Assembly: GCA_017991475.1 (NCBI GenBank)
Contig: JAGOQK010000009.1
Span: forward strand, 1-33,882
Direction of reading: 5' to 3'
DNA length: 33,882 nucleotides
DNA from: Minisyncoccota bacterium
GTDB taxonomy: Bacteria; Patescibacteriota; Minisyncoccia; Phycocordibacterales; PALSA-1337
Shown here: positions 1 to 33,882 of the stretch, in pieces
How positions within the stretch are numbered: the first letter of the stretch is position 1
Layout of the letters: every line of letters begins with the position of its first letter
Notes under the pieces: generated by a model
The model's database searches: none
The model's input: only the letters and a program-made list of their open reading frames with translations
Told to the model about the DNA's origin: nothing
Made by a program: the position numbers and the translations under genes

Positions 1-770
1 TATACAGGCTTGGTACACGATATCTTTTTAAGTCGTGCGAGGAGGCGCGTCAGCAATTCTGGCGTTGCGAAGGCTTCCCCTCCAAATGAGTTGGGGCACG
101 AAATATTGATTGTATAGTAGTCGCCGATGTTCTCCTCATTCAAACGCCTGAATGAGTAGGCATAGTCTTCAATCCCCGCCTCTATCGAAGCCGACTGCTC
201 ATCGTTAGTGCGTGCGATAGAGATACCAACTACAAACTTACCAAGCTCACGACGAACAACTTCAGATTCAGGGGCACGGATATTTTTCTGCTGAAAAATT
301 CCTCGTGCTCGCTCCGTCGAGCCTCGCAAGGCATCCTCACCTACAAGTATTCCAGTCGCTTTCACCTTCTTCAATCTCTTGATAACAGCATCCACCCCCT
401 CATTTCTGAGTCCCTTATTCACTAGGATGCTTCCCGACTGTGGTAATCTCGTCAATCGTGGCTTGGGATTGCCTTCACAAGCGCGTGCGGTGACCGAGCC
501 CGCTTCCTCTCCACCAAGACCGATTGAACCGAGGATGTCTGTGAGTTGAGCGTTATAGTCAAAACCAGCTGAAAGCAAGAATGGTGTGCGATATACGATA
601 CCATCGACGGTCCTCGAGATATCTGGGCCACGATATCCATATACCACATCAACCAGGATGCGCAAAAAAACATGCTTACTTGAAAATGCGCCCACTTTAG
701 TGAAAAAATCATGAACCGCTTCAGGATCAAAACGGAAGAGGACGGGCTTGAGGAGAAGCTTATACAGCAT
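1..770 (-). CDS. pyrD: Dihydroorotate dehydrogenase (quinone type), 3'-truncated by window edge
   Basis: This is the N-terminal part of a class 2 dihydroorotate dehydrogenase, which oxidises dihydroorotate to orotate in de novo pyrimidine synthesis using FMN. The frame runs open from the ATG at 770 to the window edge, about 256 codons. It shows the FMN-barrel signatures LLSAGFDYN, AGSVTARACEGNPKPRL, and SCPNSFGGEAF near the edge. The usual lysine of the AGFDKNG segment is Tyr here. The segment between the NKGLRNEG motif and the strand KFVVGISIA is longer than I expect for the family, roughly 30 residues with GEDALRGSTERARG. A -10 box TATAGT ends 6 nt before the ATG, which supports this start. 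Membrane association is not obvious. Family assignment is secure; quinone use is inferred from the class 2 type motifs. Confidence 0.88.
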   Translation of the reverse strand, partial: MLYKLLLKPVLFRFDPEAVHDFFTKVGAFSSKHVFLRILVDVVYGYRGPDISRTVDGIVYRTPFLLSAGFDYNAQLTDILGSIGLGGEEAGSVTARACEGNPKPRLTRLPQSGSILVNKGLRNEGVDAVIKRLKKVKATGILVGEDALRGSTERARGIFQQKNIRAPESEVVRRELGKFVVGISIARTNDEQSASIEAGIEDYAYSFRRLNEENIGDYYTINISCPNSFGGEAFATPELLTRLLARLKKISCTKPV

Positions 771-776
771 ATGGAT

Positions 777-805
777 ACTATACTAGAGAATTAGACTAAT
801 TTCTA
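777..805 (-). promoter_or_regulatory. pyrD promoter, leaderless type
   Basis: On the minus strand, TAGAAA (800-805), a 17-nt spacer and TATAGT (777-782) precede the pyrD ATG by only 6 nt, so transcription should start at or next to the start codon. An imperfect palindrome of ATTAG/CTAAT repeats overlaps this promoter. Confidence 0.5.
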
Positions 806-828
806 ATTAGGTAACTATGTATTTTTTA

Positions 829-837
829 TGTTATAAT
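829..837 (+). promoter_or_regulatory. Extended -10 promoter of the MacAB-type operon
   Basis: TG-T-TATAAT forms a perfect extended -10 element (TG at 829-830, TATAAT at 832-837), 34 nt before the adaptor ATG. No convincing -35 is seen, as is common for extended -10 promoters. Confidence 0.5.
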
Positions 838-871
838 CCATAAAATCACATAACACGCCACAATCAATACT

Positions 872-2407
872 ATGTTCAAAAAAATCACCCACACCCTGAA
901 ACAGCGACCACTCCTCTTTGGAGGCATCGGCCTTGCAATCATCATCGTACTCGGTGTCATTGCTCTCGGAGGTGGAGACGCTGCGGAAGAAACTATGATT
1001 GTCCGCAGAGGACAATTCCTGAATGAGGTTTCCGCATCAGGCAAAGTTATAGCTGCACAAAGTTCCAATCTCGGCTTCGATCAGAGCGGTCGTGTCTCTG
1101 GCATATATGCCAAAGTTGGCGATTCAGTGAAAACTGGCGCCACCCTTGCAAGTATCGAAAATGGCGCTGTCCGTGCAGATATCACACAGAAACAGGCTGC
1201 CCTCGCTCGAGAACAGGCCAAGCTTGCCGCGCTCCGCCGTGGCACGCGCACTGAACAACTCGTAATTACCGAGCAGAAATACACTGACGCATCATCGGCA
1301 CTCGTGATAGCACTTCGTGATGCATACCTCAAAACAGAAGATGCAATATTGAGCGATATCGACACCCTCTTCAACAACGGCGGCAGCGTCAATCCTGACA
1401 TCGATATTCGCACAGAAGACCAGAAGGAGGAACGCTCGATCGGCGCCGATCGATTCGTCGTCACCGAGAAACTCTTCAAGTGGAAAGATGCCCTCGCTCC
1501 CCTAACCACCCTCAGCGATGCGCCAAGGATATCGTCTGCACGTTCTGTTGGTATCGATGCCCTGACTACAACACAACAGTTCATCGCTCGTATGTCAGTT
1601 ATTGCAAATAACATAACAACAGGAAATTCTGGACTATCAGTGTCCGAGATCGACTCTATCCGCTCGACCATCAATACTGCGGGACAATCAGTGAGCGCCG
1701 CAGCATCTGCGGAACAAACGGCATATGCTTCGTGGACTATTGCTTCCAATAACCTTTCTCTTGAAAAGTCAGGGTCAGCGGTCGAGGACATCACCGCCCA
1801 GGAAGCACAAGTCAAAGCTGCTGAGGCTGATCTTGCAAACGCGCAGGCTCAACTCCGCAAAACACTCGTCATCGCCCCATTTGATGGCATTGTCACCAAA
1901 ATGGATGTCAAGATTGGTGAAATATCATCTCCAACTGTTTCTGATATCGCCATGATCGGTGTTGGACTCTTCGAGATCGAGAGTTTCATTCCTGAAGTCA
2001 GTATCGCACGCCTCTCTGTCGGCAATCCCGCCTCGATCACACTCGACGCATATGGATCAGATGTATCTTTCGATGCGACAGTTATCGCGGTTGACCCTGC
2101 GGAGACCGTGCGCGACGGGGTATCTACCTACAAGACTACACTTCGCTTTGCTGATGCAGATCCTCGTATCAAGCCGGGCATGACCGCAAACATCCGTATC
2201 ACCGCTGAGAGCAAGTCTGATGTCATCACCGTCCCCAAGAGCGTGATTACCGATACCAACGGTACCAAAACTGTGCGCATCAAGGTTGGAGATTCTATTG
2301 AAGAAGTGATCGTTTCTACTGGTAGCATGACTGCCCTTGGCCAGATAGAGATCATTTCTGGACTATCTGAAGGAGACGTCATCATACTTCCTCCACTCGC
2401 GAAATAA
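872..2407 (+). CDS. Periplasmic adaptor (MacA/HlyD-type membrane fusion protein)
   Basis: Membrane-anchored adaptor of an ABC export or lipoprotein-handling system of MacAB type. The 511-residue product has one N-terminal membrane helix (about residues 15-35). It then has a biotinyl-lipoyl-like half motif (GQFLNEVSASGKVIAAQSS, near 50), a long helical coiled-coil region (about 95-330) and the second lipoyl half (VIAPFDGIVTKMDVKIGEI, near 335). A beta-barrel and membrane-proximal domain follow, ending in GLSEGDVIILPPL. The helical hairpin is longer than in a minimal MacA. The stop is separated by 3 nt from the permease gene and the ATPase follows, giving the order adaptor-permease-ATPase. With a single membrane there is no outer-membrane partner to contact, so the substrate cannot be stated. 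The adaptor family is clear; the transported molecule is unknown. Confidence 0.85.
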   Translation: MFKKITHTLKQRPLLFGGIGLAIIIVLGVIALGGGDAAEETMIVRRGQFLNEVSASGKVIAAQSSNLGFDQSGRVSGIYAKVGDSVKTGATLASIENGAVRADITQKQAALAREQAKLAALRRGTRTEQLVITEQKYTDASSALVIALRDAYLKTEDAILSDIDTLFNNGGSVNPDIDIRTEDQKEERSIGADRFVVTEKLFKWKDALAPLTTLSDAPRISSARSVGIDALTTTQQFIARMSVIANNITTGNSGLSVSEIDSIRSTINTAGQSVSAAASAEQTAYASWTIASNNLSLEKSGSAVEDITAQEAQVKAAEADLANAQAQLRKTLVIAPFDGIVTKMDVKIGEISSPTVSDIAMIGVGLFEIESFIPEVSIARLSVGNPASITLDAYGSDVSFDATVIAVDPAETVRDGVSTYKTTLRFADADPRIKPGMTANIRITAESKSDVITVPKSVITDTNGTKTVRIKVGDSIEEVIVSTGSMTALGQIEIISGLSEGDVIILPPLAK

Positions 2408-2410
2408 CCT

Positions 2411-3667
2411 ATGTCTTCACTGCTCAATACCCGCATCGGATTCTTCCTGGCAGTCCGCCAGATTAAGCGCTCCAGCAAATGGACCACCGGTCTCATCATC
2501 GCCGTGATGATACTGACCTCGCTGAACCTCATCGTCGTCTCTGGCATCCTCGTCGGACTTATCCAGGGTGCGATCGATGCTGTACGCACGCACTATACGA
2601 GTGATGTCATCATCTCGACGCTCAACAACAAGACATACATCGAGAACACGCCCGAAATCATGAATATTCTGCGTTCACTCCCGCAGATAGATACTATGAC
2701 TCCCCGCTACCTCAAGGGTGCAACGCTTGAGGCTAACTACAAGACGCGCATCAAGGATACTGACAAACCCAACACCGCAGGCGGCAATATCGCCGGTATC
2801 GATCCGGTAGCCGAAGACAAGGTCACCGACCTATCTCGCTTCATCGTCGAGGGTTCGTATCTCGAACCTGACGACTATGACCAGATTCTTGTGGGGTCAT
2901 ACCTCATCAAGAAGTACCAACCATTTGAGTCGCCAGGATTTACCGCACTCAATGACGTAGAGCCCGGGTCGAAGATCCGCGTCATGGTGGGCGACGTCAC
3001 ACGCGAAGTCACCGTTAAAGGTATCATCAAGAGTAAGGTCGACGAGATCAGTTTCCGCTCTTTTATGGTCGACTCACAATTCCGCAGCATGATTGGTCGC
3101 GGCGACTACAACGCCTCGGAAATAGCGATTAAGCTCAAGCCTGGTGCAGATCCTGAGACTGTGCGTGATACCCTACTCAGAAACGGGGTCGGATCAGTCG
3201 CCAAGGTACAGACCTATGCTGATGCCCAGCCCAAGTTCATCAAGGACCTCGTCGCCACGTTCGCCCTGCTCGGCAACATGATCAGCTCCATCGGTCTCGT
3301 CGTCGCGTCGATCACCATCTTCATCGTCATCTTCATCAACGCCATCACTCGCAGGAAATTCATCGGTATCCTCAAGGGCATCGGCGTGAATGGTAAAGCC
3401 ATCGAAATATCATATGTCTTCCAGTCTATATTCTACGCAGTCATCGGTTCGACGGTCGGTATTGCTCTCGTCTACCTGGTCATCCAGCCGTTCTTTGCAG
3501 CACATCCGATCAACTTCCCCTTCAGCGACGGTATCCTTGTAGCTCCATTCTCAGGCACGATGGCGCGCACCGCACTTCTCGTATTCACGACTATCGTCGC
3601 CGGATATATTCCTGCACGCATGATCGTACGTAAGAATACGCTCGACTCTATATTGGGCAGGAAGTAA
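2411..3667 (+). CDS. ABC transporter permease, MacB/FtsX-like
   Basis: Integral membrane component of the export system encoded with the adaptor before it and the ATPase after it. The 418-residue protein has the MacB/LolC/FtsX topology. One N-terminal helix lies at about residues 25-50. A large extracytoplasmic core (about 50-275) contains the strand TREVTVKGIIKSKVDEI. Three C-terminal helices follow at about 285-310, 335-360 and 375-395. The cytoplasmic loop RRKFIGILKGIGVNGKAIEISYVFQ is the typical coupling segment of this family. It begins 3 nt after the adaptor stop, so the two are translationally linked. Its length matches MacB without the fused ATPase domain, which is encoded separately. 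The family is certain; whether it moves a peptide, lipoprotein or drug is not visible. Confidence 0.87.
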   Translation: MSSLLNTRIGFFLAVRQIKRSSKWTTGLIIAVMILTSLNLIVVSGILVGLIQGAIDAVRTHYTSDVIISTLNNKTYIENTPEIMNILRSLPQIDTMTPRYLKGATLEANYKTRIKDTDKPNTAGGNIAGIDPVAEDKVTDLSRFIVEGSYLEPDDYDQILVGSYLIKKYQPFESPGFTALNDVEPGSKIRVMVGDVTREVTVKGIIKSKVDEISFRSFMVDSQFRSMIGRGDYNASEIAIKLKPGADPETVRDTLLRNGVGSVAKVQTYADAQPKFIKDLVATFALLGNMISSIGLVVASITIFIVIFINAITRRKFIGILKGIGVNGKAIEISYVFQSIFYAVIGSTVGIALVYLVIQPFFAAHPINFPFSDGILVAPFSGTMARTALLVFTTIVAGYIPARMIVRKNTLDSILGRK

Positions 3668-3691
3668 ATCAAAATTTAAAATTTGACTTTT

Positions 3692-4369
3692 ATGATTCAA
3701 ACCAAAAATCTCCGAAAATCATTCTGGAACGGCAGCTCTAAAACTGAGATCCTCAAGGGTATCGATTTCAATGCTGAGCGTGGTGAGTTTATTGCAATCA
3801 TGGGTCGCTCGGGCGCAGGTAAGAGTACCTTCATGTATCAAATCAGTCTCCTTGATGAACCGACCTCGGGAGAAATCATCATCAATGGCGGACATATCGC
3901 CGCGAACATGAGTAATGACGAGAAGACCACCTTCCGCCTCATGCGCCTCGGGTACGTCTTCCAGGATTACGCTCTCATCCCCGAGCTCACCGCACTCGAG
4001 AACGTCGCTTTGCCTCTCCTCATGCAAGACATGCCTCGCAAGAAGGCATACAAGAAGGCTGAAGATGCTCTGAAGCGCGTCGGACTTGCTACGCACACGA
4101 ATCAGCTTCCAAGCCAGCTCTCTGGAGGCGAGCAACAGCGTGTGAGTATCTCACGCGCCATCGCGCACAATCCTGACATCCTCTTTGCTGATGAGCCGAC
4201 CGCCAATCTCGACAACGAATCATCTCAAGTCATCATGGGTATCTTCAAGGAGCTTCACAAGGCAGGCCAAACTATCATCATGGTCACGCACGAGCCTGAA
4301 TACGGCAAAATGGCAGAGAAAATCGTGAAGCTTGATGATGGGAAGATTGTGAGTATTACCAAGAATTAG
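3692..4369 (+). CDS. ABC transporter ATPase, MacB/LolD-like
   Basis: Cytoplasmic ATPase that powers the preceding permease. All nucleotide-binding motifs are present: Walker [10 protein letters not shown] (near residue 38), Q-loop [12 protein letters not shown], signature [14 protein letters not shown], Walker [14 protein letters not shown] and the switch histidine in MVTHEPE. The family is the LolD/MacB/FtsE type, about 225 residues, the length seen here. I start at the ATG at 3692 rather than at an in-frame TTG three codons upstream. The 24-nt gap to the permease is AT-rich, with no second promoter evident. A strong hairpin follows directly after the stop, ending the three-gene operon. Confidence 0.92.
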
Positions 4370-4375
4370 CATAAC

Positions 4376-4401
4376 AAAAAACGAGGCTCTCCTCGTTTTT
4401 T
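4376..4401. terminator. Bidirectional rho-independent terminator
   Basis: A perfect 11-bp inverted repeat (4376-4386 and 4391-4401) with a CTCT loop has an A run on one side and a T run on the other. It ends both the transporter operon and the convergent lexA transcript, and the lexA stop codon lies inside its T run. Confidence 0.9.
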
Positions 4402-4966
4402 AATACTTCCTCACCACTCCCGTCACCACTGCTGCTATCTTGATGTCATACTCCGGATATATCGGCTTATACTTTTTGTTGGCAGGCTCGAGATAGACCT
4501 GAGTTCCCTTCTTGCGGAAATACTTCATGGTCCATCCTCCATCCACTTCGGCGATGACGATATCACCCTCTTTGGGGTTCGACGCGCGCTCCGCAACCAC
4601 CAAGTCACCCTCTTGGATGCCTGCATCTATCATCGAGTCACCTTTGACTTCGAGCAGGTAGGTTTTATCTTTGTCATTGATCAAGTACTCATCGATACTT
4701 AGAGTATCGAGAACTGTCTCTTCTGCAACTGTCGGAAAGCCTGCCTCAACAAGTCCAAGCATGGGCACTTCACCAATAAGCTTGTTCGGGATCAGTCGAC
4801 CACTCGAGTCTTTGTCGAGCACACCTTCCCCAACAAGTTTGTTGATCAGCTTGTAGACGGCATTCTTGGACTTGAAGCCGACGAGAGTCATAATCTCTGC
4901 ATAAGTCGGCATGCGCTTTGTCCTCTTGTAAAAGCTGAGAATTTTGTTTTTGTATTCAGTAGTCAT
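4400..4966 (-). CDS. lexA: LexA-type SOS repressor/autoprotease
   Basis: Transcriptional repressor of the SOS response that cleaves itself when RecA filaments form. The 188-residue protein has an N-terminal winged helix-turn-helix (about 1-60, MPTYAEIMTLVGFKSKNAVYKLINKL). It has the Ala75-Gly76 cleavage site in VEAGFP and an S24 peptidase domain with catalytic Ser111 (VKGDSMIDAGI) and Lys148 (GWTMKYFRK). All residues for self-cleavage are present. Length is close to the usual 200. It lies 37 nt downstream of a 63-residue gene on the same strand that is driven by a promoter containing a GAAC-N4-GTTC box, so autoregulation through co-transcription is likely. A second AT-rich -10-like element (TATATA) in the 37-nt gap could provide extra transcription. 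Confidence 0.93.
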   Translation of the reverse strand: MTTEYKNKILSFYKRTKRMPTYAEIMTLVGFKSKNAVYKLINKLVGEGVLDKDSSGRLIPNKLIGEVPMLGLVEAGFPTVAEETVLDTLSIDEYLINDKDKTYLLEVKGDSMIDAGIQEGDLVVAERASNPKEGDIVIAEVDGGWTMKYFRKKGTQVYLEPANKKYKPIYPEYDIKIAAVVTGVVRKY

Positions 4967-5003
4967 ATGCTCTGGGCAGGGCGTATATAGCTAACTATAC
5001 CAT

Positions 5004-5195
5004 CTAGAACGCAAATCCGAACACTCTCCCGAAGACGCTCTCTCTGCGAGCCAGTCGATGAAGCTGAGCAGTGAGCATCTTGTGACGGAGGGACTGACGG
5101 CGGTACGACACTCCCTTGATAATACGGAGGTCAATCTCTTGGTTGAGAGCCTCGATCTCCATGCGAATAGTTTTGATGACTTGGTGTTTGCTCAT
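5004..5195 (-). CDS. Small basic protein under SOS promoter
   Basis: I do not recognise this 63-residue protein. It is strongly basic and helical. Its N-terminal half (KTIRMEIEALNQEIDLRIIKG) looks like a short amphipathic or coiled-coil helix, followed by an Arg-rich stretch (SYRRQSLRHKMLTAQLHRLARRESVFG) ending in aromatic FGRVFGFAF. Reality is supported by context. It starts about 23 nt downstream of a near-consensus promoter whose spacer is a perfect LexA-type palindrome, and it is followed after 37 nt by lexA on the same strand. Small SOS genes next to lexA in other bacteria include cell-division inhibitors such as YneA. That parallel is positional only, because no LysM domain or membrane helix is visible here. 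Confidence 0.65.
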   Translation of the reverse strand: MSKHQVIKTIRMEIEALNQEIDLRIIKGVSYRRQSLRHKMLTAQLHRLARRESVFGRVFGFAF

Positions 5196-5223
5196 AGAAA
5201 GTATGGGTTACTTGTATGAGATA

Positions 5224-5252
5224 AGTATAGGTGAACATTCGTTCACCTGCAA
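5224..5252 (-). promoter_or_regulatory. SOS promoter: -35 TTGCAG, 17-nt spacer, -10 TATACT
   Basis: On the minus strand TTGCAG (5247-5252) and TATACT (5224-5229) are separated by exactly 17 nt. The spacer is almost wholly the LexA palindrome at 5229-5248, so repressor and RNA polymerase cannot bind together. It drives the 63-residue gene and probably lexA. Confidence 0.85.
5229..5248. promoter_or_regulatory. LexA operator (SOS box)
   Basis: The perfect 8-bp inverted repeat AGGTGAAC-ATTC-GTTCACCT contains GAAC-N4-GTTC, the core of the Gram-positive type SOS box (consensus CGAACRNRYGTTYG). It coincides with the promoter spacer upstream of the gene pair that includes lexA. Confidence 0.88.
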
Positions 5253-5264
5253 GTATTCATCTGG

Positions 5265-5382
5265 GGATAACCCGTGAGCACAGCGAACGGAGCTATACCC
5301 ACCGAGGTATAACCGGTAAGCGAAGCGCACCGAGCTATCCTCTGGAAGGATAACCCGTGAGCACAGCGAACGGAGCTATCCC
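5265..5382. repeat. Three tandem palindromic ~35-bp repeats
   Basis: Units at 5265-5299, 5306-5340 and 5348-5382 lie at 41-42-bp spacing. Units 1 and 3 are identical over about 32 bp; unit 2 is diverged. Each unit is an imperfect palindrome, with outer arms GGATA/TATCC and inner arms CCGT/ACGG around GAGCACAGCGA, resembling REP-type elements. They sit between two divergent promoters and encode nothing visible. Confidence 0.8.
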
Positions 5383-5412
5383 CTTGAGGGACAACTATAT
5401 TATCGGAAGATA

Positions 5413-5440
5413 TTGACATATTCTATAAATAGTGTATTGT
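5413..5440 (+). promoter_or_regulatory. Promoter TTGACA-16-TATTGT
   Basis: TTGACA at 5413-5418 and TATTGT at 5435-5440 with a 16-nt spacer lie upstream of the gene at 5484. The same -10 hexamer and a TTGACT -35 precede the gene at 30924. Confidence 0.7.
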
Positions 5441-5483
5441 TTGTTTGAAACGCACACTACAACCATCACCAAAGGATCTACAA

Positions 5484-5981
5484 ATGAGCTCGTATGATAT
5501 GAAGACTGTGTCACCCAAACCGGTAGAGCACCTCGCGGTCGAATATTCTACTGACTACGGGGCTGGTATCGCTGCATACCACATACTCGTGCAGGCCGAT
5601 TATCACGAAGTCGTATTTTGCAAAGCACCTTGCCCCGGCTGTGAGAGTCGCCGGCCCGAGATAACCCATCTGGCACCCGTAATCATTCGCGCGATCGCGT
5701 CGACTCATGGCCTCAATATTCATCGGATCAAAGTCCTCGAGGTGCAGACGCATCTCAGTAACCCGGATGAATGCTCCCCGGATACGTGGAGACTGATCGA
5801 GATCCACCGTATCGATTGGGAACTGTGCCACGTGAGAGGTTGGCGCCCGATCGAAACAGATGATCCACGGGTATCTCAACTGATCTCTCAAGTATTCGAT
5901 CCGTGCATCCATGTACCCAAACATGCTAACCAATCGCATGACCGAGAACTCAAGTACGTCTTCCGTGAACTTTGCACTTAG
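5484..5981 (+). CDS. Cysteine-containing protein of unknown function
   Basis: I do not recognise this 165-residue cytoplasmic protein. A CxxxCxxC cluster (Cys46, Cys50, Cys53 in FCKAPCPGCESRRPE) could bind a metal. It is followed by a helix (APVIIRAIASTHGLN) and by RLIEIHRIDWELCHVRGW. I choose the ATG at 5484 rather than an upstream in-frame ATG at 5445. AAAGGATCT is placed 4-12 nt before the later ATG, and the earlier one would lie almost at the transcription start. The gene is monocistronic: strong promoter before, strong terminator after. It resembles the locus at 30924 in architecture (same promoter type, AAAGGAYCT ribosome site, own terminator), though the proteins are not alike. An antisense frame of 164 codons covers the same DNA and is judged a shadow. 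Confidence 0.7.
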   Translation: MSSYDMKTVSPKPVEHLAVEYSTDYGAGIAAYHILVQADYHEVVFCKAPCPGCESRRPEITHLAPVIIRAIASTHGLNIHRIKVLEVQTHLSNPDECSPDTWRLIEIHRIDWELCHVRGWRPIETDDPRVSQLISQVFDPCIHVPKHANQSHDRELKYVFRELCT

Positions 5982-5991
5982 CGCACACAAC

Positions 5992-6018
5992 AAACCGCGG
6001 ATCACTCCGCGGTTTTTT
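5992..6018 (+). terminator. Rho-independent terminator
   Basis: AAACCGCGG (5992-6000), a 6-nt loop and CCGCGGTTT, ending in a run of six T. It follows the stop of the gene at 5484 by about 10 nt. Confidence 0.88.
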
Positions 6019-6044
6019 AATTGCCTATCGATACTATTTACCTC

Positions 6045-6788
6045 TTATTTCTTTGTCGCAAATCCCTCGAATGCCTTGAGAACCTCTATCGGTGTCGCAA
6101 ATATAATTGTATTGGACTGATCCGAGCTGACATCATTGATTGATTGCAATGTGCGCAGATGGAGTGCCCCAGGCACTGCCGAGAGGACTCGTGCCGCGCC
6201 CGCGAGATTCTCAGCAGCAGCGAGCTCTCCTTCTGAGGTGATGATAACTGCTCTCTTCTCGCGCTCCGCCTCTGCCTGACGCGCGATGACACGCTCCATA
6301 TCTGCAGGAAGCTTCACATCCTTAAGCTCAACATTGTTAACCTTGAGTCCCCACGCATCAGTTTCGCGGTCCACAATCTCGCGTATGCGCTCAGCGATCT
6401 TGTCGCGATTGGCGAGGAGTTCATCGAGTGTCGCCTCTCCGACAATATTCCTCATAGTCGTCTGTGCGTACTGCGAGATGGCATACTCGTAATCTTCGAC
6501 TTCGAGCACAGCCTTCTCAGCTGATGACACCTTGTAGTAGATGACCGCATTCACATTGACTGAGACGTTATCGCGCGTGATGGCATTCTGATCCGGCACA
6601 TCGACCGCCTTGACGCGGAGGTCGACTTTCCTCATCTGCTGGAATACGGGCAGCACAACTCTCCATCCCGCCTTCTTCATGCCCGTATAGCGACCCATGG
6701 TGAACATGACGCCGTTCTCATACTGGTTGACCTGACGCAAACTTACGAAAAACACTATGACGACAAATATGACAACTGTTGAAATCAT
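6045..6788 (-). CDS. SPFH/band-7 (stomatin/slipin-like) membrane protein
   Basis: Membrane-anchored scaffold protein of the slipin branch of the SPFH superfamily; such proteins form ring-like assemblies at membranes and often work with membrane proteases. The 247-residue product starts with a hydrophobic anchor (about residues 2-18, STVVIFVVIVFFVSL). The band-7 domain follows (VNQYENGVMFTMGRYTGMKKAGWRVVLPVF, then VDVPDQNAITRDNVSVNVNAVIYYKV). A helical region rich in Ala/Glu/Arg (about 170-205, RQAEAEREKRAVIITSEGELAAAENL) is typical of stomatins. Slipins are usually accompanied by a NfeD protein; none is adjacent here. It is transcribed convergently toward the gene at 5484. Family certain; role inferred only at superfamily level. 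Confidence 0.92.
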   Translation of the reverse strand: MISTVVIFVVIVFFVSLRQVNQYENGVMFTMGRYTGMKKAGWRVVLPVFQQMRKVDLRVKAVDVPDQNAITRDNVSVNVNAVIYYKVSSAEKAVLEVEDYEYAISQYAQTTMRNIVGEATLDELLANRDKIAERIREIVDRETDAWGLKVNNVELKDVKLPADMERVIARQAEAEREKRAVIITSEGELAAAENLAGAARVLSAVPGALHLRTLQSINDVSSDQSNTIIFATPIEVLKAFEGFATKK

Positions 6789-6856
6789 ATAGATGTAGCA
6801 TTTCTTAGAGTATCGCTGATAATGAAAAAACGAACCTGCTTATATCCGCAGTATAG

Positions 6857-6883
6857 TACAAAAGTGCCGCATCGGAAAGCGGC
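6857..6883 (-). terminator. Possible weak terminator after rnr
   Basis: On the minus strand a 5-bp hairpin (GCCGC, 8-nt loop, GCGGC; 6866-6883) is followed by ACTTTTGT, directly after the rnr stop. The stem is short and the T run interrupted. Confidence 0.45.
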
Positions 6884-6889
6884 TCTACC

Positions 6890-9025
6890 CTACCCCACCA
6901 ACCCAAAATCCAACATCTTCTTCTCAACATCAGCGGAGAGCACCTTGAATGTCACCGTATCACCGAGTGTGTAGCGCTTGCTGGTTTTCTGACCGACGAT
7001 CGAGTACGTCTTCTCATCGAATACGAAAAAGTCATTGCCGATATTGCGCATACCGATCATGCCCTCTGAGCGAGTCTCCTTCTCCTCGACATAGATGCCC
7101 CACTTGGTCACGCCGGAGATAGTCCCTTGGAATGTTTGGCCCACGCGCGTACTCATGTACTCAACCTGCTTGAGCTTCTTGGACGAACGCTCCGCATCAG
7201 CCGCATCGATCTCGCGGTCGGTCGAAGTCTCGGCAATCTTCTGGAATGCGACGATATCATTATCGCCAAAAGGTTCATGGTTGAGATGCTTTTCGAGAAT
7301 ACGATGGACGAGGAGGTCTGGGTAGCGACGGATCGGTGAGGTGAAGTGTGTATAGAAATCAAACGCAAGTCCAAAGTGTCCGATATTCGCAGTAGAATAC
7401 ACCGCCTTCTGCATCGAGCGGATCACGGCGATACTGATAAGAGATTCCTGCGGAGTACCGTCGATCGCATCGAGCAGGCGATTGATATCCTGTGCAGTCA
7501 CCTCACCATCCTTATGCTTGAGATCGAACCCGAGTGCGCGCACGAATACCGCGAGATCCTTGATGCGGTCCTTATCAGGTGTATCATGGATGCGATAGAT
7601 AGCGCCTGTGTTCCTCTTGCCCTTCGCTGAGATCTGGTCGTAGACGAACCGAGCCACTTCACGGTTTGCGAGGAGCATGTACTCTTCGACGAGCTTGTGT
7701 GTATCGAGACGTGGCTTCACATAGACACCGACAGGTTTGCCGGCAGGATCGAGGCGGAATTTGACCTCCTCGGACTCAAATTCGATGGCACCCTTGGCGA
7801 ACTTCTCCTTCTGGAAGATCTTGGCGAGGCGGTTGAGCGTGACGAGCGCGTCGCGATACTTCATGCCAGCTTCTGCGGATGCAGCAGTCTGGAGACCACT
7901 CGAATACTTTTCCATATTTGAGGCATCATCATCGATCGCCGCTTGCGCAGTCTCGTACGTGAAGCGGTGGGTCGAATTCATAATCGTCTTGCCGAACCAT
8001 CGATCCTTGATCTGCGCCTGCTCGTCAACGATAAATACCGCGGAGAAACTGAGCTTATCCTCTTGCGGATTCAAGCTACATACATCGTTGGAGAGGACCT
8101 CTGGCAACATCGGAATAGTTCGATCTACCAGATAGATGGAACATCCTCTTTTGACTGCCTCTTTATCTAGCGCAGTCCCCGGCCTGACATAATGCGACAC
8201 ATCTGCAATATGCACACCGATCTCATACAGTGGTCCTTGATTGTCGACTGTCGACTTTTGACTTTTGACTTCTTCCTCTGTTAATTGCTTGAATGAAATC
8301 GCATCGTCAAAATCTTTTGCATCAAACGGGTCGATAGTGAACGTTGGTGTACCACGCATATCACGACGCTTGGCGATCTCTTCTGCAGTGATAACCTTGC
8401 CGGACTTACCCATCTCTTCTGCCTCATGTTCAACAGCACTCGGGAATCCGACTTCGAAGCCCTTTTCGAGCACAATAGACTCCATCTCGACATCATTGAC
8501 GCCTTTCTTACCGAGGACGCGCAAAACTTTTGCCTGAGGATTCTTCTTGGAATCAGTCCATGGAAGGAGCTTCACGTACACTTTGTCATCTTTTTTTGCC
8601 TTCTCCATCTCACCTGGCGCAAAGTCAATCTTCACGTACATTTTGCGATCATCAGGAATGATCACAACCTTGCCCATATCTTCACCAACAACTCCGACGA
8701 AACTATCACGCTCGCGCGAAATAACACGGACAACTTCACCAGTTTTTTCATTCTTACCATCCTTGTTCTTCTGAGTACCCGTAACTCTAACTTCTACTGT
8801 ATCTTTGTTGAGTGCAGTATTGAGGAGCCCTGGTTCGATATATATAGACTGTTCTTCGTTGGCAGGATCATCGAGAAAACCAGCCCCTTTTGCAATGGTG
8901 CTGATCTGGCCGACTATGAGTTTGCCCTCCTCTTTTTGAGCGGTTCTAGGGGCATTTTTGGCCTTTCCAGAGGCATTGTGAGGCCTTTTTTCGTTATTTT
9001 GAGCCTTGTGAGGCTGGGAATTCAT
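6890..9025 (-). CDS. rnr: Ribonuclease R (RNase II/RNB family exoribonuclease)
   Basis: Processive 3'-5' exoribonuclease that degrades structured RNA and takes part in rRNA and tmRNA-linked quality control. The 711-residue protein has a disordered Gln/Asn/Lys-rich tail (about 1-33) and OB-fold cold-shock domains (about 34-195). The RNB catalytic domain carries FTIDPFDAKDFDDAISF with the metal-binding aspartates, then GVHIADVSHYVRPGTALDKEA, and VDRTIPMLPEVLS. A C-terminal S1 domain contains GTISGVTKWGIYVEE. Length is somewhat below the enterobacterial protein (about 800) because the terminal extensions are short. TGCTATAGT, an extended -10, ends 9 nt before the ATG and supports the start. The gene runs alone between the SPFH gene and the DUF1801 gene. 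Confidence 0.95.
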   Translation of the reverse strand: MNSQPHKAQNNEKRPHNASGKAKNAPRTAQKEEGKLIVGQISTIAKGAGFLDDPANEEQSIYIEPGLLNTALNKDTVEVRVTGTQKNKDGKNEKTGEVVRVISRERDSFVGVVGEDMGKVVIIPDDRKMYVKIDFAPGEMEKAKKDDKVYVKLLPWTDSKKNPQAKVLRVLGKKGVNDVEMESIVLEKGFEVGFPSAVEHEAEEMGKSGKVITAEEIAKRRDMRGTPTFTIDPFDAKDFDDAISFKQLTEEEVKSQKSTVDNQGPLYEIGVHIADVSHYVRPGTALDKEAVKRGCSIYLVDRTIPMLPEVLSNDVCSLNPQEDKLSFSAVFIVDEQAQIKDRWFGKTIMNSTHRFTYETAQAAIDDDASNMEKYSSGLQTAASAEAGMKYRDALVTLNRLAKIFQKEKFAKGAIEFESEEVKFRLDPAGKPVGVYVKPRLDTHKLVEEYMLLANREVARFVYDQISAKGKRNTGAIYRIHDTPDKDRIKDLAVFVRALGFDLKHKDGEVTAQDINRLLDAIDGTPQESLISIAVIRSMQKAVYSTANIGHFGLAFDFYTHFTSPIRRYPDLLVHRILEKHLNHEPFGDNDIVAFQKIAETSTDREIDAADAERSSKKLKQVEYMSTRVGQTFQGTISGVTKWGIYVEEKETRSEGMIGMRNIGNDFFVFDEKTYSIVGQKTSKRYTLGDTVTFKVLSADVEKKMLDFGLVG

Positions 9026-9072
9026 GAGGTCGTTACTATAGCATACTTTGCAGAAATTACAGACGTGTGGGG

Positions 9073-9429
9073 TTATTTCCCCTTGTTCTCCTTCACTCTG
9101 AACTTCACAATCCTGGTAATGAGCCCGAACGGAATCTTCTCATCAAGTGGGAACCTGACCGTACCTCGAGCAGTCTCATATTTCATCAACTCGTTCTTGA
9201 ATGCCGTGATACCCGAAGAGGTCGGGTAGAATCCAATGTGATGCTCGTACGCTGCGAAATGTACGAGGTTCCCATTGAGTACAAATGTAGGAATACCATA
9301 CTTAATAGCCTCTGTCGCTTTTGGTGCCGCTTTGTGAATAGTTGCACGAATTTTCTTGAGCAACTCTCGCGTCTCAGGTGGAAAGCCCGCGATGTACTGA
9401 TCTATGGTTTTGTATGATTTCATTCGCAT
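9073..9429 (-). CDS. DUF1801/YdhG-like protein
   Basis: Small cytoplasmic protein of the YdhG/DUF1801 superfamily, a fold similar to frataxin; members are sometimes annotated as iron chaperones, with weak experimental support. The sequence reads KSYKTIDQYIAGFPPETRELLKKIRATIHKAAPKATEAIKYGIPTF, the family hallmark. It continues with FAAYEHHIGFYP and the C-terminal GTVRFPLDEKIPFGLITRIVKFR. The open frame extends 49 codons further upstream into the META gene, but homology begins just after the ATG at 9429 (a second ATG is at 9423). I therefore start there, 22 nt after the META gene stop; the two may be co-transcribed. Length (118 residues) is as expected. Confidence 0.82.
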   Translation of the reverse strand: MRMKSYKTIDQYIAGFPPETRELLKKIRATIHKAAPKATEAIKYGIPTFVLNGNLVHFAAYEHHIGFYPTSSGITAFKNELMKYETARGTVRFPLDEKIPFGLITRIVKFRVKENKGK

Positions 9430-9451
9430 AGAATATGTATGATATGCACAC

Positions 9452-9997
9452 TTATCTGAACGTGGCTGTACCACTATCGTATTTGAGTCCAATGATGAGC
9501 TGTCCGCGCGTTGTAAAATGATACGATGAAGCAGTCGCGAGAATTTGGGCGAATTCTGTTTCTTGCGAGCCTTCACAATACATCTCGGTCGACATCATCT
9601 TGCCAAATGAGATCATCCCATCCTTGGCAGCATACTCTCCTGAGATACTATTGCAATCAGTTGTTGCTGAGAATCTATTTCCAGAAAATGTCAGTTTAAA
9701 TCGTTCTGGAGCCTTCGGTACAACTTCCCTGCCATCATTATATGATGCACTGATCCACGACCACACATTCATGTCGAGCTTCATGCGTGCAGGATCCGCT
9801 TCACCTTCGAAGCCAACTTCAACATAGTCTGGATTCTGCGGTGTCGAGGAAGCGACAGGATCACCCTGTTTCTCCTGGTAGATGTATTCATTCAAGCTGA
9901 CAAACCCCCAATACCCGAGAAAGATGATGAAAATGATTGCAAAGACAACCGCTCTACCAGTAAAAAATCTGCGTGCGTCTGTATGTTGTGTATTCAT
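9452..9997 (-). CDS. Membrane-anchored META/HslJ-domain protein
   Basis: A 181-residue protein with an N-terminal membrane anchor (about residues 13-33, GRAVVFAIIFIIFLGYWGFVSL) and an extracellular linker. The META (HslJ/DUF306) domain follows, recognisable from FKLTFSGNRFSATTDCNSISGEYAAKDGMISFGKMMSTEMYC and the closing QLIIGLKYDSGTATF. The domain occurs in heat-shock and motility-related lipoproteins; no biochemical activity is established. The paired cysteines (CNS and MYC) are the usual positions. A -10 box TAAAAT ends 6 nt before the ATG. The gene is divergent from vanY with only 44 nt between start codons. Confidence 0.82.
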   Translation of the reverse strand: MNTQHTDARRFFTGRAVVFAIIFIIFLGYWGFVSLNEYIYQEKQGDPVASSTPQNPDYVEVGFEGEADPARMKLDMNVWSWISASYNDGREVVPKAPERFKLTFSGNRFSATTDCNSISGEYAAKDGMISFGKMMSTEMYCEGSQETEFAQILATASSYHFTTRGQLIIGLKYDSGTATFR

Positions 9998-10041
9998 GCA
10001 CCCATTTTACCATATGCAAAAATGATATATACTTGCCCCAT
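9998..10041. promoter_or_regulatory. Divergent 44-nt promoter region, META gene / vanY
   Basis: Minus strand: TAAAAT (10004-10009) ends 6 nt before the META gene ATG. Plus strand: TATACT (10028-10033) ends 8 nt before the vanY ATG, with TTTTAC 17 nt upstream of it. The two promoters overlap each other's -35 regions, and neither leaves room for a Shine-Dalgarno leader. Confidence 0.6.
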
Positions 10042-10980
10042 ATGAAATTCAACGCCATATTCAAACTGCCTACCGGAGAATTCAAGCCCCTCTTCTGGAC
10101 TGCGACTGCTTGCATAGCCGTACTTGTGCTCTGGGCCATATACAGTGGTATCCATCTCAGCATCCTCTCCTCGCGCCTCGGCGACCTGACGGAGAACGTC
10201 GGAACCCTCACGACCAAGCTCGCGTCGACCACGGATGAGCTTCATGCTGCTATAGACCAGACTCATACAACCCTCACCAATGCGCTCACTGACGAGCAGA
10301 AGACCGTGAGTAAAATTAGAGAGCAGCTCGGCGGATTCGAAGACCAGGTCGACGACTTCACCGACTCACTCGATACTCTGGAGAAGCTTGCACAGACAGA
10401 TCCTGAGCTCCTCAAGAAATATTCGAAGGTGTATTTCTTGAATGAAAACTACGTCCCCGCGCGTCTCGCGGAGATCCCCAAGGAATATCAGTACAGCGAC
10501 ACCAAGCAACTTCTCATCCATGCGGACATCCTCGACAATCTGACGGATATGATTGACCAGGCCAAGGATGCAGGTGTACAGCTCTACGTCTTTTCCGCGT
10601 ATCGCTCATTTGCGGAACAGAGAGCGCTCAAGGGCAACTATTCGGTGACCTACGGCGCCGGTACCGCCAATACATTCTCTGCCGATCAAGGATACTCTGA
10701 GCACCAACTCGGCACCACGGTGGACATGATCACCTCGGGTATCAGTGGCGTGCTCGAGAGCTTCGACAAGACGACGGCGTATGAATGGATGAAGAAGAAT
10801 GCATATAAGTTCGGCTTCGTGCTCTCATATCCTGAAAAGAACGCCTACTATGTCTATGAACCGTGGCATTGGCGCTATGTCGGCGTGAAGCTTGCTCGAC
10901 AACTCAACAGGGATGGTAAGAATTTCTACGACCTTGAGCAGAGGCAGATTGACGAGTATTTGGTGGAGGTTTTTGACTAG
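10042..10980 (+). CDS. D-alanyl-D-alanine carboxypeptidase, VanY/M15 family
   Basis: Zinc metallopeptidase that trims the terminal D-Ala from peptidoglycan stem peptides outside the cell. The 312-residue protein has one membrane helix (about residues 16-38) and a coiled-coil stalk (about 40-120, RLGDLTENVGTLTTKLASTTDEL). The M15B domain follows, with FSAYRSFAEQ, the zinc motif SEHQLGTTVDM (His and Asp) and EPWHWRYVG supplying the third ligand and catalytic residues. I start at the ATG at 10042: the frame extends upstream, but that would cross the promoter, and the membrane helix sits properly with this start. Its stop codon overlaps the stop of the convergent Nudix gene in the palindrome CTAG. 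The function is close to certain; resistance to glycopeptides is not implied. Confidence 0.9.
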   Translation: MKFNAIFKLPTGEFKPLFWTATACIAVLVLWAIYSGIHLSILSSRLGDLTENVGTLTTKLASTTDELHAAIDQTHTTLTNALTDEQKTVSKIREQLGGFEDQVDDFTDSLDTLEKLAQTDPELLKKYSKVYFLNENYVPARLAEIPKEYQYSDTKQLLIHADILDNLTDMIDQAKDAGVQLYVFSAYRSFAEQRALKGNYSVTYGAGTANTFSADQGYSEHQLGTTVDMITSGISGVLESFDKTTAYEWMKKNAYKFGFVLSYPEKNAYYVYEPWHWRYVGVKLARQLNRDGKNFYDLEQRQIDEYLVEVFD

Positions 10981-11411
10981 TCCAAGTTCACCTGCTTCTT
11001 AATACCCTCCAAAAACTCGGAATTAAGCAACTGATTCCAAGGCAAGAAGAGCGGCGACGGAAGAGTATCAAAATCGAACCATCCGAGTTCATCGCATTTC
11101 TCTGGCTCCATTATCGACGCTTCACCACTCTCATAGTCAGAGACCATCCAGACTGTCACATAGTGCTTCTGCTCTGCCTCGAAATGATCATTCGTAACAG
11201 CGCCAAAACGAATATTCCTGACACTAAGCACCGTCTCTTCAAGCGTCTCTCGTCGCACCGTATCCTCAAATGATTCACCGAACTCGAGATGACCACCCGG
11301 CACTGACCATGTTCCTGAACCATGAGAACCTTTCCTTTTGAGCATGAGGAATTTGCCTTCTCTGAAAATGAAGACCGCTATACCGACGCGGGGGTTTGGA
11401 GTAGAAATCAT
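10977..11411 (-). CDS. Nudix hydrolase (NUDT15/MTH2-like)
   Basis: Hydrolase of nucleoside diphosphate-linked compounds, probably nucleotide-pool cleaning. The Nudix box is complete: GGHLEFGESFEDTVRRETLEETVL (G-x5-E-x7-RE-x2-EE). It is preceded by VFIFREGKFLMLKRKGSHGSGTWSVPGG, the pattern of the NUDT15/MTH2 branch that includes dCTP and modified nucleotide pyrophosphatases. Length 144 residues is normal. Its start overlaps the stop of the upstream kinase gene by 4 nt, indicating translational coupling. The exact substrate cannot be read from the sequence. Confidence 0.9.
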   Translation of the reverse strand: MISTPNPRVGIAVFIFREGKFLMLKRKGSHGSGTWSVPGGHLEFGESFEDTVRRETLEETVLSVRNIRFGAVTNDHFEAEQKHYVTVWMVSDYESGEASIMEPEKCDELGWFDFDTLPSPLFLPWNQLLNSEFLEGIKKQVNLD

Positions 11412-11926
11412 AAATTTGATTTTTTAATGACAAGACTGACAGCTTTTTCGATGGAATCGGATTCTGAAATGACGACTTCCCCATCGAAACCAGTATGATC
11501 ATGTGAATTGTACCAACGACGCATCTCTGTCTCGCCAAACTCGTGAGCATTCGGCTTCGTTGAGTGCCTACGCAAAGTCTCCTCGAGAGAGACATCCATA
11601 TAGAAGAAGTGGTGATCATGACATGCATCCTTCAATCGATTAAGCATATCGCCATATCTATCCATAGTTAAAATGCCATCAAGGATCACCACATATCCCC
11701 GCCCAAGCAGAAAAGTCACCGTCTGCTCTATCAAGCCAATGATGTTCGGAAGGGCTTCCGCGTCCTTTTCTTTTTCCTTGAGAATGAAGCGACGGAGATA
11801 ATCTTGCTCCACGATAGCGATTTTGCGGTCACTGCTCTCGCGAATACTCTTCGCAATAGTGCCTTTCCCTGAACCGGAATTGCCACGGATAACGATGAGT
11901 TTTGGAGATTGTGAAGGTTGATTCAT
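11408..11926 (-). CDS. P-loop kinase (zeta-toxin/uridine-kinase-like)
   Basis: Small P-loop phosphotransferase, 172 residues. Walker A RGNSGSGKGTIAK lies near residue 14, followed by a likely substrate-binding segment VEQDYLRRFIL and a hydrophobic strand ending in Asp (GYVVILDGIL). A lid-like basic region (LEETLRRHSTK) and a C-terminal DSIEKAVSLVIKK complete the nucleoside/nucleotide-kinase-like fold. Substrate unknown; zeta-toxin-like and aminoglycoside-phosphotransferase-unrelated small kinases look similar. A TATAAT box ends 8 nt before the ATG. It overlaps the downstream Nudix gene by 4 nt, so the two enzymes form an operon acting on nucleotides or phospho-metabolites. Confidence 0.8.
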   Translation of the reverse strand: MNQPSQSPKLIVIRGNSGSGKGTIAKSIRESSDRKIAIVEQDYLRRFILKEKEKDAEALPNIIGLIEQTVTFLLGRGYVVILDGILTMDRYGDMLNRLKDACHDHHFFYMDVSLEETLRRHSTKPNAHEFGETEMRRWYNSHDHTGFDGEVVISESDSIEKAVSLVIKKSNL

Positions 11927-11944
11927 TTGTTGGAATTATACGAC

Positions 11945-12604
11945 TTATTCACTAAGCCATTCAAGCGACTTCATTACATCGTCTAGGATATAAAAATTAT
12001 CAGGATTCCCGTATATGGAAATCACCAGACTTTTATCATTGTTTTTTATTGGGACAACATATGAGACTACCTCCAGACCACCTTTTTCTAGTTTAGTATG
12101 TTCACGCGTTGATCTCTGACCTGCAACATTCAGATACTCAATCGTTCTTATCTTTGCCGGATATATATCAGAATCCTGGTATCCAGAGTACACCATGACA
12201 ACCGCCTCAATCTTATTGATTTTATCATCAGCTCTAAAATCTCCACCTTCCGCCTGAGACGAATCATAATTAAATATTTGAAAAGTTCCATAATCGATAT
12301 GATTATCGCCAAGCCGCCAGCCAGCAGGATACCTGAATCGAAAATTGTATTCTCCTAAGATCGTATACGTCATAGAACCATCTGTATTCTCCGCTATGAT
12401 TCCTTCAGTTCCCATGATGGGTACTGGAACTGGTTCTGACATTTCAGGGGTGGTGGCGACTGGATGCTGCTGGGATGAATTCGTCAATTCCAAAGACTCA
12501 ATCGTCTTGTCCTTATTGATAATACTTAACTGGATTACAATGAAAGCTGTGATTACAACAATAAGAACCACTATTGTTCTTATTTTATTATCAAACTTCT
12601 TCAT
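11945..12604 (-). CDS. Membrane-anchored protein of unknown function
   Basis: A 219-residue protein I can only describe. A single N-terminal membrane helix (about residues 9-28, RTIVVLIVVITAFIVIQLSII) is followed by a Ser/Pro/Thr/Glu linker. An extracytoplasmic domain begins with YTILGEYNFRFRYPAGWRL, a motif of PsbP-like single-domain proteins common in Patescibacteria, and ends LYILDDVMKSLEWLSE-like (actual: NFYILDDVMKSLEWLSE). Its start lies 11 nt after the VOC gene stop, so it is probably co-transcribed with it. No catalytic residues can be named. Base composition is slightly AT-richer than the core genes. Confidence 0.75.
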   Translation of the reverse strand: MKKFDNKIRTIVVLIVVITAFIVIQLSIINKDKTIESLELTNSSQQHPVATTPEMSEPVPVPIMGTEGIIAENTDGSMTYTILGEYNFRFRYPAGWRLGDNHIDYGTFQIFNYDSSQAEGGDFRADDKINKIEAVVMVYSGYQDSDIYPAKIRTIEYLNVAGQRSTREHTKLEKGGLEVVSYVVPIKNNDKSLVISIYGNPDNFYILDDVMKSLEWLSE

Positions 12605-12615
12605 TCTGAGGAAAG

Positions 12616-13098
12616 TTAGCCCCTTCGCGCCTTATCAATAGCAGCCACATCAATCTTCTGCATAGTCATCATCGCTTCAAAGGCACGCTGTCCTTCTGCA
12701 CCTCCGGCTTTGAGCGCTTCGGTGAGCGTGCGCGGTGTGATCTGCCACGATACTCCCCAACGATCCCTGCACCACCCACACGCACTTTCCTCTCCACCAT
12801 TCCCCACAATCGCGTTCCAATAGCGATCTGTTTCTTCCTGATTGTCAGTTGCGATCTGGAAAGAGAATGCTTCACTTTGCTTGAACATAGGACCACCATT
12901 CAAACCCATGCATGGAATTCCACAGACGGTGAACTCTACCGTGAGCACGTCACCTTTCTTACCCGATGGAAAATCACTCGGTGCAAGAAAGACATTGGTT
13001 ACTTTACTATCCGGAAACGTAGCGGCATAAAACTTCGCTGCAGCTTCTGCATCCTTTTCAAACCAGAGACAAATGGTGTTTTTTGGGATGGTGGTCAT
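12616..13098 (-). CDS. VOC-family protein, PhnB/3-demethylubiquinone-methyltransferase-like
   Basis: Cytoplasmic glyoxalase/bleomycin-resistance-fold protein of the PhnB-like branch. The name 3-demethylubiquinone methyltransferase is a common mis-annotation of this group; there is no methyltransferase fold. The sequence NTICLWFEKDAEAAAKFYAATFPDSKV, then GIPCMGLNGGPMFKQSEAFSFQIA and CGWCRDRWGVSWQITPRTL is diagnostic. Length 160 is typical. It has its own TATAAT box ending 6 nt before the ATG, so it is transcribed independently of the AT-rich cassette that stops 22 nt upstream. Substrate unknown. Confidence 0.88.
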   Translation of the reverse strand: MTTIPKNTICLWFEKDAEAAAKFYAATFPDSKVTNVFLAPSDFPSGKKGDVLTVEFTVCGIPCMGLNGGPMFKQSEAFSFQIATDNQEETDRYWNAIVGNGGEESACGWCRDRWGVSWQITPRTLTEALKAGGAEGQRAFEAMMTMQKIDVAAIDKARRG

Positions 13099-13104
13099 GG
13101 GTGT

Positions 13105-13110
13105 ATTATA
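13105..13110 (-). promoter_or_regulatory. -10 box of the VOC gene, leaderless spacing
   Basis: TATAAT lies 6 nt before the VOC ATG at 13098. TTAACC 18 nt upstream, inside the end of the preceding gene, is a possible -35. This separates the core-type transcript from the AT-rich cassette. Confidence 0.55.
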
Positions 13111-13119
13111 TAACGGAAA

Positions 13120-13722
13120 TTATGATTTGGTTAAGTTATATATTTTATCTAATTTTTTACCATCATGTTTCGGATACTGCATGAAATGTTCCATTATTAA
13201 CAAATGACTTTTATCTTTCCACAGCTCTTTTTCTTCATCAGTAATTAGAGCGAGTACTTCCTTTTTCCATTTTTCAGGATAGTCTTCATATTCTTTTTTA
13301 ATCTCATAAAGAAGATCTAGGCGAGATCCATTTTCTGCTTTTGTTACACTGGTTAGCATATCTGCCCAAATTATAGATTTTTTCACCTTAATCTCAGCTA
13401 TCTTTAACGTTAATTTAAGATTTTTTAGAATACTTAAAGTCTCAATTAAATTAGTATAGGTAACAATTTCTCCAGGATAGTCATAGTCAGCTTTAATTTT
13501 ATATCTTTTGTGCAAATCAAAATACCAGTCTAAATATTTTTTTTCGGTGTCTTTATCTGGCATATTTTCTAGACAAATAAAAATATCAACATCGTGATTA
13601 TGGTCGGCATACCCTTTTGAAAATCCCCCACAAACAAATCCAAATAATAAATTTTTTTCAAAGATATCGTGAACTTTGTATTTAACTTCCTCTAAAATTT
13701 CATCAATTATCTTTTTATCCAT
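13120..13722 (-). CDS. Nucleotidyltransferase-fold protein (AT-rich cassette)
   Basis: A 200-residue protein with the signature of the polymerase-beta-like nucleotidyltransferase superfamily. GFVCGGFSKGYADHNHDVDIFICLE (about residues 28-52) gives the GG-x-SxG helix and the DxD metal pair, and Asp residues in KADYDYPGE could give the third carboxylate. The rest is Lys/Glu-rich and helical. Substrate is unknown: members modify tRNA ends, antibiotics or proteins, and others serve as antitoxin-like MNT proteins. It is the last gene of a three-gene cassette with visibly lower GC than its surroundings, 10 nt after the HemA-like gene, so it is likely co-transcribed with it. Horizontal acquisition is inferred from composition. 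Confidence 0.75.
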   Translation of the reverse strand: MDKKIIDEILEEVKYKVHDIFEKNLLFGFVCGGFSKGYADHNHDVDIFICLENMPDKDTEKKYLDWYFDLHKRYKIKADYDYPGEIVTYTNLIETLSILKNLKLTLKIAEIKVKKSIIWADMLTSVTKAENGSRLDLLYEIKKEYEDYPEKWKKEVLALITDEEKELWKDKSHLLIMEHFMQYPKHDGKKLDKIYNLTKS

Positions 13723-13732
13723 TTTCGTAATT

Positions 13733-14617
13733 CTAGTTTTTAATAACTGTATTTATACTAGTAATCTTGTCTCTCATCATCTGATTTTGTTTCTCAATTA
13801 TATTATTCATGTTTTGTGAATATAAATTAAAATATTCTTTTGAGAGGCAGTCTGCGCCAGAAATAGGCACTGATGATAGATCGCATATAGTTACACACGA
13901 CTCCTTACTACATAGATATAGAATGTTATCACTATAATTTTTATCGATATTATCGGTTGCAATTATTATATCAAATGGCTCATTTATACATTCTTCATTA
14001 AATGATTTTATTGTTGTTATTTTAACATTCTGCCCACCAACAATATTTAAAATGTGCTTTTCTGCTTTCTTTATATTTCTCGTGACCACAATAATATTTT
14101 TATATTTTAATGAATAACCTATAGTTTCAATAATACTACGAGTTAAAAAACCAGCTCCGACAATAACCAATGTCTTAGTTTTATTTGCCACAAGGTGTTC
14201 GACAATTAGCTGCCCATGATTCGGAGCACTGAAATCAAATTTTTCACGTATTTTTTTAGCCTTATCAAGTACATCCTTATATTCTAAAACAGACAGGTTC
14301 CCTGAATATTTTTTAATACTATCGATTACTTGCTCCTGAATTGCCTTTTCTCCAATTATCTTTGATTCCAACCCAATACATATCTTTAATAATCTTTCTT
14401 TTATCAGATCTATATTTGATTCAATTTTAAAATCTTTAAATAAATCATGACTATACTTATTATCCGTATCTAAGTAATACTCAATTCTATGGCAAGTTAT
14501 TAAAGACACCCCTTCATTTGAAGAAATTAGATTATTTTTTTTATATTCCAATCCTTTCTGAGCAAGATCTCTCTCATTAATATTTGAAGTTTTATAATCT
14601 AAATAATAACAAATCAT
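13733..14617 (-). CDS. Truncated glutamyl-tRNA-reductase-like (HemA-like) protein
   Basis: HemA reduces glutamyl-tRNA to glutamate-1-semialdehyde through a cysteine thioester. From the ATG at 14617 the 294-residue product follows the family: YYLDYKTSNINERDLA (N-terminal), LITCHRIEYYL with the nucleophile-position Cys42, and GLESKIIGEKAIQEQV (family GLDSxVxGExQIxxQV). KAKKIREKFDF and the NADPH-binding LVIVGAGFLTRSI with VVTRNIKKAEK follow. The conserved His before GL-S of classical HemA aligns with Arg75. The C-terminal dimerisation domain of about 100 residues is absent. An upstream in-frame start at 14692 would overlap the aminotransferase gene and adds no homologous sequence, so I reject it. 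No other haem gene is nearby. It may act on an aminoacyl-tRNA in a non-haem pathway; that is inference. Confidence 0.72.
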   Translation of the reverse strand: MICYYLDYKTSNINERDLAQKGLEYKKNNLISSNEGVSLITCHRIEYYLDTDNKYSHDLFKDFKIESNIDLIKERLLKICIGLESKIIGEKAIQEQVIDSIKKYSGNLSVLEYKDVLDKAKKIREKFDFSAPNHGQLIVEHLVANKTKTLVIVGAGFLTRSIIETIGYSLKYKNIIVVTRNIKKAEKHILNIVGGQNVKITTIKSFNEECINEPFDIIIATDNIDKNYSDNILYLCSKESCVTICDLSSVPISGADCLSKEYFNLYSQNMNNIIEKQNQMMRDKITSINTVIKN

Positions 14618-14636
14618 AATATATGTAATATTTGAT

Positions 14637-15881
14637 TTAAAGCTCTTTCTCAAGAAAAGACAAGCCCTTTTTGAGATCCTTGGTAAACTCAAGAAACGTT
14701 AATCTAAGCAAAGAATCTGATTCATCCCCAAGACATAAACTTGGCATAACTGAAACCTTATATTTCCTAAGTAGATTAAGAAAAATTGAATATGATTTTT
14801 TTGGAGTATTAGGTTTTATAAAAACGTTAATCCCTTGAAATTTATAATAATTCTTAATGAGATGTTTGTTCTTCAATAACCAGTTTGATAATACTTTAAT
14901 ATTGGTTTCAAACTTTAATTTATTCAGGCGTTGCTTTTCTACAAAGTCTTCATATAAATTTACAAGTATTTTCATTGGTATATCGTATCTCTGATTTAAA
15001 ACTTCAAGACCCTTAATATAATCGTTTTTTGACCCACTTATGTACTCAAATTGATAGATAAATTCACTTAGTAAAAAAAATACACTTAAAGGTCCGCCAT
15101 AACGCATAGAAGCATAGTCATAGTACTGACTAATAAACTTATTATCAGCTAACATATATCCAATCTTACACCCAGGTATACTATATTTTTTTGAAAGGCT
15201 CACTATTCTAATTACTAGCGGATTATTGATTGTTTTTGGGTATGGTAAAATGTCAAACCATATACCCTCATCAATAACAAGATAGATATTATTATTTTTA
15301 ATTATTCTTAATATTTTATCCCAAAAACTGCTGGAAAATAATCTTCCTTCAACTCCAATAATATTACTTAGAAATAAAATCTTAATTTTTTTTGAAACAA
15401 TAACCGATTGAATTGTGCCCAAAATACGATCTTCTGTATCTAATGAAGAAACGAAGTAAATCTTTTTAAAATAATGGTTGATTGATTTTACTATTGGTGG
15501 ATAATACGGTGTAAATGTTAATATACTTGCTTTTGGGTACATACTTTTAAGTTGCTCAAAAACAAATCCAATAGTTACTGTATTTCCGAGCGTAACTGCA
15601 AGATTTGATTTCTCATACTTTTTAGTAGGTTCTATGAGATTTACAAAGCGCTCGAGACTGTCAAAAACATTTTTATGGCCTAAAGAATGCGAGTACCCTG
15701 TCCAGTGTTTGTTAAAAGAATATTTTGTACAAAATTCAAAAAACTTTGGAAAATCAATATAGCTATCATTCCAATTACCCCTACTTAAAATAATATTATT
15801 ATCGTCATCAAATCTGCCATATAAATCATCTTTGAAGAATTTATTGAACGCTTTCCTGCTTTGTTCTATACGATCCATCAT
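14637..15881 (-). CDS. PLP-dependent aminotransferase (class I/II fold) in AT-rich cassette
   Basis: A 414-residue fold-type I PLP enzyme. The cofactor-binding Asp is in YLVIDEGIWFD (about residue 204). The Schiff-base Lys is in SLSKKYSIPGCKIGYM (about 231), with Lys where the family usually has the phosphate-binding Arg. The substrate-carboxylate Arg is in SLLRLTFLEF near the C terminus. The small domain starts with GNWNDSYIDFP. It is not the class III fold of glutamate-1-semialdehyde aminomutase. Possible starts are GTG 15884, ATG 15881 and ATG 15878; TATTGT ends just upstream at 15883, so the mRNA is essentially leaderless. It is first in the cassette, with 19 nt to the HemA-like gene. Reaction unknown; pairing with an aldehyde-forming reductase would fit amination of an amino-aldehyde. 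Confidence 0.8.
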   Translation of the reverse strand: MMDRIEQSRKAFNKFFKDDLYGRFDDDNNIILSRGNWNDSYIDFPKFFEFCTKYSFNKHWTGYSHSLGHKNVFDSLERFVNLIEPTKKYEKSNLAVTLGNTVTIGFVFEQLKSMYPKASILTFTPYYPPIVKSINHYFKKIYFVSSLDTEDRILGTIQSVIVSKKIKILFLSNIIGVEGRLFSSSFWDKILRIIKNNNIYLVIDEGIWFDILPYPKTINNPLVIRIVSLSKKYSIPGCKIGYMLADNKFISQYYDYASMRYGGPLSVFFLLSEFIYQFEYISGSKNDYIKGLEVLNQRYDIPMKILVNLYEDFVEKQRLNKLKFETNIKVLSNWLLKNKHLIKNYYKFQGINVFIKPNTPKKSYSIFLNLLRKYKVSVMPSLCLGDESDSLLRLTFLEFTKDLKKGLSFLEKEL

Positions 15882-16018
15882 CACAATACCATGCCATAAA
15901 ATACAAAAATTAGCAACTGCAGTTTCCTTTTTACAAAATACTATTATTCTTACACGTAGAAAACTCTTCTTTCGAAAGCTTGTGAACTGGGCTACTGTAC
16001 TGAGCCATGCTCAACTCG

Positions 16019-16091
16019 GCTGTCGGTCGTGAATGATATTAGAACTTCTTTCATACTCATTCCACGCCTTAATATGCCTAGTATAGCAAAT
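16019..16091. repeat. 73-bp direct repeat, copy 1 (upstream of AT-rich cassette)
   Basis: Ungapped match of 65 of 73 positions by eye to 17041-17113, same orientation, 1022 bp apart. On the minus strand it begins with TTTGCTATACTAGGC, an extended -10-like element (TGC-TATACT), and lies about 135 nt upstream of the aminotransferase start. Confidence 0.85.
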
Positions 16092-16107
16092 AATGGCTGA
16101 TTTTTTA

Positions 16108-16142
16108 TATTAAAAAGACAAACCGCAGATTTCTCTGCGGTT
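16108..16142 (-). terminator. Rho-independent terminator of the 236-residue gene
   Basis: Minus strand: AACCGCAGA, GAAA loop, TCTGCGGTT, then TGTCTTTTTAA. It lies 26 nt after the stop at 16169 and separates this gene from the cassette downstream. Confidence 0.85.
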
Positions 16143-16168
16143 GGTTGAACCAAGTAAATACCAGATGT

Positions 16169-16879
16169 TTAGGCCTTCACCATCGAAGGATTCCACATGT
16201 AAGCAATCCGTGCCTCCGGTCCGATACTAATCGAGGGCGTCGTTTCCCCTTCAAAAGCGAAGTATCCTAGGTGATCGTAGCCAGATTCGAACCCACCACT
16301 TCCTAGTTTGAGGTAACGAACCAGCAAATTGCCGTTTGGTTTCTCAAAAACCGTACCCACGAAGAATACTTTGATTCCACCTTTGAGGTCCTTCAGCCAT
16401 TCAACAGGAATCATCGCCGGATGCATCATGAAGAAATCGAGGTGATTGGCGTTCATGTTGCTAGGATCATCCCTTCGTGAACATTCTGGAGCGGCTAGTG
16501 CTGGATGAGACACTGTGTTGTTACGAGGCAGTCGAGTTAGGGTTTTACCTATCGGCTCCCATTCATTTGAGCCCCCGTGAAGGATTGGTTTGCAAACCAA
16601 ATGCCCATCTCCTAGATCAATATACAAAATTGCAGGAGGAAGGCTGAAATTGACTTGCTTAACGGAAACCTCGCACGATCCTACTCCATAAATCAACTTC
16701 AGCACATCGAAGAGAAGAAGTCTATCATGAGCAAGTTTTGCCCAGGCCTCTCGACCCATTCCGAGACTACGTCCTGCGACGATAAGCTCGTGCATTATAC
16801 CGAGATCTTTACCGAACACTGATTCTTCAGACATGTTGCACATACAACCCACCTTACTTTCTTTTATGACACGCCTCAT
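16169..16879 (-). CDS. Hypothetical protein, 236 residues
   Basis: I do not recognise the family with certainty. The segment MHELIVAGRSLGMGREAWAKLAHDRLLLFDVLKLIYG (about residues 29-65) forms two helices of a type seen at the N terminus of Patescibacteria hypothetical proteins. The rest appears to be a mixed alpha/beta domain with HLDFFMMHPAMIPVEWLKDLKGGIKVFFVGTVFE and a C-terminal GPEARIAYMWNPSMV. No signal peptide or membrane helix is seen. Cys12, Cys14 and others are scattered. The start could be ATG 16879 or Met16. TATAAC lies 18 nt before the first ATG. The gene has its own terminator, and the 73-bp repeat lies about 160 nt upstream, past two small hairpins, so it is probably an independent accessory unit. 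Confidence 0.65.
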   Translation of the reverse strand: MRRVIKESKVGCMCNMSEESVFGKDLGIMHELIVAGRSLGMGREAWAKLAHDRLLLFDVLKLIYGVGSCEVSVKQVNFSLPPAILYIDLGDGHLVCKPILHGGSNEWEPIGKTLTRLPRNNTVSHPALAAPECSRRDDPSNMNANHLDFFMMHPAMIPVEWLKDLKGGIKVFFVGTVFEKPNGNLLVRYLKLGSGGFESGYDHLGYFAFEGETTPSISIGPEARIAYMWNPSMVKA

Positions 16880-16925
16880 TTAGAGACACGCCGCTTAGTT
16901 ATATTGCTATCGACTTGGCCAAAGG

Positions 16926-17019
16926 TTTCGTCATAGCGGAGAATAACCCATAGTTGAGTCACTTTCTGCCATGACGAAATCAAATTAATTTAAAAGAACT
17001 ATGGTAGTTTATTACCATA
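16926..17019. repeat. Two inverted repeats in the leader of the 236-residue gene
   Basis: TTTCGTCAT (16926-16934) pairs with ATGACGAAA (16971-16979). TATGGTA (17000-17006) pairs with TACCATA (17013-17019). Both lie between the 73-bp repeat and the gene start; they could be operator or leader structures. Otherwise 16880-17040 holds nothing recognisable. Confidence 0.55.
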
Positions 17020-17040
17020 TTTATTTAAAAAAGTCAACTT

Positions 17041-17113
17041 GCTGTCGGTCTTGGATGATATTAGAACCTCTTTTGTTCTAATTCCAGGCCTTAATATGCC
17101 TAGTATAGCAAAT
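17041..17113. repeat. 73-bp direct repeat, copy 2 (upstream of the 236-residue gene)
   Basis: Matches 16019-16091 with 8 substitutions by eye and no gaps. In this copy ATTAGAAC (17060-17067) and GTTCTAAT (17075-17082) form an 8-bp inverted repeat that copy 1 does not preserve. The stop codon of the small gene at 17100-17279 lies inside it. Confidence 0.85.
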
Positions 17114-17279
17114 GTTGGGTGTGCATGACGACTGCTTTCGTTTGGCCGATCTTCTTGCGGAGACTTATGAGAGATTCTGCAACTGCGAGAAGTTTCTTGT
17201 AGTCCAAGGAGAAAGCCACCCATTTGTTGTCATGAGCTTTGGTGAGAAGGCTTAGATTGGGGGCTTTTACCGGTTCCAT
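17100..17279 (-). CDS. Small DUF5678-like protein, 59 residues
   Basis: A short open frame beginning MEPVKAPNLS. Its core KAHDNKWVAFSLDYKKLLAVAESLISLRKKIG resembles the KWVALS-D-KKVLA-ADTL pattern of DUF5678-like small proteins, frequent in Patescibacteria and often near toxin-antitoxin or orphan loci. The family normally ends with VVYMKVP-like residues. Here the tail VVMHTQHLLY is read from the start of the 73-bp repeat, so the original C terminus may have been altered. No Shine-Dalgarno site is evident. The call rests on this pattern and on coding character; the function is not known. Confidence 0.55.
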   Translation of the reverse strand: MEPVKAPNLSLLTKAHDNKWVAFSLDYKKLLAVAESLISLRKKIGQTKAVVMHTQHLLY

Positions 17280-17335
17280 ATCGCTATTCTACACCTTCAG
17301 ATATTTTTGTGAAGGGGTGTGGCGAAGTAGGAGCA

Positions 17336-17686
17336 CTACGGTTGGATATTTTCAAGATCGTGATCCGTGCTACGGTCATATGCGGGGGCATGGACTAGAA
17401 ACAATTCCATGTTTCCTCCATAGTCATATTCTGTCTGACGAGGAACGATGATAACATCATCCTTTTCCACGCTAAACTTATCACCCGCCACGTCGAACCA
17501 CCCAGAACCATCCAAGACTAGGTAAACCCTATCCGAAATGTCATTAAAGACCCTTCCGTGCCGATCGGTGACCTTGAAGCGCGCGGCACTTGCACGTTCA
17601 AAATCAGCCTTTTCCAAGTACGACCACCCTTGAAGGCCGGACCATGAAAACTCTTTTGTGTTGGACAGTTTGAAATGCAGTTTCAT
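17336..17686 (-). CDS. Cupin-domain protein
   Basis: A 116-residue single-domain cupin. The strands GRVFNDISDRVYLVLDGSGWFDVAGDKFSVEKDDVIIVPRQTEYDYGG give the conserved jelly-roll turns (G-x5-P-x-G type second motif). The usual metal-binding histidines of motif 1 are not obvious, so it may be a binding rather than catalytic cupin. I start at ATG 17686; the frame continues 3 codons upstream only through TTG. A TAATAA-like -10 box ends about 9 nt before the ATG. It is divergent from the structured element that begins near 17784. Ligand unknown; sugar or small-acid binding is typical of the superfamily. Confidence 0.8.
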   Translation of the reverse strand: MKLHFKLSNTKEFSWSGLQGWSYLEKADFERASAARFKVTDRHGRVFNDISDRVYLVLDGSGWFDVAGDKFSVEKDDVIIVPRQTEYDYGGNMELFLVHAPAYDRSTDHDLENIQP

Positions 17687-17783
17687 TACGTTCAATTATT
17701 ACATGAAGCTTAATTATTGGGTACTGACCTTTCTTGCCGTTCTCGGCAAATCTGTGCGTCTATCTCTCGCCTCTGCATCAGAA

Positions 17784-17858
17784 TACACTGTCCCTCAACA
17801 CAGTCCATATTACCCGCACGGGCTGTGGTCGCAGAACTGGTCGAGCTGCGAGCGGATA
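17784..17858 (+). ncRNA. Structured RNA element, copy A (5' part)
   Basis: TACACT (17784-17789, -10-like) is followed by hairpin 1: CACAGTCC (17799-17806), a 13-nt loop and GGGCTGTG (17820-17827). Hairpin 2 follows: TCGCAG (17829-17834), an 11-nt loop with GTCGA and CTGCGA (17846-17851), then GCGGATA. Copy B at 20665-20737 has the same layout. Hairpin 1 differs in sequence but still pairs (covariation), while hairpin 2 stems are identical. Function unknown; a structured leader or small RNA. Confidence 0.55.
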
Positions 17859-17880
17859 ACGACACTTCACTGAGCGCTCA

Positions 17881-18042
17881 ATGAAAGGGTCATTCCCTGC
17901 TATGAAGAAACAGAAGGAACCACTTCCTCTTGTACCTCCTCAATTCATCAACCACATGAATGAGATCGAGTATTTGCTTTCTAGCATTCTCGACAAAGCT
18001 CATGACATCGAGCAGAAATTAGGAATCAAGAGGAAGCGTTAG
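17881..18042 (+). CDS. Small ORF in structured element A, 53 residues
   Basis: The frame begins at ATG 17881, 22 nt after the conserved GCGGATA, and ends in TAG at 18042. The product starts MKGSFPAMKKQKEPLPLVPP. It continues into a likely amphipathic helix (FINHMNEIEYLLSSILDKAHDIEQ) and a basic tail KLGIKRKR. The helix shows weak similarity (EI, L, S, LG in register) to the 47-residue ORF of copy B. No Shine-Dalgarno sequence is visible, so translation is uncertain. If real, it is a small helical protein whose mRNA leader is the conserved hairpin pair; otherwise the whole element is a noncoding RNA. Confidence 0.4.
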   Translation: MKGSFPAMKKQKEPLPLVPPQFINHMNEIEYLLSSILDKAHDIEQKLGIKRKR

Positions 18043-18043
18043 G

Positions 18044-18154
18044 TTAGAGTTCGATCCCTAGTGTACGCAGCAAAAGGAATGGCTTGGAAAGTTCGGACGT
18101 CCAAATCCCCTATTTTGGGAAATGGCTTTAAATAGGGGTAAAAACTTTTGCTGC
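18044..18154 (+). ncRNA. Structured element A, 3' part: nested hairpins
   Basis: A hairpin with loop AGTTCGATCC (stem 18044-18047/18058-18061) matches one in copy B and is followed by the shared string GTGWACGCAGC. GCAGCAAAAG (18067-18076) pairs perfectly with CTTTTGCTGC (18145-18154). This stem encloses TTGGA/TCCAA (18084-18088/18100-18104) and CCCCTATTT/AAATAGGGG (18107-18115/18130-18138), a three-way-junction-like fold. Confidence 0.5.
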
Positions 18155-18417
18155 CAGACTTAGACGACGTTCGAACATTATCCCACAAAAGTAAACAATT
18201 GGTCAATGAACTCTGCCGCTACTTTCGAGAATGTAGCGGTGTAGAATTGCTCTCGTATCCGTGGGCACGACGTTTAGGTCATGCGAGAAATCTACCCTAT
18301 CCAAAGAAGGATGATAGGGACACAGATGAGACGTTCTCCGCATCTATGTAGCATGCGAGTAGTGTATGGGTTTGGGAGCTAGAGTGAAGAGGGTGAATAT
18401 TGCCGGGATGGCAAGAT
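18155..18417. other. Stretch without a supported gene
   Basis: A plus-strand frame from a TTG at 18148 to 18351 exists, but it overlaps the hairpin stem, has no family resemblance and no ribosome site. I see no RNA gene or promoter that I can defend here. Confidence 0.4.
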
Positions 18418-18627
18418 CTATGGCAACCTATCGGGAAGAAACATTGATGCCTTCTCTATCGCTTCATTTTTAGAAGGCTGTACCTGCTCATGCCAACAAA
18501 CACTTATGTCCCAACGAACAGGCCACTCTAAAATACAGTTAGTAAAAACTCTGAAAGCAAAACTCAAAACAAAAATGATAAAAAGGGCGCCGAAGAACAA
18601 TGCCCACTGAAATCTTATAGAATCCAT
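18418..18627 (-). CDS. Small single-helix membrane protein downstream of the OLD gene
   Basis: A 69-residue product with one strong membrane helix (about residues 8-29, WALFFGALFIIFVLSFAFRVF) and a polar C-terminal tail (QVQPSKNEAIEKASMFLPDRLP) that contains Cys residues. The ATG at 18627 is preceded by AAGGG 7 nt upstream; further in-frame starts exist at 18645 (ATG) and 18666 (TTG). It lies 73 nt after the OLD nuclease gene on the same strand and could be its partner or an unrelated orphan. I do not recognise it. Confidence 0.45.
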   Translation of the reverse strand: MDSIRFQWALFFGALFIIFVLSFAFRVFTNCILEWPVRWDISVCWHEQVQPSKNEAIEKASMFLPDRLP

Positions 18628-18700
18628 TTTAGCGCCCTTTGCCATTACATTATTACATTTATTCAACAGCGAGATTATACCTCATCAAATTACACACTCC

Positions 18701-20506
18701 CTATCTCTCAAATTTAATCTCATTGAAAAGGGCAGCAATATTGCTCTTTGTTGTCGCATCTAGTGTTATCAAACCTGCCTTTGCCTTTTGCAAAAACTTT
18801 CTCGCCAACAAGACCTTGTCCGGTCTAGGTTTAAGTTCTTTTATATATTGAGAGTTTGTGGAAGAATAGGCATTGTCCTGAACCTCCAAAACCCATTTCT
18901 TAAAATCGTCTGAGCTAAAAATATCGACAATAGTAGCGCCTTCTGTCTTCGAAACACTCTTGACGATTTCCGGTAACACCCTCCAAGATTCCAAGCCTTT
19001 TTCACCATCTTTTTTCCCCTGGTCATTATCATAAAGATAATAAACATTTGCACCCCAACCTTCTAAGATTGCTCCAATAAAACCCATCTTAGATGCACCG
19101 CCCCCATCCATGAAATTAGTCTTGAGGGCTTTATCTTCAATTTCTTTGAAAGCACGGAGATAGAAAACGTCCTCTTGACCCTCAACAACGACATTATCTT
19201 TCTGATCGAGATTCGTAATAGAATCATTTATTCCGAGACCTATAGCAGTAAGAACAGGTGTCAAAGTTTCCTTATCCGCCACCGGATGAGCATGAATTTT
19301 CCCAAGAACCCTTGTACCACCTCCAACTTTTTCGACTAGCCGTACATTTTCAAGATTATCTTCAGTTATTAGATACGGAGAATGCGTGGAGAACACGACC
19401 GGATTTTCATCCGTATGATTTAATAAAACCTTCAGTAAATCCTTTTGTGCCTTGGCGTGCAGATACAAACCGGGCTCGTCAATAAGTATGACATTGGGTT
19501 TACCCTCCTGAAGTCTTGCCACAATTTTGACATAAAATGACAAATACCATTGTTGGCCTTTACTCCTCTGTGATGGGAGGTACAGCTTATTATCTTCAAC
19601 AATCCAAAAATAAACCTCCGTGCCATCTTTTTTTACGTGCAATCGGATTTTATCTTGAGTCCAATATTCATTAAATTTATTTGTGAAATCCACATTCACA
19701 GAGTTTTCGTGGTTAACTTGTTCTTGGCGGTTAGCGGAAGCCATCTTTGCAACAGAAAAGTCACTTACCTTTTCAAGGTCGAGCGCCCATTCGTCCTTGG
19801 CTAATGACGCAACGGAAATGGATTCGGGAAACGCATCATCAAAGGATGAAAAAAGTATAAAATACGGCAAGTGAGAAGCTACGAACTCATCAACAAAATC
19901 TACCACGAATTTTTCTTGAGCACAAAAAGCATCTACAACATTTTCAATACTTGTTATGACATTAGTTACGTCTTCCAGACCCAAATTTTCAGATTTAAAC
20001 TTAAGGATTTCCGATTTAAAATCGCTGAGCTGTTGTTTCTCAAGTCTTGGGAAACTAACATCTATTCCGGCTTGTTTTATTATCAAGTCTATCTCCTCAA
20101 TAGATTTCTGAATCTGCCCTACCGACAGATCATATACTTGTTCAACTCCCAGTTGTTTCCGAGATTCTAAATCGATAGTATACTTGCTAGGCCCAAACAT
20201 TTTTGTAAGTGTCATGTTTACCTCACCAGCAACACTTTTATCACTATTGATTGCTGTAAAAATATCGCTAACATCGGCGCTTGTAAGAGTAAAAGTAATG
20301 GACACTTCCGGAACTCCATCTCCACCGATGGGTTTAGCCCCGTCTCTTATTGCCCGATCCTGATGAAAATCTTCTAAGGCTTCGAGAACGGATGTTTTTC
20401 CTGATTCGTTTTTACCGGCAAGAATAGTTAGTTTGTCACTAAAGTAACAATCACCGGAATCAATGATTGATTTATAATGTTTAATCCTGAATCTGAGGAG
20501 GTTCAT
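18701..20506 (-). CDS. OLD-family ATP-dependent nuclease (AAA + TOPRIM)
   Basis: A 601-residue protein with the overcoming-lysogenisation-defect architecture. The N-terminal SMC-like ATPase has Walker A ILAGKNESGKTSVLEAL (about residues 28-44), a helical insertion (about 100-260), signature-like LPSQRSKGQQWYLSF, Walker B NVILIDEPGLYLHAKAQ and a switch His in VVFSTHSPYLI. The C-terminal TOPRIM nuclease domain has VVEGQEDVFYLRAFKEIEDK (catalytic Glu) and YLYDNDQGKKDGEKG (acidic pair). Class 1 OLD proteins act in phage defence and DNA processing; Gabija GajA has the same layout but pairs with a UvrD-like GajB, not found here. I start at ATG 20506 because the conserved MNLLRFRIKHYKSI begins there. 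It sits between two copies of a structured element, which suggests a defence-type module. Antiphage activity is inference. Confidence 0.88.
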   Translation of the reverse strand: MNLLRFRIKHYKSIIDSGDCYFSDKLTILAGKNESGKTSVLEALEDFHQDRAIRDGAKPIGGDGVPEVSITFTLTSADVSDIFTAINSDKSVAGEVNMTLTKMFGPSKYTIDLESRKQLGVEQVYDLSVGQIQKSIEEIDLIIKQAGIDVSFPRLEKQQLSDFKSEILKFKSENLGLEDVTNVITSIENVVDAFCAQEKFVVDFVDEFVASHLPYFILFSSFDDAFPESISVASLAKDEWALDLEKVSDFSVAKMASANRQEQVNHENSVNVDFTNKFNEYWTQDKIRLHVKKDGTEVYFWIVEDNKLYLPSQRSKGQQWYLSFYVKIVARLQEGKPNVILIDEPGLYLHAKAQKDLLKVLLNHTDENPVVFSTHSPYLITEDNLENVRLVEKVGGGTRVLGKIHAHPVADKETLTPVLTAIGLGINDSITNLDQKDNVVVEGQEDVFYLRAFKEIEDKALKTNFMDGGGASKMGFIGAILEGWGANVYYLYDNDQGKKDGEKGLESWRVLPEIVKSVSKTEGATIVDIFSSDDFKKWVLEVQDNAYSSTNSQYIKELKPRPDKVLLARKFLQKAKAGLITLDATTKSNIAALFNEIKFER

Positions 20507-20664
20507 TGAAGTTTTCAGAAGTTCTGCAAATAATGGACACACTGTCGTTACGCGATTCCTTAATACCTCCGATTCTACACCTCACTTTTCCAAAAGTACA
20601 TAGGGGTGAAAATATTGCCGGAAACCGCACATTTCGCCGTCTGTGCTTTGTGTGCCTGACTCAA

Positions 20665-20737
20665 TACACTATCCCTTACCAGCTCATATCAGCCGCATGA
20701 GCCTGGGTCGCAGAGGTAGTCGATCTGCGAGCGGATA
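20665..20737 (+). ncRNA. Structured RNA element, copy B (5' part)
   Basis: TACACT (20665-20670) is followed by hairpin 1: CCAG-CTCAT (20679-20687), a 9-nt loop and ATGAG-C-CTGG (20697-20706), with a bulged C. Hairpin 2 has TCGCAG (20708-20713), an 11-nt loop with GTCGA and CTGCGA (20725-20730), then GCGGATA. Spacing matches copy A nearly base for base. Hairpin 1 pairs are kept despite sequence change. Confidence 0.55.
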
Positions 20738-20750
20738 TACAGATCAACAC

Positions 20751-20894
20751 ATGATAGAAGTCATCAAATCGGTCTATGATCACCACAAGATCAAGAAAGG
20801 TATCGGGGAAATCTACAGAAGGCTCGATAGTCTGTGCGAATACGTAGAAAACCTCCTCGATGGACTCGGTGAGCACGAAGACTTGCGCGTATAG
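20751..20894 (+). CDS. Small ORF in structured element B, 47 residues
   Basis: The frame begins at ATG 20751, 13 nt after the conserved GCGGATA, and ends at TAG 20894. The product MIEVIKSVYDHHKIKKGIGE is followed by IYRRLDSLCEYVENLLDGLG and an acidic tail EHEDLRV. It is predicted almost wholly helical, and its second half shares a weak pattern with the ORF of copy A. No Shine-Dalgarno site. Position inside a duplicated element, between conserved 5' and 3' structured parts, is the main reason to list it. Confidence 0.42.
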   Translation: MIEVIKSVYDHHKIKKGIGEIYRRLDSLCEYVENLLDGLGEHEDLRV

Positions 20895-20895
20895 T

Positions 20896-20956
20896 ACTCA
20901 GCTTCGATTCTGAGTGAACGCAGCGGCTTGCAAGGTTCGTTCGAACTTTGTCTAAG
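20896..20956 (+). ncRNA. Structured element B, 3' part
   Basis: Hairpin ACTCAG (20896-20901), loop CTTCGATT, CTGAGT (20910-20915), then GTGAACGCAGC and GGCTTGCAAGGTTCG, both shared with copy A. AAGGTTCG/CGAACTTT form a further hairpin ending next to the tRNA-Gln gene on the other strand. Confidence 0.5.
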
Positions 20957-20959
20957 TTG

Positions 20960-21030
20960 CTGGGGGACTTGGAATCGAACCAAGATTCACGGCTTCAAAG
21001 GCCGCTGTCCTACCGTTAGACGATCCCCCA
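20960..21030 (-). tRNA. tRNA-Gln (anticodon TTG)
   Basis: A 71-nt cloverleaf: acceptor TGGGGGA/TCCCCCA with U1-A72 and discriminator G73 as in other glutamine tRNAs. D arm GTCTAACGGTAGGAC, anticodon stem GCGGC/GCCGT with loop CTTTGAA (anticodon TTG), T arm TTGG-TTCGATT-CCAA. CCA is not encoded. Confidence 0.95.
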
Positions 21031-21051
21031 ATGATGCTAAGACATTACCAC

Positions 21052-21076
21052 AAAAAAAGCCCACTTTCGAGGGCTT
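21052..21076 (-). terminator. Rho-independent terminator of the four-helix membrane protein gene
   Basis: Minus strand: AAGCCC, 8-nt loop, GGGCTT followed by a run of T. It begins 28 nt after the stop at 21104. Confidence 0.85.
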
Positions 21077-21103
21077 GATAAACTGAACGTACGACTATAT
21101 GAG

Positions 21104-21553
21104 TCAGTGGACCATAGGAGTGCGCAGACGAGCCACACACCACGTGACGAAGGGGGCAACCATTTTCTTGGTAAGGACTATGATGCCACCAAGTGTCAGG
21201 ATCACTGCCGCGCCGCATACAACGATGAATACCGTAATGATTGTGAGCAACATGAGCATGTATGCTGCCACAAGACCACCGACAAGCGGGGTGAAGATGG
21301 TGGTCGCAAGCAATATGGCACTGACCCAGACGATTGTACCAGCCTTGAGCCACTCTTCGAAACCTTTGTACCAGATTGGTTTCTCGGGAATCATCCAGAT
21401 CCTTGCAAGGCCAAATATCGAGCCAGTAAGAAAAAATGGGTCAAGAAGGTTTTCAAACCTCACTACCCCTTTGACGAACCAACTGATGACAGAGATTACT
21501 ACTGCAATACACGCAGACCATATGAGGATTCTGCGGTTTCGATCCGTATCCAT
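21104..21553 (-). CDS. Four-helix integral membrane protein
   Basis: A 149-residue hydrophobic protein I do not recognise. Four membrane segments are visible: ILIWSACIAVVISVISWFV (about 9-27), a short one near FFLTGSIFGLARIW (40-53), TIVWVSAILLATTIFTPLVGGLVAAYMLMLLTIITVFIVV (73-112, probably two helices) and AAVILTLGGIIVLTKKMVAP (114-133). The linker EKPIWYKGFEEWLKAG is amphipathic. AAGGAG lies 6 nt before the ATG, one of the clearest Shine-Dalgarno sites in the window. The gene has its own terminator, so it is monocistronic. An opposite-strand frame of similar length is a shadow without membrane logic. Confidence 0.8.
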   Translation of the reverse strand: MDTDRNRRILIWSACIAVVISVISWFVKGVVRFENLLDPFFLTGSIFGLARIWMIPEKPIWYKGFEEWLKAGTIVWVSAILLATTIFTPLVGGLVAAYMLMLLTIITVFIVVCGAAVILTLGGIIVLTKKMVAPFVTWCVARLRTPMVH

Positions 21554-21597
21554 AGATACTCCTTGGTTATAGGTGAAAGGAACGAGTCCCGCTCATA

Positions 21598-22614
21598 CTA
21601 GCAACACACCTTGACCGTCGCAAGCTCCAGTGGCAACACTTCGATAGATGCCCTACGGACCCCATCCGCCGCTTCGAGGAACACGGCGAGCATACCAGCA
21701 CTCATGAGTTTCTTCCCTGCTTGAGCTTCGATAAATTCCAAGTCATCATCTGAGACACGTTCCCTGACCAAAGCTTTCGAAGACGGTGAATGCTGAACGA
21801 GCAAAATGAAGCGCATTTTCTCGAGTACCAATGTCGAGAATATCGCCATAGAGATACCAGACTTCTCAGTCTCAGAAAGAGCCACGAGGGCCTGATCCAC
21901 ATTCTTGGAGATCAGTGCGTCGATGAAGTTATTCACCAGTGACGCACGAGGGGCACCCGTGATAGCTTCGACTTCGGTGCGTGTTAACTTCTTATCCTTT
22001 GAGCTTGAAATGACCTTCTCGAGCATTCCCAGGGCATCACGGAACGAACCATCGCCAAGAAGTGCAATCAAATCAGAAGCTCCTGCATCGAGATCATATC
22101 CCTCCTTCTTAGCAATTGAGGCAACCTGCTTCCTGACGACTTCCCTGCCTGGTGTGCGGAATGTGAATGTCTGACAGCGCGAAATGATTGTGTCAGGCAC
22201 CTTGTCGAGCTCAGTCGTAGCGAGAATGAAGATCACATGCTTGGGAGGTTCCTCGAGTGTCTTGAGGAGTGCATTCCATGCATCCTTAGAGAGCATGTGT
22301 ACCTCATCGATGATGTAGACCTTGAATGGTGAGCTGAACGGCATGACCGAGACATGCTCACGAAGTTCGCGGATATCGTCGATACCACGATTGGAGGCAG
22401 CGTCGATCTCGTAGACATCTTCATCGGCCGTTTTCAATTCCTTGGCAAGAATGCGCGCAACACTGGTCTTACCGGTACCACGAGTACCCGAGAAGAGATA
22501 CGCATGCGACGGATGACCGTTGCCCACACTCTCACGGAGTGCAGTAACGACAGCGTCTTGACCGATAACTTCGGACCATTTGGCAGGGCGGTATGTGCGG
22601 TAGAGGACAGGCAT
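21598..22614 (-). CDS. dnaX: DNA polymerase III clamp-loader subunit gamma/tau, short form
   Basis: AAA+ clamp-loader subunit that opens and loads the sliding clamp during replication. The sequence is diagnostic: YRTYRPAKWSEVIGQDAVV, Walker A FSGTRGTGKTSVARILAK, IDAASNRGIDDIRELRE, Walker B YIIDEVHMLSKDAWNALLKTLEEPP, sensor 1 ILATTELDKVPDTIISRC and the SRC arginine finger. At 338 residues it has only the ATPase and collar parts and no tau extension. The zinc module (four Cys between AKEL and DVYEIDAAS) is absent, replaced by the short KTADED. A TTGCAT-17-TACAAT promoter with -10 ending 6 nt before the ATG suggests a leaderless mRNA. A terminator for the upstream locus lies just before the promoter. 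Confidence 0.95.
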   Translation of the reverse strand: MPVLYRTYRPAKWSEVIGQDAVVTALRESVGNGHPSHAYLFSGTRGTGKTSVARILAKELKTADEDVYEIDAASNRGIDDIRELREHVSVMPFSSPFKVYIIDEVHMLSKDAWNALLKTLEEPPKHVIFILATTELDKVPDTIISRCQTFTFRTPGREVVRKQVASIAKKEGYDLDAGASDLIALLGDGSFRDALGMLEKVISSSKDKKLTRTEVEAITGAPRASLVNNFIDALISKNVDQALVALSETEKSGISMAIFSTLVLEKMRFILLVQHSPSSKALVRERVSDDDLEFIEAQAGKKLMSAGMLAVFLEAADGVRRASIEVLPLELATVKVCC

Positions 22615-22620
22615 GACGCT

Positions 22621-22649
22621 ATTGTATATTCAAAGAAGCAATCATGCAA
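22621..22649 (-). promoter_or_regulatory. dnaX promoter, leaderless type
   Basis: TTGCAT (22644-22649), 17-nt spacer, TACAAT (22621-22626), then 6 nt to the ATG at 22614. Confidence 0.65.
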
Positions 22650-22651
22650 AG

Positions 22652-22682
22652 AAAAAACCGGCCCAACATGCTGAAGGGCCGG
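22652..22682 (-). terminator. Strong terminator of the small locus upstream of dnaX
   Basis: Minus strand: CCGGCCC, 11-nt loop, GGGCCGG, then six T. It ends a short transcription unit between dus and dnaX. Confidence 0.88.
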
Positions 22683-22798
22683 CTACATAAGCGATCTCGT
22701 AAAGAACAATTGACCGAGGGAAGCATGCGATCCCCGTTTCGCATTCACTGTATCCTCATCTCGCATATGCAAGGGAAGGTTTAAATTCGCGTCGCGAT

Positions 22799-22870
22799 TC
22801 AGCCGCGCTTGTCGTCGTTGTTGAGCGCCGGAGCAGCACGAGCTGCCATGGCGCGCGGGATGTTCTTCAT
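22799..22870 (-). CDS. Possible 23-residue peptide or small RNA locus
   Basis: The 355-nt region between dus and dnaX (22615-22969) contains a possible promoter (22907-22934), a GAAAGGT ribosome-site-like sequence, ATG at 22870 and a 23-codon frame MKNIPRAMAARAAPALNNDDKRG. About 120 nt further lies a strong terminator. The peptide is Ala/Arg-rich with an acidic-basic end. A longer frame (22937 to 22683) reads through most of the region, but its sequence looks non-coding. The transcription unit is better supported than the peptide: the RNA itself, about 220 nt, may be the product. I cannot match it to tmRNA, RNase P RNA, 6S or SRP RNA by motif. Confidence 0.35.
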   Translation of the reverse strand: MKNIPRAMAARAAPALNNDDKRG

Positions 22871-22906
22871 ATAGACCTTTCGGTTTGATGCAAGACACTG
22901 GTTGCG

Positions 22907-22934
22907 GATTTATCATCTTGAAGACATAGTCCAA
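22907..22934 (-). promoter_or_regulatory. Possible promoter of the small locus
   Basis: Minus strand TTGGAC (22929-22934), 16-nt spacer, TAAATC (22907-22912). It agrees moderately with the consensus and gives a transcript that would end at the terminator at 22652-22682. Confidence 0.4.
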
Positions 22935-22969
22935 CATAGGGTTGAACGATAAACCTCTAATGGATGAGT

Positions 22970-24019
22970 TTAGAATACTTTATCTGAAGAATCAAGATAC
23001 ATATCCACAATCCCCTTCACTTCCTTGTACCCATTCGTTTCCATCAGCTTCGCACGGAGCTCTTTGGCACCATCCCAGCCTGAAACATATGCTTTGAAAT
23101 GCTTTTTCATTACTGCGAAATTCTTGAGATTCTTCGTACCGCAATAAGTTTTCTCAAAGAGTTTCGTATGCTCAAGCATGATCGTGAGACGCTCTTCGGG
23201 AGTTTTTGCCGCAGAAAGCTTCGTCTGTGCACCAGACTTCCTGATCGTTTCCTTATCTTCAAACAACCAGGGCGTGCCGAAAATTCCTCGACCGATCATC
23301 ACACCATCACATCCATATGTCGCACACTTCTCAGCCGCTTCTACGACCGTCTGCACATCACCATTGCCGATAATGAGTGTCACAGGACTCACTTCATTGC
23401 GGAGCTTCACAAACTCAGGCATGAGTTCCCAATGAGCAGGAACATCCGACATCTCCTTCCTTGTTCGCAAATGTATAGTGAGAGCCGGCGGCTTCTGCAT
23501 GAGGATGCTGCGCACCCAATCCATATCGAGCTTGTTGTAGCCGATGCGCGTCTTGACCGAAATCGGCAAACTCTTACCCTTCCTCTGCGCGCCCTCACGA
23601 GCAGCATTCAAGACTTCGATCGCCCGCTTCTGATCCTTGATATGTCCTGCACCACTGCCCTGCTTCTCGATCGCACGATCGGGGCATCCCATATTGAGGT
23701 CAACACCGTCAAATCCAAGCTCTGCGCAGAGTTGAGCGGCCTTCTTCATCGACACTGGATCTCCTGTGAAGAGCTGGGCGACGATCGGGCGCTCCTTGGG
23801 CGAGAATTTGAGATCGTGCATGAGTCGAGCGCGACCTGGCGAACAGAGACCATTCGCAGAGACGAATTCATTCCATATCACGTCAGGTTTGCCATACTTG
23901 GCAATCATCGAACGAAATGCGAAGTCAGTTACATTGGCCATCGGTGCGAGCACGAAAAAGGGCTTCGGAAGCTTGTCCCAGAATGTGGTGGTTTTTTGCG
24001 TAGAAACTTTCTTGACCAT
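22970..24019 (-). CDS. dus: tRNA-dihydrouridine synthase
   Basis: FMN enzyme that reduces uridines in tRNA D-loops. The TIM-barrel sequence FFVLAPMANVTDFAFRSMIAKYG starts the domain. It is followed by ANGLCSPGRARLM, IVAQLFTGDPVSMKKAAQL, and GVDLNMGCPDRAIEKQGSGAG (the GCP motif with the active-site Cys region). ISVKTRIGY, IIGNGDVQTVVEA, DGVMIGRGIFGTPWLF and the C-terminal helical domain complete it. Frame data allow a GTG at 24061, but I take ATG 24019: homology begins after it, and a TAGACT -10-like box ends 8 nt upstream. Length 349 is standard. A leader into the carboxypeptidase gene upstream is 48 nt; the two are on the same strand but probably separately transcribed. Confidence 0.93.
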   Translation of the reverse strand: MVKKVSTQKTTTFWDKLPKPFFVLAPMANVTDFAFRSMIAKYGKPDVIWNEFVSANGLCSPGRARLMHDLKFSPKERPIVAQLFTGDPVSMKKAAQLCAELGFDGVDLNMGCPDRAIEKQGSGAGHIKDQKRAIEVLNAAREGAQRKGKSLPISVKTRIGYNKLDMDWVRSILMQKPPALTIHLRTRKEMSDVPAHWELMPEFVKLRNEVSPVTLIIGNGDVQTVVEAAEKCATYGCDGVMIGRGIFGTPWLFEDKETIRKSGAQTKLSAAKTPEERLTIMLEHTKLFEKTYCGTKNLKNFAVMKKHFKAYVSGWDGAKELRAKLMETNGYKEVKGIVDMYLDSSDKVF

Positions 24020-24067
24020 AGGGAGAAAGTCTACAATGAAATATCGATTCCGTAAAGACACCCCTAC

Positions 24068-25045
24068 CTACTCCCTCACCTTCTCCAGCAGCTTGATCAT
24101 ATCTGCATCCCTGTTGCCACTACCGAGCACGACGATCGCGTACACATTCTTGTTGGGACCAAGAGCAAAAAGCGACGCACTTGTGCGATTGGCTTCAGTC
24201 GTATACCCATTCTTGCCACCGAGATAGTATGACCAGCTCAAGAAATGCGTCGGATTGATCCAGGTGTGCGATCGAAGCGTTTTGGATTTCATAAGTGTAA
24301 TATCCAAAATTGTCGGATCATTCTCGCGGATCCAGTCGAGCATGATGGCGAGATCGTTGGCAGTGGAAATATTATCCGCAGAAAGACCTGATGCATCAGC
24401 AAAATATGTACGATACGCACCGATCGATTGCGCCCACTCATTCATAGCCTTGATGAAACGAGGACGATCATACGCAAGCGCGAAAGCCTCCGCAGAATCA
24501 TTTGATGACACCATGAGCAGCGGATACATGAGGTCAGAGGCCTTGAATGTCTCTCCTGCTCTGAAGCCCGCGGTGTTGCCATAGGTCGCCATTATTTTGG
24601 GACCGACAGTGATACGATCGTCCGCGTCGATGAGTTTGCGCGCGACGACTGCAGTGGCGAGCTTGGTGAGTGACGCGATCGGCAAGAGCTTGTCCGCGTC
24701 ACGCTCTGTCGTCGTGATACCCGTCGTAAGATTCTTCACGAGATATGATCCTGCAGTGACCCTGCCATCAGCACCTGCAGCAAGAGATTGAGCAGCCGCG
24801 GTGAAAAGATCCTCTTCCTCACTGGCGGTATAGCGGATGGTGCGTCTCGAACCAGATATCGATGTGCCATCATCAAGATCACGTGCGTCCTCGGCCGTGG
24901 TAGCGGATGCGGACGATGAAGCTGAAGTGAACCAGGCGAGATGAGGCTTGGCGACTTTCCACACAATGAGACTCCCATACGCAAGACCGACACCAGCGCC
25001 GATCGCTATTAAGCCACCAAATAGGACACCGAAGAATTGCTTCAT
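24068..25045 (-). CDS. Serine D-Ala-D-Ala carboxypeptidase, PBP5/DacA type (S11)
   Basis: Penicillin-binding-protein-type carboxypeptidase acting on peptidoglycan outside the membrane. The 325-residue protein has an N-terminal membrane anchor (about residues 6-31), an Ser/Ala/Asp linker and the S11 domain. Catalytic motifs are SLTK in LLPIASLTKLATAVVARK, SSN in MVSSNDSAEAFALAYDRPRF, and the third box as KNG in YLGGKNGYTTEANRTSASLFAL (KTG in most members, so a conservative variant). The substrate and class follow from these motifs. It overlaps the FtsQ-like gene by 4 nt (its start within the upstream stop), forming a cell-wall/division operon. It complements the unrelated M15 carboxypeptidase at 10042. 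Confidence 0.9.
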   Translation of the reverse strand: MKQFFGVLFGGLIAIGAGVGLAYGSLIVWKVAKPHLAWFTSASSSASATTAEDARDLDDGTSISGSRRTIRYTASEEEDLFTAAAQSLAAGADGRVTAGSYLVKNLTTGITTTERDADKLLPIASLTKLATAVVARKLIDADDRITVGPKIMATYGNTAGFRAGETFKASDLMYPLLMVSSNDSAEAFALAYDRPRFIKAMNEWAQSIGAYRTYFADASGLSADNISTANDLAIMLDWIRENDPTILDITLMKSKTLRSHTWINPTHFLSWSYYLGGKNGYTTEANRTSASLFALGPNKNVYAIVVLGSGNRDADMIKLLEKVRE

Positions 25046-25950
25046 TTGCTTTCTCGGTAAAATACATTGGAACCATACCTGATATCAATGGAATCGTAGC
25101 GTACGGATTGCTTCTTGGCGCGCGCCTGATCGGTGGTATGTCTCCAGAATGAAACAAAGTTGGTGGCCTGCTCGTCGAGGGGCGATGAATCATTGAAATA
25201 CACCACGACTGTGCTCGCGGGCATTGCGTCGACTGCGATGTTGCGCGCGTAGAGCTCATACTCGCCTTCTGGCTTCACGAGGATAGCATCGGCGATGATA
25301 CCCTGATCAGATATCGATAGATAAAACTTTTCCAGGGCTTCAAAACTGATAGAGGATGTAGCGACTGCACCTACGATCGCGTCCGTCGAAGATGCACCTG
25401 CACCGAGATCGGGCATATAGTAGCGTCGATACACATTCCCTGAAAATGAGGGGGCCTTCCTGAAAATATAACCTGTCTCATCCGCAAAATAGCACCTTCC
25501 TGGATCTTCAAGAGAAAGATCATTGCCATTGAAATCAGGAAGTGTCAGACACACCAGAGCGGACGGTTTCTTTTCGGTCACTGCGAGTTTGATAGTATGC
25601 GCACCTTCCCTGCTCATCGATACGGCTGCGACCCAGGGATACTCCTCCGAAATGCGCGCGGCGATAGTTCTCTTGGGATAGACAAGCGTATTGGCACGAG
25701 AGAATATGCCCAGATAGGCGCCGTGCAACGATTCAAGGGCACTCGCGCGGAGAGCATCAGCCTCACCGTCAGTCTCAACTCCTTCTACACTCACCGCGGT
25801 GATCTGGAATGATTCCATCGATGAAATCGCCGATGCGCAGTACACAACCAGCGTAAGAGAAACAACGCCGACCGAAACAAAAAATGCCGTGCGCATGCGA
25901 CGCTTAGTGGTGAAATTCTTAGACTGTCGAGAGGTGCGGCGTGGAAACAT
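25042..25950 (-). CDS. FtsQ/DivIB-like POTRA-domain division protein
   Basis: Single-pass membrane protein with FtsQ-type topology. It has a basic cytoplasmic N terminus (FPRRTSRQSKNFTTKRRMR), one membrane helix (about 20-45, TAFFVSVGVVSLTLVVYCASAI), and a POTRA domain (FQITAVSVEGVETDGEADALRASALESL, ARISEEYPWVAAVSMSREGAHTIKLAVTEKKPSAL). A beta domain with EGEYELYARNIAVDAMPASTVVVYFN follows. FtsQ links early and late divisome proteins. The family is divergent and my call rests on the POTRA strand order and topology, not on long motif identity. It is translated with the DacA gene (4-nt overlap) and follows serS after an AT-rich hairpin. Confidence 0.8.
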   Translation of the reverse strand: MFPRRTSRQSKNFTTKRRMRTAFFVSVGVVSLTLVVYCASAISSMESFQITAVSVEGVETDGEADALRASALESLHGAYLGIFSRANTLVYPKRTIAARISEEYPWVAAVSMSREGAHTIKLAVTEKKPSALVCLTLPDFNGNDLSLEDPGRCYFADETGYIFRKAPSFSGNVYRRYYMPDLGAGASSTDAIVGAVATSSISFEALEKFYLSISDQGIIADAILVKPEGEYELYARNIAVDAMPASTVVVYFNDSSPLDEQATNFVSFWRHTTDQARAKKQSVRYDSIDIRYGSNVFYRESK

Positions 25951-25956
25951 TGGGTT

Positions 25957-25996
25957 AAAATCCTAAACTCTAAGTCCAAATAGAGTTTAGGATTTT
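25957..25996. repeat. Perfect 16-bp inverted repeat between serS and ftsQ-like gene
   Basis: AAAATCCTAAACTCTA (25957-25972) and its complement (25981-25996) with an 8-nt loop. The serS stop codon lies inside the stem. It could act as a bidirectional, AT-rich terminator or attenuator ahead of the FtsQ-DacA pair; the following T run is only four long. Confidence 0.75.
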
Positions 25997-27255
25997 GTGA
26001 TTACACTTTTCCCCATATACTTCACCAATACTTCTGGAATCTTGATGCTTCCGTCAGCCTGCTGATAGTTCTCGATCAGTGAGACGAGGATGCGCGGGGT
26101 TGGAATGGCGGTAGAATTGAGCGAGTGTGCATACTTGAGCTTGCCATCCGTGTCTTTGTAGCGGATGTTGAGGCGGCGCGTCTGGAAATCATGAAAATAC
26201 GAAGCTGACGAGATCTCTCGATACTTGCCTTCCTTGGGGACCCAGAGCTCGATGTCATACTTCTTGACCTGACCGAGACCGAGATCACCGCCGCAATTGA
26301 TGACGGTATGATACGGGATGCCGAGTGACTCGATGAATGCCTCAGTATTGCGATTGACCTCCTCGTGATACTTCACCGATGTCTCATGATTGGCTTCACA
26401 GAGAATGAGCTGCTCGAACTTATAGAATTCATGAACTCGAATGAGTCCATTGGTATCCTTGCCGTGCGCACCTGCTTCGCGACGATAACAAGGAGAAAAT
26501 CCAAGGTAACGAATCGGGAGCTGACTGTGTGCAAGCGTCTCCTCTGCATACATACCCATGAGAGGAACCTCAGCAGTACCTGCGAGCGCATCACCATCCT
26601 GTGTCATATAGAAGTCCTCGATGTCTCCCGGGAGGTGTGCAGTGCCATACAGATTGATCTTGCGAACAATGGTTGGTGGCATCACGGGAACAAAATCCTT
26701 GGAACCGAAAAATTCGAGTGCGTAATTCCAGATAGCGAAGCAGAGGCGCACGCCGTCACCCGTGAGATAGTATCCGCGGAATCCGTGTACCTTGGAGCCA
26801 CGCTCAAAGTCGACCATGCCGAGCTTGGTCATGAGCTCGACGTGATCCTTGGGCTCGAAATCGAAGGCGGGCTTATCTCCCCATACTTTGAATTCCCTAT
26901 TATCGGCATCGGTATTACCATCGGGCACGGACATATCAGGAATATTGGGAACACGCAGCATGAGTCCTTGCCAGTCGATCATGACCTGCTTGAGCGCAGC
27001 CTCATCGGCCTCCATGGCAGTCTTGACCTCTTTCATTGACGCGATGAGTTGAGTGCGCTCCTCTGGAGTCTTGGCACCAGCGATGCCTGCATTTGCAGCA
27101 TTTTGCTCAGCACGACGCTTCTCGACATTGGTCAGAAGATCCCGGCGCTTGTCATCGAGGGTTATGAGCTCGTTCACGTCGAACTTGACGTGCTTCTTCT
27201 TCACGGCAAGGTCGATGATATCCTTATTTTCACGAATAAATTTGATGTCTAGCAT
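25987..27255 (-). CDS. serS: Seryl-tRNA synthetase
   Basis: Class II synthetase charging tRNA-Ser. The 422-residue enzyme starts with MLDIKFIRENKDIIDLAVKKK and a long coiled-coil arm (about 25-105, which contacts the tRNA variable arm). The catalytic domain holds motif 2 FSPCYRREAGAHGKDTNGLIRVHEFYKFEQL and motif 3 LNSTAIPTPRILVSLIENYQ (Arg). The TAEVPLMGMY serine-pocket motif is present. Length is normal. TTCAAA-17-TACACT with the -10 box ending 6 nt before the ATG suggests a leaderless mRNA. The stop codon is inside a 16-bp inverted repeat. Confidence 0.97.
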   Translation of the reverse strand: MLDIKFIRENKDIIDLAVKKKHVKFDVNELITLDDKRRDLLTNVEKRRAEQNAANAGIAGAKTPEERTQLIASMKEVKTAMEADEAALKQVMIDWQGLMLRVPNIPDMSVPDGNTDADNREFKVWGDKPAFDFEPKDHVELMTKLGMVDFERGSKVHGFRGYYLTGDGVRLCFAIWNYALEFFGSKDFVPVMPPTIVRKINLYGTAHLPGDIEDFYMTQDGDALAGTAEVPLMGMYAEETLAHSQLPIRYLGFSPCYRREAGAHGKDTNGLIRVHEFYKFEQLILCEANHETSVKYHEEVNRNTEAFIESLGIPYHTVINCGGDLGLGQVKKYDIELWVPKEGKYREISSASYFHDFQTRRLNIRYKDTDGKLKYAHSLNSTAIPTPRILVSLIENYQQADGSIKIPEVLVKYMGKSVITKS

Positions 27256-27261
27256 GCGGAT

Positions 27262-27290
27262 AGTGTATCATATCAGTATCTTTTTTTGAA
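27262..27290 (-). promoter_or_regulatory. serS promoter, leaderless type
   Basis: TTCAAA (27285-27290), 17 nt, TACACT (27262-27267), then 6 nt to ATG 27255. Confidence 0.6.
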
Positions 27291-27341
27291 TTTCTCTGGT
27301 TCGGGTGCCTTCGGACAGTAATTTATTAGATTTTAACTTAG

Positions 27342-27460
27342 TCAGCAGCCCCGGAAGTGCATGTGTGTTTTGCGTGTGTAGCAAAGTGAACAGAATATAT
27401 AGCATATTTAGAAACTGTGCGTACACACGCAAAACACACATGCACTTCCGGGGCTGCTGA
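27342..27460. repeat. Perfect 39-bp inverted repeat with 41-nt loop
   Basis: 27342-27380 is the exact reverse complement of 27422-27460. Arms begin TCAGCAGCCCCGGAAG and contain alternating purine-pyrimidine TGCATGTGTG tracts; the loop (27381-27421) is AT-rich. It lies in the divergent region between serS and dprA, its right arm ending 11 nt before the dprA ATG. No transposase, no T run. Confidence 0.95.
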
Positions 27461-27471
27461 TCACCTAAAAC

Positions 27472-28488
27472 ATGGAAATACACACAATATCTGAAGAATC
27501 ATACCCTCACCTGTTGAAACAAATAAATAAGCTACCAAAACAGATGAGCATCGTGGGTCGCATGCCATCTGACGAACATACGTTCCTATGTATTATCGGA
27601 TCACGTACCCAAAGCACCTACGGTCAACGAACATGTGAACGCTTAATTAGTGGATTAGCCGGATATCCTATAGTAATAGTATCTGGACTCGCAGTCGGTA
27701 TGGATTCTATAGCTCATGAAGCTGCACTCAAAGTCAATCTCAAGACAATCGCTTTTCCTGGATCTGGACTCAATGAAGATGTCATTTATCCGTACTCACG
27801 AAGAAATCTTGCGAAACAGATAGTAACCGCAGGAGGAGCACTGGTATCGAGCTTCCCAGATTCAATGCTATCTCAAAATTGGATGTTCCCTGTCCGCAAT
27901 CGACTCATGGCAGGAATATCGCACGCCACACTCGTCATCGAGGCACGACGTGGTTCTGGCACACTCATTACCGCCAAGTACGCGGAAGAATTCAATCGTG
28001 ACGTACTCGCGGTGCCAGGACCGATAGATTCGGAGCTGTCATATGGACCCCACATGCTCATCAGGCGTGGCGCTACACCGATAACATCGTCACAAGATAT
28101 TCTAGAAGCGCTCGGATTTACTGAAACTACTCGCTACGACAATGATGACGAACGTGCACTTAAGCTCTACCAAACCCTACCCAAGGAGAAGAAACGGCGT
28201 ATGCGCAAAATCATATCCAGTAATGACGGGTGTGACACGCTCGAACTATTCACAATATCACCACTTATTCCAAAGCCTCAAAAACCAATCACCATAGATC
28301 TAGACCAGCTCGCTCTGTCGCCTCGCGAACGCTCAATCTGCACTCATATACTGAATGAGAGCCTTTCAGCAACTGACCTCATCGAGAAGACTTCCCTGCC
28401 CGTGTCAACTTTAAGCATTACCATGACTGAGCTCGAGCTCAAGGGACTTATCAGGAATGAAGGTGGGAGGTATAGATTGATGGCATAA
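27472..28488 (+). CDS. dprA: DNA-processing protein DprA
   Basis: Cytoplasmic ssDNA-binding protein that loads RecA on incoming DNA during natural transformation. The Rossmann-type domain is clear: FLCIIGSRTQSTYG, IVIVSGLAVGMDSIAHEAALKVNLKTIAFPGSGLN, YPYSRRNLAKQIV, SEFP-like SSFPDSMLSQNWMFPVRNRLMAGISHATLVIEARRGSGTLITAKYAEEFNRDVLAVPGPI. A C-terminal winged helix (about residues 275-338) ends VSTLSITMTELELKGLIRNEGGRYRL. The N-terminal SAM-like domain is reduced to about 30 residues. Its 5' leader must include or abut the 39-bp inverted repeat, so transcription probably starts inside the loop or the leader folds into a long hairpin. topA follows 40 nt downstream. Confidence 0.95.
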   Translation: MEIHTISEESYPHLLKQINKLPKQMSIVGRMPSDEHTFLCIIGSRTQSTYGQRTCERLISGLAGYPIVIVSGLAVGMDSIAHEAALKVNLKTIAFPGSGLNEDVIYPYSRRNLAKQIVTAGGALVSSFPDSMLSQNWMFPVRNRLMAGISHATLVIEARRGSGTLITAKYAEEFNRDVLAVPGPIDSELSYGPHMLIRRGATPITSSQDILEALGFTETTRYDNDDERALKLYQTLPKEKKRRMRKIISSNDGCDTLELFTISPLIPKPQKPITIDLDQLALSPRERSICTHILNESLSATDLIEKTSLPVSTLSITMTELELKGLIRNEGGRYRLMA

Positions 28489-28528
28489 AGTTGCCACCTT
28501 CTCTACTATCATGTAATACTTACCACCA

Positions 28529-30847
28529 ATGAAGCTCGTCATCGTAGAGTCCCCATCCAAATCCAAGACCATCACCAAATATCTCGGTGACGGTTTCGTC
28601 GTGCGTGCATCAGTTGGGCATGTACGCGATCTGCCCAAGTCGAGCACCAAAGCAATAGATATAGAAGGAGGATTTGTCCCCCACTATGAGGTCGTAGCAA
28701 AGAAGATAGACGTCATCGCAGATATCGCCGCACAAGCCAAGAAGGCGGACGAGATCATTCTCGCATCAGATCCGGATCGAGAAGGAGAGGCTATCGCGTG
28801 GCATGTAGCCGAATTGCTGACGGGTACTACAAAAATTCCTGCTTCGAAAATCAAACGAATCACCTTCCACGAGATCACCAAGGAGGCTATCGAGGAAGCC
28901 CTCAAGCATCCACGAGAGATCGACCAGAACCTCCGCCAGGCACAAGAAGCTCGTCGTGTCCTCGACCGCATCGTAGGATATGACCTCTCGGGCATCATCT
29001 GGAAGAAGGTCCGTTATGGACTATCGGCAGGACGCGTGCAGTCTCCGGCTCTCCGTATAATAGTAGAGCGTGAACGTGAGATACTCGCGTTCATTCCTGA
29101 GACCTACTGGGCGATCACAGGTCAATACAAGACCCCCAAGGGCGAGCTGCTCAATCTCACCTGTTCCAAGGAACCTCGTGATAAAAAAGAAGTAGATGAC
29201 ATTCTTGCCAAGGCCAAGAAGGAACCGTGGAAGATCGTGGACGTCGAAGAATCTGAGCAGAAGAGGTCACCTCGTGCACCATTCATCACCTCCACACTCC
29301 AGCAGACCGCGAGCTCGCGTCTCGGATATTCCCCTTCACGCACAATGGGTATCGCACAGAAACTTTATGAGTCTGGCGCCATCACCTATATGCGTACTGA
29401 CTCTACCAACCTAGGCCAGCAAGCGCTCGACCAGATCGGTACGGTCGTGAAGAAGAATTACGGCGAGAAATACCTCTCATTCCGCAAGTACAACGCCAAG
29501 AGCAAGAATGCCCAAGAAGCACATGAAGCTATCCGACCGACTCATTTCAATAAAGAGAATGCTGGTCACAACGACGAACAGAAGAGATTGTACCGACTCA
29601 TCTGGCAGAGGGCGGTCGCCTCACAGATGGCAGACGCCCAGCTTGCGCGCACCAAGATTATCGCCAACATCGAGAGCGATGGTATTCCAGATTTTGAGGC
29701 GACTGGCTCTCGTGTCATCTTCGATGGTTGGCTCAAAGCTGATCCAGAATCCACCGGCGAGGAAGTCACCCTTCCAGCCTGTACGCGCGACGAAAAGCTC
29801 GACCTTGTGTCCATCGACTCACTCGAAAAGCAAACACTCCCCCCACCTCGCTACACTGAGGCTGGTCTCATCAAGGAGCTTGAGAAGCGTGGTATCGGTC
29901 GTCCGTCGACATACGCATCAATCTGTAAAACTATTGAAGATCGCGGATATGTCGAGAAGGAAGGCCGTTCGCTCAAGCCGACTGACACTGGCGTGGTCGT
30001 TTCCTCATTCTTGGAAGAATACTTCGCAACCTACATCAGCGATACATTCACCGCAGAGATGGAAGACAAGCTCGACGGTATAGCAAATGGTACCCACAAG
30101 TATCTCACGACACTCAAGGAGTTCTACGGCCCCTTCCACAAGGATGTGAAGTCTAAAGAGAAAGTTGCCAAGGCCACAAACCTCGGTGTTGCTGACCCTA
30201 AATTCATATGTCCAAAATGTGGCGACACGCCGATGGGTATCAAACTGGGCAGGAATGGCAAATTCTTGTCGTGCTCCCGTTATCCTGACTGCGAAGGAGC
30301 CCTCACACTCGATGGAGTGGAATTCAAGAAGGACGAACCGATCGGTACTGATCCAACCTCAGGACTCCCTATTTTTGTTTTGAATGGAAGATTTGGTCCG
30401 TATGTACAGCTCGGAGTCAAAGCACCAAAGGTCAAGAAGGTGAAAAAACCGAAAGTGAAGAAAGTTAAAAAGGCGAAAAAAGACACGCACGAGGTGGAAG
30501 CTATTTCAGAGAAACCAGTCGAGGCGGAAGCTTCTGTGGCCCCAGCAGCCGTCAAACCCCGCATGGCATCTATCCCCAAAACGATGGATCCATCCAAAGT
30601 CACTATCGCTGATGCACTCAAGTACTTGAGCCTTCCGCGCACCCTCGGTACTGATCCCAAAACTAACACTGAGGTCATCGCCAACAACGGTCGCTTCGGT
30701 CCATATGTCGTCTCCAACGGCAACTTCAGGTCCATCAAGGCGCCACTCGATGTCTATGAGATCACACTCGACCAAGCACTCGCTTTGCTCGCTATCGAGA
30801 AGAAGCCTCGCGGGTTCCAGAAGAAGAAAAAGATTGATGAGAAATAA
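28529..30847 (+). CDS. topA: DNA topoisomerase I
   Basis: Type IA topoisomerase that relaxes negative supercoils. The 772-residue protein has the TOPRIM domain (MKLVIVESPSKSKTITKYLGDGF, ILASDPDREGEAIAWHV). The catalytic Tyr segment is SGAITYMRTDSTNLG (about residues 286-300), with TEAGLIKELEKRGIGRPSTYASI. One C-terminal four-Cys zinc finger is visible (CPKCGDTPMGIKLGRNGKFLSCSRYPDC). It is followed by a Lys/Val-rich linker (KVKKVKKPKVKKVKKAKK) and two short GRFGPYV repeats of the topoisomerase C-terminal repeat type. A TAATAC box ends 9 nt before the ATG, so it may be transcribed separately from dprA. Length is normal. Confidence 0.97.
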   Translation: MKLVIVESPSKSKTITKYLGDGFVVRASVGHVRDLPKSSTKAIDIEGGFVPHYEVVAKKIDVIADIAAQAKKADEIILASDPDREGEAIAWHVAELLTGTTKIPASKIKRITFHEITKEAIEEALKHPREIDQNLRQAQEARRVLDRIVGYDLSGIIWKKVRYGLSAGRVQSPALRIIVEREREILAFIPETYWAITGQYKTPKGELLNLTCSKEPRDKKEVDDILAKAKKEPWKIVDVEESEQKRSPRAPFITSTLQQTASSRLGYSPSRTMGIAQKLYESGAITYMRTDSTNLGQQALDQIGTVVKKNYGEKYLSFRKYNAKSKNAQEAHEAIRPTHFNKENAGHNDEQKRLYRLIWQRAVASQMADAQLARTKIIANIESDGIPDFEATGSRVIFDGWLKADPESTGEEVTLPACTRDEKLDLVSIDSLEKQTLPPPRYTEAGLIKELEKRGIGRPSTYASICKTIEDRGYVEKEGRSLKPTDTGVVVSSFLEEYFATYISDTFTAEMEDKLDGIANGTHKYLTTLKEFYGPFHKDVKSKEKVAKATNLGVADPKFICPKCGDTPMGIKLGRNGKFLSCSRYPDCEGALTLDGVEFKKDEPIGTDPTSGLPIFVLNGRFGPYVQLGVKAPKVKKVKKPKVKKVKKAKKDTHEVEAISEKPVEAEASVAPAAVKPRMASIPKTMDPSKVTIADALKYLSLPRTLGTDPKTNTEVIANNGRFGPYVVSNGNFRSIKAPLDVYEITLDQALALLAIEKKPRGFQKKKKIDEK

Positions 30848-30850
30848 AGT

Positions 30851-30879
30851 TTGACTTCTGTCAAACAAATAGGTATTGT
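30851..30879 (+). promoter_or_regulatory. Promoter TTGACT-17-TATTGT
   Basis: TTGACT (30851-30856), 17 nt, TATTGT (30874-30879), beginning just after the topA stop and 44 nt before the ATG at 30924. Same -10 hexamer as the promoter at 5413-5440. Confidence 0.72.
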
Positions 30880-30923
30880 TCTGTGTATCAAAGTACCTTA
30901 AACAATTCACTGAAAGGACCTCT

Positions 30924-31325
30924 ATGAGTCTCATACGGAACATACTCCTCGTCGGTATCACTGACGAACTTGCTGCCGATATTCAAAAATGCCTCAAGGA
31001 TAATCATGGCTGTTCAATCGAATGCGTAACTCGGTGCCAAGAAGCAATCAGACGCATCGATACCGCAACTGTTCACAATCCTATCCATGTCGTGATTGCC
31101 GAAGCTCGGATGGCACCGATGAATGGCATCGCACTCGCAAATCAGATCAAAGAACGCGGATGGGTCACGCCGGTCATCCTCGTATCCGAAGTTGGAACGA
31201 TCGATGAAGCAACTTTGGCGAGCGCAAGTCCTCACAGTCTGACGAAGGACACGGCGGGTAGAATCGATATGACCGCGCTCGCGAAGACGGTCCACGGGTT
31301 ACTCTATCCCAAGACACATGACTGA
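30924..31325 (+). CDS. Degenerate receiver (CheY-like) domain protein
   Basis: A stand-alone 133-residue protein with receiver-domain layout: first strand IRNILLVGITDEL, HNPIHVVIAEARMAPMNGIALANQIKERGWVTPVILVSEVGTIDEA, then SLTKD. The switch residues Ser88 and Lys108 are kept. The phospho-acceptor Asp is Glu60 (VVIAEARM) and the N-terminal acidic pair is reduced (VGIT for VDDD). It is therefore probably not phosphorylated in the usual way; Glu can mimic the active state. I start at ATG 30924, after GAAAGGACCT, not at the upstream ATG at 30876, which lies inside the promoter. It is monocistronic with a strong terminator. No histidine kinase is nearby. Receiver homology is inferred from pattern. 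Confidence 0.7.
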   Translation: MSLIRNILLVGITDELAADIQKCLKDNHGCSIECVTRCQEAIRRIDTATVHNPIHVVIAEARMAPMNGIALANQIKERGWVTPVILVSEVGTIDEATLASASPHSLTKDTAGRIDMTALAKTVHGLLYPKTHD

Positions 31326-31342
31326 TCGTTGACTCGAACACG

Positions 31343-31368
31343 CCGCCTCTACCTTGAGGCGGTTTTTT
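31343..31368 (+). terminator. Rho-independent terminator of the receiver-like gene
   Basis: CCGCCTC (31343-31349), 6-nt loop, GAGGCGG (31356-31362), six T. Confidence 0.9.
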
Positions 31369-31373
31369 ATATG

Positions 31374-31405
31374 CAAAAAAAACGGCGCCTCACTTGGGGC
31401 GCCGT
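31374..31405 (-). terminator. Rho-independent terminator of the 84-residue gene
   Basis: Minus strand: ACGGCGCC, 8-nt loop, GGCGCCGT, eight T. Back to back with the plus-strand terminator before it. Confidence 0.9.
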
Positions 31406-31431
31406 CTGAAACTATCACGCGCGGATGTGAA

Positions 31432-31686
31432 CTATCGTTCGAGTTCGAGGATGATCTCAGATATCATCTCACGAATAATCATCGGGTGCGAGATGCTGAT
31501 TAGTTGACCATCGATAAGCGATCGATTGACTGAACCATATGACTGGAGCAGTTGTTTGACCGCCTCTCGCTTCTGCGCATTGCGAGGGTCCGTTGCGAAC
31601 TCCTCAAATGCTGACGACTTGAAGAAGGCATGCGCCGTGTCTTCTCGTTCGAACTGGGTCTTTTCCAGCTGTACTGTAGTATTCAT
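31432..31686 (-). CDS. Small helical protein of unknown function, 84 residues
   Basis: I do not recognise this protein. It is predicted helical and soluble: FEREDTAHAFFKSSAFEEFATDPRNAQKREAVKQLLQSYGSVNRSLIDGQ then ISISHPMIIREMISEIILELER. I start at ATG 31686 because the promoter (TTGAAT-16-TATACT, 31708-31735) would place transcription start near 31700, after the only further upstream (GTG) start. The gene is monocistronic, with a strong terminator. It lies between the receiver-like gene (convergent) and parB (59 nt beyond, same strand). Function cannot be proposed. Confidence 0.65.
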   Translation of the reverse strand: MNTTVQLEKTQFEREDTAHAFFKSSAFEEFATDPRNAQKREAVKQLLQSYGSVNRSLIDGQLISISHPMIIREMISEIILELER

Positions 31687-31707
31687 AGTTGGCAAACTCC
31701 GTCTGTG

Positions 31708-31735
31708 AGTATACACCACTTACATAACAATTCAA
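31708..31735 (-). promoter_or_regulatory. Promoter of the 84-residue gene
   Basis: TTGAAT (31730-31735), 16 nt, TATACT (31708-31713), about 21 nt before the ATG at 31686. Confidence 0.6.
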
Positions 31736-31744
31736 TAACCATTC

Positions 31745-32746
31745 CTACAAAGAAAAATTCTTGAGCGAATAGATCTCTTCGTTCTCCTCTTTTGCAACCT
31801 CAGCAGGTGCACGGTCGTCTACTGGTGCAACACCTGTATCTGAAGATATCTCTTTCTGAATTTCTGCACTAGAATTTGTTCCCTCCTTCGCCAAGGCTTC
31901 GGAGGACGAGTCAGATCTCTGATTATTCAACTTCTCCAACAATGTCCTCAAATCATCTGGACTGAAGAAATCTATCGTCACCGTACCTCCCTCCTTGGTC
32001 TTTTCTATACGTACACGTGTTCCGAGACTCTCAGTAAAATTCTTTTCCATCTCGATCATTGCGGGATCCAGATACTTGCCCTTGTTGCGGATGCGCTCAG
32101 TGGCGACACGGCGTGAGAGTGACTCTGCTTCGCGGACAGTGAGCTTCTTGGACATGATCTCCTTGAAGAGGACGAGCTGCTCATCAGCACGATCTGCAAG
32201 CATGAGGAGTGGACGAGTGTGGCCCTCAGAGATCTTACCCTCCTCGAGTGCAGTGATCATCTCATCAGGGAGTGCAAGAATACGCATCGAGTTGGAGACA
32301 TATTCTCGGCTCTTGCCCATCTTATCGGCGATCTGAGCTTGTTTGAGACCGAACTCCTTTGCGAGACGAGCAAATGAACGCGCACGGTCAACAGGATTGA
32401 GATCTTCACGCTGGAGATTCTCGATGATAGCCATCTCGAGCTTGAGCTGACTATCCTGCTCGCCACTCCTGATGAGTGCGGGGACTTGAGCGAGGCCAGC
32501 GAGCTTGGATGCGCGCAGACGACGCTCTCCTGAAACGAGCTCATACTCGACAGTCATGCCACCACCTTCGTGGAATACTTCTTTGCGAGTGACAACGAGC
32601 GGTTGGAGCACGCCGTACATGCGGATAGATTCAGAGAGACTCTTGAGGGCATCCTGGTCGAACTCTCTGCGCGGCTGATAGGGGTTTGGGCTGATCTTCT
32701 CGAGTTCTATCCAGAAGATGGCGTCGTTTACATAATTTGATGTCAT
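31745..32746 (-). CDS. parB: Chromosome-partitioning protein ParB
   Basis: CTP-dependent DNA clamp that marks the origin region and works with ParA. The 333-residue protein has the N-terminal CTPase domain (ISPNPYQPRREFDQDALKSLSESIRMYGVLQPLVV, VSGERRLRASKLAGLAQVPALI with the GERRLRA nucleotide motif, and IIENLQREDLNPVDRA). The helix-turn-helix domain (GLKQAQIADKMGKSREYVSNSMRILALP) follows, then a Ser/Glu-rich linker and a short C-terminal segment. No parA is next to it and I see no parS-like palindrome (TGTTTCACGTGAAACA type) in the window. I start at ATG 32746, which lies 6 nt from TATAAT; an alternative ATG at 32752 abuts the -10 box. Assignment is secure. Confidence 0.94.
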   Translation of the reverse strand: MTSNYVNDAIFWIELEKISPNPYQPRREFDQDALKSLSESIRMYGVLQPLVVTRKEVFHEGGGMTVEYELVSGERRLRASKLAGLAQVPALIRSGEQDSQLKLEMAIIENLQREDLNPVDRARSFARLAKEFGLKQAQIADKMGKSREYVSNSMRILALPDEMITALEEGKISEGHTRPLLMLADRADEQLVLFKEIMSKKLTVREAESLSRRVATERIRNKGKYLDPAMIEMEKNFTESLGTRVRIEKTKEGGTVTIDFFSPDDLRTLLEKLNNQRSDSSSEALAKEGTNSSAEIQKEISSDTGVAPVDDRAPAEVAKEENEEIYSLKNFSL

Positions 32747-32752
32747 GCGCAT

Positions 32753-32781
32753 ATTATAGATTGAAATTTGAAATATTGAAA
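32753..32781 (-). promoter_or_regulatory. parB promoter, leaderless type
   Basis: TTTCAA (32776-32781), 17-nt spacer with further TTTCAA copies, TATAAT (32753-32758). Transcription should begin at the ATG at 32746. Confidence 0.6.
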
Positions 32782-32863
32782 GATTTTAGAGAGGTCGGAC
32801 CTCTGTGGGTTCAACCACTCTGTATTTGATTTTCGGCTGTTTTCGGGTAGACTATCGATGTAC

Positions 32864-32945
32864 GCCAGAGTGGTGAAATTAGCAAACACAATCGACTCAA
32901 AATCGGTCGCCGAAAGGCTTGCGGGTGCAAGTCCCGCCTCTGGCA
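32864..32945 (+). tRNA. tRNA-Leu (anticodon CAA)
   Basis: An 82-nt class II tRNA: acceptor GCCAGAG/CTCTGGC, discriminator A, anticodon stem ATCGA/TCGGT with loop CTCAAAA (anticodon CAA, reads UUG), variable arm GCC-GAAA-GGC, T arm GCGGG/CCCGC. The T loop is TGCAAGT, with G where T55 (pseudouridine) normally is. No encoded CCA. Confidence 0.92.
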
Positions 32946-32958
32946 CTAGTTAACTATC

Positions 32959-33648
32959 ATGATCAGACGATACAAACCTCGAAAAGAGCTGTTTTTTGAT
33001 TGGTCTCCCGAACTCGCATATGCAGTCGGGCTTATTACGACTGATGGATGTTTGTCTTCAAATAATAAAACTATGTCGTTTACCTCAAAGGATTTGGAGC
33101 AAATAACCAACATGAAGCTTATTCTTCCCTTTACGGGAAAGGTTGGATTTACACGAAATAAGTGGAGCGAAGCCTTCAGATTGAACATATCAAACACACA
33201 GCTTATTGACTGGCTTCTCAGTATCGGATTGACCCCGCACAAATCTCTCACTCTCGGTCCATTGAAGATTCCCGACGAATACTTCATAGATTTTTTGCGT
33301 GGACATCTCGATGGTGATGGATGCATCACTACATATATAGATAAATACAATACCAAGAAGAAATCCTCATACGTGTACCAAAGAATATTCACAACCTTCA
33401 TTTCCGCCAGCAAATCTCACATCGATTGGCTTCATGGGAAAATCGTTGAGCTTACTGAGATTCGCGGAGCTGTGCATATAACCAAAGTGAAAGATCTCAG
33501 CAAGAATCCCATGCACATCATCAAATTTGCTAAGAAGGATTCCTTGAAATTATTGGCGAAAATATATTACTCAGATAATATTCCCTGCCTATCGAGAAAG
33601 AGGCTGACCTATACAAATTTCCTAAAAAACAGTAGTGTAGAGCAATGA
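32959..33648 (+). CDS. Free-standing LAGLIDADG homing endonuclease
   Basis: A 229-residue DNA endonuclease with two LAGLIDADG helices in one chain. [15 protein letters not shown] (catalytic Asp about residue 29) and [15 protein letters not shown] (Asp about residues 118-120) lie 90 residues apart, as expected for a monomeric two-motif enzyme. It begins 13 nt after tRNA-Leu(CAA) and its stop overlaps the miaA start as ATGA. No intron or intein boundaries are visible: the tRNA is intact and miaA starts normally. It therefore appears as a stand-alone gene, possibly an intergenic insertion that targets the tRNA-Leu locus. Base composition is slightly AT-richer than its neighbours. Transcription probably reads through from the tRNA. 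Confidence 0.9.
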
Positions 33649-33882
33649 TGTCAAATTCCCCCTCAAAACCCAAACTCCTCGTCATCGTAGGCCCCACCGC
33701 GTCTGGCAAGAGTGACCTCGCGGTACGCCTCGCACTCGCGCACAACGGTGAGGTTATTTCTGCTGATTCCCGCCAAGTCTATACTGGTCTCGATATCGGC
33801 ACCGGCAAAATTACGACCGCTGAGATGCAAGGCGTCCCTCATCACCTTCTCGATGTCGCAAGTCCGCATGACCGCATGACTG
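33645..33882 (+). CDS. miaA: tRNA dimethylallyltransferase, 3'-truncated by window edge
   Basis: The first 79 codons of MiaA, which adds dimethylallyl to A37 of tRNAs reading UNN codons. The start shows [22 protein letters not shown] (P-loop), [22 protein letters not shown] and [14 protein letters not shown], all diagnostic. The ATG at 33645 overlaps the endonuclease stop (ATGATG; a second ATG at 33648), so it is translationally coupled to the homing endonuclease. The neighbouring tRNA-Leu(CAA), with A after the anticodon, reads UUG and is itself an expected substrate. Confidence 0.95.

Follow-up and report, generated by a model that had tools for sequence, protein, structure and literature searches.

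The stretch of DNA analysed here (the window, 33,882 nucleotides) contains two similar elements that lie in the same orientation on either side of a gene for an OLD-like ATPase, and the question raised by this locus is what such a duplication represents. A preliminary description had proposed a new family of structured RNA, or a unit of RNA and peptide linked to defence. The comparisons reported below point to a different origin: each of the two elements is probably the right end, on the tRNA side, of an integrase-less cassette, and the cassettes would have been stacked beside the 3' end of a tRNA-Gln gene by site-specific integration.

The repeated module

The existence of two elements in the same orientation was confirmed by a 58-nt ungapped direct repeat of 78% identity (17801-17858 and 20680-20737) and by blocks shared at the 5' and 3' sides. 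The conserved 5' block, 76-78 nt long, occupies positions 17782..17859 (+) in copy 1 and 20663..20738 (+) in copy 2, and the similarity extends 48 nt further upstream (23/48 identical bases, P=0.0016). The 22-nt 3' block TTCGATNCNNAGTGNACGCAGC, found at 18050-18071 (+) and 20903-20924 (+), is identical at 18 of its 22 positions (shuffle P=0.001), and in copy 2 it resembles, by eye, the inverted T-arm/acceptor end of tRNA-Gln. The DNA between both blocks, where the small ORFs are located, is dissimilar (P=0.15). A third copy is present in the same genome on another contig (G000:C14:95197-95561); since it shares 95% identity with copy 2, the two belong to one lineage and only two independent sequences are available. 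The shared module thus consists of a 77-nt block, a small ORF and the 22-nt block, plausibly a structured leader and a small helical protein.

Support for an RNA structure in this module is modest and partial, and is best for hairpin 1, which appears to be conserved. The folding energies of the 5' block are ordinary (z -0.9 to -1.3). The stability of hairpin 1 was kept in just 0.5-1.7% of simulations in which the same columns were altered at random (P 0.005-0.017), while a single base pair is changed on both sides, a count reached by 159/500 shuffles. Pairing in this hairpin thus appears to be kept despite sequence change, but covariation counts do not exceed those of shuffled sequences. The stem of hairpin 2 never varies across the copies and is consequently uninformative on structure, and the downstream hairpin, previously described in both copies, is good in copy 2 but weak in copy 1. 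The TACACT box was considered as a -10 promoter box and rejected, as it has no consistent -35 counterpart and no scan match at that place. Apart from two tRNAs, none of the 4227 Rfam families (tmRNA included) reached its gathering threshold in the window, a permissive threshold added nothing credible, and ARAGORN found no tmRNA there, in agreement with the earlier statement that the elements do not match tmRNA, RNase P, 6S, SRP or T-box by motif.

The embedded small ORFs are as first described: 53 codons in copy 1 (17881-18042, +) and 47 codons in copy 2 (20751-20894, +). Both score as coding, with codon use that looks host-like (0.196 and 0.324, within the range of the genes, 0.376+/-0.178, compared with -0.38+/-0.32 for wrong frames); the reverse strand of the copy 2 ORF scores equally well. 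Between copies 2 and 3 the ORF shows two synonymous differences and zero amino-acid changes. A single amphipathic helix is predicted for the copy 2 peptide (AlphaFold pLDDT 85) and one helix, in the C-terminal half, for that of copy 1 (pLDDT 83). Kinship of the two peptides was rejected (P=0.44 gapped, 0.48 ungapped), and neither ORF gave a significant match in Pfam, PADLOC, PHROGs or NCBIfam.

Outside its own genome the module was not found in about 700 genomes of the class, covered by DNA, pattern and covariance-model searches; these sets overlap. Only the own genome was recovered by pattern among 53 genomes of the family and by blastn among 297 genomes of the order, and it gave the only credible covariance-model matches among 384 genomes of the class and 34 of the genus. 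Three weak outside matches of the model were judged to be chance (G381, intergenic and without a tRNA; G624, in uvrB; G012, in a glycosyltransferase), and a DNA match in G007 was rejected, as it lies inside a histidine-kinase-like gene. Scans for the pattern in IMG/VR and in GTDB contigs, which may omit records very near this genome, and distant blastn against phages and plasmids also gave no copies. A covariance model built from the copies, the check suggested at the outset, thus yielded no credible further members among relatives, nor did homologues recur near OLD genes in other genomes. With copies in a single genome and one compensatory pair, the idea of a new RNA family was not sustained; the module can reasonably be called an RNA-plus-peptide unit, given the apparent conservation of hairpin 1 and the coding-like ORFs.

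Cassettes at the tRNA-Gln gene

The putative insertion target is a tRNA-Gln gene (TTG) at 20959..21030 (-), identified by ARAGORN and Rfam. Copies 2 and 3 each stop precisely where a tRNA-Gln gene has its 3' end; the anticodon of this tRNA is TTG for copy 2, in the window, and CTG for copy 3, on contig C14. When both loci are aligned, a left block (window 18148-18373, + strand; L007 15678-15903) is shared at 95% identity by blastn, and a right block (window 20589-21040; L007 17198-17644), which runs through the tRNA, at 92%. Between these blocks the DNA is unrelated, so that the ends are shared and the cargo differs. The left block, that is, the left end (LE) of cassettes E1 in the window and E3 on C14, has one and the same starting base in the two loci and opens with TTGCTGCCRGACTTAGACGACG; its first 17 nt repeat the tRNA-Gln 3' end TTGCTGSGGGACTTGGA, and the outer flanks are completely different. 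Alignment of the two tRNA-Gln loci thus shows cargo replacement between them.

The cassettes are bounded by 18-nt inverted repeats GTTCGAACnnnGTCTAAG together with a repeat of the tRNA-Gln 3' end (TTGCTGnnGGA). In E1 the inverted repeats are exact at both ends: GTTCGAACGTCGTCTAAG at 18159..18176 (-), with 0 mismatches, and GTTCGAACTTTGTCTAAG at 20939..20956 (+), at the right end. In E3 they start at L007 15689 (-, one mismatch) and 17543 (+). The displaced copy of the tRNA-Gln 3' end, TTGCTGCCAGA, stands at the far end of E1 (18148..18158, +) and is imperfect, with 8/11 or 13/17 bases matching; matches to the tRNA end with <=3 mismatches numbered 7, against a chance mean of 1.27, and none of 100 shuffles reached 7. 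A further recurring motif, GGGGTGAAnnTTTGCCGG, was observed at 20604..20621 (+) and 18390, and in L097 at 3150 and 4093; it carries 4 mismatches or an indel in the window and 0-1 in L097, the window copies alone being within chance.

On this basis E1 is read as a cassette spanning about 18148-20956, with an OLD-like ATPase as its cargo and an att site at tRNA-Gln. The ATPase gene (18701..20524, -; AAA_15, AAA_21 and, weakly, TOPRIM) is clear from PF13175 (1.5e-17), whereas the TOPRIM domain PF20469 (0.018) stays below its cut-off; in PADLOC both AriA (2e-21) and Old (1.5e-19) match. The cargo of E3 (L007 15678-17560) includes a Doc toxin, which scores 50.7 bits with TIGR01550 (cut-off 38.65), and a further protein of 224 aa.

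The presence of an LE-like site at 17039..17067 (+), with 5/29 mismatches and none found in shuffles at <=6, would assign copy 1 to an older cassette, E2 (17039-18147), as its right end, where no clean terminal repeat is present. Its cargo would be a cupin-like protein of 119 aa (17336..17695, -; PF07883 0.0013, below the family cut-off). Further out, 16017..16099 (+) appears to be the decayed left end of another cassette, E4, being 85% like the left end of E2 over 89 bp. The newest cassette adjoins the tRNA, which is the order expected under repeated integration at one site. The duplication does flank the OLD gene, as first noticed, but it would arise from two cassettes stacked at tRNA-Gln. 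In all three cassettes that carry the module, the small ORF points toward the tRNA and is divergent from the cargo gene.

Moreover, the ends recur in relatives. Among the 53 genomes of the family, the first 29 nt of the LE are present in G021 and G033, of the same genus, and in G042, of another genus. In G021 and G042 they lie 1.0-1.2 kb downstream of tRNA-Gln; G021 has two LEs in tandem (the second at L097:2980), its inner LE matches its tRNA-Gln over 17 nt, and its repeat is 17-18 nt long. The cassettes of G021 and G042 carry other cargo and no module like that of copies 1-3, so the module is not required for integration. An empty site was also identified: 441 bp beside the LE of G033 are 90% identical to a flank in G004 that directly abuts tRNA-Gln, and the homology stops inside the tRNA 3' end. 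This comparison locates the insertion point precisely at the 3' end of the tRNA.

Recombinase, proposed mechanism and competing explanations

Neither integrase nor transfer genes were found in E1-E3, from their ORFs and Pfam matches. No tyrosine recombinase (PF00589) was found in the genome itself, which is 94.8% complete, while 27/34 genomes of the genus have one. The sole serine recombinase of the genome, on C10, was discarded as the fitting enzyme because it belongs to a prophage-like insertion. As no fitting recombinase was found in the own genome, we infer one that acts in trans. G026, which does not have the 29-nt left end, carries a serine and a tyrosine recombinase together right at tRNA-Gln, and the site is therefore used by autonomous elements in the genus.

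In the mechanism that we propose, a tyrosine recombinase would be supplied from elsewhere, by a co-resident element, a phage or a plasmid, and would recombine two sites: the palindromic att site of the cassette, in which arms GTTCGAACnnnGTCTAAG enclose about 11 bp, and the T-arm/acceptor end of the tRNA-Gln gene. Among the usual sub-sites for crossovers in tDNA is the T loop or T/acceptor junction (PMC4383910). Insertion would restore the tRNA and leave its former 3' end on the opposite side of the cassette; a later cassette would again enter beside the tRNA, and a stack would result. An excised circular cassette would carry the junction GTTCGAACTTTGTCTAAG-TTGCTGCCRGA-CTTAGACGACGTTCGAAC. The module, as a predicted structured leader with a helical protein of 47-53 aa, would be read away from the cargo and toward the tRNA; from this position one might guess a role in upkeep of the element, such as regulation or excision control.

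Several other explanations were weighed. The shared blocks could be DNA sites, namely inverted repeats at the cassette end to which a recombinase, excisionase or repressor binds; the small protein might itself be this binding factor. The resemblance of the 3' block to the tRNA-Gln T-arm/acceptor end, next to the terminal repeat, and the perfect and unchanged arms of hairpin 2, as in a binding site, are consistent with it; in hairpin 1, however, changes in the arms preserve pairing and the loop varies less, whereas an operator would show the opposite pattern, and we regard this explanation as possible but doubtful. Movement as transposons that have terminal inverted repeats and duplicate 11 bp of target, by a casposon-like or other transposase, would account for the 18-nt terminal repeats and the short flanking repeat at the tRNA end. 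Nevertheless, a sequence resembling the cassette arm is present on the target side itself (CTTGGAC..TCGAAC), which is typical of att sites, and the repeat of 17-18 nt in G021, the stacked insertions at one site and the imperfect repeats are also att-like, which makes transposition unlikely.

A free-standing structured RNA, with its peptide, acting together with OLD in defence would fit the position of the element on both sides of OLD in the window and the maintenance of hairpin 1. That link is circumstantial: the module also stands beside the cupin-like gene and in the Doc-toxin cassette, and the other genomes searched yielded no copies, whether close to OLD or at other places, so that a defence RNA seems quite improbable here. 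Decay of one coding gene into both copies is hardly credible; it would explain why a short ORF occupies the same place in each, but the ORFs are intact, coding-like and dissimilar, and conservation resides in the non-coding ends. Finally, a wider version of the cassette model is conceivable, in which Patescibacteria possess an integron-like system where a trans-acting recombinase stacks integrase-less cassettes at tRNA-Gln and some of these carry, in their ends, a controlling RNA and peptide. Control would here mean that of insertion, excision or the expression of cargo, which includes defence and toxin genes; we hold this extension to be speculative and rather unlikely.

Known systems and significance

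Integron cassettes are defined by the IntI integrase and the attC site (RYYYAAC...GTTRRRY). The units described here share with them the stacking at one site of integrase-less units of 1-2 genes with palindromic recombination sites at their ends, but the target is a tRNA 3' end and no IntI was found (no PF00589 match in the genome).

Nearest among the known kinds are cis-mobilizable elements (CIMEs), additive islands with repeated tRNA ends, and tDNA islands. CIMEs retain attL and attR, have lost the genes for integration and transfer, and stack with other elements (PMC5704250). The cassettes likewise have flanks that resemble attL and attR, as inferred from sequence, no integrase or transfer genes inside, and tandem stacking at the 3' end of a target gene; they differ in their very small size (1-2.8 kb) and in that the same ends recur with new cargo, and no parent ICE or IME came to light. 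The tDNA islands of the Islander type (PMC4383910) share the displacement of a 3' tRNA fragment to the far end, here in the correct orientation, and a crossover in the T-stem region, but carry their own integrase, which the cassettes do not. The additive flexible genomic island of Methylophilaceae is recognised by repeated copies of the final 20 nt of tRNA-Lys (PMC10872708). Both cases show a tRNA 3' end that recurs in direct repeats and a gene content that varies, whereas the present units lie at tRNA-Gln in a different phylum, and each of them possesses defined inverted repeats as well as end modules common to the units. Tycheposons, described in the same work (PMC10872708), are also cargo elements anchored at a tRNA gene, but the cassettes are far smaller and have no tyrosine recombinase module within. 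No published description of such tRNA-Gln cassettes in Patescibacteria was found in the open-access literature.

The module illustrates how, with two copies alone in view, one may wrongly take the end of a mobile element for a new RNA family. What seemed an RNA oddity becomes a defined locus of gene capture in reduced, mostly uncultured bacteria. Its short 29-nt ends make such cassettes findable in other Patescibacteria, so that an inventory can be made of their cargo, to which defence and toxin genes belong in the present case. It also becomes testable which enzyme is responsible for gene movement in cells that lack their own integrase.

Recurring motif and inverted repeats

The motif GGGGTGAAnnTTTGCCGG, followed by its matching half, forms a hairpin (TTTGCCG..CGGCAAG) at positions 18390 and 20604 of the window and at 3150 and 4093 of L097, a stretch from a genus relative with two cassette left ends in tandem near tRNA-Gln. 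It is placed after the left end of the cassettes, and also before copies 2 and 3 of the repeated module, the motif and hairpin being strong in L097 only. The same stretch carries a near-perfect palindrome (2980-3029, GACTTGkACGATGTTCGAACATCGTCCAAGTC), composed of two left-end arms arranged head to head. Elsewhere in the window, an inverted repeat of about 120 bp (27342-27460), with 84% identity to its own reverse complement, lies directly upstream of the gene at 27472.

Other elements at the tRNA-Gln site

Adjoining the tRNA-Gln site in G033 (L099, contig C15, 1987-4831) is a likely diversity-generating retroelement, presumably comprising a reverse transcriptase split over two frames, an Avd-like protein of 127 aa and a possible variable protein. 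In G026, positions 2999-5874 of L080 (contig C96) hold two adjoining recombinase genes that together constitute an autonomous element at tRNA-Gln: one encodes a tyrosine recombinase of 378 aa, the other a large serine recombinase of 551 aa that overlaps tRNA-Gln antisense with its C-terminal codons. Tyrosine recombinases were the sole kind known to target tRNA genes, according to the Islander paper (2014; PMC4383910).

A prophage-like insertion and a probably foreign block in the host genome

On contig C10 of the same genome as the window (L086, 1-3032), a prophage-like insertion with a serine recombinase, a DNA methylase and a terminase-small-like protein sits at the end of a copper nitrite reductase-like gene. 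Directly left of the cassette stack, an AT-rich block (window 13120-15884; GC 28% versus 46%), encoding an aminotransferase, a glutamyl-tRNA-reductase-like protein and a nucleotidyltransferase, is probably of foreign origin.
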